Part shown: piece by piece, positions 1 through 64,000 of the stretch
How positions within the stretch are numbered: position 1 is the first letter of the stretch
Layout of the letters: each line of letters begins with the position of its first letter
Source: Bacteroidaceae bacterium
GTDB lineage: Bacteria > Bacteroidota > Bacteroidia > Bacteroidales > Bacteroidaceae
Assembly: GCA_017547385.1 (NCBI GenBank)
Contig: JAFYPU010000005.1
Span: 1-64,000 of the forward strand
Reading direction: 5' to 3'
DNA: 64,000 bases
Position numbers and translations under genes: made by a program
The notes under the pieces: generated by a model
Told to the model about the DNA's origin: nothing
The model's input: the letters and a program-made list of their open reading frames with translations, nothing else
Databases searched by the model: none

Positions 1-678
1 AATCTCTTGCTTCAATTTCTCATTCCAAACCATCTTACCACCGCTTGACTTGTAAGGTTTTCCCTCCTCATTCGGGAAGTCAAACTGAACAAACCAGTAA
101 TCGTAGAGCTGCTTTGCCATCGCCTCTAAATTATCATTTATCGCACGATTAAGGGCTATCTTTTGGTCTATCGATGAAAAGATATCACCAATTCGTTCCT
201 GCTCAGCCAAAGGTATTAGTGGTACAGGAAAGTTATTCAACGCATCAACGGAGAGAGCATATCTTTGCCCACTTCCTGATGCGTTATTTGCAAAATATGT
301 TCTCGCATAATCGGTGTGCAGCAAGGCATTAAGATATTTCCCGCTTAATTTTTTAGGATTGAGCGTGATAAGTGCATTGTGATATCCTAGAATGACATTA
401 TCGAAATCATCGGCGATGTATGTCGCAATACCAATATCAAAGCGAGTCTCGCTATCTTTTGTTAGAGCGACTTGCCCTCGTTTGAGTCTGAATCGTTCTA
501 TCTCATTTGTACGAGCTGTTGCCTCCATAAATTTCTGCTCCATATCCGATGTGATAGCCCAGTTATAGTACACATCTACGAAATTACACAGCTTTACAGG
601 TCTCTCGCCATCTTTTATTTTCTTATCAACACCACTAATTCCTACAGTGGCTATTTCTCCTAATTTATATTTCTTCAT
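1..678 (-). CDS. hsdS: Type I restriction-modification specificity subunit HsdS (3' part off window)
   Basis: The minus strand is open from an ATG at 678 to the window edge, giving 226 codons without a stop. The protein begins MKKYKLGEIA, and the first ~150 residues read as one target-recognition domain. They are followed by the typical conserved helical region (IPLAEQERIGDIFSSIDQKI, then NLEAMAKQLYDYWFVQFDF), which spaces the two recognition domains. HsdS gives the HsdM/HsdR complex its DNA sequence specificity. The second recognition domain must lie left of the window. The gene starts 9 bases after the stop of the Abi-C gene, so it is the last visible gene of the R-M operon. Whether it is intact, or is one of several shuffling hsdS copies, cannot be seen here. 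Confidence 0.93.
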   Translation of the reverse strand, partial: MKKYKLGEIATVGISGVDKKIKDGERPVKLCNFVDVYYNWAITSDMEQKFMEATARTNEIERFRLKRGQVALTKDSETRFDIGIATYIADDFDNVILGYHNALITLNPKKLSGKYLNALLHTDYARTYFANNASGSGQRYALSVDALNNFPVPLIPLAEQERIGDIFSSIDQKIALNRAINDNLEAMAKQLYDYWFVQFDFPNEEGKPYKSSGGKMVWNEKLKQEI

Positions 679-687
679 CTTTTATTC

Positions 688-1464
688 TTAAAAAGGTAAA
701 TCATCAATATCCTCTATAACCGGTTTGACTATTTGCGGAAATCTCAACTTATAAAAATTCAATAGAAATAGTCCGACGGTTGAAACTGCATTTACAATGA
801 AGTAGGCATATAATGGCTCTGTGAGGACATAGTTAGAATCCATTTTGCCATGAAAAATAGTTTTGTCACTTCTCAAATCATCAATAGCTTTGCATGCATT
901 CAACAGAGAACTTGAAATAGTTTTTATTTCATTAGGCATTTCCGAATCGGTTGTCAACTTAAATGCTTTGCAAATACTTTTTATCAAATTTGAGAGAGTA
1001 TCTTTTTCATTCCATTCCACATCAATCCTATCATCCTTTAGAATTTCTTTAATGATACTCTCCAATGCAGAGTTTGCCAAACCAACAGCCAAACTTGGAT
1101 CTTCCTCTACATTTTTAAAGGCTTTCTCAAAAGTTTGACTTGCCGTCTCGTAACTTGATTTCAGCTCATTTTTGAATACAGGAATACTTGGTATGTAATC
1201 AGGAGTTTCCACTCCCAGATCTATTGCTATTTTCAAAAGAGTTTCTCCGTCAATATGGTGCAATGTTTTCTTAACATCAAGTTTCTTTCTCTCTTCATCT
1301 TTATAAAAGAAGTAGAAATTTTCATTATCACCATAACAATCATAAACGATGTGCCACTTATCTAAATAATTGGCAACATCTTCGTAACTCTTGTAAAATT
1401 CAAATAAGCGGTCATTAATATTCTGAACAATGCTCATTTGATATCGCGGTGAGATTTCCTTCAT
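688..1464 (-). CDS. Abortive-infection (Abi-C domain) protein inside the R-M operon
   Basis: 258 residues. The C-terminal half (about 110-235) has the pattern of the Abi_C family: a helix with SLAVGLANSALESIIKEIL, a spaced leucine-rich helix (TLSNLIKSICKAF) and a segment ending in a D/H-containing turn (DLRSDKTIFHGK). The N-terminal ~100 residues are not recognised. Family knowledge: Abi_C domains occur in small proteins linked to phage exclusion, but their biochemistry is mostly unknown. The gene sits between the 120-residue unknown gene and hsdS, 36 and 9 bases away, so it is almost certainly co-transcribed with the R-M genes. The defence role is inferred from family and position. Confidence 0.72.
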   Translation of the reverse strand: MKEISPRYQMSIVQNINDRLFEFYKSYEDVANYLDKWHIVYDCYGDNENFYFFYKDEERKKLDVKKTLHHIDGETLLKIAIDLGVETPDYIPSIPVFKNELKSSYETASQTFEKAFKNVEEDPSLAVGLANSALESIIKEILKDDRIDVEWNEKDTLSNLIKSICKAFKLTTDSEMPNEIKTISSSLLNACKAIDDLRSDKTIFHGKMDSNYVLTEPLYAYFIVNAVSTVGLFLLNFYKLRFPQIVKPVIEDIDDLPF

Positions 1465-1500
1465 TACAACCTATTATTAATGGATCATTTTATTAATGGA

Positions 1501-1863
1501 TCAGTCTTCATACAGTTCTTTATCCTCCTCAAGAAAATATTCGTATTTTGTACCCTTTAGGCTCTCTCTATCGTACTCTTTACGGTACTCCATAATATAG
1601 AATCCCACCACTTCAGGGTATGTGTATAGATAGGTGCGGCATACTTTCTTAAAAAGCACAAGTATTTTCTCATTTCCTACAAAATCAAACATCCAGGTTA
1701 GAAGATTGTCAACCTCATCTTCTGTAGCCTTTCTGTTGCAAATATCATTAACCAATGGTGTGTATTCAATCACAGCACGCTCCTGAATACCCGCCATAGT
1801 TTCGACTAGCTTAGAAATCTTTTCTTCTAAACTTTTTTTATTTTGCTTATCTATAGTGGTCAT
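1501..1863 (-). CDS. Small unknown acidic protein in the R-M operon
   Basis: 120 residues and no recognised domain. The first ~40 residues are a charged helix (KKSLEEKISKLVETMAG), and the C-terminus is strongly acidic (EEDKELYED). There is no signal peptide or membrane segment, so it should be cytosolic. It lies between fic and the Abi-C gene. The 113-base spacer before it carries nested palindromes (1891-1957), so it may head a separately controlled sub-operon with the Abi-C gene and hsdS. It could be a regulator, or an inhibitor or partner of Fic or Abi-C; nothing in the sequence decides this. Confidence 0.6.
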   Translation of the reverse strand: MTTIDKQNKKSLEEKISKLVETMAGIQERAVIEYTPLVNDICNRKATEDEVDNLLTWMFDFVGNEKILVLFKKVCRTYLYTYPEVVGFYIMEYRKEYDRESLKGTKYEYFLEEDKELYED

Positions 1864-1890
1864 TTTGCAGGTTCTTGGAATCTCCTTTTC

Positions 1891-1957
1891 TTTACCGATC
1901 CTACTTTTTCGGTAAAAGAAATGCTTTTTTCTTTACCAATTTATTCTGATCGGTAAA
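1891..1957. promoter_or_regulatory. Nested palindromic operator-like sites between fic and the small ORF
   Basis: Four half-sites of the form TTTACCGATC occur: direct at 1891-1900, inverted CGGTAAA at 1910-1916, direct TTTACC at 1932-1937, inverted GATCGGTAAA at 1948-1957. The outer pair forms a perfect 10-base inverted repeat and the inner pair a second one. They lie just upstream of the 120-residue gene on the minus strand. This is the layout of an operator for a dimeric regulator. The regulator is unknown; the Fic protein (C-terminal winged-helix region) and the XRE protein of the same operon are candidates. Confidence 0.5.
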
Positions 1958-1976
1958 AAGAATCTATTTTATTTGT

Positions 1977-3074
1977 TTACTCCCTTCTACCTTGGAACGC
2001 ATTCTGCAAAAGATTAAACAGTTGAGTATTTATATAATAATTATCCCTTCCTATTCGTATCTTTTGCAAAAACGGATTTTGACATTCACACAATTGATTG
2101 AGATACGAAATTGCTGTCGGTTTGCTGATATTCAATTCCTTTCTTACAAATTCTATTTTAGTATATGGGTGACGGAATAAGTTATTTATTAAATCCTGAG
2201 AATATATTTTAGGAAGTTCTTCACGAATGCGATGTTTATATTGCATCATGAGAGTTTTAATCTGCTCTACCAACCAAGTTGTGTTTTGAGACGTTTCTTC
2301 AATACCTTTAAGCATAAAAAGCACCCACTCTTCCCAATTGTTTTTATCACGTACTTCTTGCAATAAACGATAATACGTACCCTTGTTGTGTGTGATATAA
2401 CGGCTCATATACAAAACAGGAAGATCAAGTAAGTCGTGCAATACAAGATATAAAATATTGATAATTCGCCCGGTTCTACCATTTCCATCAGAGAAAGGGT
2501 GGATACTCTCAAACTGATGATGAATTATTGCCATTTTAACTAATGGATCTATATCACACAATTCATTGTCATTGATAAACTGTTCCAGGTTAGTCATATG
2601 AGAAACAATTTCCTCATATGTTTGAGGTGGTTCGTATACAATCTCTTGCGTAAGTTCATTCTTCAAAGTTGTTCCTGGAGTTTGTCTGAACCATGCGGTA
2701 TTGTTTTTTATCGCTTGGTAAATTTTAACGATTGTCCTACAAGTTAATAAGTCATTTTTCTTAACTTGATTATACCCCAAAAACAACGCTGCATTATAAT
2801 TCTCCACCTCCTTTGCTGCAGCAGATGTAAACATTGAAGGGGAAACTTGAGCCTTATACAACTCATCGTGAGTCGTAATAATGCTTTCTATTTCTGACGA
2901 GTCTTTAGATTCTTGTAATGCCAATGTATTGATTAATATAGAGGCATTAGGCATTGATTTAATAGCCCCTTTTAATTCTGCCAATCTACGATGCGCTGCT
3001 GCAACTTGTTTTAGCACAGCCTTTGTCTCCACTTCAAATGATAATGGTAATGTAGGTATGATATAATTTCCCAT
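1977..3074 (-). CDS. Fic family AMP-transferase with C-terminal winged helix
   Basis: 365 residues, the usual length for class II Fic proteins with a Fic_N domain. The core motif HPFSDGNGRTGR is intact at about residue 190, with the catalytic His. An N-terminal SSEIES (about 57-62) matches the auto-inhibitory (S/T)xxxE(G/N) helix except for the last position. The last ~90 residues look like a winged helix (ISKPTAISYLNQL). Fic enzymes transfer AMP from ATP to Ser/Thr/Tyr hydroxyls of target proteins. The gene begins 20 bases after hsdM, in the place where some Bacteroidetes type I R-M loci carry accessory genes. Target unknown; a toxin-like or surveillance role beside R-M is inferred. Confidence 0.92.
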   Translation of the reverse strand: MGNYIIPTLPLSFEVETKAVLKQVAAAHRRLAELKGAIKSMPNASILINTLALQESKDSSEIESIITTHDELYKAQVSPSMFTSAAAKEVENYNAALFLGYNQVKKNDLLTCRTIVKIYQAIKNNTAWFRQTPGTTLKNELTQEIVYEPPQTYEEIVSHMTNLEQFINDNELCDIDPLVKMAIIHHQFESIHPFSDGNGRTGRIINILYLVLHDLLDLPVLYMSRYITHNKGTYYRLLQEVRDKNNWEEWVLFMLKGIEETSQNTTWLVEQIKTLMMQYKHRIREELPKIYSQDLINNLFRHPYTKIEFVRKELNISKPTAISYLNQLCECQNPFLQKIRIGRDNYYINTQLFNLLQNAFQGRRE

Positions 3075-3093
3075 TTCTTAAATCTTTGCTATT

Positions 3094-4734
3094 TTAGTTA
3101 AACTTCAAGCTGCCCAATTGCTTCATTATCTCAGCCTCCAAGCGATGACTTTCTTCAAATTGTTGAGTGAGAATCTGCTTGTAACCTGTCATTCTCTGGT
3201 TGAACTCTTCCTCTGTTATATCTACATAGTCAATCTTGATATCAAAGTATTGACCGGCAGAAAGAGAATAGCCTTTCTCCTTTATCTCATCGTAGGTTAC
3301 AGCAACAGAGAAATCATCAACAGCTTCTTTATTCAAGAATGTAGTAACGATTCGTTCTATTTCATCATTGCTGAGGCGCACTTTTTTAAGTCCGTTGGCA
3401 TCTTTGTATTCCTCGCCTAATTTACTTGCATCAATCAGGATAACTTTGTCAGCAGATGCTGATTTATCAAAGAAAAGAACACTTACATTTGTACCGGTAT
3501 TGGCAAAAACGTTACTTGGCATAGACACACAACCGTACACAATCTTATCCTCTACAATCTTTTGTAGGATATTCTTTTCAATGCCACTCTTTGCTGTGAT
3601 AAATCCTGTTGGAATGACGATAGCACCTTTACCAGTCTTCTTTAATGAATTGATAACGTGCTGTATGAAACAAGTATAAATAGCCATTGATTCCTTTTTC
3701 TTTGCAGGAACATTAGGCACTCCTGCCCAGAAACGAGCCGGCATAGCTGCTATCTTCTCTCTTGTATCCGAAAAATCCATTTTGAAAGGAGGATTACTTA
3801 CCACAAAATCAAACTGTCGAAGTTGTTGGTTATCGTCGCTCTTGTGATACGGCACCACCAATGTGTCGCCCTGAATGGCATGATCTAATGATGATACAAG
3901 CCCATTGAGGAGCAGATTTAATTTCAGCATTTTGTTGGAACGCTGTGATATGTCTTGTGCAAAGATGGTACACTTATCCTCTCCAATCTGATGGCTCAAT
4001 GCCATGAGCAATGTTCCGGTTCCTGCTGATGGGTCGTAACACTCAATGCTATGCAGGTCTGTATTATCACCAACAAGTAAACGGGCCATAATGGTTGCAA
4101 TAGCATGTGGAGTGTAATATTCGGCATACTTACCGCCACCTGCAGTATTGTAGTCCTTAATTAGATATTCAAAGATATTTGAGAAAAAATCGTAATTCTC
4201 CACAAAAGCCTCTTCAAATGAGAAGTTTGCTAGTTTATCAACCAACGCACGTGCAAACGGTGCACGCTGAGCACTATCAGTAACAAACTGTGTCAGTGGC
4301 TCAAACAAAGGGATCTTAGTGTTTGCCGTAGTCTGTGTTGAGAATATGTCAGCATTTTGTTCTGCAATATCCGTCATTGTAGAGTCGAATATCGTATCAA
4401 AATCACCCTTACCTTGCTGGTTCCAAAGATTGGAGATCAGATGATATGGTTCAAGCATAGGTACATCAGGGGAAATAGCACTTTGTAAAAGCATACGATC
4501 AGTGTCGGAAAGTTCAGCATATGCTGTTTCCCATTTCTCTGCATCACGAACTTTCTTCGCAATATCACTCTTGGCGTTCTTTATTTCATAACCAAACTTG
4601 TCATTGAGGAACTTGTATAAGAATACCTGTGTAATAATCTTATACTCGTTACCGTCGTTACCCATTCCATAAGCTTGACAAGTGCTTTTGAGAGCATCAA
4701 TGAGCTGTAAAGTCTTTTCTTTTATATTTGACAT
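3094..4734 (-). CDS. hsdM: Type I R-M DNA methyltransferase subunit HsdM
   Basis: 546 residues, full length. An N-terminal HsdM helical domain (about 5-150) is followed by an N6-adenine methyltransferase domain. The SAM-binding motif DPSAGTGTLL lies near residue 235 and the catalytic motif NPPF near 313 (DFVVSNPPFKMDF). It methylates adenine in the site chosen by HsdS and forms the M2S core of the restriction complex. Five bases separate it from hsdR upstream. The frame is intact and all key motifs are present, so the modification activity is probably functional. Confidence 0.97.
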   Translation of the reverse strand: MSNIKEKTLQLIDALKSTCQAYGMGNDGNEYKIITQVFLYKFLNDKFGYEIKNAKSDIAKKVRDAEKWETAYAELSDTDRMLLQSAISPDVPMLEPYHLISNLWNQQGKGDFDTIFDSTMTDIAEQNADIFSTQTTANTKIPLFEPLTQFVTDSAQRAPFARALVDKLANFSFEEAFVENYDFFSNIFEYLIKDYNTAGGGKYAEYYTPHAIATIMARLLVGDNTDLHSIECYDPSAGTGTLLMALSHQIGEDKCTIFAQDISQRSNKMLKLNLLLNGLVSSLDHAIQGDTLVVPYHKSDDNQQLRQFDFVVSNPPFKMDFSDTREKIAAMPARFWAGVPNVPAKKKESMAIYTCFIQHVINSLKKTGKGAIVIPTGFITAKSGIEKNILQKIVEDKIVYGCVSMPSNVFANTGTNVSVLFFDKSASADKVILIDASKLGEEYKDANGLKKVRLSNDEIERIVTTFLNKEAVDDFSVAVTYDEIKEKGYSLSAGQYFDIKIDYVDITEEEFNQRMTGYKQILTQQFEESHRLEAEIMKQLGSLKFN

Positions 4735-4739
4735 ATTCT

Positions 4740-7700
4740 TTATGATATTGCGTATGTTGCGTTATACTGGTTAATATACTGTTGTGATATCCTTGATTGT
4801 ATGAACTTGTAATCTTCCATATCAGGCTTTATTTGTGGGAACTGATACAAACACCCTGCAATAAGACTCATTACTGTTCGACTAAAATAAGCATCCCTTT
4901 TTAGGATGTCATTTCTGTCGTATACTTTTGAATCAATATCGTCTTTTATGATATTAAGTATTACCATAATCTCATCATCAAAGAATGAGAACATAGGTTG
5001 CTTACCTTGTTCTTTTCGCTCTTGGTTAACTTCGCGAATACGTTTGTGAACTCGTGCAAATTTGGCATCCCCTTTATATTTCTTTATCAATGCATTGTTG
5101 CGTTTTTGTAGGTCTTGTAAACGCTGTATAATATCATCAAGAGCTTTAGCTTCTTCATTAAATTGTGCAACGGAATCTGGCACAAATCCATGTTCCTGGA
5201 ATCGCTTTATGAATGCATCATGCAACGAAATGAATTCAGGATCTTCCTGATCAAAGTTCTGTGTAAACGATGATATGGCCCGTTGCCATTTTTCTTTTAA
5301 CTCATTGCCGCCACCCAAAATTTTCATTTCTTCAGAGCCAATTTTAGAAAAATTGAATTCAATATCCATCATCGCCTCGTTGATAAGTATTTTAGTTTCC
5401 GCACTTGAACCAAAGGCTTCTTTTTGATTGATAATATCAATTCTATGCTGCACCTCCGAAAGGAGTTCTGGCAATTTGGTTATTTCCAGCTTTGCAAACT
5501 TTTCTCTCATATCATCATCACCAAATGTACGGACAATATTTGCCATGTTTTTAGCAGCTGCCAGTGCATGCTTCAAATCAAGTAGTACAGATTTAGCCTC
5601 TTCTGTCGATATTTCAGAAGAAAACTCTTCGGCATTATTGTATGAGTAATCAAATAGTGTTTGACGTATTTGCTTCATCTGCTCGAGAATCACCTCTTTA
5701 TCCTCTATTACCTGAGTAAATGTATCTGTCGAGTTTCCTTCTCCTGTTTCATCAACATCGTTAAAGCGGTTCAGCTCTTTTAGATATGCCTCATTTGTTT
5801 CTTGGAAATTGCGCTTAATATCGGCAAAGTCTATTAAGAAACCATATCGCATATCTTTGTACGGACGATTTACACGTGTAATCGCTTGAAGCAGATTATG
5901 GTCTTTCAATTTTCTACCAAAATACAAACGTTTCAAGCGTGGGGCATCAAAGCCTGTAAGCAACATGTTGAATACAATCAGAATATCAATTGTCATATTC
6001 TTCTTGAAATCCTTCACTACTTGCTTACGAGTTTCCTTATCATCCGTATCATGTAGAATGATGCCTGCTTTTAGTGGACGAAGCTTGCTTTGGTATGTAA
6101 CCACAGGGGCTGCAGCAAGCATTGTTCCATCAGGTAATCTGAACATTTGAGGCTTAGGTTGATGCTTCTCCCATTCTTCCTGGAACACTTCGTAAAGTCT
6201 GCGAGCTTGCTCACTGGTTTCGCATATCACCATTCCACCCAATGTTTCATCACCTTGTATTTTTCTGAATTCTCTAAGGTCGGAACTGATATATTGCGCT
6301 AATTCATTGACGTAGTTAGGGTGTTCAATGATTTCAGACTTTCGGATATCCTTTTTCTGCACCAATGTGTCTAACTTGTCGTAAACATCCGATAATTTTT
6401 CCTTGTATGAGGTCTCAATATCCTCTCTGATAATCTTCAAGGTATAACCGTCTGCAATGGACTTATCATAATAATATGTATGAAGATAATCTCCAAACAC
6501 TTTGCATGAAGCACGTTCTTCTTTCAGCAATGGAGTACCTGTAAGGGCAATTTTAATAGCATCGGTATCGGCTTCAAATAAATTTGCAAGGAAACAACCG
6601 CCTGGCTTGTAACCACGGTGTGCCTCGTCCATAATAAACACACGTTGCAGATTAGTCGCATAATCGTTGATGCGTACCTTTTCTTTATCTTCTGCAAAGC
6701 GTTGTATGTTTACAACCGTAATTTCAGCTTGTCCACTAACTCCTTGCTGTGCCTGATTATTGCGGAATTGCTCCATTAACTCAGCTCTTGAATTAGCCGT
6801 GGATACAACAAGCCCACGTGCTTCAAATTCTTGCGTTGCTTGTTCCAGCAAATCAAGGCGGTCAACAATAAAATAGAACTTGGCTACTTTATTCTGCTTT
6901 GCAAAATAATCATTGAGCATATAGGTCAGATGATAAGACAAAGCTGTCTTTCCACTACCTTGAGTGTGCCATACAACGCCAGATGTTATACCTTCGGACA
7001 ATTTCTGTCGAATTGCCAATGATGCGAACAACTGTTGATAACGCATGATGTGCTTCTGGTCGGTAGACTCAATCTTACCATCCACCTCACGCTCCATTCT
7101 TACATATGCTATACCATATTTTAATATGTACAAGAAACGTTCTGGCGAACACATTGATGTCAATATTCTATTCGTTGGAGTATTGAAATCCAGATTTGTC
7201 TGATATTCGGGGCTTGTGTGAATAACCTGACAGTTATAATCACTCAATACTTTCTTTTCCTCGGCAGGGTTAATATCCTTATATATATAATCCCGATGGA
7301 ATGGAGCAATCTTTTGTTGGCTGATATTATCCTCTCTGAAACAATTGAAAGGAGCATACGAACGTGCGCCAGTACAATAGAATGCACCCTGAATAGGAAC
7401 AATACCACCTAATGCATCATACTCCATATTGTTGGAGAATATCATCAGCTGCGTAATGTTGATAAATCTGCGGAACTTCTTATTGGGGAAACGTTCACGA
7501 TTCATTCGTGAACTTTCCGCAACCATACCGCCATGATTATTTGGTTTCTTTACCTCCACAAAACAAAGAGGTAGACCATTCACGAATAAAGTTATATCAG
7601 GGCGAAATTCATCTTGCCCATTCTTGCATGTAAATTCGGCTGTAAAATGAAAGACATTGTTTTTGATATTTTCAAAATCGATTAGTTTTACAGGAGAAAC

Positions 7701-7970
7701 TGATTTGAGACGATTGTAGAAACCACGTCCTAAATCATCATCGTTCAATTCCTTCTTTATATCCTTGAACACTTGTAGATACTCACCCTCATGACCAGGA
7801 TTCAATTTCTTGAACTGTTCTTCAAACACCTGCAAAAGTATATTTGTGTCACCATCATAGATAGTGCCATTCATATCCTCATTGAGTTTCCCGAAGTATG
7901 AATACCCAATTCTAGTCAGATGAACCATTGCTGGCATCTGTACTCGTGTTGCTTCTGAAAATTGTTTCAT
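4740..7970 (-). CDS. hsdR: Type I R-M restriction subunit HsdR
   Basis: 1076 residues. An N-terminal PD-(D/E)XK-type nuclease region contains PDITLFVNGLPLCFVEVKK (about 125-143). It is followed by an SF2 helicase-translocase: Walker A HTQGSGKT near 337, DEAH near 448, TGTPL after it and a second RecA lobe (TGFDAPRLKRLYF, QAITRVNRPYKD). A long helical C-terminal region should dock on HsdM/HsdS. HsdR translocates DNA using ATP and cuts unmodified DNA away from the site. It overlaps the GIY-YIG gene by 4 bases (7967-7970), showing translational coupling. Intact. Confidence 0.97.
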   Translation of the reverse strand: MKQFSEATRVQMPAMVHLTRIGYSYFGKLNEDMNGTIYDGDTNILLQVFEEQFKKLNPGHEGEYLQVFKDIKKELNDDDLGRGFYNRLKSVSPVKLIDFENIKNNVFHFTAEFTCKNGQDEFRPDITLFVNGLPLCFVEVKKPNNHGGMVAESSRMNRERFPNKKFRRFINITQLMIFSNNMEYDALGGIVPIQGAFYCTGARSYAPFNCFREDNISQQKIAPFHRDYIYKDINPAEEKKVLSDYNCQVIHTSPEYQTNLDFNTPTNRILTSMCSPERFLYILKYGIAYVRMEREVDGKIESTDQKHIMRYQQLFASLAIRQKLSEGITSGVVWHTQGSGKTALSYHLTYMLNDYFAKQNKVAKFYFIVDRLDLLEQATQEFEARGLVVSTANSRAELMEQFRNNQAQQGVSGQAEITVVNIQRFAEDKEKVRINDYATNLQRVFIMDEAHRGYKPGGCFLANLFEADTDAIKIALTGTPLLKEERASCKVFGDYLHTYYYDKSIADGYTLKIIREDIETSYKEKLSDVYDKLDTLVQKKDIRKSEIIEHPNYVNELAQYISSDLREFRKIQGDETLGGMVICETSEQARRLYEVFQEEWEKHQPKPQMFRLPDGTMLAAAPVVTYQSKLRPLKAGIILHDTDDKETRKQVVKDFKKNMTIDILIVFNMLLTGFDAPRLKRLYFGRKLKDHNLLQAITRVNRPYKDMRYGFLIDFADIKRNFQETNEAYLKELNRFNDVDETGEGNSTDTFTQVIEDKEVILEQMKQIRQTLFDYSYNNAEEFSSEISTEEAKSVLLDLKHALAAAKNMANIVRTFGDDDMREKFAKLEITKLPELLSEVQHRIDIINQKEAFGSSAETKILINEAMMDIEFNFSKIGSEEMKILGGGNELKEKWQRAISSFTQNFDQEDPEFISLHDAFIKRFQEHGFVPDSVAQFNEEAKALDDIIQRLQDLQKRNNALIKKYKGDAKFARVHKRIREVNQERKEQGKQPMFSFFDDEIMVILNIIKDDIDSKVYDRNDILKRDAYFSRTVMSLIAGCLYQFPQIKPDMEDYKFIQSRISQQYINQYNATYAIS

Positions 7971-8428
7971 ATTCTATTCTCTTTCACATAGCATTCAAAA
8001 GATCTTGCACCATTACCTACAGGCATCGAACCAAATTTATCATAAAACATTCCAATCAACCTAGACTCGAGATTTTTTGATTCTTGCCTCCCCTTACATA
8101 AGTAATAATAGACTTGAGCCCCGTGATATTTCATGTAGTTATATCTATCAAAACGCCACCATTCGTCATTTAAGTCGTTTATTGCACTTCGAAGATGTTG
8201 TTGATGTTCTTTTAATCTGCGTCTAATAGCATTTGCCTTTCCAATATATATAATCTTTGATTCCCCTTTTGGGTATATGAATTTGGTCTTAGGTGATGCG
8301 ATAATATAAACGCCGTCTTTTGTTGAGACGTTAGTTAAATCTGCTTCTTCAAGATTCAGTATTTCTCCATCTATTCCCTGAATGGGTCTAAACGCTTTGG
8401 CTTTGATAAATAACAAATCTCTTTTCAT
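7967..8428 (-). CDS. GIY-YIG domain protein preceding hsdR
   Basis: 153 residues. The GIY-YIG hallmark is seen as GVYIIAS (about 38-44), then KIIYIGKANAIRRRLKEH (about 60-77), with the conserved Arg in the helix. A later NLESRLIGMFY supplies the conserved acidic residue and N of this nuclease fold. The first tyrosine motif is VY rather than IY. Family members are metal-dependent DNA nucleases. It overlaps both the XRE gene (4 bases) and hsdR (4 bases), so its expression is tied to restriction. It may be an auxiliary nuclease of the R-M locus; this role is inferred. Confidence 0.8.
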   Translation of the reverse strand: MKRDLLFIKAKAFRPIQGIDGEILNLEEADLTNVSTKDGVYIIASPKTKFIYPKGESKIIYIGKANAIRRRLKEHQQHLRSAINDLNDEWWRFDRYNYMKYHGAQVYYYLCKGRQESKNLESRLIGMFYDKFGSMPVGNGARSFECYVKENRI

Positions 8429-8652
8429 ACCCCTTGCGACAATGGATATTTTTTATACTCTCTAACGATTAACTCTTTTATATTAACCCCAAGCAAATCT
8501 AAAATTTTAAGCAAGCTATTAAGGTCGGGGTACGATGAGTTTGTACACCATTTTGAAATGGTAGATGAATTGCCCACTAATTGTTCGTTCAGACATTTAT
8601 TGGTACATCTCTTCTCTACAATTACTACTTTTATACAGTTGATATCTTCCAT
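8425..8652 (-). CDS. XRE-family helix-turn-helix regulator heading the R-M operon
   Basis: 75 residues with an HTH_3 fold: LNEQLVGNSSTISKWCTNSS, then PDLNSLLKILDLLGVNIKELI, which is typical of short XRE regulators in Bacteroidetes. It is the first gene of the minus-strand operon and overlaps the GIY-YIG gene by 4 bases. This arrangement matches controller (C) proteins that delay or balance restriction. It probably binds near its own promoter, where a -7-like box lies at 8671-8678. Autoregulation is inferred from family and position. Confidence 0.88.
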   Translation of the reverse strand: MEDINCIKVVIVEKRCTNKCLNEQLVGNSSTISKWCTNSSYPDLNSLLKILDLLGVNIKELIVREYKKYPLSQGV

Positions 8653-8670
8653 ATCAGTAACAGTTTATCG

Positions 8671-8678
8671 CAAAAATA
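8671..8678 (-). promoter_or_regulatory. Probable -7 box of the R-M operon promoter
   Basis: On the minus strand this reads TATTTTTG, an exact fit to the Bacteroidetes -7 consensus TAnnTTTG, 18 bases before the XRE start codon. No convincing -33 TTTG is visible at the expected spacing. Confidence 0.45.
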
Positions 8679-9004
8679 GTGATTTTGTTCCATGTAACAC
8701 AGAATATGAAGGATGATTTGGCTATAAACAATGATTACCATTCTCTTTCCTTGGGAGGCCTTTTCAGGCTTTGACTCAGATGTTCAAACTGCATCTGTCA
8801 GAACTTCATACACGTTGTTCGTCTTCCTATTTTTATTGCCCTACCGCCATTTTCCTTTGTAATAATCTGTAAGACAACGGATTGCTTTACGGCGTCAACT
8901 ATGACAGTAAAAAAACTGCTGCCATCTTCTGTTTTTCGGATTATTGAGATTAAAATCCGAAGTAAAGGCACTTGAAAGATGCATGCGCAAGTTTCTGAAA
9001 GCAT
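8679..9004. other. Spacer between R-M island and dsbD, no gene recognised
   Basis: About 330 bases with no supported gene. A reading frame at 8798-9061 on the minus strand has no family resemblance and runs through the dsbD terminator. A small palindrome (CAGATG at 8780, inverted at 8795) is present. The AT-rich to GC-rich change falls here, so this stretch probably holds the right boundary of the R-M island, but I see no terminal repeat. Confidence 0.4.
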
Positions 9005-9043
9005 AAAAAAACTGCCGACTTCCCTTGCGGAAAATCGGCAGTT
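9005..9043 (-). terminator. Intrinsic terminator of dsbD
   Basis: Arms AACTGCCGA (9010-9018) and TCGGCAGTT (9035-9043) form a 9-bp stem. On the minus strand it is followed by a run of T residues (A-run 9005-9010 on the plus strand). It lies 39 bases after the dsbD stop. Confidence 0.85.
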
Positions 9044-9081
9044 GCCAATGTCTGTTATCAAGGTGCTGGGAGCACTTGTGT

Positions 9082-11142
9082 TTACTTGTTCTGATAGGCG
9101 TCAAGACCCTCTTGGAGGAACTTGATATACTCGCTGATGTCCTCGTCATACGAGCGACCACCTGTGAGGGGCTTTCCGTCGTTGTCGAGCAGCACGTAGA
9201 AAGGCTGGGCATTGGTGCCGAACTTAGAGCGTTGCAAGTAGCTCCACAGGTCGCCCACAGTGCGCAATTTGGTGGTCGTGCCGCCTTCTTCGGTTACCTC
9301 GATGATTTCGGGCAACTTCTTCTTCTCGTCCACATAGAGCGAGATGAGCACATAGTCCTGTGTGAGCATTTTCTTCACCGTGGGATCGTTCCACACGGCA
9401 AGCTCCATCTTACGACAGTTAACGCATCCGTGGCCGGTGAAGTCCACCATCACGGGTTTACCGGTCTGCTTGGCATAAGCCATACCGGCATCGTAGTCGC
9501 GAAACTTGGCTTCCACGGTGCTCTTATCCAGGTTGAAGTCTTGAGTGGAAATGGGAGGAGCAAAAGCACTGACTGCTTTCAGCGGTGCGCCCCACAAACC
9601 GGGAATCATATATACGGCAAAGGCCAATGAGCACAGTGCCATGAAGAAACGCGGAACGCTGGTGTGAGTTTCATCGTCGTCGTGCGGGAACTTGATGCCG
9701 CCCAACAAATAAACGCCCAACAAGCCGAAGATGACAATCCACAGTGCCAAGAAGGTTTCACGGTCGAGGATATGCCATCCGTATGCCAAGTCGGCCACCG
9801 AGAGGAACTTCAGGGCAAAGGCCAACTCAAGGAAACCGAGCACCACCTTGACCATGTTGAGCCAACCGCCGCTCTTGGGAGCACTCTTGAGCCATGCGGG
9901 GAAGAGGGCAAACAACGTAAAAGGAAGTGCCAAAGCCAAAGCAAATCCCAACATACCGATGGTGGGAGCTAAAGCCGAACCACCGGAAGTGGAAACCTCG
10001 ACGAGCAAGAAACCGATGATGGGACCAGTGCATGAGAACGACACCAAAGAGAGCGTGAAAGCCATCAGGAAGATGCTAAGCAGACCAGTGGTTTTCTCTG
10101 CCTTGCTATCGACAGCTGCACCCCAAGACGAGGGAAGTGTAATCTCAAAGCCGCCAAAGAAACTGGCCGCAAACACCACCAACATCAGGAAGAAAAGAAT
10201 GTTGAAAACAGCGTTGGTGGAAAGGTCATTCAGTGCATTGGCACCAAAGATAGTGGTAATGATAAGTCCCAATGCCACGTAAATAACCACAATCGATATG
10301 CCGTAAATCACCGCATCGCGGATGCCTTTTCGCTTGTTGTCGGCACGTTTTAAGAAGAAGCTCACTGTCATCGGGATGATGGGCCAGACGCACGGTGTAA
10401 ACAAGGCTACCAATCCGCCCACAAATCCCAGGAAGAAGATATACCACCAGGCTTTGCTGGCCACGTTGGCTTCTTCGTTGCCAAAGCTTTGAAGTTCTTT
10501 GATAACGGGAGTCCACCACATTTTGGCATCATCGCCCGAAGCCATGACGGGAGCTACAGCTGCGCTGTCAGCATTCGCCACCTGCGCAGTGTCGACCGCT
10601 TGTGCGGCAAGTGCTTCGGTTGCCGCAGGAGCGTCTTCCTCTTTCACGGCCGGTGCTTCAGCCTCTTTCTTGTCGGCCTCGGCAGCTTTTGCCGGGCCAT
10701 CTGCACCTTTCACCAAACATTCCACATTGGTGGGCGGCAAGCAGTTCTCGTCGTTGCAAGCACCATAGTTGAGATAACCTTCGAGGTGATAATCTTTCTC
10801 AAGAAGTTCAACACGTTGCGTGAAGGTGCAGGAGTTTTCAAAATAGGACACCTGCATTTCGAAGATGGGATCCATCGATGTTTTCACACCGGGGCCGGGC
10901 TTCAGTTTGCCAACAAGCTTAACGCCTTGTGCCTTGTCAACATTGAAAGTGGCAGGCGTAGGACCGTCGGCAGGGATATTGGTGGAATAGATATGCCATC
11001 CGGCATCCGCCTTTCCCTTGAAAATAATGTCCACATGGGTTGGGTCGACACGCTTGTAGGACACAGAAAAACTGACCTGAGCTTGCAGGGCTGTACACAC
11101 CATGAAACAGAGGGTGAGGAGCATTAAGGTGATTTTCTTCAT
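9082..11142 (-). CDS. dsbD: Thiol:disulfide interchange protein DsbD
   Basis: 686 residues from the ATG at 11142, chosen over an upstream in-frame ATG at 11169 because it starts the signal peptide MKKITLMLLTLCFMV. A periplasmic alpha domain contains the redox pair in ACNDENCLPP. A low-complexity Ala/Glu linker follows (about 155-210). The CcdA-like membrane domain has the two cysteine motifs FTPCVWP (about 250) and FSCTGP (about 372). The C-terminal thioredoxin domain has CVNC near 570. DsbD moves electrons from cytosolic thioredoxin to periplasmic thiol proteins. All six cysteines are present. It is a single-gene unit with its own terminator. Confidence 0.95.
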   Translation of the reverse strand: MKKITLMLLTLCFMVCTALQAQVSFSVSYKRVDPTHVDIIFKGKADAGWHIYSTNIPADGPTPATFNVDKAQGVKLVGKLKPGPGVKTSMDPIFEMQVSYFENSCTFTQRVELLEKDYHLEGYLNYGACNDENCLPPTNVECLVKGADGPAKAAEADKKEAEAPAVKEEDAPAATEALAAQAVDTAQVANADSAAVAPVMASGDDAKMWWTPVIKELQSFGNEEANVASKAWWYIFFLGFVGGLVALFTPCVWPIIPMTVSFFLKRADNKRKGIRDAVIYGISIVVIYVALGLIITTIFGANALNDLSTNAVFNILFFLMLVVFAASFFGGFEITLPSSWGAAVDSKAEKTTGLLSIFLMAFTLSLVSFSCTGPIIGFLLVEVSTSGGSALAPTIGMLGFALALALPFTLFALFPAWLKSAPKSGGWLNMVKVVLGFLELAFALKFLSVADLAYGWHILDRETFLALWIVIFGLLGVYLLGGIKFPHDDDETHTSVPRFFMALCSLAFAVYMIPGLWGAPLKAVSAFAPPISTQDFNLDKSTVEAKFRDYDAGMAYAKQTGKPVMVDFTGHGCVNCRKMELAVWNDPTVKKMLTQDYVLISLYVDEKKKLPEIIEVTEEGGTTTKLRTVGDLWSYLQRSKFGTNAQPFYVLLDNDGKPLTGGRSYDEDISEYIKFLQEGLDAYQNK

Positions 11143-11166
11143 GTTAGTTGATTGATTTTTCGGGCA

Positions 11167-11174
11167 CAAATGTA
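11167..11174 (-). promoter_or_regulatory. Probable -7 box of dsbD promoter
   Basis: Minus strand reads TACATTTG, exactly TAnnTTTG, 24 bases before the dsbD start. The -33 element is not clear. Confidence 0.4.
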
Positions 11175-11280
11175 CACATTAATTCGCATTGTCATCCATT
11201 CTGCCCCCCTATTTATTATACCATCCACCCCACGCTGCCTCCTCTTTTTGCATCAATCATCCCCATGCACGCCTCGGGCA

Positions 11281-11326
11281 AAAATCTGCAGTGCTTGTAG
11301 AAAAATCTGCAAGCACTGCAGATTTT
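11281..11326. repeat. Palindromic modular repeat, copy 1 (two-unit form)
   Basis: Perfect 17-base arms (11281-11297 and 11310-11326) flank a 12-base loop. The arm contains the unit core CTGCAGTGCTTG. This is the shortest member of the repeat family (unit plus inverted unit only). It lies in the ~350-base spacer between divergent dsbD and the IspD-LicD gene; apart from this repeat and the dsbD -7 box I see nothing else in that spacer. Confidence 0.85.
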
Positions 11327-11492
11327 CGCCGAAAGCACACTGCCCCATCAGCATCAGAAACCGACCTTCGGGCAGTGCGTTTCCCCACTCTCACCTATCA
11401 ACTTTGAGCAAGAAACAGCGTTTTGTCGTGCACACACGCGCCTTATGAAATTTTATACTTACCTTTGCCCTAATCACGAAGAGCAAAGACGC

Positions 11493-13028
11493 ATGAACAA
11501 AACACCCAACATAGCCGTGGTGCTGGCCGGCGGAAGCGGCCGCCGTGCCGGTGGAGAAGTGCCCAAACAGTTTCTGATGTTGGGCAATCGACCCGTGATA
11601 GCCCACAGCATAGATGCCTTTCAGCAAAATGCCGACATCGATGAAATTGCTGTAGTGGTGCATCCTGACCACGTGGAAAGAATCGGGCAAATGCAACGCG
11701 AATACGGATGGAGCAAGTTGCGCCAAGTGCTCACAGGAGGGGCAGAACGCTATCATTCGAGCATGGCCGCCATCAAGGCCTACACCGGTCGCGAGGTGAA
11801 CCTCTTGTTGCACGATGCCGCACGTCCGCTTGTTTCGCAAGAGATTATCAGCAGCGTATGCAGTGCTTTGACCCGCGCTGAAGCCGTGGGCGTGGCGGTG
11901 GATGCCATTGACACCATGGTGCAAGCCGATGCGCACGTTCTGACCCGTCAACTCGACAGAGCCTCCCTGCGACGAATGCAAACACCGCAGGCATTCCGCC
12001 TTTCGCTCATCGAGGAAGCTTATGCCAAAGCACTTACCGATCCTGACTTTCATGCAACGGACGATTGCGGTGTGGTGCTGAAATATGTTCCGCAAACCGA
12101 GATTAAACTTGTGCAAGGCAATGAGGAAAACATGAAACTCACCTATGCCGGCGACATGCCGTTGCTGGAAAACATATTGGCACGCCGCAACGCAGCAGAA
12201 ACACCCCTTGACGGCACAGACTGCCATGCCGCACTTCGGGCCTACCAGAAGCGACACCTGCGTGAGGCTCAACTCCGCATGCTTGACATTCTGAAAGCCA
12301 TACGCACCGTTTGCGACAACAACAACATCACTTACTGGCTCGACAGCGGCACACTGCTTGGTGCGGTGCGACACGGTGGCTTCATTCCCTGGGACGACGA
12401 CATAGACATCTGCATCAGCCGCAAAGACATGCCGCGCTTTGTGGAGGCAGCACAGCGCGAACTGCCATCCGGATTGTTCGTACAAACACCGCAAACCGAT
12501 CCTTCCGTGCGAATGCCCATGTGCAAAGTGCGCGACACGCGTTCGCTCATCGTGGAAGGGGCTGACGATTTTTCCAAACCTTATGCCAAAGGTTTGTATG
12601 TGGATGTTTTCCCCATGGAGCCGTGGCCGGATTTGCCCGACACCCTCTCGCGCCGCTTGGCACGCAACTATTGCAAAGCCAACGCCATCCTGCACAGCCA
12701 GCACTACTATTCGTGGCGGTCGGTGGCCGAACTGTTTTATTTCGGAGCAAAACGCGCCATTTGCCGTTGCCTATGGGAAATCTGCAAATGCACGGCACGC
12801 GGTCGCAAATGGTACTCCAATGTTCCGGAGAACAGCGGAAACGGCAACCGACACCTTGCTTCCACCATCTTTCCGGTGAGCAGCATCACTTTCGAGGGAG
12901 AAGCCTTTTCCGCTCCGGCCGATCCGGACCAATATCTGCGCGACCTCTTTGGCGAATACCGCACGCTGCCTCCCGAAGACCAACGAGGAGGACACGCCGT
13001 CTTCTACTGTACAGACCTAAACACTTAA
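11493..13028 (+). CDS. IspD/TarI-like cytidylyltransferase fused to LicD phosphotransferase
   Basis: 511 residues from ATG 11493; an in-frame ATG at 11445 would add 16 residues that do not fit the family. Residues ~7-235 are an IspD-type cytidylyltransferase: AVVLAGGSGRRAGGEVPKQF, LLHDAARPLVS and MQTPQAF are all present. Residues ~250-510 are a LicD domain with SGTLLGAVRHGGFIPWDDDI (about 284-303), the nucleotidyltransferase-like Asp motif. The first half should make a CDP-linked polyol or similar compound; the second should pass the phospho group to a glycan. The same two activities are separate proteins (ISPD and FKTN/FKRP) in animal dystroglycan modification. First gene of a four-gene plus-strand cluster, 20 bases before the next. 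It could also supply the housekeeping MEP-pathway activity. Confidence 0.88.
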   Translation: MNKTPNIAVVLAGGSGRRAGGEVPKQFLMLGNRPVIAHSIDAFQQNADIDEIAVVVHPDHVERIGQMQREYGWSKLRQVLTGGAERYHSSMAAIKAYTGREVNLLLHDAARPLVSQEIISSVCSALTRAEAVGVAVDAIDTMVQADAHVLTRQLDRASLRRMQTPQAFRLSLIEEAYAKALTDPDFHATDDCGVVLKYVPQTEIKLVQGNEENMKLTYAGDMPLLENILARRNAAETPLDGTDCHAALRAYQKRHLREAQLRMLDILKAIRTVCDNNNITYWLDSGTLLGAVRHGGFIPWDDDIDICISRKDMPRFVEAAQRELPSGLFVQTPQTDPSVRMPMCKVRDTRSLIVEGADDFSKPYAKGLYVDVFPMEPWPDLPDTLSRRLARNYCKANAILHSQHYYSWRSVAELFYFGAKRAICRCLWEICKCTARGRKWYSNVPENSGNGNRHLASTIFPVSSITFEGEAFSAPADPDQYLRDLFGEYRTLPPEDQRGGHAVFYCTDLNT

Positions 13029-13048
13029 CATAATCTTCCAAGAACCTT

Positions 13049-14857
13049 ATGCAAGCCATTATCCTTGCAGCCGGCATGGGCAAACGCCTCGGCGAACATA
13101 CACGAAACAACACCAAATGCATGGTGCGCGTCAATGGAGAAACACTCATCGACCGCATGCTTTCACAACTGGCTCGCCATAATTTGTCGCGGGTGGTCAT
13201 CGTTGTGGGATATGAGGGCGAAAAATTGCGCCAACACATCGGAAAACGCTACGACCATTTGCTGAACATCGAATTCCTCGAAAATCCCGTCTACGACCGC
13301 ACCAACAACATTTATTCCTTGGCCTTGGCCAAAGAAAAAATGCAGGAGGATGACACACTTCTGCTGGAAAGCGACTTGATTTTCGATGACGAACTTTTGG
13401 ACCTTATTCTCAAAGACGCACGCCCCAACCTGGCACTCGTGGCAAAATATCAGACGTGGATGGACGGCACGATGGTGCGCATCGACGACGATTGCAACAT
13501 CGTGAACTTCGTCCCGAAAAAAGCCTTCAAATACGCCGATGTCGGGCAGTACTACAAGACGGTCAACATCTATAAGTTCAGTCGCGCCTTCAGCACGCAG
13601 AAATATGTGCCTTTCTTGGAAGCTTATTGCAAAGCACTGGGCAACAACGAATACTACGAGCAGGTGCTTCGGGTCATCACCTTCCTCGATGCACAAGAAC
13701 TCAAGGCTCTTCCCATCGGTGCTCGCCATTGGTACGAAATCGATGACGCGCAGGATCTCGACATTGCCGAAACCATCTTTGCCGAGGGCGAAGAAAAGTG
13801 GAAGAAGTTCATGCGTCGCTACGGAGGATACTGGCGCTTCCCCGGTGTGCTTGACTATTGCTACCTGGTAAACCCGTATTTCCCCTCGCCACGCATGCTT
13901 GACGAGATGCGAGCCAATTTCAACACCTTGCTGACCGAATATCCCTCGGGCATGGGTGTCAATTCGCTGCTCGCAGGCAAATGTTTCGGCATCAAGCAGG
14001 AATATGTTGTGCCCGGCAACGGCGCAGCCGAGCTTATCAAGAGCGTGATGGAACACTCGGAGGGAAAATTCGGCGTTACCTACCCCACCTTCGAGGAATA
14101 TCCCAATCGGTTGGCGCAAGAGCGTTTGGAGATTTTTTACCCCGGCAACCATTTTTCTTACACGGCCGATGACCTGATGGAGCACTTCTCCAAAAATCCT
14201 GTAAGCACACTGCTGCTCGTCAATCCCGACAACCCGTCGGGCAACTTCATTCCGCGGGCAGACATCGTGCGTCTGGCAGAATGGACAGCCGAGAGGGGAA
14301 TGCGCTTCATCGTTGACGAAAGTTTTGTGGACTTCAGCGAAGATTACGAACACAACTCGCTGCTTTGCGACAGCTTCTTGGAAAAATATCCGCACGTAGC
14401 GGTAATGAAAAGCATCAGCAAGAGTTTCGGCGTACCGGGGCTGCGTCTCGGTATCTTGGCTTCAGCCCATCCCGACTTGCAGCGCGTGAAACGTGATGTG
14501 GCGATATGGAATCTGAACAGCTTTGCCGAATTTTTCATGCAGATTTTCAATAAATACACAGCCGAGTATGCCGTGACTTGTCGCAAGTTTCAGGAAGAGC
14601 GTACCCGTTTTCACGCCGCGCTCTCTGAGGTGGATTATCTGAAAGTGCTTCCCAGTCAGGCCAACTACTTCCTTTGTGAAGTGCTGCCACCGTTCACATC
14701 ACACGGATTGGCTGTGGATTTGTTGCAAAAGCACGACATACTTATCAAGGATTGCAGCACAAAGAAAGGCTTCGATGGCAGAAACTTTGTGAGACTGGCC
14801 ATACGCAACCGGACGGACAACGAGAAGTTGATAGAAGCCTTGAAAGAAATCAACTGA
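13049..14857 (+). CDS. Nucleotidyltransferase-PLP aminotransferase/decarboxylase fusion (PntC-like)
   Basis: 602 residues in two domains. Residues 1-240 are a LicC-type nucleotidyltransferase (AIILAAGMGKRL, NNTKCMVRVNGETLIDRML, LLESDLIFDD). Residues ~265-602 are a fold-type I PLP enzyme of the HisC/CobD class: GNGAAELI, NPDNPSG (392-398), DESFVDFS and the Schiff-base Lys458 in SISKSFGVPGLRLG. Family knowledge: Treponema PntC joins a CTP:aminoethylphosphonate cytidylyltransferase to a transaminase, and LicC activates phosphocholine. By analogy this enzyme makes an amino compound and activates it as a CDP derivative. No phosphonate mutase is in the window, so a phosphate ester is at least as likely as a phosphonate. 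Confidence 0.85.
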   Translation: MQAIILAAGMGKRLGEHTRNNTKCMVRVNGETLIDRMLSQLARHNLSRVVIVVGYEGEKLRQHIGKRYDHLLNIEFLENPVYDRTNNIYSLALAKEKMQEDDTLLLESDLIFDDELLDLILKDARPNLALVAKYQTWMDGTMVRIDDDCNIVNFVPKKAFKYADVGQYYKTVNIYKFSRAFSTQKYVPFLEAYCKALGNNEYYEQVLRVITFLDAQELKALPIGARHWYEIDDAQDLDIAETIFAEGEEKWKKFMRRYGGYWRFPGVLDYCYLVNPYFPSPRMLDEMRANFNTLLTEYPSGMGVNSLLAGKCFGIKQEYVVPGNGAAELIKSVMEHSEGKFGVTYPTFEEYPNRLAQERLEIFYPGNHFSYTADDLMEHFSKNPVSTLLLVNPDNPSGNFIPRADIVRLAEWTAERGMRFIVDESFVDFSEDYEHNSLLCDSFLEKYPHVAVMKSISKSFGVPGLRLGILASAHPDLQRVKRDVAIWNLNSFAEFFMQIFNKYTAEYAVTCRKFQEERTRFHAALSEVDYLKVLPSQANYFLCEVLPPFTSHGLAVDLLQKHDILIKDCSTKKGFDGRNFVRLAIRNRTDNEKLIEALKEIN

Positions 14858-14875
14858 CCCACTAAGAAAATAACA

Positions 14876-15883
14876 ATGAATATCTGTATTTGCGGAGGAG
14901 GCTCTCTGGGACACGTGTGCGCCGGTTTTCTGGCGGCACAACAAGGGGTGAATGTTTCAATCCTCACACAGCGGCCTGCGCTATGGGAAAAAGAAATCAC
15001 CATCACCGACCCCGAAAATAAAGTCTTCACAGGGAATTTGGCAACCATCACCTCTGATGCTGCCGAAGCCGTCAGCGGTTGCGACATCGTGCTGCTGTGT
15101 TTGCCCGGTTACCTCATAGAGAAAACGCTCCGGCAGATAGCCCCACACATAGGCACTTCAACCTTTGTAGGCAGCATTGTGGCCAGCACCGGTTTCTTTT
15201 TCTTTGCCCACGCTGTGCTTCCCGCAAACCGTCTCTTCGGTTTTCAACGTGTGCCATTCATTGCCCGCGTTCGCGAATACGGTTCGTCAGCTTCTCTCTT
15301 GGGATATAAACCGCGCATATCCGTCGCCGTGGAAAATGCTCCTGATGCAGAGATTTTCCGGCAAACCATAGAAAAACTGTTCCGCACCCCCACGGATTTG
15401 TTGGGCAGTTTTTATGAAGCAGCCCTCACCAACAGCAATCCCATATTGCACACCGGGCGTCTCTACAGCATGTGGAGAAATTGGGACGGCACACCCTACG
15501 ACCACAACATCCTGTTTTATCGCGAATGGACGGATGAGGCATCGCAATGCATCATTGACATGGATGCAGAGTTCATGCGCCTGTTGTCCCAACTCCCGGT
15601 CCGAAAAGACAGCATCCCAACCTTGTTGGACTACTACGAGAGCAAGGACGCAGCATCGCTCACTAAGAAAATCAGCTCCATACCTGCGTTTGTCGGCATA
15701 CAATCACCCATGAAAGAAACACCGGACGGATGGATACCCGACTTCTCCAGCCGCTATTTCACTGAGGACTTCCCCTTTGGCCTGCGCTTCATCGTGGAAC
15801 TGGCACAAAAGCATGGTGTTGCCACTCCCGTTATCGATGAAGTGTATCGCTGGGGAAAAAGCGTAACCGCATCGACCGAATGA
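14876..15883 (+). CDS. Opine (octopine/nopaline-type) dehydrogenase
   Basis: 335 residues. An N-terminal Rossmann domain (ICICGGGSLGHVCAGFLA, then CDIVLLCLPGYLIEKTL) is followed by the helical octopine/nopaline dehydrogenase domain. The conserved NPILHTGR places the likely catalytic His at residue 192. The family reductively condenses an amino group with a 2-oxo acid using NAD(P)H. It starts 18 bases after the PLP fusion gene and surely shares its transcript. In this context it may N-alkylate the amine made by the PLP domain, producing an opine-like head group. Metallophore synthesis is unlikely because no nicotianamine-synthase-like gene is nearby. Confidence 0.85.
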   Translation: MNICICGGGSLGHVCAGFLAAQQGVNVSILTQRPALWEKEITITDPENKVFTGNLATITSDAAEAVSGCDIVLLCLPGYLIEKTLRQIAPHIGTSTFVGSIVASTGFFFFAHAVLPANRLFGFQRVPFIARVREYGSSASLLGYKPRISVAVENAPDAEIFRQTIEKLFRTPTDLLGSFYEAALTNSNPILHTGRLYSMWRNWDGTPYDHNILFYREWTDEASQCIIDMDAEFMRLLSQLPVRKDSIPTLLDYYESKDAASLTKKISSIPAFVGIQSPMKETPDGWIPDFSSRYFTEDFPFGLRFIVELAQKHGVATPVIDEVYRWGKSVTASTE

Positions 15884-15959
15884 CACCACGGCGCCTCTTT
15901 TTTCTTTCAAATCCTTTTCAACAAAAACCACCCATCCTCGAACATTACACAACAAGCTC

Positions 15960-16964
15960 ATGATAAACGTTCCTGTTCTCATACTTTTTTTCAACCGACC
16001 CGATGCACTGTCGGCGGTGTTCAATCAAGTGCGAAAAGCACAGCCCTCTCACCTCTTCCTCTATCAAGACGGTCCCCGTGGCGAACGCGACATTCCGGGC
16101 ATTGAGGCCTGCCGACGCATCGTGGAAAACGTGGATTGGCCCTGCGAAGTGCATCGCTTGTATCAGGAGAAAAACTACGGCTGCGACCCTTCGGAATTTC
16201 TCTCTCAGAAGTGGGCGTTCAGCCATGTCGACAAATGCATTGTGCTGGAGGACGACAGCATTCCCTCGCTCTCGTTTTTCACTTTCTGCAAGGAGATGCT
16301 CGATCGCTACGAGCACGACACGCGTATCAGCATGATTACCGGAATGAACTATGACGAGGTTACGCCCGACATGCCTTACGACTACTTTTTTGCCACCACA
16401 TTCTCCATTTCCGGATGGGCTTCGTGGCGACGCGTCATCGACCAGTGGGACGAACATTACACCTTCCTTGATGATGAATTCAACTTGCGGCAACTAGAAG
16501 AGTATATCCGGGAGCGCAAATACCAAAAGGATTTTATCGAGTTCTGCCGTTATCATCGTCGCGTCGGCAAGGCATATTATGAAACCATCTTCCATGCTGC
16601 CATTTTCTTCAACTCCGGACTTTCCATTGTGCCTCGCGTAAATCTGGTGAGCAACCTGGGGGCTTGTGGAGAGGGTGTGCACCTGAGCGGCAGCAATGCC
16701 GACCTGCCCCGCGCCATTCGCCGCATTTTCGAAATGGGGCACCACGAACTTGAATTCCCCTTGCGCCACCCCCGATATGTCATCGAAAATGTGGCCTACA
16801 AGAAACGAATGTTCCGCATCCAGGGTTGGGGACACCCATGGCTCAAGGTGGGCCGTTCATTGGAAGAATTGTGGATTAACCTGCGACGTGGTAATTTCAG
16901 CCGCATCGGGCAGGCCATGAAAGCCCGCTTCCGCAAACTTATGGGCAAGGCTCGCTGGGATTGA
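15960..16964 (+). CDS. Glycosyltransferase (HlpA-like, GT-A fold)
   Basis: 334 residues. The N-terminus PVLILFFNRPDALSAVFNQV and the acidic motif VLEDDSIPS (about 95-103) are those of the GT-A glycosyltransferases often named HlpA-like in Bacteroidetes. ISGWASWRRV follows, typical of the same family. No signal peptide or membrane helix. Last gene of the cluster, 76 bases after the opine dehydrogenase. It probably adds a sugar to the glycan that receives the phospho group. It is followed by a modular repeat and a bidirectional terminator. Confidence 0.85.
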   Translation: MINVPVLILFFNRPDALSAVFNQVRKAQPSHLFLYQDGPRGERDIPGIEACRRIVENVDWPCEVHRLYQEKNYGCDPSEFLSQKWAFSHVDKCIVLEDDSIPSLSFFTFCKEMLDRYEHDTRISMITGMNYDEVTPDMPYDYFFATTFSISGWASWRRVIDQWDEHYTFLDDEFNLRQLEEYIRERKYQKDFIEFCRYHRRVGKAYYETIFHAAIFFNSGLSIVPRVNLVSNLGACGEGVHLSGSNADLPRAIRRIFEMGHHELEFPLRHPRYVIENVAYKKRMFRIQGWGHPWLKVGRSLEELWINLRRGNFSRIGQAMKARFRKLMGKARWD

Positions 16965-17024
16965 ACCGGCTTGATGCACAACACTCCTGAAACGCTGTTT
17001 TTTCAAACACCGAGGAACGATTTT

Positions 17025-17081
17025 CTGCAAGGCGTTTAGAAAATTCTGCAGTGCTTGTAGAAATTTCTAAACGCCTTGCAG
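17025..17081. repeat. Palindromic modular repeat, copy 2
   Basis: Perfect 18-base arms (17025-17042, 17064-17081) with unit CTGCAAGGCGTTTAGAA. The loop holds a second unit, CTGCAGTGCTTGTAGAA. Lies between the convergent glycosyltransferase and kinase genes. Confidence 0.92.
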
Positions 17082-17128
17082 ATTTTCCAAGAAAGGGGAA
17101 GCCGTTTTTACGCACTGCATCACAAACG

Positions 17129-17170
17129 ACGGAGGCCGCTACCTGTTTGACGGGTAGCGGCCTCCGTTGT
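17129..17170. terminator. Bidirectional terminator between glycosyltransferase and kinase
   Basis: 15-bp perfect stem: ACGGAGGCCGCTACC (17129-17143) and its inverse (17153-17167), loop of 9, T-rich tail on the plus strand. Placed between two converging genes, 22 bases from the kinase stop. Confidence 0.8.
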
Positions 17171-17189
17171 TCTTATTGCAGCCTTGGCA

Positions 17190-18800
17190 TTATGGTTGTT
17201 GCAAGGTGGAAAGACAGGCTTTGTATCGGTTCATGTCCTCGGTGTACATGGGGTCGTCGGGCATGCTCTCGAGCATTTTGTAAGAGTCGTCAAAATAGAT
17301 GCAGAGGCTCTTGGCCAAACTGTCGACATTGAACGAAGGCTTTGCGGAAACGATGCCGACGGCTGTTGCCAGCGAATCGGCCTTGCGTGAAAGCATCACA
17401 GCGTCATAAAAAGTGAAGGCTGTTGCATCATCGGGCTTTCCTTTCAACTCACGCAGCAGGCTGTCGCCTTTTCGGTAGAGGGTTTCTGCTTCCTGCATCC
17501 ATTGCTCGTGTTGCAGTTTGTCCTGCTGACTGATTTGAGGGGTGCTGGGAGAAACGGGTTGCACCTGCTCGTTCTCACCTTTACCGCCAACCAACAAAGC
17601 CACCACCAGTGCTATCACCACCGCTGCACCGCCAACGATGCCCCACAGCTTTTTGTTAGCACCCTTTCCCTTCGCGCCGGACGCCACAGGCTTGGCTGCA
17701 GATGCAGTCGGTGCGGGCTTAACAGCCTCTTTTGCCGGACGCTGCAACCGTGTGCTCTCGTCCGCAAGCGGTGCGGCAGCGCGTTTCACTGCGGTGTTTT
17801 CCTCATCACGCGGACTGCGACGGTCGTGCTTCACAACAGCAGCGGTTTTGGGCGAATGCTTTTGTTCGACAACCACCGAGGCTTCCTCCGCCCCGAGCAA
17901 AGCCAGAAAATCTCTGACCGTAGGCACACGGTCTTTTCGGCGCGGCTCCATGGCTTTCTGCACAGCCTCTATCACCTTTTGGCTCACACCGCGCTCCTGC
18001 AGCAAATGCAGCGGCAAACCATCGTTCAGCACATCTGATGACTTGGGCGGCGTGTGAGCCGTCAGCATCTTGAAGAGCGTGGCGCCCAACGCATAGACAT
18101 CAAGTGTGGGCGAGAAGTCGCGCGAGTTGTGATCGTTGGCCTGTTCGAGCGGCGCATATCCGGGTGTTCCCAACCCCACTGCCGTGCTCGATTCCGGCTC
18201 TCCGCTTTCGTCGTATTGCTTTGACAAACCAAAATCAATGAGGAGCAACGTGCCATCGGAGGTACGACGCATCACGTTCTTGGGTTTGAGATCGAGATGA
18301 AGCATGCGGCAATCGTGCATATACGCCAGAGCATTGCCGATGGCGCGGATGCAAGCCACGGCTTCGGCCTCGGGCAAACCGCGGCGGCTGCAAACATATT
18401 CGTCAAGCGAGGTGCCATCGATATGTTCCATCACATAATAATATGTGTTGTTGGCATCGATAAAGTCGAGCACTTTCACAATGTTGGGGTGGCTCATGCG
18501 CGACAAGTTGCGTGCTTCAGTGCGAAACTTCTGTGCGTATTTGTGCACAAGTCCCGAGTCCGAACTTTCCGAAACAGACCCCGTGGCATCACGGCTGCTG
18601 ACCTCCTGCATGAAGAACTCCTTGATGGCAACGCGCGCCTCGGTTTCAATTTCGCCCAAAGGACCGGCCACCTTCACGAAACCCGTGGCCAGATACGTAA
18701 CACCAAACGAACCGCTGCCCAGCACACCATCGATGCGGTAGCGATAGGTTTCTCCCTGCAACAGAGTGCCCGGGGCTAAAACATTTGTGGTTTGGGACAT
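17190..18800 (-). CDS. Transmembrane serine/threonine protein kinase
   Basis: 536 residues. The kinase domain (~20-290) has the glycine loop GSGSFG, VAIK (Lys60), HLDLKPKN (Asp near 169), DFG near 190 and GTPGYAPLEQ as activation segment. The HRD motif reads HLD. A basic and Ala-rich linker leads to one membrane helix (VVIALVVALLVGG, near 390). The ~130-residue C-terminal part is predicted outside the membrane and shows no known sensor repeat. It phosphorylates cytosolic proteins in response to an unknown outer signal. It lies 94 bases after a SUMF1-domain gene on the same strand. Confidence 0.92.
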   Translation of the reverse strand: MSQTTNVLAPGTLLQGETYRYRIDGVLGSGSFGVTYLATGFVKVAGPLGEIETEARVAIKEFFMQEVSSRDATGSVSESSDSGLVHKYAQKFRTEARNLSRMSHPNIVKVLDFIDANNTYYYVMEHIDGTSLDEYVCSRRGLPEAEAVACIRAIGNALAYMHDCRMLHLDLKPKNVMRRTSDGTLLLIDFGLSKQYDESGEPESSTAVGLGTPGYAPLEQANDHNSRDFSPTLDVYALGATLFKMLTAHTPPKSSDVLNDGLPLHLLQERGVSQKVIEAVQKAMEPRRKDRVPTVRDFLALLGAEEASVVVEQKHSPKTAAVVKHDRRSPRDEENTAVKRAAAPLADESTRLQRPAKEAVKPAPTASAAKPVASGAKGKGANKKLWGIVGGAAVVIALVVALLVGGKGENEQVQPVSPSTPQISQQDKLQHEQWMQEAETLYRKGDSLLRELKGKPDDATAFTFYDAVMLSRKADSLATAVGIVSAKPSFNVDSLAKSLCIYFDDSYKMLESMPDDPMYTEDMNRYKACLSTLQQP

Positions 18801-18894
18801 TTTTTATATGCTGTAAAAAGAAAATTTCTGTTTGTTTTCAATCAATGGAACACGAAGCGGCAACTTTGGGAAAGCGCGTCGAACAAACACCGAC

Positions 18895-19971
18895 TCACAT
18901 CACAAGTCGCAAACCCGTTTCGCTGTTTTTGTCGGTATCGCCTGCTCCGGGACGATACAGGGAGAAGCCGCAATAAGAAGCATCGCTGTGCCATGAACCT
19001 CCGCGATAGGCACGTATCGTGCCCGTTTCCGGTCCTTGCGGATTGGTTTCGCGCGTTTGAGGATAGGCATAAATATAGTTGGCACACCATTCAGCCACAT
19101 TGCCTCCCATGTCATAAAGTCCCAACTCATTGGGGACTTTTCCGGCAACGGGATGGGTGCTCTGCTCACTGTTGCCCAAGAACCAGGCCACCTCCTGAGC
19201 ATCGTCGCTGCCGCAATACGTGCGATTGAAAGTGCGATTACCGCCACGGGCAGCATATTCCCATTCGGCCTCAGTGGGCAGACGGAATTTCAAACCCGTC
19301 ATGGCGTTAATCCGTTCGATGAAAAGCTGACAATCGTTCCAACTCACATTTTCCACCGGATGATTGGCGTATTTATTGTTCGATTTCAGTTTTCTCTTGA
19401 TGAAGTTCATCACTTTGTTCTCCTTGAATTCGGAAGGGTTCTCGCCCATCACAGCCATCCAGAGAGCCTGCGTAACTTCGGTCTCGCCGATGTAATAATC
19501 GTCCGTCAGGGTGATGTGATGCCGCGCCGAACCATCTTCTCCACTGCCTGCGATGAAAGTGCCGGCCTCAACCTTGACCATGGTGAAAGTAACCTCTCCC
19601 ACGCTCACCGTGCGCTTTTCCAATTCTTTCTGACGATTGCGAGCCGCTTGAGCAGCACTTACGGGAACATGCGGATTGTGAACAGACGGTGCCACCGGCT
19701 CCGAAGCGGTGTCGCTGTTGCTGTCCTCAGAACCACGGCCGGCATTTCTTTTCTTCTTACCGGCGGTTTTGCATTTCTTGATCCAACCGTTGATTTCGGA
19801 GCGCTTATCTCCGAATTTTCTCAACATGGCCGTGAAATGTTGTTCGGCTTGCTGATATTTTTGTGCTCGATAAAGCGTGATACCCTTGCTCAGATAGTCT
19901 TCATACGAAGAGGTCTGGGCCATGGCCGGCAAAGCCAGGAGCAGCATCAGAGCTAACAGAATTTTCTTCAT
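18895..19971 (-). CDS. Secreted SUMF1 (FGE-sulfatase) domain protein
   Basis: 358 residues with signal peptide (MKKILLALMLLLALPAMAQ). A short TPR-like helical pair follows (YLSKGITLYRAQKYQQAEQHF), then a basic linker and the SUMF1 domain from ~120 (TFIAGSGEDGS, ETEVTQALWMAVMG, RLPTEAEWEYAARGG, GLYDMGGNVAEWC). At the catalytic site RGGSWHSDASYC, the first of the two cysteines known in formylglycine-generating enzyme is Ser and the second is kept. It is therefore probably a binding or structural module rather than a sulfatase activator. Co-oriented with and upstream of the kinase gene, so a shared signalling role is likely. Confidence 0.88.
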   Translation of the reverse strand: MKKILLALMLLLALPAMAQTSSYEDYLSKGITLYRAQKYQQAEQHFTAMLRKFGDKRSEINGWIKKCKTAGKKKRNAGRGSEDSNSDTASEPVAPSVHNPHVPVSAAQAARNRQKELEKRTVSVGEVTFTMVKVEAGTFIAGSGEDGSARHHITLTDDYYIGETEVTQALWMAVMGENPSEFKENKVMNFIKRKLKSNNKYANHPVENVSWNDCQLFIERINAMTGLKFRLPTEAEWEYAARGGNRTFNRTYCGSDDAQEVAWFLGNSEQSTHPVAGKVPNELGLYDMGGNVAEWCANYIYAYPQTRETNPQGPETGTIRAYRGGSWHSDASYCGFSLYRPGAGDTDKNSETGLRLVM

Positions 19972-20061
19972 GTAAATAAATCATTGATTTACCAACCTTA
20001 AATATCTACTTGTTTGTCAATTTATTACATCAAAATTTAAGAGTATTGTCGAATCATTATC

Positions 20062-20082
20062 ACATACAATTTGCATACAAAA
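20062..20082. repeat. Candidate attL of the mobilizable element
   Basis: A 21-base sequence ending ATTTGCATACAAAA matches 34786-34806 at 20 of 21 positions (A instead of T at position 7), in direct orientation. It lies 91 bases upstream of the backbone SUMF1 gene, at the left limit of the AT-rich element. Confidence 0.6.
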
Positions 20083-20328
20083 TCGGAGATTTCGGGAAAA
20101 TAGTAATGCAGAAATACCACAACAAAATTTTCTGTTGCAGTAGGCGATTATTTCTGTTTTCTTTCGCCTCCGACACCACAAAGGTATAAAAATAATGCTG
20201 ACGAAAAGAGAAGTTGCAATGATTTCTTTTTTCGCCAGCATATTTTATGCTGTCAATGTACGAATAAGTTTAGTCCGTTTTGGGTATATAGCCAATGGAG
20301 TAAACTAAACCGAAAGAATCATTTCACT
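20083..20328. other. Left-end spacer of the element with a long hairpin
   Basis: No supported gene. Arms 20197-20212 and 20224-20239 form an imperfect ~16-bp hairpin (GCTGACGAAAAG against its near-inverse), followed at once by the palindrome AGCATA-TTT-TATGCT (20237-20251). These could end transcription from the toxin gene or bind the recombinase. A 74-residue frame across 20017-20241 is not believed to be a gene. Confidence 0.4.
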
Positions 20329-21087
20329 TCAAAGTTGACTGATTAAAAAATTTTCAAAACTCTCTTGAAAATCACCAGACTCAATCAATTCCTTATACTT
20401 TTCTTTCAGTTCTGGATCTATGCATGCGTAAAAAACCCCCGAACGCAGATATTCAATATTGAGCCTTGACAAAGGACAATTCTTTTTATCACTACAGGTT
20501 TTAGCGAATTCTTTTAGGGTCTCCGCAATACACATTTGTATCCTTTCGTATTCCGTTATGGCTTCTTTGGTCTCATCAACAGAATAACCATAATCCTTAG
20601 ATGGTTGGATATTATGCTTAGGATCTAATAAAACGATATAAAATATTGTTGAATCCTCGTTGAAAAAGCCAACAACCCTTCCTGTTCCTTTTGATAATTG
20701 AAATTGCCAGAAGAAATCATTTTCAGCATTATCCTTAATACTTTGTGGAACTGATGACAATTCTGCAATTGTGATAGGACAATTTCTTGCACCCCAATCA
20801 ATCGGGTGAAGTCTATAAGCATCTCGCTCTGTCGGATTTTCTATAATAGCCTTTGTTTTACCCGAAAGATCCTTAATCCTATCAAACAAATTAGCAAACC
20901 AAGTTGCATCTTGCTCCCCTATTCCGAAGAAATCTTGTTGCCCAAAATATTTGAATGAGAAGGTAATAAACGGCGAACCTTTATCTTCTTGAGGAATAAT
21001 CAGTCCTTTTTGCTGAGTTCTTTTCCCAGCTAACGGTTTCTGACCCAACGAAGATTTATCCGTTAATCTCTTTCCACCTTTCGCCAT
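20329..21087 (-). CDS. Putative toxin partner of the Panacea antitoxin
   Basis: 252 residues. Not assigned to a named family with certainty. The region GRVVGFFNEDSTIFYIVLLDPKHNI (about 145-169) resembles the core of RelE/HigB-like or related Bacteroidetes proteins, where a strand pair ends in LDPxH. Three cysteines near the C-terminus (CSDKKNCPLS and FYACID) could bind metal. Its start lies inside the 3' end of the Panacea gene (32-base overlap), the usual coupling of an antitoxin followed by its toxin. Toxin function is inferred from this linkage only. Confidence 0.55.
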   Translation of the reverse strand: MAKGGKRLTDKSSLGQKPLAGKRTQQKGLIIPQEDKGSPFITFSFKYFGQQDFFGIGEQDATWFANLFDRIKDLSGKTKAIIENPTERDAYRLHPIDWGARNCPITIAELSSVPQSIKDNAENDFFWQFQLSKGTGRVVGFFNEDSTIFYIVLLDPKHNIQPSKDYGYSVDETKEAITEYERIQMCIAETLKEFAKTCSDKKNCPLSRLNIEYLRSGVFYACIDPELKEKYKELIESGDFQESFENFLISQL

Positions 21088-21553
21088 AATAAACTCGCAT
21101 AGTTTCTTCTGAGATTGTTTTGTCGCAAGACTGCATTGGGGCGCAACCTTCTCTTGCTTCCAACCAAGGTTTTTCTTTGTGGGTCATAGACTCTAATTCA
21201 GCCCCAGAATAACCTGCATAATTATCAAGTATATAGTTGATGAATTCTATATCATCTTGAGCGATAGATGCCTCTGGATTTTCATTAACAATATCAGAAA
21301 CCGTAATAAAAGAATACAAACTATGAGATGACCTAAATCTATTGTACAATTCTCTTGAAACAGGTCCATGCACCCATGCTTCAAAAGAACACTTCAAAAA
21401 AGGTTCTTGATTAATACCCAAAGACCATGCTTGCAGATAATATAATAATTTCTGCAATTTCAAATTTATGAGATTAACTTTTTCATCTGAATTAAGACGA
21501 AGTATTACATAATCAGCGACGATATTAACATCATAAGGTTTCATAGTCAGCAT
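21056..21553 (-). CDS. Panacea-domain (DUF4065, SocA-like) antitoxin
   Basis: 165 residues. The pattern VNLINLKLQKLLYYLQAWSL, then FLKCSFEAWVHGPVSRELYNRF and FINYILDNYAGYSGAELESMTH, is that of the Panacea (DUF4065) domain. It is known from SocA and from antitoxins paired with many unrelated toxins. Another in-frame ATG lies at 21544. A TATCTTTG box (21575-21582, minus strand) fits the Bacteroidetes -7 consensus 22 bases upstream. It precedes and overlaps the putative toxin gene; the pair probably stabilises the element or acts in phage defence. Confidence 0.85.
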   Translation of the reverse strand: MLTMKPYDVNIVADYVILRLNSDEKVNLINLKLQKLLYYLQAWSLGINQEPFLKCSFEAWVHGPVSRELYNRFRSSHSLYSFITVSDIVNENPEASIAQDDIEFINYILDNYAGYSGAELESMTHKEKPWLEAREGCAPMQSCDKTISEETMRVYYGERWKEING

Positions 21554-21574
21554 CTTTTTAATAATAACTCACTG

Positions 21575-21582
21575 CAAAGATA
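21575..21582 (-). promoter_or_regulatory. -7 box of the Panacea toxin-antitoxin operon
   Basis: Minus strand reads TATCTTTG (TAnnTTTG), 22 bases before the antitoxin start. No clear -33 partner is seen. Confidence 0.4.
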
Positions 21583-21647
21583 ATACCTAAAACTGAAAAA
21601 TGTTTCGTATACTACAAAATAATTTATAAAAATTGTAAATTAATGAA

Positions 21648-24600
21648 TTATTGTACAACATTAACTTTACCATCTACCTCAGTAACTTCTCCATTCTTTA
21701 GCATCTGTTGATACACCTTACGGAGCGAATAGATGATATTTTCACCTGTACGCTTAAAGCCAAACTCACGAGCTGTAACAATAAATAAATCGTCTGGCGT
21801 AATGCCAAAACTATGCAGGGCAATCGTCTTCATTGCTAAAGCCAACTCTTCATCGCAGATATATGTAATAGGACGCAAATAATCATCATCAGGATTAGGG
21901 ACACGCACCTTTATATCTGCAAAATCCTTTATCCTTACAAACTCATTTTTGTCCTCTGTTATCATTCCCTTTAGGTGATAGCGAAAGATATGCTTTACTT
22001 CATCGCGGACAACAGAGGTGGCTTTTTGACGACCATAGGCAGGAGCGATACGCCTACACAACTCTTCAAAATGAATAGGTTGTTCCAATGATATGATGTC
22101 CCAAGCTATGTCATATCCCTCTCTTGTGTTTCCGTCTTCATCAATAATGTTTAGGGGATATGCACGCTTATACAAATCAAACCCATAACCTTTATCAGCA
22201 ATCTCTGATGGTTCAATCTTCTCCTCAATCTCAATAATTGGGATTACAGTATCTGCATTGCTATCACTACTATCGGAGACATCATTATCCTCAGATTCAA
22301 TAACTGCGCGACCAAGTGCCTTTTCAACCGCATTTATGAGTTTCTCCTCTTCTGTTTTCTGATCTTTTATCCAATCTGTTGACCAGATTCGATAAATAGT
22401 CCACCCCATATCCTCAAGCACTGCCTGACGCAAACGATCTCGTTCTCGAGCTGTTCGAGAACTGTGATATGCTGCGCCATCACATTCTATACCGATAGCA
22501 AATTTACCGCTTTGTGTTGGATGTTTAACAGCCATATCAATACGGAAACCAGAACAACCGACCTGCGTTACCACATTGTAACCCTTTGATTGTAGGAAGT
22601 CATATACAGCCTCTTCAAATGGTGAATCAAAATCTAAATCATAGTTGAAAGTTAGTTCTTTCTCTAATGCTACGATTCCTTGTTGAGCAAACTCAATGTA
22701 TGAACGCAACATCTTTACACCCTCCGAAGATACTTTCTCCAAATCAATGTCGGTAGGCACAATAGAGCCGACCAACTTTACATTGTGCTTGGCTCGTGTG
22801 ATAGCCACATTGAGGCGACGATAACCACCCTCACGGCTCAAAGGTCCGAAGTTCATATACATTATACCCTTGCTATCCTTTGCGTATCCGATACTGAAAA
22901 TAATTGTATCTCGCTCATCACCCTGTACATTCTCAAGGTTCTTAATGAAGAATGGCTCTTCCTTGTCCTCAATAAAGAACTTGTCAAAACAAGGATTTTG
23001 CAGTCTCTTCTGACGGATAGCTGCATCAACGGCATTTTGCTGAGCCTCGCTAAATGTTACAACACCGAGAGAGCGATTAGGATGCTTCTTGAAATGATCA
23101 AACACCAAGTCGGCAACCTTTCTTGCTTCGGCAATATTATTCTTCTTACCACCTCTGTCATATACACCCTCTTTCACATAAACATACTCAACACCACAGT
23201 CTGGGGCACTTTCAGTTGAAGATGGGAAAGTGATGAGTTGACTGTTGTATATCTTGATGTTAGAGAATGCTATAAGGTGTTCGTGACGACTTCGATAGTG
23301 CCATCTCAAACTACGCTCTGGCAGAACAGATACCGCTTCATCCAAAATGGATTCATATGCTCCCGCATCATTATCTTCAATAGCATCGTCAGAATCAACA
23401 TCGAAGTCCTCATCATTAAGTGATGTTGAGAAGAAACTTGTTGGTGGCAACTGCTTGGTATCTCCTACAATAATTACTTGCTTACCTCGCATAATTGCAC
23501 CAATAGCATCTTCTGTGTGTACTTGTGAAGCCTCATCAAATATTACCAAATCAAAATCATAACTCTGTGCCTCAAGGAACACACTCACCGACAATGGCGA
23601 CATCATAAAGCAAGGACGCAATGAAGTAACAAGATTTGGTATTGCCATAAAGAGTTTACGCAATGGCATCAGTCTTCTTTGCTTGTTAAGTTCTCGCTTT
23701 AGTATGGCTATCTCATCCCTTGCTCCATTTATTGAGTTAAAGTCGGGAATTCTACTCAAAGCTCGCTCTCTTACTCTTGCTTGTGCAATTTTGAATTGAC
23801 CTTTATCAAGCTCGCAAAACTCGGTAATAGTTTGATTCTGTATTCTACCTCTAAAATTCTGTACCGCAGGGAAGTTTGGCAATACAGCATCTAACCACAA
23901 ATGATAGAAACGCTTAAGGTATGCATCAACTATATACTCATCCTTAATGGATGTGTTGTCAATCTGAGCAATATATGCCCCTAAACCAGCCTTTTGACAT
24001 TTCTCTCTATTTGAGCAATAATCAACCCACTCTTCCAAAAGATATTTCTTGTTTCGACAATTAGTGAGGCGATCCATTAAGTCCCCGAAGACATAATCAT
24101 CGAAAGTGCTAGGTTGTTCAAATAGAGACTTAAACCAATCGTATGGAGATTCAAGTAGATGAATAAGTCCCTGCAATTCATCATATCTATCATTGCAATA
24201 GTTTACAATCTTTTTATCAGTACAGATTGACTCGACAAATGATTGAGGTAAAGAGTATGTGGTTATAAAGTCTTTAAATTTATCAGCAAACTGCAAGGCT
24301 GAATATAGTTTGTCCCAATTAGTATCTAATTCGTTATAATAATTGTCATACTTTGAGATAATCACACTTTTTATGGACTGCAACACTTTCTCTCTATTTT
24401 GAACCTCAATCAAAAGTTTTAGTTCCTCAATGATAGTGTCATAATCTCCAGATGATTTGCGCATACAATGTATGCCATTATACGATTTATTGAATTGAGA
24501 GAAGGTCGTTTGCAACTTTGAGTGATTTTGCATCAAATACTCGTAGCTTGTGCTATGATTCACGTCAAAAGCGAACTCAGTGTTTAATGTAGAGTATATT

Positions 24601-27600
24601 TGATTATAATCACAATTCTCAAACGATAATATATACCTATCGATAGTCGCAGAAGGGATATTTCCATCAAGCAGTTTGTTTCTCAACAAAGCTGGGACTT
24701 TATCAAATTTACCTCGGAGCTCTCGATATGTTGAAATAGCATCACTGCATATATTCCAATCTGTGTCTATACCCCTATAATATATTCCGTATCTTGATGA
24801 GTACTTTTTATATGTATCCTCATCCAATGCTATCTCTTTTAGAATCTTCTGAAACTCACAAATCTTGATAAGCAAATTATTATACTCAATAATGGATACT
24901 TCATTTTCAGACTTAGCATAAACCATTATTGCGGAAATATCATTCGCTAAATTCTCACAGAAAGATGTAATGTCCTTATACAAAGCCATGACCTCTTGTG
25001 CAACTACAGAGATAGTCGCTCTATTTCCAAACTTGCTCGTTAGATAGAGATTAACACTTGTCAATTTGTCTGATAGATTCACACTCTTATATGAATTGAC
25101 TCTATCAACTAAAGTATTGATATCAATGCTTCTATGCACCCAAGAACTTTTGAGTTTATTTGTAATTAAGTCCTTATACTTATTTGTCGCATCAAAAACA
25201 ACAAATGCTTCGGCTATACTATCCCAGTTTGTATCCAAACCAGCATAATACTCTCCAAAATTCGCACAACATTCTTCTGTGTTAAGTTTGCTAACCTTAT
25301 CCACATACTCTTTAATGCAAGTTAGATATTGCAAGAAGTTATCATACGACAACTTATCACCGCTACGCATATAGCGTTTTAGTTCTGCGATATCTCTTTT
25401 ATATCCAGATGAGAATAAGCGTTTAAGGGCAGAACTATAATCACCTCTAAATCTTTGCAACATTGGATATAAGTCAACTGTAAAGATTTCATCATCGAAG
25501 ATATTAGTCAAAGATTCTTTTAATGCTTTGATGTCATTATGTTCCTTAACAATGGAATCAAAAGAAGATTTTATGGTATTATATGAAGCAGGAATAAACC
25601 ACTTTTCTGTTGGAGTAATTCCTTTTGAAATTATCTCGGCAAGACAAATGACCTCATCCATAGCCACAAAAGAGCATGGCATATCAACCTCTAAACAGGT
25701 ACAGATATCTTTTACTATGGACTGCGTATTTGATATATTCTCCTCTAATGCGTGCAATTCTGAAGAAAGTTCCTTCAGTTTAGATATTGCGGTTGTGTCA
25801 CTGAAATCAATAACATCCTTAGAGAAGTGTTTAGTAAAAGGCATATATTCGGAGTTAAACCTCTGCAAAATGCTTTTGCAGTCATGCTCAACTATTTCTC
25901 GATTATATTGTGTTGCTATCTCAGCTCTTATATTTGCCGCTGATTCGTGTATAGCCTTATCTTTCTCAAAGTTGCCATTAATACTTGCAAATTTCTTATC
26001 ATCAAACCAACGCTCTGAGGGGTGAATGTTCTTTTGTAGCAACAAAACGATATCCAATAACTCTTGTAGTTTGTCGTATGATGATGGTGTATCACAACCC
26101 AGTTCTTTAGCCAAGAGCCGACCTTGCTCAAATACTACAGATAAACTTTCTAAAGAAAGCTTTATCACCGCTAATCTATCCTTTATTTTAATTGCAATTG
26201 CATTCTTACTTTCTGCATCTAAAAGATTGCAAAAAGTCTCCATACATTGTTCTATTGTATAACAGATATTTTTGCCTTCTAGGTCTAAAATGCCATCATT
26301 GTAGATAGCTAACAATTTGGACTTACTATTAAGAATAGTGTTTGTGTCTTGCTGGTATTTATATGCTTCGTCTCTTAGTGATGAAATATTGTCGTCATAT
26401 ATCCATCTTATAGGAATTAGTGGAGATTTTGACACTAATGCAAGTAGTTCAACCAGAGTATTAAGACCCTTTTGGGAAGGTCTAATTTTAATGCCTAATG
26501 TGTTACAGATTTCTTCAAATATATCAGCTTCTTCCTTAAGAAGTGTCAATAACTGAGATACATTTGAATCTATGTCATGTCGTAATTCATTAGTAAGCAT
26601 TCTTACTGATGAGTTCCGCCAAACATTATTTGCATAATCTTCACTTCTTTTGCCTACTGTCTTAGCAAATTCTTGAAGAAGATATATTTTCTCATTTAAT
26701 TCAGACTCAGTTACTTTATCCGTTGCCTCTATTGAGAATATAACGTCTGGAACATTCTCCAATTTTGCCAATTTGCCATTGACAGAATAGATGGATATAT
26801 TAAGACCTGAGGTAAGTGTATGCAATTCCTCTTGATATTCATTGAGCAGATTTCTTTTTCGCTCTAACAAGTCAAGTTGTGCCAATGCCTCGTCTCTTAC
26901 ACGAGTACGGTCTATATTGATAGAGTTAGCGAGGTCTCGCAAAATCTCCTTTTTCTTCGCCTTATGGCTATGAAGTGTAAAGCAAAAATCCGCTAATCCT
27001 ACACTCGCTAAACGATTATACACAACCTGTAAGGCTGCCATCTTCTCAGAAACAAACAATACCTTTTTACCATCCGCAATAGCTTCGGCAATGATATTTG
27101 TAATGGTCTGACTTTTACCTGTTCCCGGAGGGCCTTGTAACACAAAACTTGCACCCTTCTTTGAAAGCAAGACAGCATCCTGCTGACTTGAATCAGCATC
27201 TACGACTTGAAATGTATCAATAGGGCGAATCTGCCTATCGTGATCAAAGTTGTTGAGTTCTTCCGATACTTGAATAGGATCTTGTTCTCCTACAAGTGCG
27301 GCAATTACGGGATTAGCATTTATCTTTTCTTCATTCCTCTCCAAATCTTTATACATATTGATTTTGAGAAATGACAAATTAGTTAAATGCGTACTTCTCT
27401 CAACTTCCCAACCTTTATTCTCGACTTTGTGTAGCAGTTTCTCTATATACTCAGCTGGAGAATCGTGAGTAGAGTCGAATTCTGGCATAATAATTCCAAA
27501 ATCATTATCCAACTTATGGGACAATGTTGGATTGATAACGATTTCATCATCATGCAACACCAATCGATACGGCGAAGTAATTGATTCAATAAGAAGCCTT

Positions 27601-28028
27601 ACAGGAACTAAAATAACAGGAGAAGCGAAAACTTGGGAAGAATCATCTCGCTCTTTCCATTTTAGCATACCGAAAGTTAGATATAGAGTATTTATACCTT
27701 GCTCTTCTATTGAGGTATTAGCTTTATATCGAAGTGCTTTTAATGTCTTTTGAAGGTCTCCGATAGGCTTATTGGTTTCAACATCACCTTTTATGACAGT
27801 CTCATAAACTTCTTCACCCTCATCATCGACCTGTACCTTTTTCGCATACGGAAAAACAATCTCTTTCTCATTAGCGACGACGAGGTCCCACAACCTATCA
27901 AATGAAGGTGTCGTAATCCTCACATTGCTACGCTTACCCTCAAGAAAGTTTATTAACCTATTTCTCTTACCAAAGTCGAGTAACAGTTTCTTCCAAATTT
28001 CGATACGGTTGTGTAGTTTATGCCCCAT
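21648..28028 (-). CDS. Giant DUF4011-SF1 helicase-Vsr/MTES_1575-type endonuclease-DUF3320 protein
   Basis: 2126 residues. The N-terminus (KLLLDFGKRNRLINFLEGKR) is the DUF4011 start. An SF1 helicase follows, with Walker A GPPGTGKS near 300 and, after a ~1150-residue insertion rich in helices, Walker B FDEASQ near 1497, GDTKQLPPTSFF and ARAKHNVKLVGS-like late motifs. Residues ~1795-1905 are an MTES_1575/Vsr-like nuclease (SPFEEAVYDFLQSKGYNV, IGIECDGAAYH, DRLRQAVLEDMGW). A DUF3320 domain ends the protein. Such fusions occur in anti-phage islands and probably unwind and cut foreign DNA. It stands alone on the minus strand as element cargo. No frameshift is seen. Confidence 0.88.
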   Translation of the reverse strand: MGHKLHNRIEIWKKLLLDFGKRNRLINFLEGKRSNVRITTPSFDRLWDLVVANEKEIVFPYAKKVQVDDEGEEVYETVIKGDVETNKPIGDLQKTLKALRYKANTSIEEQGINTLYLTFGMLKWKERDDSSQVFASPVILVPVRLLIESITSPYRLVLHDDEIVINPTLSHKLDNDFGIIMPEFDSTHDSPAEYIEKLLHKVENKGWEVERSTHLTNLSFLKINMYKDLERNEEKINANPVIAALVGEQDPIQVSEELNNFDHDRQIRPIDTFQVVDADSSQQDAVLLSKKGASFVLQGPPGTGKSQTITNIIAEAIADGKKVLFVSEKMAALQVVYNRLASVGLADFCFTLHSHKAKKKEILRDLANSINIDRTRVRDEALAQLDLLERKRNLLNEYQEELHTLTSGLNISIYSVNGKLAKLENVPDVIFSIEATDKVTESELNEKIYLLQEFAKTVGKRSEDYANNVWRNSSVRMLTNELRHDIDSNVSQLLTLLKEEADIFEEICNTLGIKIRPSQKGLNTLVELLALVSKSPLIPIRWIYDDNISSLRDEAYKYQQDTNTILNSKSKLLAIYNDGILDLEGKNICYTIEQCMETFCNLLDAESKNAIAIKIKDRLAVIKLSLESLSVVFEQGRLLAKELGCDTPSSYDKLQELLDIVLLLQKNIHPSERWFDDKKFASINGNFEKDKAIHESAANIRAEIATQYNREIVEHDCKSILQRFNSEYMPFTKHFSKDVIDFSDTTAISKLKELSSELHALEENISNTQSIVKDICTCLEVDMPCSFVAMDEVICLAEIISKGITPTEKWFIPASYNTIKSSFDSIVKEHNDIKALKESLTNIFDDEIFTVDLYPMLQRFRGDYSSALKRLFSSGYKRDIAELKRYMRSGDKLSYDNFLQYLTCIKEYVDKVSKLNTEECCANFGEYYAGLDTNWDSIAEAFVVFDATNKYKDLITNKLKSSWVHRSIDINTLVDRVNSYKSVNLSDKLTSVNLYLTSKFGNRATISVVAQEVMALYKDITSFCENLANDISAIMVYAKSENEVSIIEYNNLLIKICEFQKILKEIALDEDTYKKYSSRYGIYYRGIDTDWNICSDAISTYRELRGKFDKVPALLRNKLLDGNIPSATIDRYILSFENCDYNQIYSTLNTEFAFDVNHSTSYEYLMQNHSKLQTTFSQFNKSYNGIHCMRKSSGDYDTIIEELKLLIEVQNREKVLQSIKSVIISKYDNYYNELDTNWDKLYSALQFADKFKDFITTYSLPQSFVESICTDKKIVNYCNDRYDELQGLIHLLESPYDWFKSLFEQPSTFDDYVFGDLMDRLTNCRNKKYLLEEWVDYCSNREKCQKAGLGAYIAQIDNTSIKDEYIVDAYLKRFYHLWLDAVLPNFPAVQNFRGRIQNQTITEFCELDKGQFKIAQARVRERALSRIPDFNSINGARDEIAILKRELNKQRRLMPLRKLFMAIPNLVTSLRPCFMMSPLSVSVFLEAQSYDFDLVIFDEASQVHTEDAIGAIMRGKQVIIVGDTKQLPPTSFFSTSLNDEDFDVDSDDAIEDNDAGAYESILDEAVSVLPERSLRWHYRSRHEHLIAFSNIKIYNSQLITFPSSTESAPDCGVEYVYVKEGVYDRGGKKNNIAEARKVADLVFDHFKKHPNRSLGVVTFSEAQQNAVDAAIRQKRLQNPCFDKFFIEDKEEPFFIKNLENVQGDERDTIIFSIGYAKDSKGIMYMNFGPLSREGGYRRLNVAITRAKHNVKLVGSIVPTDIDLEKVSSEGVKMLRSYIEFAQQGIVALEKELTFNYDLDFDSPFEEAVYDFLQSKGYNVVTQVGCSGFRIDMAVKHPTQSGKFAIGIECDGAAYHSSRTARERDRLRQAVLEDMGWTIYRIWSTDWIKDQKTEEEKLINAVEKALGRAVIESEDNDVSDSSDSNADTVIPIIEIEEKIEPSEIADKGYGFDLYKRAYPLNIIDEDGNTREGYDIAWDIISLEQPIHFEELCRRIAPAYGRQKATSVVRDEVKHIFRYHLKGMITEDKNEFVRIKDFADIKVRVPNPDDDYLRPITYICDEELALAMKTIALHSFGITPDDLFIVTAREFGFKRTGENIIYSLRKVYQQMLKNGEVTEVDGKVNVVQ

Positions 28029-28133
28029 AATGCAAAACCTTTCTACTTGATCGTTATATTCTTAGATCTTATTTCGCTTCCATTATATGTCTTAAAAAAG
28101 CGTGAACCACAATGCCACGTCTAATTTGGAGGT

Positions 28134-28230
28134 CGTAGGAAACCTTGCATACAGATGTAGTAATAGTAGCCCACGCTATAGCGTGAGAACCACTATGCCA
28201 TCTGAGTATGCAATTTGAAAATTTCCTACG
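28134..28230. repeat. Imperfect inverted repeat upstream of the giant helicase gene
   Basis: CGTAGGAAA...TTGCATAC.AGATG (28134-28157) is repeated inverted at 28198-28230 with a few insertions. Within it, CACGCTATAGCGTG (28172-28185) is a palindrome. A direct pair GCGTGAACCAC...ATGCCA (28100-28116) and GCGTGAGAACCAC..ATGCCA (28181-28200) is also visible. This fills most of the 340-base spacer between relaxase and helicase genes. It may encode a structured RNA, be a MITE remnant, or be an operator region. Confidence 0.55.
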
Positions 28231-28368
28231 TTTCCAAATACTTGATGAGCATAACGCTTCTTCTTTTTTCATATGTCTTGAACCGAGATTCCTCAATTCT
28301 CCTACAAAAGTACTAAAAAATCGTAATAATAAGCCCTTTACAGGCAAATTATTACAATTTGGAGGAGT

Positions 28369-29772
28369 TTACAGTTTCATTCCTCTGCTTTTCTTTGGCT
28401 GAATAGGTTGTCGGATTGATTGTCGGAGTTTGTCGTATTGCTCGTTGAACCATTGACTGAGAGGTATTCGATTTGCGGTTAAGGTAAGCCGTTTGTCGTT
28501 ATCTCGCTGAATCTGTAAAGGGGTATTATCCGTAGCAAACCATCTGTTATGCTCCGAAGAGAATAGTCGCCCTGTAAAGTTCACAATCCTACCCTTAATC
28601 AGCTCAGCAAACTCCATAGCCGAAAGACCGATTTGCTTGGCGAGGCGTTCCAATCTTAGGAGGTGGGCAAAATCGGGATACCAACGATGAGCAGTGTTGA
28701 TTATCGAATTTAGAGTGTTAGTCTCCTCCTTATACTCCGCCTCCTTTGCTTCAAGAGCCTTGCGATGCTCGTTATCCTTATTCATCATTGTCCTGCTATG
28801 TTCTACCTGCATTTGCTTGATGTTGGATTGCAGTTGCTCAATGGTTTCATCTCTAACGGCTATTTCGTCCCGTAAATCTTCGTTTTTGCGTTCCAATGAT
28901 TTCATCTTACCGCTGCCGAAAAGAGAACTGACACCGCTTGCAAGGGCTGTGGCAGCATCGGTGGCTACGCTTTTGAGTTTGTCGGTGCGTATCTCCGATT
29001 TCACCTGTTTTAGTTCTTGCTCGGCAAGATCTATCTGGCGTTCCTTATGCTGCCTCTCAGCCTCTATGCGTTGAAGTTCGGCTCGCTGCTTCTCGATGAT
29101 GAAGTCGTTACGCTCCAAATGCTCCTTGCCTGTCTCTGTTTTGGATTGACCTCGCTCCATTGATAGGATTTCGGATGCCAATGTCTGCATCTGCATCATA
29201 TCATCATCGTTGAGTTTGCGACTCTTGCCCGTCTCGTGGTCCATCCAATCAAAAACGATATGAGCGTGGTAGTTTGGTTTGAACCATTTGCTGCCAATCT
29301 GAAAACTCTCCTTATCGTCTGGGGGTGGCTCTCCACCGAGCCAATGCCCCTCGTCTTTGTGCAAGAATATTTGTAGCGGTGTGATGCCCCAACGCTCTTG
29401 GCACTCCTCTCCAAATCTGCGAACATCCTCCAATGTGGTATCGGGTTTGATGAGTAGCACACCCTCACGAATGGGTGAGCATCCTGCCACCTTGATAATC
29501 TTACCACTCTTGGTTTTGCGTTCCCGTTCTTTTTCCTGCATCGCTCTCCCTGTCTTAGCCTTTACCATCTGCTTGATGTTGTCGTAGTGCGTCTGTAAGT
29601 CGTAGTCGCCAAAGCGTGGATTTATCCAATGCTCGTTGTCGGCAACAAGTTGGGGTATAAGGTAGATTTTCGACTCTCCGATATTACGCATATATTCGGG
29701 AGTTCTTAGGTTGTGAGCCTCGCTCGATGATATGTTGCAAGGCTTGATATGTATGCTGCTTTTTACTGCCAT
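28369..29772 (-). CDS. MobV-type relaxase
   Basis: 467 residues. The Mob_Pre pattern is seen in the N-terminal half: IHIKPCNISSSEAHNLR near the start, IFLHKDEGHW near 139 and the metal-binding NYHAHIVFDW near 168. Residues ~215-360 form a long coiled coil (repeated E/K/Q-rich heptads). The protein nicks at oriT and leads the strand into a recipient using another element's mating apparatus. The likely oriT lies directly upstream (29834-29938). It matches relaxases of Bacteroides mobilizable transposons in length and order next to a primase. Confidence 0.9.
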   Translation of the reverse strand: MAVKSSIHIKPCNISSSEAHNLRTPEYMRNIGESKIYLIPQLVADNEHWINPRFGDYDLQTHYDNIKQMVKAKTGRAMQEKERERKTKSGKIIKVAGCSPIREGVLLIKPDTTLEDVRRFGEECQERWGITPLQIFLHKDEGHWLGGEPPPDDKESFQIGSKWFKPNYHAHIVFDWMDHETGKSRKLNDDDMMQMQTLASEILSMERGQSKTETGKEHLERNDFIIEKQRAELQRIEAERQHKERQIDLAEQELKQVKSEIRTDKLKSVATDAATALASGVSSLFGSGKMKSLERKNEDLRDEIAVRDETIEQLQSNIKQMQVEHSRTMMNKDNEHRKALEAKEAEYKEETNTLNSIINTAHRWYPDFAHLLRLERLAKQIGLSAMEFAELIKGRIVNFTGRLFSSEHNRWFATDNTPLQIQRDNDKRLTLTANRIPLSQWFNEQYDKLRQSIRQPIQPKKSRGMKL

Positions 29773-29833
29773 TGTTCTTTGGTTTTATTGGTTACAATTA
29801 GGTTTTTGTTTGCTCGCTTCCGCTGTCGGGGTT

Positions 29834-29938
29834 CTCAGGGGTGAAACGCCCTGAGTGGGTTATTAGGGCAAAGCCTTAATCCTCTCGGGAGAGCCCACAA
29901 CTACGAAAGCGTAGCGTGTAGTTATAGTGGGCTATAAC
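29834..29938. other. Candidate oriT / relaxase-binding region
   Basis: A cluster of short inverted repeats lies in the 159-base relaxase-primase spacer: CTCAGGG/CCCTGAG (29834-29840, 29849-29855), GCCCT/AGGGC (29848-29852, 29865-29869), AACTAC/GTAGTT (29899-29904, 29918-29923) enclosing CTACG/CGTAG, and GTTATA/TATAAC (29921-29926, 29933-29938). A GTGGGTT stretch lies between the first repeats. Position upstream of a MobV relaxase and hairpin density suggest oriT; the nick site is not proven. Confidence 0.5.
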
Positions 29939-30897
29939 CTGAAGCCTCGTTTCTTCTTCGGCTGCGGTTGTAGCATCCGCCTTGCGGATTGGACTTGTGA
30001 TTTTTTCTCAGCCTGTTTTGCTTGGTTTCGGTGGCATAGATACTCGTTCAAATCCTTGTGTCCTGCGTAGTGATGCGACATATCTTGGAGCTTGTTTCCG
30101 AACATCTTTTTCAGATTCTCATACGCTCTTTGCCCTGCTTGGTCGTTGTCGAGGAAACAAGCTATTCGGGAGTATGGGCGTAGCAGTTGCTCCGCTTTTG
30201 AGAGGTTGGTAACGGAGTTCAGCACCATATAATCCTGCTCGTTTGTGCGTGGCTGTTCGGGATTGTTGTTCACTCGGATTGTGAGGAATGAGAGGTAATC
30301 CATAAAGCCCTCGAAGAGGTAACACACAGCTCGCTGCTCGCCCTGCTGTCGGATATGGGTAATATCCTTTGGAGCAAGACCACCTTTGAAGTAGCGGTTG
30401 CGGAGCTCATAGCCACCAGAGATATTTGGGAAGCCGATAGCGAAATATGGTTTGCCGTTATGCTCAAATCGCAACTCCTTACACTCTCTTTTGGCGAGTT
30501 CGATGTTTATGCCTCGCCCTCGCAGATAGTCGATAAGGGCAGGAGAAGATAACTCGCCAACCTGTACGCCTTGAAAACTGCTGTTATGAGTTTTCTGCTT
30601 GCCAAATGAGAATGTTGCAGGGCGAATGTAGGGTGTTAGTTCCGCTATACGTTCCAACAGATATGCTACATTTTCACTGTGATAGAGTTCCGCTGCCAAT
30701 GCGATGATGTTGCCACCCTTGCCGATACCGAAGTCGTACCATTGGTTTAACTCGGTGTTTACCTTGAACGAAGCATCGGTTTCGTTCCTCAGCGGTGATT
30801 TATACCATAGGCTCCTGCCTTGTTGCTTAACGGGTGTATAACCCAAACTTTGCAGATAGTCTGCCAACTTGATTTTCTTTATTTCGTTGATATTCAT
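29932..30897 (-). CDS. Toprim-domain DNA primase of mobilizable element
   Basis: 321 residues from ATG 30897 (MNINEIKKIKLADYLQSLGY); an upstream ATG at 30963 would add 22 unlikely residues. Residues 1-90 resemble the CHC2 primase N-domain, but the zinc-binding cysteine/histidine set is missing (YKSPLRNETDASFKVN where CPFH..SF would be). The Toprim motifs are intact: FEGFMD near 194 and LDNDQAG near 247. It should prime replication of the transferred or circular element together with the RepA-like ATPase upstream. Zinc-less N-domains are common in Bacteroidetes mobile-element primases. Confidence 0.85.
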   Translation of the reverse strand: MNINEIKKIKLADYLQSLGYTPVKQQGRSLWYKSPLRNETDASFKVNTELNQWYDFGIGKGGNIIALAAELYHSENVAYLLERIAELTPYIRPATFSFGKQKTHNSSFQGVQVGELSSPALIDYLRGRGINIELAKRECKELRFEHNGKPYFAIGFPNISGGYELRNRYFKGGLAPKDITHIRQQGEQRAVCYLFEGFMDYLSFLTIRVNNNPEQPRTNEQDYMVLNSVTNLSKAEQLLRPYSRIACFLDNDQAGQRAYENLKKMFGNKLQDMSHHYAGHKDLNEYLCHRNQAKQAEKKSQVQSARRMLQPQPKKKRGFRL

Positions 30898-31033
30898 ATT
30901 GTTTCTGTTTTTATAAGTTAATTGATTGGTTGATATACCGATTGAGTGCTGTTGTGCAGTCACTCAATCGGCTTTGAGTTTCACTATTTAGGTTTATTCA
31001 GTACGAATCATATACACCCGAACTAAACCTATC

Positions 31034-32101
31034 TCAGAATACGAAGTCGGGATTGTATCGCCACCCTTTGCCCTCGGGGATAATCATTCGCTTGTTTACA
31101 AGGAATGTTCTTAAATCAACGAGTGTATTGCGTCCACGCTCATAGCCGATACTTGCGTAGCCCGTTTTAAGTGCTGCAATGACATTGGGGAAACCCTGTA
31201 TCACTTTGTTGCCGAAACCATTCTCCAACGCTTGACGGTGTTCCTGCTCGCTTAACTCCTTTAGAGGGAAAGAGCGGTCTTTGCGTGGCTGGTCGAAAAC
31301 ATAATCTCTGACCACCTCGGGCAGTGCATCATCATTGATGCGGAATGCAAACGGAGAGAAATCCCTATCTCGAATGTGCATAGCCTTTACTTCGCTGATA
31401 TTGGCATCCTGTGTGCTTTTGGTTACTTGCAACACCGTTTCTGCCTTGTTGTTAAGTTCCGTTCCGATATGTCCTCGGGTATTATCATCACCCTTGTTCA
31501 GATGCAGCACCGTATGGATATGTAGATTGTACTCGCTCGACCATCGCATTAGCAGGTTGATAATCTCTGCCGATTCGCTTGGGGAGTTTATATCGTACAT
31601 CAAATCTCTGATGCCGTCTATTATCACAAGCCCGATACCCTTGACTCTTCGCAAGGTCTCACCGATAATCTCTCTACGCCTTTCGGGAGTATGCTCACGC
31701 AGGACAATAAAGAGGAAATCATTACTATTTTGTTCGATGTTGTACCCAGCCAATCGCATAATGCGTTTGAGTACCTTATGGCAATGGTAGAAGCTCTGCT
31801 CGGTATCTACATAGAGAATCTTGCGTTTCTCTTGTGGCAGATATGCCGAGTATTGTAACACCTCACTGTTTTTTAGTGCTGCTGCCACGATAGCCGAGAT
31901 ATTGAATGTCTTCTTGCTCTTTGCCTTGCCTGTCGATGCACTGAAATTACCCAATGTGCCTATGGTAGAGCCATTCACCCACAGTATTTCGGGTGGTGTG
32001 TCGTATGTATCGGTAACTTTCAGATGAACGCTTCGCCAGATGGCTGCAAACTCATCATCCGCCATTGGTAGCTTTTGTGTTGAAATTCTATTATTTTCCA
32101 T
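31034..32101 (-). CDS. RepA-like hexameric ATPase/helicase (AAA_25)
   Basis: 355 residues from ATG 32101; an ATG at 32125 is also in frame, and either start overlaps the upstream gene. The RecA-like core has an unusual Walker A (STGKAKSKKT), KILYVDTEQS, Walker B LVIIDGIRDLM and HTVLHLNKGDDNTRGHIG. This is the RepA family used for replication or maintenance by Bacteroidetes mobilizable elements. The C-terminal ~90 residues look like a winged helix (GNKVIQGFPNVIAALKTGY). It is translationally coupled to the preceding helix-turn-helix gene. It probably unwinds the element's origin. Confidence 0.8.
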   Translation of the reverse strand: MENNRISTQKLPMADDEFAAIWRSVHLKVTDTYDTPPEILWVNGSTIGTLGNFSASTGKAKSKKTFNISAIVAAALKNSEVLQYSAYLPQEKRKILYVDTEQSFYHCHKVLKRIMRLAGYNIEQNSNDFLFIVLREHTPERRREIIGETLRRVKGIGLVIIDGIRDLMYDINSPSESAEIINLLMRWSSEYNLHIHTVLHLNKGDDNTRGHIGTELNNKAETVLQVTKSTQDANISEVKAMHIRDRDFSPFAFRINDDALPEVVRDYVFDQPRKDRSFPLKELSEQEHRQALENGFGNKVIQGFPNVIAALKTGYASIGYERGRNTLVDLRTFLVNKRMIIPEGKGWRYNPDFVF

Positions 32102-32447
32102 AGCCACGCAGTTTACGGTTGGCACTCTTGGCGATGGTCAATGCCACATCGCTCTTATCATTCACTCTACGGGCGAGGTTATCAGCCCACGAAAGAAGTT
32201 CCTTACGCGAAAAGAGAAGTTTGTTTCCATACTTGCGGAATGGTACTTCACCCTTTGCCGTAAGTTTATACAAGCGTGCTTTGGAGATTAGAAATCCGTG
32301 CTGCTCCAATGCCTCGACTGCGGCATCGGGAGTGAGATTGTCGGGCAGTTCTTTTTGAGTATGGTTAAGACCTGCCAATGTCTGCGAAACGGTTTCACTT
32401 ACGATAGCCCTTAACTCTTCGGGCGTAGTTACAATAATTTGGTTCAT
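32091..32447 (-). CDS. Helix-turn-helix DNA-binding protein (excisionase-like)
   Basis: 118 residues. The central part (LTPDAAVEALEQHGFLISKARLYKLTAKGEVPFRKYGNKLLFSRKELLSW) has the winged HTH_17/excisionase layout: a helix, the YKLT helix and a GNKLLF wing. Such proteins sit beside replication or excision genes in Bacteroidetes mobilizable elements and direct integrase or RepA. It overlaps the ATPase gene by 11 bases at least. The palindrome GGCTAT-CGTC-ATAGCC (32478-32493) lies just upstream. Confidence 0.8.
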   Translation of the reverse strand: MNQIIVTTPEELRAIVSETVSQTLAGLNHTQKELPDNLTPDAAVEALEQHGFLISKARLYKLTAKGEVPFRKYGNKLLFSRKELLSWADNLARRVNDKSDVALTIAKSANRKLRGYGK

Positions 32448-32904
32448 TTTATTCGTCCTTTTTTAAGTTAATACTATGGCTATCGTCATAGCCCTCTCAA
32501 CCGATTGATGGTGCAAAGGAAGAACAAAGGAAACTAAATATCGAATTGTCAATAACTTAACCCACCTATGACAGATTGTGCCACAACTACGACAGATGAT
32601 GACACAGCATAGGTTTGGGGTGGTCGGTATATAAAACAAATGTAGGACAAGTGACGCTATGGCATCATTTGTCCTACATCTGTCAAGCCATTTTCAAAAA
32701 GTGCGATTTTTTAGAAGATGTTTGTATTTTATTTCGAGATTAGTTGAGAACTATTTTTGAAATGGTTTAGGTTTGAGGTATGCAGCTAATAGCGGGCTAT
32801 TTGCAAATAACACAAATCTAAAACAACCAAAAAGAGTCTCAAATAAGCCGAAACTATTATTTGCGACAAAGGCTTACTTATTCAATAAAATGCAAAACAT
32901 CTTC
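32448..32904. other. Possible replication origin: iteron-like repeats and hairpin
   Basis: Gene-free 457 bases. CTATGACAGAT (32566-32576) and CTACGACAGAT (32587-32597) are repeated at a 21-base interval, and an inverted copy ATCTGTC occurs at 32678-32684. A hairpin with 15-base arms and one mismatch (32640-32654, 32665-32679; core TGTAGGACAA) lies between. The palindrome 32478-32493 marks the promoter side. Phased repeats beside repA-like and primase genes suggest an origin or a RepA/HTH operator; inferred. Confidence 0.5.
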
Positions 32905-33306
32905 TTACTCTTTTAACTTTTCAAGTTGAGAAATGATCTCTTTTATTTGGAAATACTTGTCTCTTGACAAGCCTACATCGCTACGAGAGATAAAGCCCAT
33001 CAACTCCCATCGGGCTACGGTCTGACGGGTAACACCAGCCATCTTTGCCAACAACTTCTGGTCGATAAGTTCCTTATCTCGATAGGTCTCATACTTGTAT
33101 TTCCGGGTGGCATAGTTGAATTTCAACTTATCCAACACCTTATCAATATCATTTATTGTTGGTGGCACATACTCCTTAATATGCAACACCCCCTCATCAA
33201 TGAGATAGTTTTCATATTCGGGGTACTCTTCGGCTATCTCTCTTGCAATAATACCAAAGCATTTCAAATTGCGGATTTCTATCTTGGCGGTCTTTCTATT
33301 TGGCAT
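32905..33306 (-). CDS. Small helix-turn-helix protein of the element
   Basis: 133 residues. The C-terminal half has a helix-turn-helix: LIDQKLLAKMAGVTRQTVARWELMGF, like MerR/XRE-type or IS-helix folds, followed by a charged helix. The N-terminal half is unassigned. Located between the integrase and the possible origin, on the same strand. It is probably a regulator of the integration or replication genes. No partner can be named. Confidence 0.7.
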   Translation of the reverse strand: MPNRKTAKIEIRNLKCFGIIAREIAEEYPEYENYLIDEGVLHIKEYVPPTINDIDKVLDKLKFNYATRKYKYETYRDKELIDQKLLAKMAGVTRQTVARWELMGFISRSDVGLSRDKYFQIKEIISQLEKLKE

Positions 33307-33504
33307 AGGCTGAAGGCGTGTTCTAAAAATTAGTAAAAAGTTATTCCTTTATTGCGAGTTCTGTTTCGGTTGCTTTTGGACTTATTTGGATTTCTTTCTC
33401 ATCTTTGCTCGGTTACAATGCCCGCATTGCGCCCTCGCAACAGCCGAGAAATATTCTCTAAATAATCTCCAAAATCAACTCGACCTAATTTGTAGAACCC
33501 GCCT

Positions 33505-34737
33505 TTAATCAAAATTGGTTAGTAACTGAGCATTCTTCTTTCGCTCATCCTGTTCGAAGCTGGCGAGGTAGTTTTCTGTAACCATCAGATTGGAATGTCC
33601 CAAGCTCTCCGAGATATAAGAGATATTCGTTCCGCTACGTTTCAATACAGTTGCAAAGCTGTGACGGGCTGCGTAGGTGGTTACACGAGGCAATCCCAAA
33701 GCCTTTGAGATACGGGCTAAGATGATATTGCAGCGTTGAGTAACCTTACAAACGAGTTGTTTAATCTCATATGCTGATTCCTTACCTGTGGCAAATTTGA
33801 ATAGCAGCGTATCTGGGTTGCCATCATCTGCATTACCCCAACGCTCAATAATATTTCGCATTTCAGGAGTTAAAACAGCTCTTATGGTGCGTATCTGCTT
33901 TGAAGTGTTCTTGGTCTTGGCTCTTACAAAGCATATTTCATCGCCCTCTATATTATTATAGGTAAGGTAGAGCATATCACGAAAGTTGATGCCATTGCAC
34001 AGATAAGAGAAGAACCACATATCACGGTACATTTCCGTCTCCTCGTTGCCATCGGTGTAGGTTATCAGTTGCTTTATCTGCTCCAAAGTAAGAGCTAACT
34101 TTCGTCCCTCTGCCGAAGGCATCTCAAAACGACCTCTGCCGAATGGGAAGTTAGCCTCCTTAATAACTCCATCCATACGGGCTTGGTTGAGTATCGCTTT
34201 GAGGTACTTGAAATATACATTGATGGTTGATTTGCTCTTGCCGTCATTACTCCAAAAGCGTTCCAACCTATTGAGCCAATCAATGGTGATGGTAGAGAAT
34301 GGAATATCCTTACCTGCAAATGCTTCGATACCCAACAGCATAGAGTGGTAGCCATTGCGAGTGCTATACTGCTCATTACGCTCGGCATCGGCAATCTTGG
34401 CTCTGACAGCTGCATTGACCGTAACCGTTGCACATCTGCCTAAACGAATGCTGAGCAAATCGAAACCAAACTCTCCACGCTCAGCAAGGGATTCAACTTG
34501 GCTCTTGATGATAGAGAAACTATTTTCTACACTTGAACGAATCTCCGATAATCTGCGGCTCTTGCTCTCGGCAAGGTTCGCCCAATCCTCCTTGGAGAGT
34601 TCCTGTCCCGTAGAGTAGTATTTCTGCTTGCGGTTGTAGATGACCTGTATCTTAACAGGAAACAGACCGCTTTTCTTAGCTCGACGGGCATCCAGCACCG
34701 AGAGTACCGAGATACCGTCCTTTGAATACTTGAACAT
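33505..34737 (-). CDS. Tyrosine recombinase/integrase of the element
   Basis: 410 residues. Arm- and core-binding domains (~1-210) precede the catalytic domain. Where most integrases have G-x-R at the first catalytic arginine, this protein reads CNGINFRDML (about 247-256): the aligned residue is Asn and an Arg occurs two positions later. A replaced first arginine is known in CTnDOT-type integrases. ARHSFAT (about 356), LGHSN and nucleophile Tyr in ENYLASF (about 389) are intact. It should integrate and excise the element at 20062/34786. Its promoter overlaps the right att repeat. Confidence 0.92.
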   Translation of the reverse strand: MFKYSKDGISVLSVLDARRAKKSGLFPVKIQVIYNRKQKYYSTGQELSKEDWANLAESKSRRLSEIRSSVENSFSIIKSQVESLAERGEFGFDLLSIRLGRCATVTVNAAVRAKIADAERNEQYSTRNGYHSMLLGIEAFAGKDIPFSTITIDWLNRLERFWSNDGKSKSTINVYFKYLKAILNQARMDGVIKEANFPFGRGRFEMPSAEGRKLALTLEQIKQLITYTDGNEETEMYRDMWFFSYLCNGINFRDMLYLTYNNIEGDEICFVRAKTKNTSKQIRTIRAVLTPEMRNIIERWGNADDGNPDTLLFKFATGKESAYEIKQLVCKVTQRCNIILARISKALGLPRVTTYAARHSFATVLKRSGTNISYISESLGHSNLMVTENYLASFEQDERKKNAQLLTNFD

Positions 34738-34768
34738 AATCTGCCGTTTTTTAGGTTATTCACTTCTG

Positions 34769-34805
34769 TGTATGCAAATCTTTGTACATACTATTTGCAT
34801 ACAAA
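34769..34805 (-). promoter_or_regulatory. Integrase promoter overlapping an inverted repeat
   Basis: Minus strand: -33 TTTG (34802-34805), 19-base spacer, -7 AAGATTTG (34775-34782; one mismatch to TAnnTTTG). The same bases form an 11-base perfect inverted repeat, TGTATGCAAAT (34769-34779) and ATTTGCATACA (34793-34803). Integrase binding at its core sites would therefore repress its own promoter. Confidence 0.55.
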
Positions 34806-34806
34806 A
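34786..34806. repeat. Candidate attR of the mobilizable element
   Basis: Direct copy of the 20062-20082 repeat, one mismatch. Lies 49 bases upstream of the integrase start. Additional GGCAAAT sites at 34819-34825 and 34891-34897 and the inverse at 34849-34855 resemble integrase arm sites, which leaves open that the true end is ~100 bases further right. Confidence 0.55.
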
Positions 34807-34973
34807 GTAGATATTATCGGCAAATTCTGCAAATCACAAGAAAAGAAAATTTGCCAAAATACGCTAAAACACAATGTTTTGCATATTATTGGCAAATCTT
34901 AGAAAACAGGTAAAAATACCCTATAATTTACTTAATGATATTTCGTTTTATACAGAAGCAATGTGAATTTTTC

Positions 34974-36545
34974 TCAGAAAGGCCAGAAAATCGGAACTAA
35001 CAACACGTTAATCACGCCGACCATGATGTTCAGCGGCAAACCAATTTTGAAAAAATCGGAGAACCTATAGCCACCCACACCCTGCACTATCAGATTGGTC
35101 TGATAGCCGATGGGAGTGCAGAAACTGGCCGAGGCAGCCACGCAGATAGTAACGATGAAAGGCATCGGACTGACGCCCAAATGCTGGGCCATCGACACAG
35201 CAATCGGGAACACCAATGCCGCCGCCGCGTTGTTGGTCATAAGTTCGGTGAAAACGTTGGCTATGATAAATACCATGGCCAACAAAAAATAGGGACTCCG
35301 ACCTTGACAAAAGTCAACCGCCCATGCACCGATGGCATCGGCCATGCCGGAATTTTGCATGGCTTTGCTGATGGCGAAAGCCGAGGCTATGGTTACGAGG
35401 ATGTCCCACGAAATAAACTTCGTGTATTTCCGAGCCGGGAAAATGTTGCTCCAAGCCATGATGATGGTGGTCAGACACACGAAGAAGAACATGTCAAATT
35501 TCATTCCGGGCACCACATTTTGCATTGAGGGAAGTTCGCCAATGGTAGCACCAAGAATCATCAATGCCAACAGCATCATGGTGAACCAACGCTTCTTGCT
35601 GCCCATCGGGCGTTGCTGGCGGGTGTCGCTCACCATGAGGAAAAAAGATGAATCAGCCCAGTTACTCATAAAGACCTCGTCGGCCAAAAGCACAAGCGTG
35701 TCGCCCTCGCGGAAACGCTCCTTGCGCATGTCGTGCATCAGCAAGGTGGAACCTGCGCGATGTATCTCAAGAAGTGTTGCACCGTATTTCTGTTTGAAAT
35801 CAAAGTGCTGCACTTGCTTGCCGATGGCCGGGAAACGTGCGCCGAGCACCACTTCAACCCTGAAATTGCGCTCATCGGCCTCTTCACTCACCGTTTCGGC
35901 AGGTGTGTCGCGCCGGTCGGGAAGCAGAAACTTCGAGAACAGGAGTATATACACGGTGCAGAAGATGGCGATAGGCAGACCGATATATGCCAATTCGAAC
36001 ATGGAGAGACCGCGCACACCGCTATCGGGATGCAAGGCGGCCTCATCGAGTGCCATTCCATGCACCACAAGATTGGTGGAGGTACCGATGAGTGTGCACA
36101 TACCACCCACGATGGTGGCATACGAGAGCGGAATGAGCAACTTGGTGGCCGGCTGCTTCATCTTCTCGGCCCAACGCTTGAGCATGGGGGCAAAAATCAC
36201 CACCACAGGAGTGTTGTTGAGAAAAGCCGAGATGAACGAAATGGTCGGCAGCATGCGGAGCTGCACGTTGCGAATGGAGGTGTTTTTGTTCGGCAACAGG
36301 CGATAGAGCAACTGCTCAAGCAATCCCGAGCGCCGCACTCCCTCACTGATGAGAAAGAGCATGGCCACAGTAATCATTCCTTTGTTGGAAAAGCCCTCCA
36401 AGACCTCTTTCGGCGAGAGTATGCCGGCAACAAGAAAGACCACGGCTCCCGAGAGCAAAATAAGCCCGGGGCGAAGCATCTCCTTGATGAGGGCAACAAG
36501 CAGCAGCAGAACGACAACGGTAACAAACAACGCGGAAACGGTCAT
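34974..36545 (-). CDS. SLC13/DASS-family anion permease with TrkA-C domain
   Basis: 523 residues. Membrane helices span the whole length in two halves, with the DASS substrate loops AFLNNTPVVVIFAPM (about 108-122) and ELMTNNAAAALVFPIAV (near 440), and IGTSTNLVV and IGYQTNLIV. A cytosolic TrkA-C-like domain (about 225-305, VEVVLGARFPAIGKQVQHFDF) sits between the halves. Family members move sulfate, dicarboxylates or phosphate with Na+. Because cysQ lies 52 bases upstream on the same strand, sulfate is the best guess for the substrate. Confidence 0.88.
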   Translation of the reverse strand: MTVSALFVTVVVLLLLVALIKEMLRPGLILLSGAVVFLVAGILSPKEVLEGFSNKGMITVAMLFLISEGVRRSGLLEQLLYRLLPNKNTSIRNVQLRMLPTISFISAFLNNTPVVVIFAPMLKRWAEKMKQPATKLLIPLSYATIVGGMCTLIGTSTNLVVHGMALDEAALHPDSGVRGLSMFELAYIGLPIAIFCTVYILLFSKFLLPDRRDTPAETVSEEADERNFRVEVVLGARFPAIGKQVQHFDFKQKYGATLLEIHRAGSTLLMHDMRKERFREGDTLVLLADEVFMSNWADSSFFLMVSDTRQQRPMGSKKRWFTMMLLALMILGATIGELPSMQNVVPGMKFDMFFFVCLTTIIMAWSNIFPARKYTKFISWDILVTIASAFAISKAMQNSGMADAIGAWAVDFCQGRSPYFLLAMVFIIANVFTELMTNNAAAALVFPIAVSMAQHLGVSPMPFIVTICVAASASFCTPIGYQTNLIVQGVGGYRFSDFFKIGLPLNIMVGVINVLLVPIFWPF

Positions 36546-36596
36546 TGCAACAAGAGATTTCTGAAAGTTATGGTACAGGTGATGGAACGGCGTGCC

Positions 36597-37424
36597 TTAT
36601 TTTCGGCTTCGCACGATGAACCACGGATTGAGCAAATCGGATTTGTTGTAACGCAAGGGAGCATCTGCCTCCACCTGCCACACTTCGCCGCCTGCGGCTC
36701 GCACAATGGCATGACCTGCGGCTGTGTCCCACTCCATGGTGGGAGCAAAACGCGGATAGACATCGGCTGCACCTTCGGCCACGAGGCATATTTTGAGAGA
36801 GCTTCCGGCCGAACGAAGTTCCAAATCCGGATGTTCGGTACGCAATTCATCGATGAACTCCTGCGTCTCGGGCGAAAGATGCGAGCGCGATGCCACCGCC
36901 GTATAGGGGCGTTCGACTGTGGGGAATGGAAGCGAATGTGCCAAACCGGCCACTTCGGCATACGAATAAGCTCCTGCCGGCACTTCTGCCACCTTGCAAG
37001 CCTCCCCACTGCCGTCTTCACGACACACGCCCCAATAGAGGGTGCGACTCACCGGCACAAAGATAACGCCCATCATGGGGACTCCTTCGCAAACCAAGGC
37101 GATGTTGACGGTAAACTCACCGTTGCGCTTCAAAAACTCCTTGGTGCCATCCAAAGGATCGACCACCCAAAGTTGCGTCCAGCAACGGCGTGTTTCGTAA
37201 GCCGCATGCGCTCCTTCTTCACTCAGCATGGGAATATCCAGCGAAGCCAAACGAGACTCGATGGCGGCATGCGCTTTTTTATCCGCCAGGGTAAGTGGTG
37301 AATTATCGGCTTTGCGCTCCACACCCCAATCGGTCTCGGGCGACGTATATACCTGCATGATGGCTTCACCGGCCTCAATGGCCGCGCCAATGGCTGCATC
37401 CAAAAGTCTTTCAGATGTTTGCAT
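36597..37424 (-). CDS. cysQ: 3'(2'),5'-bisphosphate nucleotidase CysQ
   Basis: 275 residues from ATG 37424. Inositol-monophosphatase fold with the metal-binding motifs EEG (near 67), DPLDGTKEFLKR (about 90-101) and WDTAAGHAIVRAAGG (near 228). It hydrolyses PAP to AMP during sulfate assimilation and relieves PAP inhibition. It precedes the SLC13 transporter on the same strand, so the pair likely forms a sulfate-uptake and sulfate-use unit. Confidence 0.93.
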   Translation of the reverse strand: MQTSERLLDAAIGAAIEAGEAIMQVYTSPETDWGVERKADNSPLTLADKKAHAAIESRLASLDIPMLSEEGAHAAYETRRCWTQLWVVDPLDGTKEFLKRNGEFTVNIALVCEGVPMMGVIFVPVSRTLYWGVCREDGSGEACKVAEVPAGAYSYAEVAGLAHSLPFPTVERPYTAVASRSHLSPETQEFIDELRTEHPDLELRSAGSSLKICLVAEGAADVYPRFAPTMEWDTAAGHAIVRAAGGEVWQVEADAPLRYNKSDLLNPWFIVRSRK

Positions 37425-37606
37425 GATCAAAATACGAATTGTGAAATTTCACTTATACATGGCAAAGTTAGTGCAAGGCGAGCGGAGAGCAAAGGAAAAA
37501 CTTGTTTTTTCTTTCTATCCCGAAAGCATGTTAAACCTTATGCCACGCCGAAAGTCATATAACAAGACACAAAATCACTTATCACAATCTTAAAAAAATT
37601 CTGAAC

Positions 37607-38110
37607 ATGAAACAGAAAATCTTCATGCTGCTCCTGATGGCCACAATGACTTTCGGAGCTTTTGCACAAGCGCCGCAAGGTGATGGCAACAATCGTTCAT
37701 CACGCCGCTTCAATCCTGAGAGAATGGCCAAACAAATGGCCAACGAACTGAAGCTTGACGACGAAACCTCCGCTTGGTTCAAACCCATCTATATCGAGAT
37801 GCAAGACACGCTGATGAGCATCCGCAAAGAGGGACGCTTGGACCGCGAACGTCGCAACAACCTGACCGACGAAGAAGCTGCCGCTTGGGTGGAAGCATCG
37901 TTTGCCAACGAAATGCGTCTGGTGATTGTGAAACGTTCTTACTACGACCGTCTGAAAACGCGCCTCACTCCCAAACAACTGTTGGCCGTGTTCAGTCAAC
38001 CCGGACAGGAAAACCGTCAACGCCCCTCATGGCAAGGTGATCGCAACCAGCAGGGAGGTCCCGGCGGATGGCATCGCGGCGGTTTCCCCGGCGGCCCCGG
38101 ACGCTTTTGA
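37607..38110 (+). CDS. Periplasmic Spy/LTXXQ-like small protein
   Basis: 167 residues with signal peptide (MKQKIFMLLLMATMTFGAFAQ). The mature part is helical and charged (ERMAKQMANELKLDDETSAWF, then LTDEEAAAWVEASFANEMRLVIVKRSYYDRLKTRLTPKQLLAVF), like Spy/CpxP-type chaperone-like proteins and Bacteroidetes DUF4890 relatives. The tail is rich in Gly, Arg, Gln and Pro. Stand-alone gene. The closest family cannot be fixed by eye. Confidence 0.7.
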   Translation: MKQKIFMLLLMATMTFGAFAQAPQGDGNNRSSRRFNPERMAKQMANELKLDDETSAWFKPIYIEMQDTLMSIRKEGRLDRERRNNLTDEEAAAWVEASFANEMRLVIVKRSYYDRLKTRLTPKQLLAVFSQPGQENRQRPSWQGDRNQQGGPGGWHRGGFPGGPGRF

Positions 38111-38145
38111 TTGAAGATTGATTTTAGCGTGTCCTATGTGCTAAA

Positions 38146-38209
38146 ATCTGCAAGGCGTTTAGAATTTTCTGCAGTGCTTGCAGAATTTTCTAAACGCCTT
38201 GTAAGTTTT
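38146..38209. repeat. Palindromic modular repeat, copy 3
   Basis: Arms CAAGGCGTTTAGAA (38151-38164) and its inverse (38188-38201). The loop contains the unit CTGCAGTGCTTGCAGAA, with a T to C change relative to the other cores. Outer bases have diverged (CTGCAAG against CTTGTAAG). Lies between convergent genes, upstream of the terminator at 38310. Confidence 0.88.
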
Positions 38210-38309
38210 CTCCCCTCGCACGCCCAACAATCCGGCAGCCTTCCAATGCTCCCGAAAGGGTATATCCATTAACAAAGAAGGTAAACCCGACATGGCCTAA
38301 CTATACAAG

Positions 38310-38350
38310 AAGGGCGGCATTCCGATTCGGGATGCCGCCCTTGCTTTGTA
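38310..38350. terminator. Terminator between the Spy-like gene and ompH
   Basis: 11-bp perfect stem AAGGGCGGCAT (38310-38320) with its inverse (38332-38342), loop 11. Only weak T-tracts flank it on either strand. It is 30 bases from the ompH stop and serves the converging genes. Confidence 0.65.
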
Positions 38351-38372
38351 TGACTTTGGAGAAAGCCCGAGC

Positions 38373-38894
38373 TTAACGCGCTGCGCTGATGCCGAGTTTC
38401 TGCATGATGGTCTTGGTGATGTCGGTGCTAAGCGACTCGTTGAGATAGAGACCATCGGTTGAGGGATTGCTGCGGTCGATGGCGTAGATGTAACCACCCT
38501 CTTTCACCACGGCATTCACAGCCTCGGTAACCTTCATGAGGATGGGTTGCATCTTGGTCTGACGAGCCTGCTGGAAGGCTTTCTGATTATCTTCATAAGC
38601 CTGACGGATGCGAGCATCGAGTTCCTGCAATTCCTGTTGCTTGCGCTGCACGATGTTCTCGGGAGTGGAATCGTTCACTTCGCGACGGTATTTCTCCACC
38701 TTTGCTTCGAGTTCCTTCTGCATCTCTTGCAAATCGGTTTCATACTTCTTTCCCATTGTCTCAAGTTCGGTCATAGCCGTGGTATAGGCGGGATAAACTT
38801 TGAGGATTTCGTCGCTGTTGAAGTGAGCGAACTTTTGAGCGAAGAGGCTCAGAGGTGCCATGAAGAGCACCAGCATAAGGATTTTCTTAATCAT
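38373..38894 (-). CDS. OmpH/Skp periplasmic chaperone (second copy)
   Basis: 173 residues, signal peptide MIKKILMLVLFMAPLSLFAQ, then KFAHFNSDEILKVYPAY and a long coiled coil (TDLQEMQKELEAKVEKYRREV..QRKQQELQELDARIRQA), the arms of the Skp trimer. It carries unfolded outer-membrane proteins across the periplasm to BamA. It is 55 bases after the first ompH copy on the same strand; tandem ompH copies behind bamA are normal in Bacteroidales. Confidence 0.93.
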   Translation of the reverse strand: MIKKILMLVLFMAPLSLFAQKFAHFNSDEILKVYPAYTTAMTELETMGKKYETDLQEMQKELEAKVEKYRREVNDSTPENIVQRKQQELQELDARIRQAYEDNQKAFQQARQTKMQPILMKVTEAVNAVVKEGGYIYAIDRSNPSTDGLYLNESLSTDITKTIMQKLGISAAR

Positions 38895-38949
38895 GTTTTA
38901 TGTGTTTTTGGTTTGTTTCTTCGTTTTTTGCGCGGCGAAGGTAGCCTTT

Positions 38950-39465
38950 TTACTTGGAATAGCCTAATTTGGCCAGCACTTCGTTGCTGATGTCAATGGT
39001 GGGCGAGGCAAAGATGATGCCTGCATCGGAAGCTCTGTCAAGGATGAGCTGAAAGTTTTTGTTCTGAGCAATTCCCTTGATGGCATTATAGACTTCTTCC
39101 TGTATCGGCTCGATCAATGCAATGCGCTTCTTATAGAGTTCGCCCTGCGGTGCGAAATACTTTTTCTTGAGCTCAGCCGCTTCACGCTCCTTGTCGATGA
39201 TGGCTTGTTCGCGCTCCTTTTTTTGTTCTTCTGAGAGGAACACCATTTCGTTCTGATAGTTCTTATAGAGCGTGCGGGCTTCGTTTTCGAGAGCCTCAAC
39301 TTCGGCCTGCCATTTGCGACTCACCTGATTGAGCTGTTCGTTGGCTCGTTCGTAAGCCGGTATGTTGCTCATGATATACTCCATGTCGACAAGCGCAAAC
39401 TTCTGCGCTTGAGCTTCTGCACCAAAGGCGCAAATCAGCATAAGGGCTAAAAGAATTTTTTTCAT
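38950..39465 (-). CDS. OmpH/Skp periplasmic chaperone (first copy)
   Basis: 171 residues with signal peptide (MKKILLALMLICAFGAEAQA), the FALVDMEYIMSNIPAYERA start typical of OmpH, and coiled-coil arms (VEALENEARTLYKNYQNEM, KEREQAIIDKEREAAELKKKY). It begins 48 bases after the bamA stop and is presumably translated from the same message. It shares only moderate identity with its neighbour, so the duplication is old. Confidence 0.93.
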   Translation of the reverse strand: MKKILLALMLICAFGAEAQAQKFALVDMEYIMSNIPAYERANEQLNQVSRKWQAEVEALENEARTLYKNYQNEMVFLSEEQKKEREQAIIDKEREAAELKKKYFAPQGELYKKRIALIEPIQEEVYNAIKGIAQNKNFQLILDRASDAGIIFASPTIDISNEVLAKLGYSK

Positions 39466-39513
39466 GTTGTCGTAAGTTTTTGAGTTTGCTATGAGAAAAT
39501 ACGTATAGGTTGC

Positions 39514-42213
39514 TTAGAATTCCTGACCAATGATGAAGTGGAACTGGCTGCCGCCCACCTTTCTGCCATTGATGGTTTTCTGGAAACCGTATGCCCAGTC
39601 GATACCCATCAGTCCGACCATCGGGAGGAAGATGCGCACACCGAGACCCGCAGAACGCTTGAGGTCGAACGGATTGAACTTGTTGACATCGGTCCAAGCA
39701 TTTCCGGCCTCAACAAAGGCGAGGGCATACATACTGGTGGAGGCTTCGAGCATCAACGGATAGCGCAATTCGAGCGTCAGACGCGTATAGGCATAACCAT
39801 TGTCGCCATTGGCACCGGCCAAAGCGCCGTTGTCATAACCGCGCAAGCCGATGGTCTCGGTGGCATAACCGGTGCTATAGCCCGACATACCATCACCACC
39901 CACATAGAAGGTTTCGAAAGGCGACTTCTTATAACGATTGTATGCGCCCAACAAGCCTACCTCCGCACGCGTCATAAGCACGGGGCACTTCGCCTTGTCC
40001 GTGAGAGCTGTGAACGAGCGGAACTTCATCTTCCACTTGTGGTATTCAATCCAACGATACTTCTCCTGAGCCTCGGCTTGGTAGGTTGAACTCTGATAGT
40101 TGGTGGCCAGATTTTTATAATCCTTTCCGTCCCACAACGAATAGGGCGGCGTTGCACTCACAGAGAAAGAGAACTCGGTGCCGTGGCTGGGGAAGAAACT
40201 CTGGTTGGTGCTTGTGCGATTGAGCGTCAGAGAGAGATTGATGTTGTTGCAATTACCATCCGTAATCAGGAAGTATTGCCAAGATTTCAGCATGTATCGT
40301 GTGTATGCCAACTCGGCCATGAAAGTGAAATAGTCGTCGGGCCAACGCAAACGCTTACCGAAGCCGACCGAGAGACCGAACATCTTGACATACTTATCCG
40401 GGTCGTAGTAATTCGTGTAATTGTAGTAGCTGCTGCTGTTGCCGTATCCGTAAATGTTGCTATACAATGAATTATAATAGTCCGAACCATAATAATTGCT
40501 GTTCACGTCGCTCTGTTTGCTGTAGTAGAGCGACACGGAAAGCTGATTGGGACGCTTCTTTCCGAACCATGGGTCGAGGAAAGATATAGAGTAACTCTGG
40601 AAATACGTACCATTGGTCTGACCACTGATGGAGAGCGTTTGGCCATCTCCCTGAGGGATGAAACCGGCTCGCTTGTTGCCTTTACCAAAAAGGTTCTGCA
40701 TTGAGAAATTGGTAAACTTCAAGCCTATGCGTCCCACAATACCGGTCTGACCCCATCCGGCACTGAGTTCCACTTGGTCGGTTCCCTTCGTCGTAAGCCC
40801 GTAATCGATGTTCACGGTTCCGCTGGCCTCATCAGGTTTTATCTGCAGGTCGCGCTGCAACGCTTCAGGGTCGAACTGATTCATACTCGCCAGTTCGCGG
40901 ATTGAACGCTTGATGGCATCCATGCTGAAAAGGTCGCCGGGTTTTGTGCGAAGCTCACGGCGAATCACGTCTTCGTAAACACGATCATTGCCACTGATTC
41001 GGATGCGGTTCAACGTGGCTTGGCGACCTTCGGAAATGCGCATTTCAAGATCCACGGAGTCATTGACGATATTCACTTCTACGGGTTCCAATCTGTAAAA
41101 CACGTATCCGTTGTCGTAATACTGGTTTCCAATGGCATCGTCATCCACTTCGAGACGTTCCTGCAACAAGGTCTGATTATAGACGTCGCCTTTCTTCATC
41201 TTCAGGACGCGACTCAGCGCATTCGAGTTATAGACGGTGTTTCCCACCCACTCGATGTTGCGGATGTAATACTTCTGTCCCTGATAAAGATTAAGGTATA
41301 TATCCACTTGGGAAGGGCCTACGGAAACCACGCTGTCGCTCAGCAAAAGCGCGTCGCGGTATCCCCACTCATTGAGACGCTCGATGAGATAACCTTTGTC
41401 CTCTTCGTATTTTTCGGGAAGGAACTTCTTTGATTTGAAGATGTTCACCAAACTTTTTTCACGCGTCTTTTTCATGGCACGCTTCAACTTTCCGACATAC
41501 TTCTCGTCTGCGCCGGAAATGTAGATGCGATGCACCTTTATTTTCTCGTTTTTGTTGATTACGATGTCCAAGAGTACGCGATTTTCACCGGTAACGTCTT
41601 CTCTCTGGATGATGTCCACCGTTGCGTTCTTGAAGCCTTTTTCTTCGAAGTAGCGCTTTATAATCGTCTTGGCGCGATCCACGATATCCGGCGTGATGTT
41701 GCTACCGGTCTTCAAGCCGAGGCGTGCTTCGATGTCCTCACGCTCAGATTTCTTGATGCCGGAATAATTGATGCTGGCAATGCGCGGCTGCGCTGTGAGC
41801 TTGATGCGGAGATATATCTTTCCATTGACAATGCTGTCGGCAGTGATGGAAACATTTGAGAACATCTTCTGCCGCCAATAACGTCGCACGGCCTCACTTA
41901 TCTCGGCACCGGGCACTTCGTAAGTTTGCCCTATGGTGAGTCCGGAAATGCTTTTGAGAAGTTGTTCGTCAAAGTTTTCGCCACCTTCAATGGAGATACC
42001 TCCCAACACATAGGACGGATGGTCGGCCGTATAGGATATTTCGGGCAACTGCGATGCGGGCTGTTCGTTTTGCGCCGCCAGCGGAAGCACGACCAAAGCC
42101 ATCAGAAGCACCAAGAGTGCGCCCCCGACTTTCTGGAAAGCTCGGGCACAACTTCCTGCGCCTTTTTCATTGTTTTGCAAAGTTTTCTTATTCACCGGAA
42201 ATGTATGTTTCAT
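39514..42213 (-). CDS. bamA: Outer-membrane assembly factor BamA
   Basis: 899 residues from ATG 42213 (MKHTFPVNKK), four bases after the uppS stop; the longer frame upstream runs inside uppS and is discarded. A signal segment (GGALLVLLMALVVLPLAAQ) is followed by POTRA domains from ~70 to ~480 and a C-terminal 16-strand beta barrel with many Tyr/Asn-rich strands. The last residues FHFIIGQEF end in an aromatic Phe, the usual assembly signal. BamA folds beta-barrel proteins into the outer membrane. The C-terminal loops are rich in SNYYGSDYYNSLYSN-like stretches. Confidence 0.96.
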   Translation of the reverse strand: MKHTFPVNKKTLQNNEKGAGSCARAFQKVGGALLVLLMALVVLPLAAQNEQPASQLPEISYTADHPSYVLGGISIEGGENFDEQLLKSISGLTIGQTYEVPGAEISEAVRRYWRQKMFSNVSITADSIVNGKIYLRIKLTAQPRIASINYSGIKKSEREDIEARLGLKTGSNITPDIVDRAKTIIKRYFEEKGFKNATVDIIQREDVTGENRVLLDIVINKNEKIKVHRIYISGADEKYVGKLKRAMKKTREKSLVNIFKSKKFLPEKYEEDKGYLIERLNEWGYRDALLLSDSVVSVGPSQVDIYLNLYQGQKYYIRNIEWVGNTVYNSNALSRVLKMKKGDVYNQTLLQERLEVDDDAIGNQYYDNGYVFYRLEPVEVNIVNDSVDLEMRISEGRQATLNRIRISGNDRVYEDVIRRELRTKPGDLFSMDAIKRSIRELASMNQFDPEALQRDLQIKPDEASGTVNIDYGLTTKGTDQVELSAGWGQTGIVGRIGLKFTNFSMQNLFGKGNKRAGFIPQGDGQTLSISGQTNGTYFQSYSISFLDPWFGKKRPNQLSVSLYYSKQSDVNSNYYGSDYYNSLYSNIYGYGNSSSYYNYTNYYDPDKYVKMFGLSVGFGKRLRWPDDYFTFMAELAYTRYMLKSWQYFLITDGNCNNINLSLTLNRTSTNQSFFPSHGTEFSFSVSATPPYSLWDGKDYKNLATNYQSSTYQAEAQEKYRWIEYHKWKMKFRSFTALTDKAKCPVLMTRAEVGLLGAYNRYKKSPFETFYVGGDGMSGYSTGYATETIGLRGYDNGALAGANGDNGYAYTRLTLELRYPLMLEASTSMYALAFVEAGNAWTDVNKFNPFDLKRSAGLGVRIFLPMVGLMGIDWAYGFQKTINGRKVGGSQFHFIIGQEF

Positions 42214-42217
42214 TGCC

Positions 42218-43000
42218 TTATTCAATCGTAGGTTTTTCTTCCACCTGTTCGCTGGTTTTACCGAAGCGACGTTCACGGTTTTGATATTCGAGTATGGCCT
42301 GGCAGAGTGCTTCCGTGTTGAAGTCCGGCCAATAGGTGTCGCAGAAATAGAACTCAGTGTAAGCGCACTGCCAAAGCAGATAATTGCTGAGGCGGAGTTC
42401 GCCGCCTGTGCGTATGAGCAATTCTGGATCGGGCATGAAGGCCGTGGCAAGCGACTGCGACAGCAACTCTTCGCTGATGCTTTCAGGCTTCAGAGCACCG
42501 GATGCCACTTTCTCGGCCAGGCTTTTCACGGTTTGCGTCAGCTCCCAGCGCGACGAATAGCTCAGAGCCAGCACCATGGTCATGCCGGTGTTGCCGGCCG
42601 TGCGTGCCATACTGCCTTCGAGCGTGGTGCGCACACTTTCGGGCAAGCGTTCCATGTCGCCGATAATGCGGAGGCGCACATTGTTCTTCATAAACAGCTC
42701 ATCTTCCAAGGACTCTATGATGAGCGCCATGAGTGCTGCGACCTCGTCGGCAGGGCGGTTCCAATTTTCTGTGGAGAATGTATATAATGTAAGAAAGCGC
42801 ACACCGAGATTGGAGGCTGCTTCCGTGATTTCTTTCACTGCCACCACGCCCTGCTGATGCCCCATGCTGCGCTGCATGCCACGCTCTTTGGCCCATCGTC
42901 CGTTGCCGTCCATGATGATGGCAATGTGCTGGGGAATTCGTTGGCGGTCGATGGATGCAAGGGCTGTGCCGGCGGTTGTTTTTTGATGGTCGTTTTGCAT
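42218..43000 (-). CDS. uppS: Isoprenyl transferase (undecaprenyl diphosphate synthase)
   Basis: 260 residues. Conserved motifs: [16 protein letters not shown] (catalytic Asp near 31), [30 protein letters not shown] and [11 protein letters not shown]. It makes the C55 lipid carrier of peptidoglycan and surface glycans. It comes after the DUF6089 gene and directly before bamA; this trio is the standard Bacteroidales arrangement. Confidence 0.97.
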
Positions 43001-43049
43001 ATCCGAGTAGCTTTCGGGAATTTATCGTGTGCTGTCCGGTCTTTGCGCG

Positions 43050-43736
43050 TCAGTCTCTGTTGCAAGTGGGACACTTCGGCGCAAGATCGTAAGTCAGCGT
43101 GAGCATTGTGAAACTATAGTGGTCCTTATTTCGGAAGCCTCCCGACTTGATGAAAAGCGGTGCTTCGAGTCCTTCCAACTTGTCTGAAGGCGTGAGATGA
43201 ATGCGCCATTCAAGTCCGAGGTTCAGACGGCGACCCACCTTGTATTTGAGGCCGACGCCCATGGGCAGGTTGACGGTGAACGCCTTGCCCGGTGTGCCAT
43301 ACGTAAGCCCGACGCCCACCTGCAGATAAGGGACGAGGCGATGATGCCCCAAGTATCCTGCGGCATATCCATAGGGCAGGAAGTGCAACTCATAGAGCGC
43401 ACTGAGGTCGCAGATACCGCCGTTGTATTCGTAAGCGAGGCGTTCGGTGGTGGGAGCATCGACCGAGGGATAAAAATTCGCCACCCCCGAAACATCGCCC
43501 ACCGTTCGGGCATAACTGAAAGCCGTCTTCACAGCCATCCGCGGGTTGAGCGGAAAGCGTGCCACGAGGCCGGCTCCCAGGTTCGTTTTGCCGAAAAATT
43601 TGGAGTTGGCATCGTTCAGACTGAACGCCGCTCCCACGCCGCCTCCCAGTTCGAGGCGATATTCTTCCTCATCCTGTGCCATCAGGGGCAGGACGAGAAG
43701 GAAAGCCGTCAGTATGTAAACAAGGCGTTGCAGCAC
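43050..43736 (-). CDS. Outer-membrane beta-barrel protein (DUF6089-like)
   Basis: 228 residues with signal peptide (MLQRLVYILTAFLLVLPLMAQ). Alternating aromatic and Gly strands (YRLELGGGVGAAFSLNDANSKFF, LVPYLQVGVGLTYG, YSFTMLTLTYDL) show a small beta barrel. It ends with a CPTC pair. It matches the family next to uppS-bamA in Bacteroidales, whose role is unknown. Confidence 0.85.
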   Translation of the reverse strand: MLQRLVYILTAFLLVLPLMAQDEEEYRLELGGGVGAAFSLNDANSKFFGKTNLGAGLVARFPLNPRMAVKTAFSYARTVGDVSGVANFYPSVDAPTTERLAYEYNGGICDLSALYELHFLPYGYAAGYLGHHRLVPYLQVGVGLTYGTPGKAFTVNLPMGVGLKYKVGRRLNLGLEWRIHLTPSDKLEGLEAPLFIKSGGFRNKDHYSFTMLTLTYDLAPKCPTCNRD

Positions 43737-43782
43737 CGGTGTTTTCAGTTGTTGTTTGTGTTAAAACCTGCAAGAGGCGGAA

Positions 43783-45126
43783 TTATTGATTTGCCCAACC
43801 CAGACGATTGAGACGGCCGCGCCAAACATCTCCGCTACCACCGCAAATCATCCAAACGTAATGGTCATCATCGGTCGCGGCAGCCACCGTTGTGCCTGTC
43901 ATTCCGGCAGGAAGCGTAATGGCATCGGGAAGCCACGTGCGGCCATTGTCAGAACTTTGATAAAGTACCAAACGACCCTCGGCAGTGTTTCCCACCAAAA
44001 GGCTGCCCGTGTCATAAGTCATCAGAGCGGCATTTTGCAAATTGGGACAGGGATAAGGATTTTTATCTTCTGCAGGCAGGTAAAACCAACCGAAGTTTTC
44101 ATGCCCTGTGAGGTCCACCACGCGTTTCCAAACCTTGGCTTGTCCGTCCGCGCTTCCCACCATCAAGATGTTTTCAAGCTGTTTGTCAGTGCGAGACAGT
44201 TGTGCCACCGAAACGTAGTTGGCAAGAGGCCATTCGGCCGGTTCGTCCAGTGTTTCTGCCACCCATTCCACACCATCTGTCGAAGCATACACCGTTCCGT
44301 CCCTTTGGGCATAAAGACTCTGCCGACCGGCAGCCACAAGTGCTTCGGGGCGGAAATCCGTAGCCACAAGGCTCCACATCCGTCCGTCGTCCGAACTGAG
44401 AAGTCCGGCTGTGCCGAGGGCATAAAGTTTTTGTCCCATTTGCACCACGCTGCGAGGCTGCAAGCCGTCGGTACTCAGGTCTGTGATGTTCCACGCTGCA
44501 GGCTGCGCAACATCGGCCGACGCCACACAGATTTTACCCTCCTTGATGCCGTAAACCAAAAGCTCACTGCCCCATCTCACAAGGCGCATATCGCTGAGAG
44601 CACTCAGCGCGGCTTCACCGCCGTGCACGCGCGTCCAGCAGAAAGAGTCGGCTTCCTCTTTGTGCACACGCAGGTCAACGCTGTAAGTGCGCGAGCCGAT
44701 GCCATTGTAGGCATACACCGTAACAAAACGCTCGTGCGTGAAATCCAGACTGTCGGTCAGCGTGAACGTGGTGTCCTCTCCGCTCACCAACGATCGAAGG
44801 GCCAATCTTCCGGATGCGGAGAAAGCGGAAAACACCGTCTTGTCCGTACGCGTTCCCACGGGAAGTGAGTCCGCGTTATAGATGCGCCCATTGATGTGGT
44901 CGATACTCAAAGGATAGTAAACGCCTTGCACCGTTACCGAATAGAGCGTATCCTTTCCGGCCGAGGTCTTTGAATGGATGGTGCGCGAGAGTGTACCGAT
45001 TTTAGCGGCTGTTACGATGCAGTCGCCATACTCCGAAGCGTCGATGGCATCGTCGGACGAACATGCCGACTGCATTCCCATGAATGCCACCGCCAAGAGG
45101 AAAAACAGAATACGGATGTAATTCAT
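43783..45126 (-). CDS. DUF6242-like lipoprotein with propeller repeats
   Basis: 447 residues. The lipobox MGMQSACSS gives a lipidated Cys near 22. An Ig-like N-terminal part (~40-155) precedes repeated blades with TSDDG/SSDNGRTW-type motifs (LLSSDDGRMWSLV, VYASTDGVEWVAE, LYQSSDNGRTWLP), a BNR-like propeller. It resembles Bacteroidales DUF6242 proteins found near the bam cluster. Function unknown. Confidence 0.82.
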   Translation of the reverse strand: MNYIRILFFLLAVAFMGMQSACSSDDAIDASEYGDCIVTAAKIGTLSRTIHSKTSAGKDTLYSVTVQGVYYPLSIDHINGRIYNADSLPVGTRTDKTVFSAFSASGRLALRSLVSGEDTTFTLTDSLDFTHERFVTVYAYNGIGSRTYSVDLRVHKEEADSFCWTRVHGGEAALSALSDMRLVRWGSELLVYGIKEGKICVASADVAQPAAWNITDLSTDGLQPRSVVQMGQKLYALGTAGLLSSDDGRMWSLVATDFRPEALVAAGRQSLYAQRDGTVYASTDGVEWVAETLDEPAEWPLANYVSVAQLSRTDKQLENILMVGSADGQAKVWKRVVDLTGHENFGWFYLPAEDKNPYPCPNLQNAALMTYDTGSLLVGNTAEGRLVLYQSSDNGRTWLPDAITLPAGMTGTTVAAATDDDHYVWMICGGSGDVWRGRLNRLGWANQ

Positions 45127-45579
45127 ATTTGGATTGTTTTCCGGTCAATGTGTAATAATACAAGATGCAAATTTAGGCACATTTGTGCAAAAACAGAAAC
45201 TGCACCGACTTTTTTAGTATTATTTTAAGAATTACAACCTTGTTTTCAACCCATTTCACCGAAGTTTCTCACATTTCGCCACCGTATTTTCACCAGCAGG
45301 AAGCCCCTCAAAACAATCCGGAAAGCACTGCCGCATCCTCCGCGCGCAAGGGGCAAAAATCTGCAAGGCGTTTAGAAATTTCTGCAGTGCTTGTAGAAAA
45401 TTCTAAACGCCTTGCAGAAAATCAGGGAAAGCACGCAGGGATTTCTGCGGTTTGCACTAAATTTGCTTCGCAAAGTTCGGACATGGCCCGACCGAGCAAA
45501 GAAACATCGCTTTCCTCCTGCCCTGCACCGCCTTGCGCCGACCTTGCTTTGCCTAAGTATTCAAAAGAAACACAACCGT
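45127..45579. other. Divergent spacer, DUF6242 and GH3 genes
   Basis: 453 bases between two divergent genes. It holds modular repeat copy 4 and otherwise no gene I can support. TATTTTAAG near 45219 is a weak candidate promoter. A reading frame running from 45412 into GH3 is not its real start. Confidence 0.5.
45361..45417. repeat. Palindromic modular repeat, copy 4
   Basis: Perfect 17-base arms CTGCAAGGCGTTTAGAA (45361-45377) and its inverse (45401-45417). The loop contains CTGCAGTGCTTGTAGAA. Between divergent genes. Confidence 0.92.
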
Positions 45580-47085
45580 ATGAGCATAACACAACTGGCA
45601 CGTCCTTTCCTGCTACACCGTGCCAAAGAAATCGAAAAACGCTCGCTCAACACCGAGGAGGTGCAACGCAGCGTGCTGTCTGCCCTTGTGGCACGTGCCG
45701 AACAAACCCGTTGGGGACGGGAATACGGCTACAAATCCGTGGGAAGCTACGAGACCTTTGCCGGCCGTGTGCCTATTTGCACCTATGAAGAGTTGAAAGG
45801 CCACATCGACCTGATGCGACAAGGCGAAGCCGATGTGCTCTGGCCGGGACGCGTGCAATGGTATGCCAAAAGCTCCGGCACCACCAACGACAAGAGTAAA
45901 TTCATTCCTGTCTCCGCCGACGGTTTGCGCGACACCCATTACGCCGGCGGTCGAGACGCTGTGGCACTCTATCTGCGCAATCACCCGAAAAGCAAAATCT
46001 TTGACGGTCGCGCCCTCATCCTCGGCGGTAGCCATGCTCCCAATTACAACCTGCCCCACTCGCTGGTAGGAGACCTCAGCGCCATACTCATCGAGAACAT
46101 CAACCCCATGGTGAACCTCCTACGCGTGCCGAAAAAAAGCACAGCCTTGCTGGCCGATTTCGAGGAAAAGCGCGACCGCATTGCCCATGAGGCACTCAAA
46201 AAGAACGTTACCAACCTGAGCGGTGTGCCCTCGTGGATGATGTCTGTCATAAGCCGCGTGCTCGAACTCTCGGGCAAGGAAACGCTCGAACAAGTGTGGC
46301 CCAACCTCGAAGTGTTCTTCCACGGAGGTGTGGCCTTTACGCCCTACCGCGAACAATACCGACGCATCATCCGTTCCCCCAAGATGAATTACATGGAAAC
46401 CTACAACGCCAGCGAAGGCTTCTTCGGACTGCAAAGCGATCCCGACGATAGTTCTATGCTTCTCATGACCGATTACGGCGTGTTCTATGAATTCATTCCG
46501 CTGGAGGAAGTGGGGAAACCCAATCCCAACGTGGTGCCGCTGTGGCAGGTGGAGTGCGGACGCAACTACGCTATCGTTATTTCCACATCCAGCGGCCTTT
46601 GGCGTTACCAGATTGGCGACACCGTCCGCTTCACATCCACACGTCCCTACAAGTTTGTCATCAGCGGCCGCACCAAGTGTTTCATCAATGCCTTCGGCGA
46701 GGAACTGATTGTGGACAACGCGGAACAAGGACTGCAACAAGCTTGCAAAGCCACAGGTGCCGTGGTGAAAGAATACACTGCCGCACCGGTGTTCATGAAC
46801 GCCGAGGGACACTGCCGCCACCAATGGATCATCGAGTTCGACACACCGCCCGCAGACCTCGAAGCCTTTGCCAACACGCTGGACCAAGCTCTGCAAAACA
46901 TAAACTCCGACTACGAAGCCAAACGCTTCAAGAACCTCACCCTGCAACGCTTGGAAATCATTCCGGCCCGCACCGGCCTTTTTGACGATTGGTTGCGCAG
47001 TCGTGGCAAATTGGGCGGACAACACAAAGTGCCGCGTTTGGCCAACAACAGAGACATCATCGAACAAGTACTTGCCCTGCGTTGA
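45580..47085 (+). CDS. GH3 auxin-responsive-promoter family acyl-adenylating enzyme
   Basis: 501 residues from ATG 45580 (MSITQLARPFLLHRAKEIEK); the upstream frame has no homology. GH3 motifs: YAKSSGTTNDKSKFIPVS near 97 (ATP P-loop), NYMETYNASEGFFGLQSDP near 268, SGLWRYQIGDTVRF near 342 and SGRTKCFINAFGEELIVDNAE near 363. In plants these enzymes adenylate a carboxylic acid and join it to an amino acid. The substrate of bacterial members is not known. Downstream genes on the same strand encode an Ig-like lipoprotein and a DUF3108 protein. Confidence 0.9.
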   Translation: MSITQLARPFLLHRAKEIEKRSLNTEEVQRSVLSALVARAEQTRWGREYGYKSVGSYETFAGRVPICTYEELKGHIDLMRQGEADVLWPGRVQWYAKSSGTTNDKSKFIPVSADGLRDTHYAGGRDAVALYLRNHPKSKIFDGRALILGGSHAPNYNLPHSLVGDLSAILIENINPMVNLLRVPKKSTALLADFEEKRDRIAHEALKKNVTNLSGVPSWMMSVISRVLELSGKETLEQVWPNLEVFFHGGVAFTPYREQYRRIIRSPKMNYMETYNASEGFFGLQSDPDDSSMLLMTDYGVFYEFIPLEEVGKPNPNVVPLWQVECGRNYAIVISTSSGLWRYQIGDTVRFTSTRPYKFVISGRTKCFINAFGEELIVDNAEQGLQQACKATGAVVKEYTAAPVFMNAEGHCRHQWIIEFDTPPADLEAFANTLDQALQNINSDYEAKRFKNLTLQRLEIIPARTGLFDDWLRSRGKLGGQHKVPRLANNRDIIEQVLALR

Positions 47086-47136
47086 CATTCGGCCGCGCAG
47101 TTCTGAAAAAATAATTCCATCTCCGAAATTTCCACC

Positions 47137-49104
47137 ATGCTTTCCTATATATATAATAATGTATGCCGACACGTCGGAAAGGCTTGGGGCTTTCTCCTCT
47201 TACTGATGGCTGCCTGCGCCAATCCCGGTGCCGGCCCCGACGGAGGCCCTTACGACGAAACGCCCCCGCAGTTGCTCGGCACTTCACCGCAAATGGGAGG
47301 ACGCAACATCAATGGGCAAAAAATCACTTTGGTCTTCAACGAAGCCATACAGGTTGAAAACGCCGTCGAAAAGGTTATCGTTTCACCGCCACAGGTCGAG
47401 ATGCCTGAAATTAAGGTAAGCGGACGGCGCATCACGGTGTCGCTGCTCGACAGCCTCAAGCCCGGAACCACCTACACGGTGGACTTCTCCGACGCCATCA
47501 AAGATGCCACCGAGGGCAACCCGATGGGAAATTTCACCTATTACTTCTCAACCGGCGAAACGGTGGACACAATGGAGGTCGCAGGACATGTATTTTCGGC
47601 CGACAATCTTACGCCCATCAAGGGCATACTCGTGGGATTGCACAGTGCGTTGGAAGATTCGGTCTTCCGAACCCAAGCTTTCGACCGTGTGGCCCGAACC
47701 AATGCCGAGGGATTTTTCTCCATTAAGGGAGTGTCGCCGGGTCGTTATCGTGCTTACGCATTGATGGACATGGACGGTGATTTCCGCTTCTCGGGCAAGG
47801 GAGAAATGATAGCCTTTTCCCGGGAAATCATCACGCCTTCGTCGTTTCCCGATGTGCGCCACGACACTTTGTGGGTGGACAGTGTGCGTTACGACTCGGT
47901 GCGCACCGTCCCCTACATGCACTATTTGCCCGACAACCTGGAGCTTCGGGCTTTCAAGGAAGCCGGACAGCCGCGTGCACTCCTGAAAATCATGCGCGAC
48001 GTTCCCGAGAAATTCACTGCCTACTTCACGGCACCATCTGCCCAAGCCCCCACGGTGAGCGGCATCGGCTTTGACGCAACTGCCACCTTACTGGAAAGCC
48101 GTTCGCAAGGCAACGACACCATCACCTATTGGGTGCGCGACACGGCTCTGTTGGCACGCGACACGCTGCACTTTGCTTACACCTACGAGGCCACCGACGA
48201 CAGCACCGGACTGGCTTGTCTGCGCACCGACACCTTTGAGTTGGTGCCCAAACTCACCATGGCGCGTCGTCTCAAGCAAAAGGCCGAAGCCATGGAGCGA
48301 TGGCAGAAACAACAGGAACGCTTGCGCAAACGCGGAAAGAGCAGCACCGAAGAGCCGCCCCGCGACTATGTAAAGTTCAGCGGCCGCATCCGTTCGTCCA
48401 TGGCCCCCGACCGAAACCTCACCTTCACGCTGTCCGAACCGTCGAGCATCGACACGGCCGGCATCCACCTGCTGCTCACCGTTGACAGCACCAAAACGGA
48501 GGCTCCTTTCCGCTTGGTGCGCGACAAATACGACCTGCTGCGTTACACCGTGTATGGCGAATGGCGACCGGGGCAACGATACGAATTGGTCATCGACTCT
48601 GCCGCCGTGCGAAGCATCTACGACAACGTGAACAAGCCTTTCAGCCAAACGTTCAGCATTTCCCCCAACGAAGAATTTGCGGCCCTGTTTGTTCACGTGC
48701 CGCAAGCCGACACCTCCCTGGTGGTGCAATTGCTCGCCTCCGAAACCAAAGTCGAACGACAAGTAAGAGCCAAATCGGGCCGGGCAGACTTCTATTACAT
48801 AGAGCCGGGCACGTATTATCTGCGAGCTTTCCGCGATTTCAACAACAACCAACGGTGGGACAGCGGGCTCTTTGACGAAGGGCTGCAAGCCGAAACCGTT
48901 TACTATTTCCCCAAAACGCTGAAACTGCGTGCCAACTGGGACATCGAAGAAACATGGCACCTCGATGCGCTTCCCGCCGCAAGACAAAAGCCTACCGAAC
49001 TGCAAAATCTACAAAGGGAGAGAAAACAAACGGGACGCAGTCGCAACTCCGAGCGAATGCGCGAGAAAGCCAAACAAAGCAACAAGCGGTTGAGGCAGGG
49101 GTAA
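47137..49104 (+). CDS. Lipoprotein with Big_5 (SbsA Ig-like) domain
   Basis: 655 residues. The lipobox LLLMAACAN places the lipidated Cys near 27. An Ig-like Big_5 domain (~45-140) holds TPPQLLGTSPQMGGRNINGQ, ITLVFNEAIQVE and YTVDFSDAIKD. Further beta-rich modules follow, including a carboxypeptidase-regulatory-like region (VAGHVFSADNLTPIKGILVGL). The C-terminus is Lys/Arg/Gln-rich. It is a common Bacteroidetes surface or periplasmic protein of unknown role, 51 bases after GH3. Confidence 0.85.
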   Translation: MLSYIYNNVCRHVGKAWGFLLLLMAACANPGAGPDGGPYDETPPQLLGTSPQMGGRNINGQKITLVFNEAIQVENAVEKVIVSPPQVEMPEIKVSGRRITVSLLDSLKPGTTYTVDFSDAIKDATEGNPMGNFTYYFSTGETVDTMEVAGHVFSADNLTPIKGILVGLHSALEDSVFRTQAFDRVARTNAEGFFSIKGVSPGRYRAYALMDMDGDFRFSGKGEMIAFSREIITPSSFPDVRHDTLWVDSVRYDSVRTVPYMHYLPDNLELRAFKEAGQPRALLKIMRDVPEKFTAYFTAPSAQAPTVSGIGFDATATLLESRSQGNDTITYWVRDTALLARDTLHFAYTYEATDDSTGLACLRTDTFELVPKLTMARRLKQKAEAMERWQKQQERLRKRGKSSTEEPPRDYVKFSGRIRSSMAPDRNLTFTLSEPSSIDTAGIHLLLTVDSTKTEAPFRLVRDKYDLLRYTVYGEWRPGQRYELVIDSAAVRSIYDNVNKPFSQTFSISPNEEFAALFVHVPQADTSLVVQLLASETKVERQVRAKSGRADFYYIEPGTYYLRAFRDFNNNQRWDSGLFDEGLQAETVYYFPKTLKLRANWDIEETWHLDALPAARQKPTELQNLQRERKQTGRSRNSERMREKAKQSNKRLRQG

Positions 49105-49131
49105 CGAAAAATCCGACACCGCATTCATGAG

Positions 49132-49196
49132 AAATCTGCAGTGCTTGTAGAATTTTTTGCAGTGCTTGCAGAAATTTCTACAAGCACTGCAGATTT
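49132..49196. repeat. Palindromic modular repeat, copy 5 (all-B form)
   Basis: Perfect 21-base arms (49132-49152, 49176-49196), with arm unit CTGCAGTGCTTGTAGAA. The loop has another copy of the same core (TTGCAGTGCTTGCAGAA). Here both arm and loop use the GTGCTTG core, unlike copies 2, 3, 4 and 6. Lies between tandem plus-strand genes. Confidence 0.92.
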
Positions 49197-49270
49197 TCGC
49201 ACTTCCCCACCCCTGTTTTCCGCAAGCCCCGAGCCATCTCCTCACATCTCTTCACCCAAACACCCACCCC

Positions 49271-50092
49271 ATGAAAAAGTTTCTGCCACTCATCGCCCTT
49301 CTCCTGCTCTCCACCTGCCTCGACACAAGCCGGGTGCAAGCACAATGCACTGCCGAGAACACAGCTTTCAGCAGCGGTGAGACACTCATGTATGACCTTT
49401 ATTACAATTGGAAGTTCGTGTGGGTGAAAGCCGGTACGGCCTCGATGAACATCCGCGGCACAAAGTATGACGGAAAGTCGGCCTATAAAGCACAACTCAT
49501 CACGCGCACCTCTGCCCGTGCCGACAAATTCTTCGTGATGCGCGACACGCTCATCGCCCACATCGGCCACGACCTTGTGCCCTACCATTACGAAAAACGT
49601 GCCCTTGAGGGAAAACGCTACACCCACGACCAAGCCACCTACTCCTACCGTTCCGGACAATGCCACGTCGCATTGAGTCGCAAAATACGCGGCAGGGCCG
49701 AAGCCACCGGCACTTACACCGGACACGTCTGTGCCTATGACATGCTCAGCATGATGCTGCGGGCACGCTCGTTCGATGCTTCCGGATTCAAGAAAGGGCA
49801 TCGCATCAAATTCATGATGGCAGATGGAAAAAAGTGCGAACCGAAAGTGATTGAATACCGTGGGAAGAAAACTTTCAAAATGGAGAACACGGGAACGAAA
49901 TACAGATGCCTGGTCTTCACCTTCCTTGAAACAGAAGAGGGAAAGGAGAAGGAAATCGTCACCTTCTATATCACAGACGACAAGAACCACTTGCCGGTGC
50001 GCCTCGACATGAACTTGAATTTCGGAACGGCCAAGGCATTTCTCACCGGCACGCGCGGACTGCGCCACCCGCAGACCTCCATCATCAACTGA
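49271..50092 (+). CDS. DUF3108 domain protein
   Basis: 273 residues from ATG 49271, with a signal or lipoprotein leader (MKKFLPLIALLLLSTCLD). The DUF3108 pattern is seen in FSSGETLMYDLYYNWKFVWVKAGTASM, then DTLIAHIGHDLVPYHYEKRALEG and a beta-rich body ending ARGLRHPQTS-like. It is periplasmic or membrane-attached. Family members are of unknown function in cell-envelope contexts. It follows repeat copy 5 and precedes pdxB. Confidence 0.85.
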   Translation: MKKFLPLIALLLLSTCLDTSRVQAQCTAENTAFSSGETLMYDLYYNWKFVWVKAGTASMNIRGTKYDGKSAYKAQLITRTSARADKFFVMRDTLIAHIGHDLVPYHYEKRALEGKRYTHDQATYSYRSGQCHVALSRKIRGRAEATGTYTGHVCAYDMLSMMLRARSFDASGFKKGHRIKFMMADGKKCEPKVIEYRGKKTFKMENTGTKYRCLVFTFLETEEGKEKEIVTFYITDDKNHLPVRLDMNLNFGTAKAFLTGTRGLRHPQTSIIN

Positions 50093-50121
50093 CCATTCAC
50101 CCCTTCACACTCCCCATCACC

Positions 50122-51171
50122 GTGCGCCTCATCATCGACGACAAAATCCCCTACATACACGGCCAAGCCGAACGCTTGGGCGAAACGCTTTATCTGCCCG
50201 GAGCAGCCATCACAGCTGCCGACGTGCGTCATGCCGATGCCCTTATCATCCGCACACGCACCATCTGCGACCGCCGGCTGTTGGAAGGCAGCAACGTGCA
50301 ATTCATCGCCACGGCCACCATCGGCTTTGACCACATCAACACCGCCTTTGTGAAGGATGCAGGCATCGGTTGGACCAACTGCCCCGGCTGCAACGCAAGC
50401 AGTGTGGCACAATATGTAGTTTCAACCCTGTGGCGACTGCAAGCCGAAGGCCGCATCACATTGCCGGGAAGCACCGTGGGCATCGTGGGAGTGGGCAACG
50501 TGGGACGCGAAGTGAGTCGCGCCGTCAGCACCCTGGGCTGCCGCACGCTGCACTGCGATCCGCCACGCGCCGAACGCGAAGGCGAAGCAGGCTTTGTGGC
50601 TCTCGACACCATCGCTCGCGAAGCAGACATCATCACCCTGCACGTACCGCTTTCCACCTCCGGAACGCATGCCACGCACCACATGGCCGACAAATCTTTC
50701 TTCCGCTCACTGCAACGCCAACCCCTCTTCATCAATGCCGCACGCGGCGAAGTGATGCACACACAGGCCGTGAAAGATGCGCTGCGGGAAGGACAAATCC
50801 GAGCGGCCGTCATCGATACCTGGGAAAACGAACCGCACATCGACCGCGAACTGCTCACAATGGCACACATCGCCACCCCACACATCGCCGGTTATTCCGC
50901 AGACGGCAAAGCCAATGGCACGCGCATGGCACTGCAAGCCGTGGCACGCCACTTCGCATTGCCGGAAATCTTCGATGTATCTGCCCCCACACTGCCGCCC
51001 GATTATCCCGGCTACTTCGCAGACGTGATGGGCCGGATGCCCGACATCGCAACACCCGGGCATTCGCCACTTTTCCACTACGACCCGGCGGCCGACAGCC
51101 TGCGCCTCAAGCATTCGCCCGAAGCGTTTGAACACCTGCGCGGCCATTATCCGTTGCGCCGCGAAGCATGA
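50122..51171 (+). CDS. pdxB: Erythronate-4-phosphate dehydrogenase PdxB
   Basis: 349 residues from a GTG start at 50122. D-isomer-specific 2-hydroxyacid dehydrogenase fold: FIATATIGFDHIN, PGCNASSVAQYV, NAD motif GIVGVGNVGREVSRAV, LHVPLSTSG and the catalytic ENEPHIDRELL and PHIAGYS. A PdxB-type C-terminal dimerization tail is present. It makes 4-phosphohydroxy-threonine precursor for vitamin B6. It begins 29 bases after the DUF3108 gene. Confidence 0.95.
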   Translation: MRLIIDDKIPYIHGQAERLGETLYLPGAAITAADVRHADALIIRTRTICDRRLLEGSNVQFIATATIGFDHINTAFVKDAGIGWTNCPGCNASSVAQYVVSTLWRLQAEGRITLPGSTVGIVGVGNVGREVSRAVSTLGCRTLHCDPPRAEREGEAGFVALDTIAREADIITLHVPLSTSGTHATHHMADKSFFRSLQRQPLFINAARGEVMHTQAVKDALREGQIRAAVIDTWENEPHIDRELLTMAHIATPHIAGYSADGKANGTRMALQAVARHFALPEIFDVSAPTLPPDYPGYFADVMGRMPDIATPGHSPLFHYDPAADSLRLKHSPEAFEHLRGHYPLRREA

Positions 51172-51265
51172 GCCGACAGCCGCATATCCGGCAAAAGAAT
51201 GAAGCTGCCGGAGGCATTTGAAGCAAAAACATCGTGGGAGATTTTCGCCCCTTGGCTCTTTTCAC

Positions 51266-51273
51266 TACTTTTG
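51266..51273 (+). promoter_or_regulatory. -7 box of cysS promoter
   Basis: TACTTTTG, exact TAnnTTTG, 25 bases before the cysS start. A TTTT stretch at 51242-51245 is the only -33-like partner. Confidence 0.45.
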
Positions 51274-51298
51274 TACCAAAATCTAAAACAAAGGACTT

Positions 51299-52780
51299 AT
51301 GGAACATCAACTCCAAATTTACAATACGCTGACACGCCGCAAGGAAATTTTCAAACCCTTGAACCCCGGCCACGTCGGCATGTATGTCTGCGGCCCCACC
51401 GTCTACGGTGATGCCCACTTGGGCCACGCCCGTCCGGCCATCACTTTCGACCTCTTGTTTCGCTACCTGAAACATCTGGGCTACAAGGTGAGATATGTGC
51501 GCAACATCACGGATGTCGGCCACTTGGAACACGACGCCGACGAGGGCGAGGACAAAATCGCAAAAAAGGCACGCCTCGAACAGCTTGAGCCGATGGAAGT
51601 GGCACAACACTACACCAACCGCTTCAACGCCGCTATGGAAAAACTTGGTGTGCTGCGCCCGAGCATCGAACCGCATGCCACAGGACACATCATCGAGCAG
51701 GAACAACTCGTCAGCCAAATCATGAAAAACGGCTTTGCCTACGAGAGCAACGGTTCCGTCTATTTCGATGTTGAGAAATACAACCGCACACACCCCTACG
51801 GCATTCTCTCCGGTCGCAACTTGGAGGACGTGCGCGATGCAAGCCGCGAGCTCGACGGCGTGGGCGAGAAGAAGAATCAGGTGGACTTTGCGCTGTGGAA
51901 GAAAGCACAGCCCGAACACATCATGCGCTGGCCCAGCCCTTGGAGCGAAGGTTTCCCGGGTTGGCACTGCGAGTGCACCGCCATGGGCCGCAAGTACCTC
52001 GGTGAAGAGTTCGACATCCACGGCGGCGGAATGGACCTCGTATTTCCGCATCACGAATGCGAAATTGCACAAGCCGTGGCCGCACAAGGCAAACCCATGG
52101 TGAAATATTGGATGCACAACAACATGATTACCATCAACGGAAAGAAGATGGGAAAGTCATACAACAATTTCATCACCTTGGACCAATTCTTCACCGGCAC
52201 ACACGAGAAACTCGAGCAAGCCTACACGCCGATGACCATCCGCTTCTTCATTCTTCAAGCGCACTATCGCAGCACCGTGGACTTCTCCAACGAAGCATTG
52301 CAAGCCTCGAAGAAAGGTCTCGACCGCTTGATGGAAAGCCTGGCCGCACTGCAACGCATCGAGGCTGCCGCCGACGGACTCACAGCCGACTATGCCGCCG
52401 AATTGGAGCGCAAGTGCTATGAAGCCTTGGACGACGATATGAATTCGCCCATCGCCATCAGCCACCTCTTCGATGCCTGCCGCACCATCAACCAGCTCTC
52501 CGACCGCAAGCAAAGCATCACGGCCGAAGGTCTGGAAGCCCTGCGCCGTGTCTTCACCACCTTCGTGTGCGACATCCTTGGTCTGCAAGCCGAGGCCCAA
52601 GGCAACGCCGAACGCGAAGCTGCCTTCGGTGCAGCCGTCAACCTGTTGCTCGAAGTGCGTAGCCAAGCAAAGGCTGCCAAGGATTGGGCCACAAGCGACA
52701 AAATCCGCGACGAACTGGCTGCCCTCGGCTTTGAGGTGAAAGACACCAAAGATGGTGCCACTTGGCGACTCAACAAATAA
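51299..52780 (+). CDS. cysS: Cysteinyl-tRNA synthetase
   Basis: 493 residues. Class I motifs: [19 protein letters not shown] (HIGH-type motif), zinc ligand in [19 protein letters not shown] and KKMGKSYNN near 282, where the usual KMSKS reads KMGKS. It attaches cysteine to tRNA-Cys. A promoter lies 25 bases upstream, so it can be expressed separately from pdxB. Confidence 0.97.
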
Positions 52781-52871
52781 AAACTATCGACCCACTCTGC
52801 CACCCGGCACAAAGCTTCGGCAAGAAGCCTGTGCGCAGCATGAAACAACGAGGCGGCAAGTGCCGATTTTC

Positions 52872-52924
52872 GCAAGGCGTTTAGAAATTTCTGCAGTGCT
52901 TGTAGAATTTTCTAAACGCCTTGC
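52872..52924. repeat. Palindromic modular repeat, copy 6
   Basis: Perfect 16-base arms GCAAGGCGTTTAGAAA (52872-52887) and its inverse (52909-52924). The loop contains CTGCAGTGCTTGTAGAA. The left outer bases read CGCAAG instead of CTGCAAG. Confidence 0.92.
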
Positions 52925-53074
52925 AGATTTTCAGGCCTCGCCTATGGCTACGAGCAACCCTCACGGCAAATTTTCCAAAAAGCAGAAAACCCAAGAAAAC
53001 ACAAGGGATGCAAACGCTGCCGCCCATAGGAACAGACTCCCGATTGCAAGAAAAAAGAAAAAAACACGCTTTTT

Positions 53075-53105
53075 TTTGTTGTATACAGGATTTGACTTAT
53101 TTTTG
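53075..53105 (+). promoter_or_regulatory. frdCAB promoter
   Basis: -33 TTTG (53075-53078), 19-base spacer, -7 TATTTTTG (53098-53105): complete match to the Bacteroidetes housekeeping promoter. It gives a leader of ~95 bases before frdC. Confidence 0.75.
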
Positions 53106-53206
53106 CATGGCAAAGTGTCCTCATAAATGAGGAGAACAACGATGCAAAATGCTTTCGCATTATTTTCGACCGAAACATCTTTTATACAAACTTAATTCTC
53201 AATTCT

Positions 53207-53908
53207 ATGTGGTTATGTAATTCATCCATTGGACGGAAAGTGATTATGTCCGTATCGGGCGTGGCACTTATCCTGTTCCTGACTTTTCATGCTTGCATGA
53301 ACGTTGTGGCTCTCTTCTCTGCAGAGGGATACAACATGATTTGTGAGATGCTCGGCGCCAATTGGTATGCCGTAGCTGCCACCGCGGCATTGGCTGCCCT
53401 GGTGGCCGTCCACTTCATCTACGCCATCATTCTGACGCTGCAAAACCGCAAGGCTCGCGGTGCCAGCCGTTATGCGGTTACCGACAAACCCGCAACAGTG
53501 GAATGGGCAGCACAGAACATGTTTGTGCTCGGCGTGATTGTTATTTTGGGTATGGTGTTGCACCTCTACAACTTCTGGTACAACATGATGTTTGCCGAAA
53601 TAGCCAACGGCAGTATGGCTTACGTGAATGATCTTTCGGCTCACGATGGTTACGGCATGATTGTCTACACCTTCGCCTGCCCCGTTTATTCCGTGCTCTA
53701 CCTCGTGTGGTTGGCAGCTTTGTGGTTCCACCTCACTCACGGCTTCTGGAGCGCATTCCAAACCCTGGGTTGGAGCGGCAAGATTTGGTTCAACCGCGTT
53801 AAGACCATCGGTTATGTTTACGCCACAGTGCTCATCCTGATGTTTGCCGTGGTAGTGGTAAAATTCGCTCTGTGCGGTGGTGCTTGCTGCACAGGTATTT
53901 GCGGTTAA
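53207..53908 (+). CDS. frdC: Fumarate reductase/succinate dehydrogenase cytochrome b subunit
   Basis: 233 residues with about five membrane helices: SVSGVALILFLTFHACMNVVAL, AATAALAALVAVHFIYAIILTL, MFVLGVIVILGMVLHLYNFW, FACPVYSVLYLVWLAALWFHLTHGFW, and a final helix. The conserved His residues (FHA, HFIY, LHLY, FHLTH) fit the di-heme B-type family. It anchors FrdAB and reduces or oxidises menaquinone. A strong promoter lies upstream, and frdA and frdB follow at 37- and 29-base spacings. Confidence 0.95.
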   Translation: MWLCNSSIGRKVIMSVSGVALILFLTFHACMNVVALFSAEGYNMICEMLGANWYAVAATAALAALVAVHFIYAIILTLQNRKARGASRYAVTDKPATVEWAAQNMFVLGVIVILGMVLHLYNFWYNMMFAEIANGSMAYVNDLSAHDGYGMIVYTFACPVYSVLYLVWLAALWFHLTHGFWSAFQTLGWSGKIWFNRVKTIGYVYATVLILMFAVVVVKFALCGGACCTGICG

Positions 53909-53945
53909 CCGATGCTTTTCCTAAATTCTAAAAACAAACAACATT

Positions 53946-55892
53946 ATGGCTACAATAGATTCTAAAATTCCTGCAGGCCCTATAGCTGAAAAATGGACCA
54001 ACTATAAAGCCCACCAAAAGCTCGTTAACCCGAAGAACAAGCGTAAGCTCGACGTTATCGTGGTAGGTACAGGTTTGGCCGGTGCCAGTGCTGCCGCCTC
54101 TCTCGGTGAAATGGGTTTCAAAGTGAAGAACTTCTGCATTCAGGACTCACCCCGTCGTGCTCACTCCATCGCTGCACAGGGTGGTATCAATGCTGCTAAG
54201 AACTATCAGAACGACGGCGACTCTGTATATCGTCTCTTCTACGACACAGTGAAGGGTGGCGACTATCGTGCTCGCGAAGCTAACGTTTACCGCCTCGCTG
54301 AAGTTAGTGCCTCCATCATCGACCAGTGCGTGGCACAAGGTGTTCCCTTCGCTCGCGAATACGGTGGTATGTTGGCCAACCGCTCTTTCGGTGGTGCTCA
54401 GGTGAGCCGTACATTCTACGCTAAGGGTCAGACAGGTCAGCAGCTCCTCCTCGGTGCTTACTCAGCATTGATGTGCCAGGTGAATGCAGGTACTGTAGAA
54501 CTCTACACTCGCTACGAAATGCTCGACGTAGTAATCATCGACGGCCGCGCTCGCGGTATCATCGCTCGCAACCTCGTGACAGGCGCCATCGAACGCTTCG
54601 CTGCTCACGCAGTAGTAATTGGTACAGGTGGTTACGGTAACGCATACTTCCTCTCTACCAACGCTATGGGCTGTAACTGCTCTGCTGCTATGGCTTGCTA
54701 CCGTAAGGGTGCTTACTTCGCCAACCCCTCATACGTACAGATTCACCCCACATGTATCCCCGTTCACGGCGACAAGCAGTCTAAGCTCACACTTATGTCT
54801 GAGTCTCTGCGTAATGACGGCCGCATTTGGGTGCCCAAAAAGCTGGAAGATGCCAAGAAACTTCAAGCCGGCGAAATCCAGGGTAAGGACATCCCTGAAG
54901 AAGACCGCGACTACTATCTCGAGCGTCGCTACCCCGCATTCGGTAACCTCGTACCCCGCGACGTGGCTTCACGTGCCGCTAAGGAACGTTGCGACAAGGG
55001 CTTCGGCGTAAACAACACAGGTCTCGCCGTGTTCCTCGACTTCTCACAGGCTATTAAGGACTTCGGCCGCAAGGAAATCGAAGCACGTTACGGAAACCTC
55101 TTCGATATGTACGAAGAAATCACTGACGAAAGCCCGTACGAAACTCCCATGATGATCTATCCCGCAGTACACTACACAATGGGTGGCATTTGGGTGGACT
55201 ACGAACTGCAAACCTCGGTGAAGGGTCTCTTCGCAATCGGTGAATGTAACTTCTCAGACCACGGTGCAAACCGCCTCGGTGCATCAGCTCTCATGCAGGG
55301 TCTTGCCGATGGATACTTCGTACTCCCGTACACCATCCAGAACTATCTGAGCGACCAAATCACAGTTCCTCGCTTCTCTACCGACCTCCCCGAATTCAAG
55401 GCTGCCGAAGAAGCTGTGAAGGCACGCATCCAGAAACTCTTCAACATTAAGGGAAAACGCTCCGTTGACTCTATCCACAAGGAACTCGGTCGCATCATGT
55501 GGGACTACGTAGGTATGGGTCGCACAGCCGAAGGTTTGAAGATAGGTCTTGCCAAGATGAAAGAGCTTCGCAAGGAGTTCTATTCTAACCTCTTCGTGCC
55601 CGGCACTGCAGAAGGCGTGAACGTTGAGCTCGAAAAGGCTATCCGTCTCGAAGACTTCATCCTCATGGGCGAACTCGTGGCCAACGACGCTCTGACTCGC
55701 AACGAATCTTGCGGTGGACACTTCCGCGAAGAATACCAAACCGAAGAAGGCGAAGCCAAGCGCGATGACGAAAACTACTTCTACGTGGGCTGCTGGGAAT
55801 ACCAGGGTAGCGACGACGCTGCACCCGTTCTCTCAAAAGAACCGCTCGTGTACGAGGCCATCAAGGTTCAAACTCGTAACTATAAGAACTAA
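53946..55892 (+). CDS. frdA: Fumarate reductase/succinate dehydrogenase flavoprotein subunit
   Basis: 648 residues. FAD-binding start [34 protein letters not shown] (flavin-linking His), QIHPTCIP and the catalytic region with Arg ([11 protein letters not shown]), then [12 protein letters not shown]. The C-terminal helical and Cys-free tail is typical of B-type enzymes. It reduces fumarate during fermentation or oxidises succinate. Codon use leans strongly to GGT, GCT, AAG and CTC compared with its neighbours, as expected of a very highly expressed gene. Confidence 0.97.
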
Positions 55893-55921
55893 TCCGTAGA
55901 ACCTCAAAAGACTTTAGAAAA

Positions 55922-56680
55922 ATGGCTAAGAATATAAGCTTTACAATTAAGTACTGGAAGCAAAACGGTCCTAAGGATGCAGGTCATTTCGAACAACGCG
56001 AAATGAAGAACATCCCCGACGACACTTCTTTCCTCGAAATGCTCGACATCCTCAATGAGGAGCTGATTAACGACGGTAAGGAGCCTTTCGTTTTCGACCA
56101 CGACTGTCGCGAAGGCATCTGCGGTATGTGTTCGCTCTATATCAACGGCACACCTCACGGAAAGACTGCCACAGGTGCCACAACCTGTCAGCTTTACATG
56201 CGTAAGTTCAACGATGGCGACGTCATCACTGTGGAACCTTGGCGTTCGGCTGCGTTCCCCGTCATCAAGGACTGCATGGTTGACCGCTCGGCTTTCGACA
56301 AAATCCAAGCCGCAGGTGGTTACGTAACAGTGCGCACCGGTCAGCCCCAGGATGCTAACGCAATTCTCATCCCCAAGCAAGACGCAGACGAGGCTATGGA
56401 CTGCGCCACATGCATTGGTTGCGGTGCTTGCGTTGCTGCTTGTAAGAATGGTTCTGCCATGCTCTACGTTTCTTCTAAGGTATCACAGTTTGCCCTCCTT
56501 CCTCAAGGTCGCCCCGAAGCTGCTAAGCGTGCTAAGGCTATGGTGGCTAAGATGGACGAACTTGGTTTCGGTAACTGTACTAACACCCGCGCTTGCGAGG
56601 CTGTTTGTCCTAAGAACGAAAGCATTGCCAACATCGCTCGCCTCAACCGCGAGTTCTTGAAAGCGAAATTGGCGGACTAA
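55922..56680 (+). CDS. frdB: Fumarate reductase/succinate dehydrogenase iron-sulfur subunit
   Basis: 252 residues. The 2Fe-2S motif CREGICGMCSLYING and the 4Fe-4S/3Fe-4S cluster motif CATCIGCGACVAAC are intact, followed by NCTNTRACEAVCPKN. It passes electrons between FrdA and the quinone site in FrdC. Last gene of the operon, followed by a terminator at 56734. Confidence 0.97.
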   Translation: MAKNISFTIKYWKQNGPKDAGHFEQREMKNIPDDTSFLEMLDILNEELINDGKEPFVFDHDCREGICGMCSLYINGTPHGKTATGATTCQLYMRKFNDGDVITVEPWRSAAFPVIKDCMVDRSAFDKIQAAGGYVTVRTGQPQDANAILIPKQDADEAMDCATCIGCGACVAACKNGSAMLYVSSKVSQFALLPQGRPEAAKRAKAMVAKMDELGFGNCTNTRACEAVCPKNESIANIARLNREFLKAKLAD

Positions 56681-56733
56681 TCCGGCTGTCGCTGTTTGAT
56701 ATCCGACCATCATAGTCTGATATTTATATAATG

Positions 56734-56779
56734 AGTCCCCGTTACGCTTGTCCGCATCGGGGACTTTTGTTTTCCTTTT
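56734..56779 (+). terminator. Terminator of frdCAB
   Basis: AGTCCCCG (56734-56741) pairs with CGGGGACT (56758-56765), followed by TTTGTTTTCCTTTTT on the plus strand. Confidence 0.88.
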
Positions 56780-56868
56780 TATAAGGATTTGCAAGCATTG
56801 AGTGCTTTTGATAACCGTTTTCCGCTGTTCATTCACACCCTCCACCACCTTTTCAATACCATTGCCGT

Positions 56869-58185
56869 ATGACACAGAGACTTTTCATCACGTGCTGCCT
56901 GCTTCTCAGCCTTTTCAGGATGCCTGCCGAAGTTCGTGCCCAAGCATACGGTGATTTCACTCCACTCACCGCCGAAGCCGAGCGTGCATTCTCACATCTG
57001 AAAGCCGCTCGCGGCGACAGCCTGCATGCCATGATGACACCGCAGATGCAGGGACAGATTTCGCCGTTGCAATGCTCGTTGCTCTTCATGCAATTGAGCA
57101 CACAGATGGGACGATTTGTGGAACACGGCGTGTGGAAAACAACACAACAAGGAGGCTATGACATCCTCACGAGCCGCCTGACGTTTTCTCGCCAAAGCGT
57201 GGGGATGCGCCTTGTTTTCGATGCCGGAAAACGCATTGCCGGTCTCTTTTTCACCCCGCTTGCGCCGGATAAAGCGACTCCCGCCTCCACGACCGGCGAC
57301 ACAACAAGTGTGTTCGTCGAGAGCGACACCGCCGTTCACAACGGCAACATCCGCTTGCCTGCCACCTATTGCCGCCCCCATGGCGAGGCTCCCACGGCTT
57401 GCGTGGTGCTGGTGCACGGCAGCGGTCCCAACGACCGTGACGAGACTGTGGGCCCCAACAAAACGTTCCGCGAGTTGGCGCACCGCCTGGCCGAGGCCGG
57501 TATCGCCACGCTTCGGTATGACAAACGCACCTACGTTTATCGCGAACGCACAGCAGAGGTGAGCAACGGAGTGATGACTTACGACACCGAGACCGTGGAC
57601 GATGCCGTGGCCGCTCTGCACCTGGCAGCTTCGATGCCCGGAGTCGATGCCCGGCGCGTGTTTGTGGCCGGCCACAGTTTGGGCGGACTGCTCGTTCCGC
57701 GCATAGCCCGGCGGTGCGAAGTGCCTCCGGCCGGCATGATGAGCCTTTCGGGCGGACCGATACGCAGTTTCAAGGAAACGCTACTCCGCCAGTTGCATTA
57801 CATCGTCGGTTTGCAAGGCGGCACATCCGCCGAGGCCGAAACCGCTTGCGCCCGGATGCTCTCCTCCCTGCCCGAAGGCTATCTCGCCCACGCCGATGCT
57901 TACGATTTCGAAGCCGAGTGTGCCGCCACCGACACCCCTTTCCTGTTGTTGCAAGGCGGCCATGATTACCAAATCACCACCGATGATTTCCGTCTGTGGC
58001 AAGAACGCTTGGCCCAACGTCCCTTCACCACCTGCCTCGTGCTTCCGCACTGCGACCACTTGCTGCGCCGGAGCGAAAGCATGGCCACACCGCAAAGCTA
58101 CACGCACCACCTGCCTTTGGACTCCGAGGCCGTCGGACTGATTATCGCTTTCACGAAAAATCCAAAACAATTTCAGCAGCCGTAA
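56869..58185 (+). CDS. Secreted alpha/beta hydrolase with N-terminal DUF3887-like domain
   Basis: 438 residues with signal peptide (ITCCLLLSLFRMPAEVRAQ). Residues ~30-125 resemble the DUF3887 module (AYGDFTPLTAEAERAF). The hydrolase core has the oxyanion HGSGPNDRDE, nucleophile elbow GHSLGG with Ser270, acid in QGGHDYQ and a late His in PHCDHLL. It is probably a periplasmic esterase or acyl hydrolase; substrate unknown. The unusual modular repeat copy 7 follows it. Confidence 0.88.
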   Translation: MTQRLFITCCLLLSLFRMPAEVRAQAYGDFTPLTAEAERAFSHLKAARGDSLHAMMTPQMQGQISPLQCSLLFMQLSTQMGRFVEHGVWKTTQQGGYDILTSRLTFSRQSVGMRLVFDAGKRIAGLFFTPLAPDKATPASTTGDTTSVFVESDTAVHNGNIRLPATYCRPHGEAPTACVVLVHGSGPNDRDETVGPNKTFRELAHRLAEAGIATLRYDKRTYVYRERTAEVSNGVMTYDTETVDDAVAALHLAASMPGVDARRVFVAGHSLGGLLVPRIARRCEVPPAGMMSLSGGPIRSFKETLLRQLHYIVGLQGGTSAEAETACARMLSSLPEGYLAHADAYDFEAECAATDTPFLLLQGGHDYQITTDDFRLWQERLAQRPFTTCLVLPHCDHLLRRSESMATPQSYTHHLPLDSEAVGLIIAFTKNPKQFQQP

Positions 58186-58241
58186 GGCAGCCGACGAAAA
58201 ACGCCAACAGCCTTCGGCAGAAATCAGATGCCGTCGCAGCA

Positions 58242-58306
58242 AAAGTGGCAAGGCCTGCCACTTTTTTGGCAAGCACTGCCACTTTTGTGGCAGGCCTTGC
58301 CACTTT
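58242..58306. repeat. Palindromic modular repeat, copy 7 (divergent sequence, same architecture)
   Basis: Perfect 20-base arms (58242-58261, 58287-58306) contain GGCAAGGCCTGCCAC. The loop contains GGCAAGCACTGCCAC. It has the same three-part plan (unit, unit, inverted unit, with T-rich joints) as the CTGCA...TAGAA copies but a different frame, GGCAAGNNCTGCCAC. Only the AGCACTGC stretch is shared with the other copies. Confidence 0.85.
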
Positions 58307-58465
58307 CTGCAACAAGCCTGCGGAAATTCGCGAAAAGCCGCCGCTTTTTCCGATAATGGTTCGTAAAATTGTTGCAATGCTTAAAAAACATTAACTTCGC
58401 CCCGACAATCGCTCTCGCCGCCATGAGAAGCGGTGCGCACTCACTCCTCACACCTCCGATCGGTC

Positions 58466-60301
58466 ATGAAAGAATTCATCAAAATGCTCCGGCAGTTTGC
58501 CGCGCCCTACAAGAAATACCTGGCAGGTTCGCTCGTTTTCAACCTGCTGTCGGCAGTTCTCAACGTCTTCTCCTTCGTTTCGCTCATCCCGATGCTGCAA
58601 ATGCTCTTCGGCATCGACACCACGCAATACCAGTTCATGGATTGGAACACGGCAGGAGCCAACACGAAAGACATTCTGGTGAACAACCTCTATTGGTACA
58701 CCTCCGAGCTGATAGCGGACTACGGAGCCTCCACCGCCCTGCTCTTCATCGGCCTGTTCCTCATCACCGCCACACTCCTGAAGACGAGTTGCTATTTTGC
58801 CTCCGTGGCCATCATGGTGCCCATGCGCACCGGCATTGTTCGCGACATCCGTTCGCACGTCTACCGCAAAATCGTTTCGCTGCCCCTCTCCTTCTTCTCC
58901 GACGAGCGCAAGGGCGACATCATCGCCCGCATGAGCGGCGACGTCAACGAGGTTGAAACCTCCATCACCGGTTCTTTGGAAATGCTCATCAAGAACCCGA
59001 TTTTGCTCATCTGTTATTTCGGTGTCCTCATCTACACCAGCTGGCAGCTCACCGTGTTCACCATCGTGGTGCTGCCGCTCATGGGCTGGGCCATGGGACG
59101 CATCGGCCGCAAACTCAAGCGCAAATCGCTCGATGCCCAAAACAAGTGGAGCGAAACCATGTCGCAACTCGAGGAAACGCTCGGCGGAATGCGCATCATC
59201 AAGGCCTTCCGTGCCGAAAACAAGATGTGCCAACGCTTCGACACCGGTGTCAACGATTTCCGCCAAGCTGCCGGTCGTGTGGCCGTGCGGCAGTCGTCCG
59301 CTCACCCCGTGAGCGAATTTCTGGGCACCTGCCTCATCGTTCTCGTGTTGTGGTATGGCGGCACGCTCATCTTCTCCGATCACTCGCCCATCGATGCGCC
59401 CACTTTCATCTTCTACATGGTGATTCTCTACAGCATCATCCAACCGCTGAAAGACCTTTCGAAAGCCTCCTACAACATCCCCAAGGGCATGGCATCCATG
59501 GAGCGCATCAACAAAATTCTTCGCGCCGAAAATCCCATCGGCGAACCGCAGCAGCCCGTGCATGTGGAACATCTGAAAGAGAGCATCGAATTCCGCGACA
59601 TCACTTTCAGTTACAACGGACAGACCAACGTGCTTTCGGGCGTGAACCTCACCGTGCGCCGAGGGCAGACCATCGCCCTGGTGGGGCAGAGCGGTTCGGG
59701 CAAGAGCACACTGGTGGACCTGCTGCCGCGTTTCCACGACACCACAAGCGGACAAATTCTGGTGGACGGCACCGATGTGAAATGCATCAGCCTCTCCGAC
59801 CTTCGCGGCCTCATCGGCAATGTGAACCAAGAAGCCATCCTGTTCAACGACACCTTCTTCAACAACATCGCCTTCGGGGTTGAAAATGCCACCATGGACG
59901 AGGTGATTGCCGCCGCCAAAGTGGCCAACGCCCACGACTTTATCATGGAGAGCGAACAGGGATACGAAACCATGGTGGGCGACCGCGGATGCCGCCTCTC
60001 GGGAGGCCAACGCCAGCGCATCTCCATTGCACGCGCCATCCTCAAGAACCCGGACATCCTCATCCTTGACGAAGCCACCTCCGCGCTCGACACCGAAAGC
60101 GAACGCCTGGTGCAGGAAGCCCTGGAGCACCTCATGAAGACGCGCACCACCATTGCCATTGCCCACAGGCTTTCCACCATCCGCAACGCCGATGAGATAT
60201 GCGTTCTGCACGAAGGACGCATCGTTGAACGCGGCACACACGATGCCCTCATTGCCCTCGGCGGATATTACAAACGCCTCAACGACATGCAGCAGCTCTA
60301 A
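58466..60301 (+). CDS. MsbA-like ABC exporter (half transporter)
   Basis: 611 residues from ATG 58466 (MKEFIKMLRQFAAPY); a GTG at 58433 would add 11 residues. The transmembrane domain (~15-330) is followed by an ATPase domain: Walker A GQSGSGKST near 410, Q-loop, signature LSGGQRQR near 511 and Walker B ILILDEATSALD, with H-loop AHRLST. It likely exports lipids or lipid-linked molecules as a homodimer. It stands alone between repeats 7 and 8. Confidence 0.93.
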   Translation: MKEFIKMLRQFAAPYKKYLAGSLVFNLLSAVLNVFSFVSLIPMLQMLFGIDTTQYQFMDWNTAGANTKDILVNNLYWYTSELIADYGASTALLFIGLFLITATLLKTSCYFASVAIMVPMRTGIVRDIRSHVYRKIVSLPLSFFSDERKGDIIARMSGDVNEVETSITGSLEMLIKNPILLICYFGVLIYTSWQLTVFTIVVLPLMGWAMGRIGRKLKRKSLDAQNKWSETMSQLEETLGGMRIIKAFRAENKMCQRFDTGVNDFRQAAGRVAVRQSSAHPVSEFLGTCLIVLVLWYGGTLIFSDHSPIDAPTFIFYMVILYSIIQPLKDLSKASYNIPKGMASMERINKILRAENPIGEPQQPVHVEHLKESIEFRDITFSYNGQTNVLSGVNLTVRRGQTIALVGQSGSGKSTLVDLLPRFHDTTSGQILVDGTDVKCISLSDLRGLIGNVNQEAILFNDTFFNNIAFGVENATMDEVIAAAKVANAHDFIMESEQGYETMVGDRGCRLSGGQRQRISIARAILKNPDILILDEATSALDTESERLVQEALEHLMKTRTTIAIAHRLSTIRNADEICVLHEGRIVERGTHDALIALGGYYKRLNDMQQL

Positions 60302-60369
60302 GCCCGACTGCCTGCACCGCCCTCGCGGTCATGCGTGAGGCACGGAATCTTTCCCCATACCGTTTCTCA

Positions 60370-60436
60370 AAAACGCGCAAGGCGTTTAGAAATTTCTACA
60401 AGCACTGCAGAATTTTCTAAACGCCTTGCGCGTTTT
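60370..60436. repeat. Palindromic modular repeat, copy 8 (core in opposite orientation)
   Basis: Perfect 23-base arms (60370-60392, 60414-60436), the longest in the family, with unit AAGGCGTTTAGAA. The loop carries the other unit inverted (TTCTACAAGCACTGCAG). It therefore reads like a reversed copy of copies 2, 4 and 6. Lies between the exporter gene and tRNA-Pro. Confidence 0.93.
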
Positions 60437-60480
60437 CGCCCATTGGGAGCGGCCGCTCCGCCACAGCCGAGAGAAAACAC

Positions 60481-60515
60481 AAAAAAGGTGTCAGACTCTT
60501 ACGAACCTGACACCT
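60481..60515 (-). terminator. Terminator behind tRNA-Pro
   Basis: Stem AGGTGTCAG (60486-60494) and CTGACACCT (60507-60515), loop of 12. On the minus strand it is followed by a T-run (A-run 60481-60486). It lies 12 bases after the tRNA. Confidence 0.88.
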
Positions 60516-60526
60516 GAATTTCCAAG

Positions 60527-60601
60527 TCGGGATGACTGGATTCGAACCAGCGACCACACGCCCCCCAGACGCGTACTCTAACCGGACTGAGCTACATCCC
60601 G
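60527..60601 (-). tRNA. tRNA-Pro (anticodon GGG)
   Basis: The minus strand folds into a cloverleaf: acceptor CGGGATG/CATCCCG, D-arm GCTC...GAGT, anticodon arm CGCGT-CTGGGGG-GCGTG (with G-T pairs), T-arm GCTGG-TTCGAAT-CCAGT. T33 precedes GGG. The CCA end is not encoded at the expected place (ACTTGG follows). Confidence 0.93.
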
Positions 60602-60770
60602 AATTGCGAGTGCAAAGGTAAGCGTATTTTTCATGCGGACAAAATTTCTCTCGAAAAAATGTGGATTTTTCATGAATTATCGCAAAAAAACATTTCCGAA
60701 GCCTTGAAATTTGCACACTTGACAATAAAATTCCTACCTTAGCCGTAGAATTTTCAAAACACATTTGCTC

Positions 60771-61664
60771 ATGATTACCATCCAAAACCAACATCTCATC
60801 GTCGACATCAGCGAAAATGGTGCCGAGGTGCAGAGCATTCGCCGTGCAGACACGGGGCACGAATACTTGTGGCAGGGCGATGCCAAATACTGGGGCGGCC
60901 GCTCGCCCATCCTCTTCCCGGCCGTGGGAGGCTTGTGGAACGGCACATTCCGCTACAGAGGAAAGGAATATGCCATGCCCAAACACGGCTTTGCCAAAAA
61001 GCGTCTTTGGGAAGCACTCCCCGCCACCGACGATGCCGGCACCTGTGCCACATTCCGCTTGCTCACAACCGAGGACGACTTGGCCGTGTTCCCCTTCCGC
61101 TGCGAGGTGCTCATCACCTACAGCCTTGACGGTTGGGCACTGAACACAGATTTTTCGGTACGCAACCTAGGCGATGACGAAGCTTATTTCCAAATCGGCG
61201 GCCATCCGGCTTTCACTTTCCCGCACTTCAGTGAGGACCGCGCGGTGAGCGGTTATCTGCGGCTGCACACCGCCGACGGCGAAGTGCCCACCGTGGTGCG
61301 TGCCGGAGAACAAGGTTGCACCGGTCCGGAACGCTTTGCCGTACCGATGGAAGCCGACGGATTGGTGCCTGTCTGCGTGGAAACTTTTGCCAACGAAGCC
61401 CTGATCTTCGACGAACTGCAGGTGGATGCCGTCGAACTGCTCGACGCCAAACGCCATCCCATGGTGCGCGTGGAGAGCGATGCACCCGTGTGGCTCTTCT
61501 GGCAGCCCCAAGGTTTGCACTCGCCCTTTGTGTGTGCCGAGCCCTGGTACGGACTTTGCGACCCCCAAGGTTTCGACGGCCAACTACACGAGCGTCCTTA
61601 CATCAACCGAGTGGAAGCGCACGGCGTGTGCTCGGGACTGCTGTGGCGTGCCGAGTTTCTTTAA
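60771..61664 (+). CDS. Aldose 1-epimerase family protein (LacX-like)
   Basis: 297 residues from ATG 60771. The galactose-mutarotase fold is seen in NGAEVQSIRRADTGHEYLWQGDAKYWGGRSPILFPAVG, with the catalytic His in GGHPAFTFPHF near 146 and an acid in PYINRVEAHG. It interconverts sugar anomers or binds hexose phosphates. TTTG at 60710 and TACCTTAG at 60735 form a plausible promoter. Confidence 0.88.
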   Translation: MITIQNQHLIVDISENGAEVQSIRRADTGHEYLWQGDAKYWGGRSPILFPAVGGLWNGTFRYRGKEYAMPKHGFAKKRLWEALPATDDAGTCATFRLLTTEDDLAVFPFRCEVLITYSLDGWALNTDFSVRNLGDDEAYFQIGGHPAFTFPHFSEDRAVSGYLRLHTADGEVPTVVRAGEQGCTGPERFAVPMEADGLVPVCVETFANEALIFDELQVDAVELLDAKRHPMVRVESDAPVWLFWQPQGLHSPFVCAEPWYGLCDPQGFDGQLHERPYINRVEAHGVCSGLLWRAEFL

Positions 61665-61680
61665 TGCCTAAGGAGTTCAT

Positions 61681-61729
61681 AAAAATCGGGAGGCGGTTTC
61701 TCAATGTCAGAAACCGCCTCCCGATTTTT
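61681..61729. terminator. Bidirectional terminator, epimerase and HD genes
   Basis: 21-base perfect arms (61681-61701, 61709-61729; core ATCGGGAGGCGGTTTCT) with a 7-base loop. A-run on the left and T-run on the right, so it works on both strands between two converging genes. Confidence 0.92.
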
Positions 61730-61770
61730 ATATGGTTATCATCAACGAATGGATGCTGCATGTTCGCGGA

Positions 61771-63906
61771 TCAATGCCGCTTCCATGTGTGCTGCAATCC
61801 GGTGTGGAAAAAGCTGCCGTGCGTCTCTGTTTCTGTTTCCGCCTTCTTGTCGCCTCCGATTTCGGGATAGGCAATTCGGGTGTGGTACATCGTTTTCAGG
61901 CTCTCGCCCAACACACGTTTGGCCACGGAGATGTCGCGGAAAGTCAGGGGGCACTCGCGGAAATATCCCTCGGCCACTTGCGTATCCACAATGCGGTTCA
62001 CCAGTTCCTGTATGCTCTCTTCCGTATATTCCTTGAGGCTTCGCGCCGCTGCCTCGACGGCATCGCACATCATGAGGACGGCTTGTTCGCGAGTGCCGGG
62101 GTTGGGTCCCGGATAGGTGAAGAGTTCTTCGGGAACGGGTTCTCCCGGATGCTTGTTGACCCACTGAATGTAGAAATACTTCACACGGCTTCGGCCATGG
62201 TGTGTGCGAATGAAATCCTTGATGACAGACGGCAGGTGATACTTGTCGGCCATGCGCAAACCCTCTTTCACGTGATTGAGGATGATTTGCGCACTTTCTT
62301 CCTCGGTTCTGTCTTTGTGAGAGTTCTGTCCGCTCTGATTTTCGGTGAAGTTGTAAGGTTCTGCCAGCTTTCCGATGTCATGATAGAGTGCTCCGGTACG
62401 CACGAGCTGTGTTTTAGCCCCAATCTGGTGTGCCACTTCGGCCGCCAGATTGGCCACCTGCATCGAGTGGACGAAGGTTCCTTGCGCGTACTTCGACATG
62501 TGGCGAAGTATCGGGTTGTTTATGTTTGTCAGCTCCACAAGCGAAACACTGGAAGTGAAGCCGAAAACTTTTTCCACCAAATACATGAGCGGATAAGTGA
62601 AGAGCAGCAACACGCCGTTGATGGCCACGTAGATGTACCACGAAGTGTCGAGCATGTCGATGGGAGTGCCCTGCGCCAGGTCGAAGCCTAAGCCGAAGAG
62701 CATCATGACGAGCGTTACCATCAGTGCCACGCGCAGCAGCTGGGAGCGTTCGGTGAGTTCGCGCAAGCCGTAGATGGCCACCATGCCGCCCACCATCTGC
62801 ACGCCCAAGAACTGATAAGACGTGTTCAGGGGGAGCGAAGCCAACAGCACCGTAACCATGTGAGCCACAAACGCCGTGCGCGAATCGAGGAACACACGAA
62901 CGAAGATGGCCACCATGGCAAAAGGCACCAGATAAACGCTGAAGAAGCCGTAGGACACCATGAGCGAAGGTATCACCGCAAAGAGCGTCATCAGCGTAAA
63001 GAGGAGCAGCGTGCAGCGCGCCGAGTGCACATAATCGCGACGGAACAAGCGCAGATAGAACAGGAAGAGCACCAATGCCACCACCACATAAACCACTTGT
63101 CCGCCCAAGATGGACCACACTGCTTGCTGCGTGTCGCCACGGCGTTCGCTCTCAAGTGCCAACGACTGCAGTATCTTGAATTGCGCTTCGTTCACGATTT
63201 CTCCCTTATCGATGATGCGCTGTCCGCTCTGCACCATGCCGCAAGCCTCGGTGGCAGCCGCCAAGAGATCGTTGCGAGCGGCATTGGTCTTCGCCGTATC
63301 TATCAAGAGGTTGGGGCTGAGATAATTGTTCAGATTGCACTTCATCAACACCTCACGCGGAAAGCGCATGGTGTCGGCCTGCATGATGTGTTCGTAAGCC
63401 GAGCGTGTGGAGAATATCTGACCCAAATCGCGTGGCGCCGCCTCACGTCCTTCCAACACCCGGATGCCGGGAGCACCCACCGACGTGAGGGAGGCAAAAT
63501 CCGTGGGACTGAGAACACCGGCGCGATAGACTTCCGTGAGTTGCCCCTCCAGGTATGAAATAACACCGGCGGACACGCCGACAATGCGTCCGGCACGATG
63601 GTCGTCACGCAATTGCTTAATCTGCTTTTCAGCCACCGTCCCGACAGCATCGAAGAAGGGGCGAAACGTGTGCAAAGCACTGTCCTGCTCGGCCTTCACC
63701 TCATCCGGTGTGCGATAAACGGGAAAATCGTATTCGGCAATCAGCGTGGCATATTTCCACGGACGACTAATTTCGTATTCATATCCCTGCTGGCTCTCGC
63801 GCGGCAGCACATAGATGATGGCCAATGCCGAGAGAGCGGCCACCACAAAGAGGCCGGCAGAGAGGCGGAAGTATGTCCGGTTTCGGAAACTGAGAATGTT
63901 CTTCAT
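61771..63906 (-). CDS. 7TM-HD phosphohydrolase (PgpH-like)
   Basis: 711 residues from ATG 63906 (MKNILSFRNRTYF). One N-terminal helix is followed by an extracytoplasmic region (~50-275), seven membrane helices (~280-470) and an HD domain with HSMQVANLAAEVAHQIG and LYHDIGK near 507, ending in THHGRS. Family members such as PgpH hydrolyse c-di-AMP. It probably sets second-messenger levels. The C-terminus has a polar Glu/Thr-rich tail. Confidence 0.92.
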   Translation of the reverse strand: MKNILSFRNRTYFRLSAGLFVVAALSALAIIYVLPRESQQGYEYEISRPWKYATLIAEYDFPVYRTPDEVKAEQDSALHTFRPFFDAVGTVAEKQIKQLRDDHRAGRIVGVSAGVISYLEGQLTEVYRAGVLSPTDFASLTSVGAPGIRVLEGREAAPRDLGQIFSTRSAYEHIMQADTMRFPREVLMKCNLNNYLSPNLLIDTAKTNAARNDLLAAATEACGMVQSGQRIIDKGEIVNEAQFKILQSLALESERRGDTQQAVWSILGGQVVYVVVALVLFLFYLRLFRRDYVHSARCTLLLFTLMTLFAVIPSLMVSYGFFSVYLVPFAMVAIFVRVFLDSRTAFVAHMVTVLLASLPLNTSYQFLGVQMVGGMVAIYGLRELTERSQLLRVALMVTLVMMLFGLGFDLAQGTPIDMLDTSWYIYVAINGVLLLFTYPLMYLVEKVFGFTSSVSLVELTNINNPILRHMSKYAQGTFVHSMQVANLAAEVAHQIGAKTQLVRTGALYHDIGKLAEPYNFTENQSGQNSHKDRTEEESAQIILNHVKEGLRMADKYHLPSVIKDFIRTHHGRSRVKYFYIQWVNKHPGEPVPEELFTYPGPNPGTREQAVLMMCDAVEAAARSLKEYTEESIQELVNRIVDTQVAEGYFRECPLTFRDISVAKRVLGESLKTMYHTRIAYPEIGGDKKAETETETHGSFFHTGLQHTWKRH

Positions 63907-63984
63907 ACGTTTGGTTTCTGCAAAGTTACGTGGCGAAGTTAGCAATTTTCTTCTGAAGCCCTCAAAATCCGCACGGCTTTCGGC

Positions 63985-64000
63985 GAAAATCTGCAAGGCG
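63985..64000. repeat. Palindromic modular repeat, copy 9 (cut by window edge)
   Basis: AAAATCTGCAAGGCG is the left arm of the repeat family, continuing past the window end. It lies about 80 bases upstream of the HD-gene start. Confidence 0.7.

Follow-up and report, generated by a model that had tools for sequence, protein, structure and literature searches.

What does an opine dehydrogenase do in a gene cluster that also encodes a LicD-family phosphotransferase? Opine dehydrogenases are known for free opines that serve in redox balance, as crown-gall compounds or as metal carriers. In the window, a 64,000-nucleotide stretch of a Bacteroidaceae genome whose host genus includes Alloprevotella rava, ORF calling found four consecutive, co-directional frames on the + strand at 11493-16964, separated by 20, 18 and 76 bp. 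ORFs and Pfam agreed with the original prediction of four tightly spaced genes for an IspD and a LicD domain, a nucleotidyltransferase-PLP fusion (NTP-PLP) and an opine dehydrogenase (ODH), the fourth protein being a probable glycosyltransferase. Our main reading, to which we give a probability of about 0.6, is that the genes form a cassette for LicD-type decoration of a glycan, with an opine reaction as one of its steps. A search for phage carriage of the cluster gave no match in the phage collection. For the first frame the ATG at 11493 is preferred over an alternative in-frame ATG at 11445, and between the two, at 11460-11467, lies the Bacteroidales -7-like sequence TACCTTTG. The full -33/-7 promoter pattern of Bacteroidales had no match at these positions.

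The opine dehydrogenase and the NTP-PLP fusion

The third frame (14876..15883, +) matches Pfam Octopine_DH (PF02317) with E 6.4e-35 and 120.8 bits against a cut-off of 30. H192, R293 and D298 are invariant in 19 aligned sequences and match the His/Arg/Asp catalytic positions of octopine dehydrogenase. Domain and catalytic residues place the protein in the opine (octopine/nopaline) dehydrogenase family. Homologues elsewhere include rhizobial proteins, encoded beside genes annotated cysteine synthase, and one on a Serratia plasmid, at 25-29% identity; a Paraburkholderia ODH reaches 34%, with no NTP-PLP in the stretch examined around it.

The second frame (13049..14857, +) encodes a LicC/PntC-like NTP transferase (residues ~1-245) followed by a CobD/serine-phosphate-decarboxylase-like PLP domain (~256-601), with Pfam matches to NTP_transferase (E 7.5e-13), NTP_transf_3 (E 6.1e-15) and Aminotran_1_2 (E 5.2e-31). 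The best PDB match of the PLP domain is 6oux (E 9e-39), ahead of CobD (E 3e-28). Over residues 2-392, 6oux matches a Sulfurospirillum protein annotated 'norcobamide biosynthesis serine-O-phosphate decarboxylase', and presumably it is SMUL_1544 itself. K458, N395, D423, R582 and R586 are each kept in at least 97% of 67 sequences and align to CobD and 6oux; on the roles we assume from CobD, K458 would be the Schiff-base lysine, and the Asp, Asn and Arg residues would be cofactor and carboxylate positions. The domain appears to resemble a CobD-type phosphoserine decarboxylase and not the PntC transaminase, the predicted choice of serine phosphate over threonine phosphate being decided by the nearest relative only. 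The true CobD activity, on L-threonine phosphate, would yield (R)-1-aminopropan-2-ol phosphate and a carboxyalkyl-aminopropanol phosphate tag. CobD is indeed the best NCBIfam model for the PLP domain (E 9.7e-51), at 172.8 bits, below the equivalog cut-off of 290.55; we nevertheless consider this outcome improbable, because the nearest solved relative matches a serine-phosphate enzyme, with which the domain has a CYL-NPY motif in common.

The best match of the NTP domain is PntC. Its E107 aligns with PntC Glu104, a residue close to the primary amine of AEP, and D109, E230 and D232 are near-invariant; E204 matches the second PntC glutamate (Glu196) only after a one-residue shift, in an uncertain alignment. 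The signature and the acidic residues at the metal/amine site fit a predicted LicC/PntC-type cytidylyltransferase. The comparison with PntC-like fusions made at the outset stood for the NTP domain and fell for the PLP domain, which resembles CobD more than the PntC transaminase. That PntC is the top match also favours a phosphonate reading, in which the substrate of a PntC/FrbH-like tailoring pathway would be 2-aminoethylphosphonate or another aminophosphonate, as does a distant NTP-PLP relative near a DXR gene on Priestia pBM700, whose DXR neighbour fits a fosmidomycin-type cluster. We judge this reading very unlikely. In the draft genome (86.5% complete) no full-length PEP mutase was found, only a partial match whose 27.8 bits fall below the cut-off, which speaks against phosphonates; among the 23 ODH genomes searched, of 51, the enzyme was full-length in 3 and over the cut-off in 4. 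In Rahnella, NTP-PLP adjoins a CDP-alcohol phosphotransferase.

Conserved linkage of NTP-PLP and ODH

Among 301 genomes of the family, ODH turned up in 51 and was accompanied by NTP-PLP in 47 of them; in 43 of these 47, NTP-PLP lies directly upstream of ODH on the same strand, at a distance of 2-151 bp. Such adjacency argues that the arrangement is not due to chance; co-occurrence of the two genes gave a Fisher odds ratio of 106 (p 9e-32, genomes uncorrected for kinship). A lack of conservation across related genomes had been named beforehand as refuting the idea, and the pair proved to be kept. In a set of 61 relatives, all 12 ODH genomes carry NTP-PLP, and the genome of the cultured species Alloprevotella rava (DSM 22548) carries NTP-PLP, ODH and LicD. 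We retrieved 80 named loci, from Bacteroidota and Fibrobacter with one labelled only 'uncultured bacterium', of which 79 contain an ODH ORF. A PLP ORF lies immediately upstream of ODH in 68 of the 79, with an NTP domain on 64 of the 68; 14 of the 79 encode ODH and LicD as one fused protein. LicD of some kind is present in 56 of the 80 ODH loci by ORF and in four more by DNA-level match; it was not found at the ORF or DNA level in 20, where some stretches are short. A flippase relative accompanies ODH in 32 of the 80.

NTP-PLP also occurs without ODH, in 25 of 72 NTP-PLP genomes. It lies with LicD and without ODH in an O-antigen-like locus of Fusobacterium. Of 11 NTP-PLP loci that lack ODH, 4 have a LicD nearby and a fifth has a weak, 24% LicD-like match. 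CDP-ethanolamine alone would therefore be a sensible donor, and LicD could add plain phosphoethanolamine while ODH serves another purpose (redox balance or opine secretion), with phosphoserine or a free amino acid as its substrate. We regard this account as unlikely, because ODH is seldom found without NTP-PLP (4 of 51 genomes, two of the four being a partial match and a 25% match), sits directly behind it, and is joined to LicD in the 14 fusions. The same linkage and fusions disfavour a redox or metallophore opine as the purpose of ODH.

The IspD-LicD protein and the putative glycosyltransferase

The first frame (11493..13028, +) matches Pfam IspD (E 1e-48, residues 23-246; domain at 11511..12182, +) and LicD (PF04991, E 1.5e-40, 140.2 bits against a cut-off of 22.6, residues 290-503; domain at 12312..12953, +), the latter being the sole LicD match found in the genome. 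The NCBIfam IspD model TIGR00453 scores 177.6 bits, slightly below its cut-off of 181.3, and the domain shares its TDD motif with the IspD of B. subtilis, whereas TarI has TDAC or SDAC. The HD-x-x-RP motif was dropped as a mark of MEP-type IspD because undoubted IspDs of other families have HDGVRP, HDAVRP or HDSVRP, so that it does not discriminate. This is the only IspD found in its own genome, and IspD is likewise single in 11 of 12 IspD-LicD genomes examined. IspF, on which alone, beside IspD, the presence of the MEP pathway was judged, was found in 8 of the 12, the own genome included; the four without detected IspF are 71-82% complete. A sole, strong IspD in a genome with IspF makes this half of the protein probably a housekeeping isoprenoid enzyme, and the earlier proposal that it activates the amine substrate is not supported.

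If the fused IspD fed LicD directly, LicD would transfer an alditol phosphate, of the ribitol type or even, with CDP-methylerythritol as donor, methylerythritol phosphate; the adjacent NTP-PLP-ODH genes would then be a separate module. Within the genus, at least 12 genomes encode IspD-LicD in one continuous frame, among them two where NTP-PLP was not found (G023, 71% complete; G103, 99%). Sister genomes carry an IspD-SDR fusion, like CDP-ribitol synthases, adjoining LicD and the same glycosyltransferase; Pfam detected no SDR domain among the four proteins of the cluster. A. rava (G075) keeps IspD-LicD on one contig and, on another, an NTP-PLP-ODH locus with a LicD of its own. The window LicD sits in an IspD-linked clade of its genus, where NTP-PLP occurs in only 4 of 11 sister genomes; 12 of the 20 genomes of the genus that lack NTP-PLP nevertheless carry LicD, and the window LicD could therefore use another donor. 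We give direct feeding by IspD a minor but appreciable chance, since the sole IspD copy of a genome with IspF should serve isoprenoids, and the subclade of the window LicD is accompanied by NTP-PLP in 9 of 9 genomes. In three relatives (two identified by Pfam, the third by sequence), moreover, IspD is joined to the end of an acetate/butyrate-kinase-type protein, which suggests that IspD fusions may carry no pathway meaning.

The fourth protein (15960..16964, +) had no Pfam or NCBIfam match at E 0.001, and in the PDB only POMGNT1 (5ggf, E 0.057) hints at a glycosyltransferase. An E-D-D set is invariant in this protein and 12 relatives at 51-78% identity, on which ground we call it a probable GT-A-type glycosyltransferase. 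Relatives of the protein adjoin ODH-LicD and IspD-SDR/LicD loci in other genomes. A role as a defence component was rejected, with no PADLOC match.

A proposed pathway and its place among known systems

Domain content, catalytic-residue conservation, conserved linkage and ODH-LicD fusions were computed here; all reactions, the choice of keto acid, the sequence of the first three steps and the acceptor of the cassette are our inference. The PLP domain would take O-phospho-L-serine, either as such or after its cytidylylation, to the ethanolamine level by decarboxylation, and the NTP domain would join the product to CTP to give CDP-ethanolamine. By reductive condensation of the primary amine with a 2-oxo acid, of which pyruvate is our guess at the most likely candidate, ODH would form CDP- or phospho-N-(1-carboxyethyl)ethanolamine. 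LicD would move the N-carboxyalkyl-ethanolamine phosphate onto a glycan built with the neighbouring glycosyltransferase. A reading of DUF1015 as a free serine kinase was dropped, no paper with both terms having been found in the open-licence literature. The conserved NTP-PLP-ODH pair, the ODH-LicD fusions and the flippase and glycosyltransferase neighbours suggest that amine production by the PLP enzyme, formation of a CDP intermediate, N-alkylation by ODH and transfer by LicD belong to a single pathway, as originally envisaged.

PMC9630907 describes N-[(R)-1-carboxyethyl]ethanolamine phosphate as a constituent of Proteus O-polysaccharide, and the predicted tag may therefore be already known chemistry. 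The open-licence literature yielded no paper on the biosynthesis of N-(1-carboxyethyl)ethanolamine phosphate and no described pathway pairing ODH with a CDP-donor/LicD cassette. Two P. mirabilis records of unknown serotype gave an ODH match of only 25% and no NTP-PLP at E 1e-30, and the accessible part of the Proteus O-antigen paper leaves LicD, opine, carboxyethyl, nucleotidyl, cytidylyl and decarboxyl unmentioned. PMC8657804 and PMC6801904, rejected as '1-carboxyethyl' sources, concern carboxyethylidene (pyruvate acetal) groups in their accessible parts.

We see an even chance that ODH was recruited to tailor a CDP-aminoalcohol, from which LicD then writes a secondary-amine, amino-acid-like phosphate onto surface glycans, and that NTP-PLP, ODH and LicD are the missing genetic basis of N-(1-carboxyalkyl)ethanolamine phosphate decorations in Fibrobacter and in many Bacteroidota of the rumen, gut and mouth. 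If true, this would give the opine dehydrogenase family a new role inside a CDP-donor/LicD cassette, predict a zwitterionic, amino-acid-like surface tag on Fibrobacter and on many uncultured Bacteroidota from gut and rumen, and point to candidate genes for a modification already described in Proteus.

The cassette resembles the Lic pathway (LicC and LicD, phosphocholine) in a CTP-activated amino-alcohol phosphate and a LicD-family transferase by glycan genes; here, however, a decarboxylase-type PLP domain is joined to the cytidylyltransferase, and the cluster also has an ODH. FrbH of FR-900098 biosynthesis is likewise a cytidylyltransferase fused to a CobD-like PLP decarboxylase half, but it serves a phosphonate antibiotic pathway that is not known to use ODH or LicD. 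IspD-type and LicD-type domains also recall ISPD-FKRP and the CDP-ribitol synthases Bcs1, Acs1 and TarIJ, as do the SDR fusions of sister genomes, whereas the window lacks an SDR in its four proteins and its sole IspD is of IspD type. The Pnt pathway of Treponema (PntC-AEPT) also has an NTP-PLP two-domain fusion, LicD nearby and a Glu near the amine; the PLP domain here is CobD-like class I/II and not a class V transaminase, full-length PEP mutase occurs in only 3 of the 23 ODH genomes searched, and PMC6697681, on which the Pnt comparison draws, also mentions cytidylyltransfer by FrbH. The closest solved relative of the PLP domain, the SMUL_1544-type serine-O-phosphate decarboxylase (6oux), is a stand-alone enzyme of a cobamide pathway and has Arg where eight displayed NTP-PLP fusions have Lys. 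Octopine dehydrogenase (3c7a) and CENDH (1bg6) share with ODH the fold, by sequence, and the His/Arg/Asp catalytic positions; those enzymes act on free amino acids, whereas the ODH family here is linked to nucleotide-activating and LicD genes.

Anatomy of the cluster and linkage of its genes

We infer a route in which the fused nucleotidyltransferase-PLP enzyme (NTP-PLP) would carry out decarboxylation and CTP activation, the opine dehydrogenase (ODH) would then perform N-carboxyalkylation, and LicD would catalyze transfer as the last step. This is the best supported reading, with a probability of roughly 0.6, and all of its reactions are predictions; the anatomy, linkage and fusions of the cluster genes were observed directly. 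The four ORFs lie on the forward strand between a DsbD-like gene upstream and a protein kinase gene downstream, both on the opposite strand. They encode a protein with IspD and LicD domains by Pfam/NCBIfam (11493, or 11445, to 13028), an NTP transferase joined to a class I/II PLP enzyme (13049–14857), a protein with an octopine-type dehydrogenase domain (14876–15883), and a fourth protein (15960–16964) for which domain searches returned no family match. Because an invariant E-D-D is common to the fourth protein and 12 relatives in the alignment, and POMGNT1 is a very weak match, this protein is likely a glycosyltransferase. Just past the cluster, on the reverse strand and convergent with it, are the Ser/Thr protein kinase gene (17190–18800) and a formylglycine-generating-enzyme-like (SUMF1) gene (18895–19971).

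Among 301 family genomes, a sample of a larger group, ODH was present in 51, NTP-PLP in 72 and both in 47 (Fisher odds ratio 106, p = 9e-32, uncorrected for kinship). NTP-PLP lay immediately upstream of ODH, 2–151 bp apart, in 43 of these 47; four genomes had ODH without NTP-PLP, one match being partial and one merely 25% identical. In the 61-genome relatives set, all 12 ODH genomes were among the 18 with NTP-PLP. The ODH of Alloprevotella rava DSM 22548 (G075, contig C6, NZ_JACICA010000006.1), a genome assigned to the window's genus, is at 114299. A species-genome scan gave 371 confirmed relatives, of which the best 80 were analyzed as loci; they came from Bacteroidota and Fibrobacter, one being labelled only 'uncultured bacterium'. 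Within these best 80, a PLP ORF was directly upstream in 68 of the 79 loci with an ODH ORF (gaps −8 to +45 bp), and 64 of the 68 contained both NTP and PLP domains. The PLP ORF overlapped ODH in 39 of the 68, by exactly 4 bp in 31, but ORF starts were the longest possible and the overlaps are thus upper estimates.

Predicted chemistry of the NTP-PLP and ODH enzymes

The first PDB match of the PLP domain was 6oux (E = 9e-39) and the second was CobD (3e-28). Residues 2–392 of 6oux match a protein encoded on a Sulfurospirillum plasmid and annotated 'norcobamide biosynthesis serine-O-phosphate decarboxylase', and PMC4585668 presents SMUL_1544, distantly homologous to CobD, as a possible source of ethanolamine phosphate. 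Across 67 related fusions, Schiff-base Lys458 and further residues of the active site reach at least 97% conservation. CYL-NPY is common to the fusions and the Sulfurospirillum enzyme and absent from the Priestia and Rahnella relatives. Of nine displayed rows, the eight from fusions carry Lys at a position occupied by Arg in the stand-alone serine-O-phosphate decarboxylase and, at the aligned place, in CobD; as a guess, this Lys may fit a cytidylylated substrate. Weighed against these matches, an aminopropanol phosphate tag appears quite unlikely.

The NTP domain is nearest to PntC and LicC, and its E107 aligns with PntC Glu104, which PMC6697681 reports close to the AEP amine. A phosphonate product is nevertheless very improbable: the window's own genome gave only a partial, sub-threshold PEP mutase match, and the 23 of 51 ODH genomes searched gave three full-length matches and four over the cut-off, the others being partial or none.

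Elsewhere, NTP-PLP relatives occupy other settings. On a Rahnella sikkimica plasmid (L146:7980–10458) the relative directly precedes a CDP-alcohol phosphatidyltransferase gene and genes for HAD-type hydrolases, which may point to an uncommon phospholipid or phosphoester pathway. On Priestia megaterium pBM700 (L148:7992–9815) it lies near DXR, ATP-grasp and acetyltransferase genes, which looks like a fosmidomycin-type phosphonate cluster. An O-antigen-like locus of Fusobacterium vincentii holds a relative together with LicD; there a DUF1015 protein (L144:13820–14869), possibly a free serine kinase supplying phosphoserine, overlaps the NTP-PLP end by 14 bp.

Octopine dehydrogenase matched along the length of ODH (profile E = 2.4e-45), and CENDH matched weakly. 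H192, R293 and D298, invariant in 19 aligned sequences, align with the catalytic positions of octopine dehydrogenase. N-[(R)-1-carboxyethyl]ethanolamine phosphate occurs in Proteus O-polysaccharide. A figure legend and the glossary of PMC9630907 place it among the drawn constituents of P. mirabilis O-polysaccharides and Klebsiella capsules, so pyruvate and an ethanolamine phosphate group would give a known natural product.

LicD and the ODH module

ODH was fused to LicD in 14 of the 79 ODH-ORF loci (best 80 of 371 relatives), and no other observation hints as strongly that LicD transfer may be fed by the opine step. By ORF, LicD was present in 56 of the 80 loci and a flippase relative in 32; a DNA-level search added LicD in L085, L123, L135 and L142, and neither search found it in 20 of the 80. 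LicD was near only 4 of 11 fetched NTP-PLP loci lacking ODH (a fifth was a weak 24% match), which counts against the opine step feeding LicD. Set beside the fusions, a plain phosphoethanolamine tag with an unrelated ODH is unlikely. The relatives set includes 37 genomes of the genus; among them, LicD was found in 16 of 17 with NTP-PLP and 12 of 20 without (two matches partial).

In 7 of 80 loci (L095, L096, L098, L100, L105, L114, L077), a DXS-like gene (MEP pathway; named from sequence) comes after ODH or ODH-LicD, and IspD occurs in five others by ORF (L087, L092, L099, L104, L106) and in L070 by DNA-level match. The presence of two different isoprenoid genes beside the ODH module is perhaps coincidence.

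The IspD domain and its history

The window's genome (86.5% complete) has a single strong IspD, one IspF and one LicD, which agrees with a housekeeping IspD fused to the genome's sole LicD. Nine relatives-set genomes contain IspD-LicD (G000, G001, G007, G008, G022, G023, G025, G027, G033), with no more than one IspD above 100 bits in any of them; among the further IspD-LicD genomes G075, G103 and G326, a second IspD occurs in G103 alone. Eight of the 12 yielded an IspF (G000, G007, G008, G027, G033, G075, G103, G326); the four that did not, G001, G022, G023 and G025, are 71–82% complete. In an IspD tree of 63 rows, one clade holds the genus copies other than the second copies and the one from G034; this clade takes in the sole IspDs of G037, G039, G046 and G051 from other families and is separate from the second copies and commoner Bacteroidales IspDs, although bootstrap values had not fully stabilized. 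In the window domain the motif is TDD, as in IspD proteins, where TarI has TDAC or SDAC; HD-x-x-RP had no discriminating power for the IspD type.

Other IspD fusions bear on a polyol phosphate fed by IspD. Bcs1/TarIJ-like IspD-SDR fusions were seen at L152, L153, L156, L163 and, by reading DNA, L157. In this genus such fusions adjoin LicD and the cluster's own type of glycosyltransferase in G014, G031 and, by reading DNA, G015; further ones occur in G009 and G010. LicD is close in L153, L156, L157 and L163, and the glycosyltransferase family in L156, L157 and L163; these sister-genome loci are likely alditol-phosphate cassettes. In G012, G019 and G035, all of this genus, a fusion places IspD after an acetate/butyrate-kinase-type protein (L154:4873–6699; L159:6986–8857; L165:2587–4473, the last by sequence only). 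Pfam scanning covered four IspD-SDR and two kinase-IspD fusions. For the window, beside its TDD motif and the single strong IspD of its genome, a polyol phosphate is rather unlikely.

In a LicD tree of the fetched loci (77 rows), the IspD-linked LicDs of the genus fall in one clade. The window subclade (10 rows, 9 genomes) has NTP-PLP in all, versus 4 of 11 genomes in its sister group, so LicD and IspD have their own history; by this tree, the window LicD sits in the branch that accompanies NTP-PLP. With the NTP-PLP, ODH and LicD route, the cluster would extend LicD-type decoration by a new variant, and its predicted tag may represent known chemistry without known genes.
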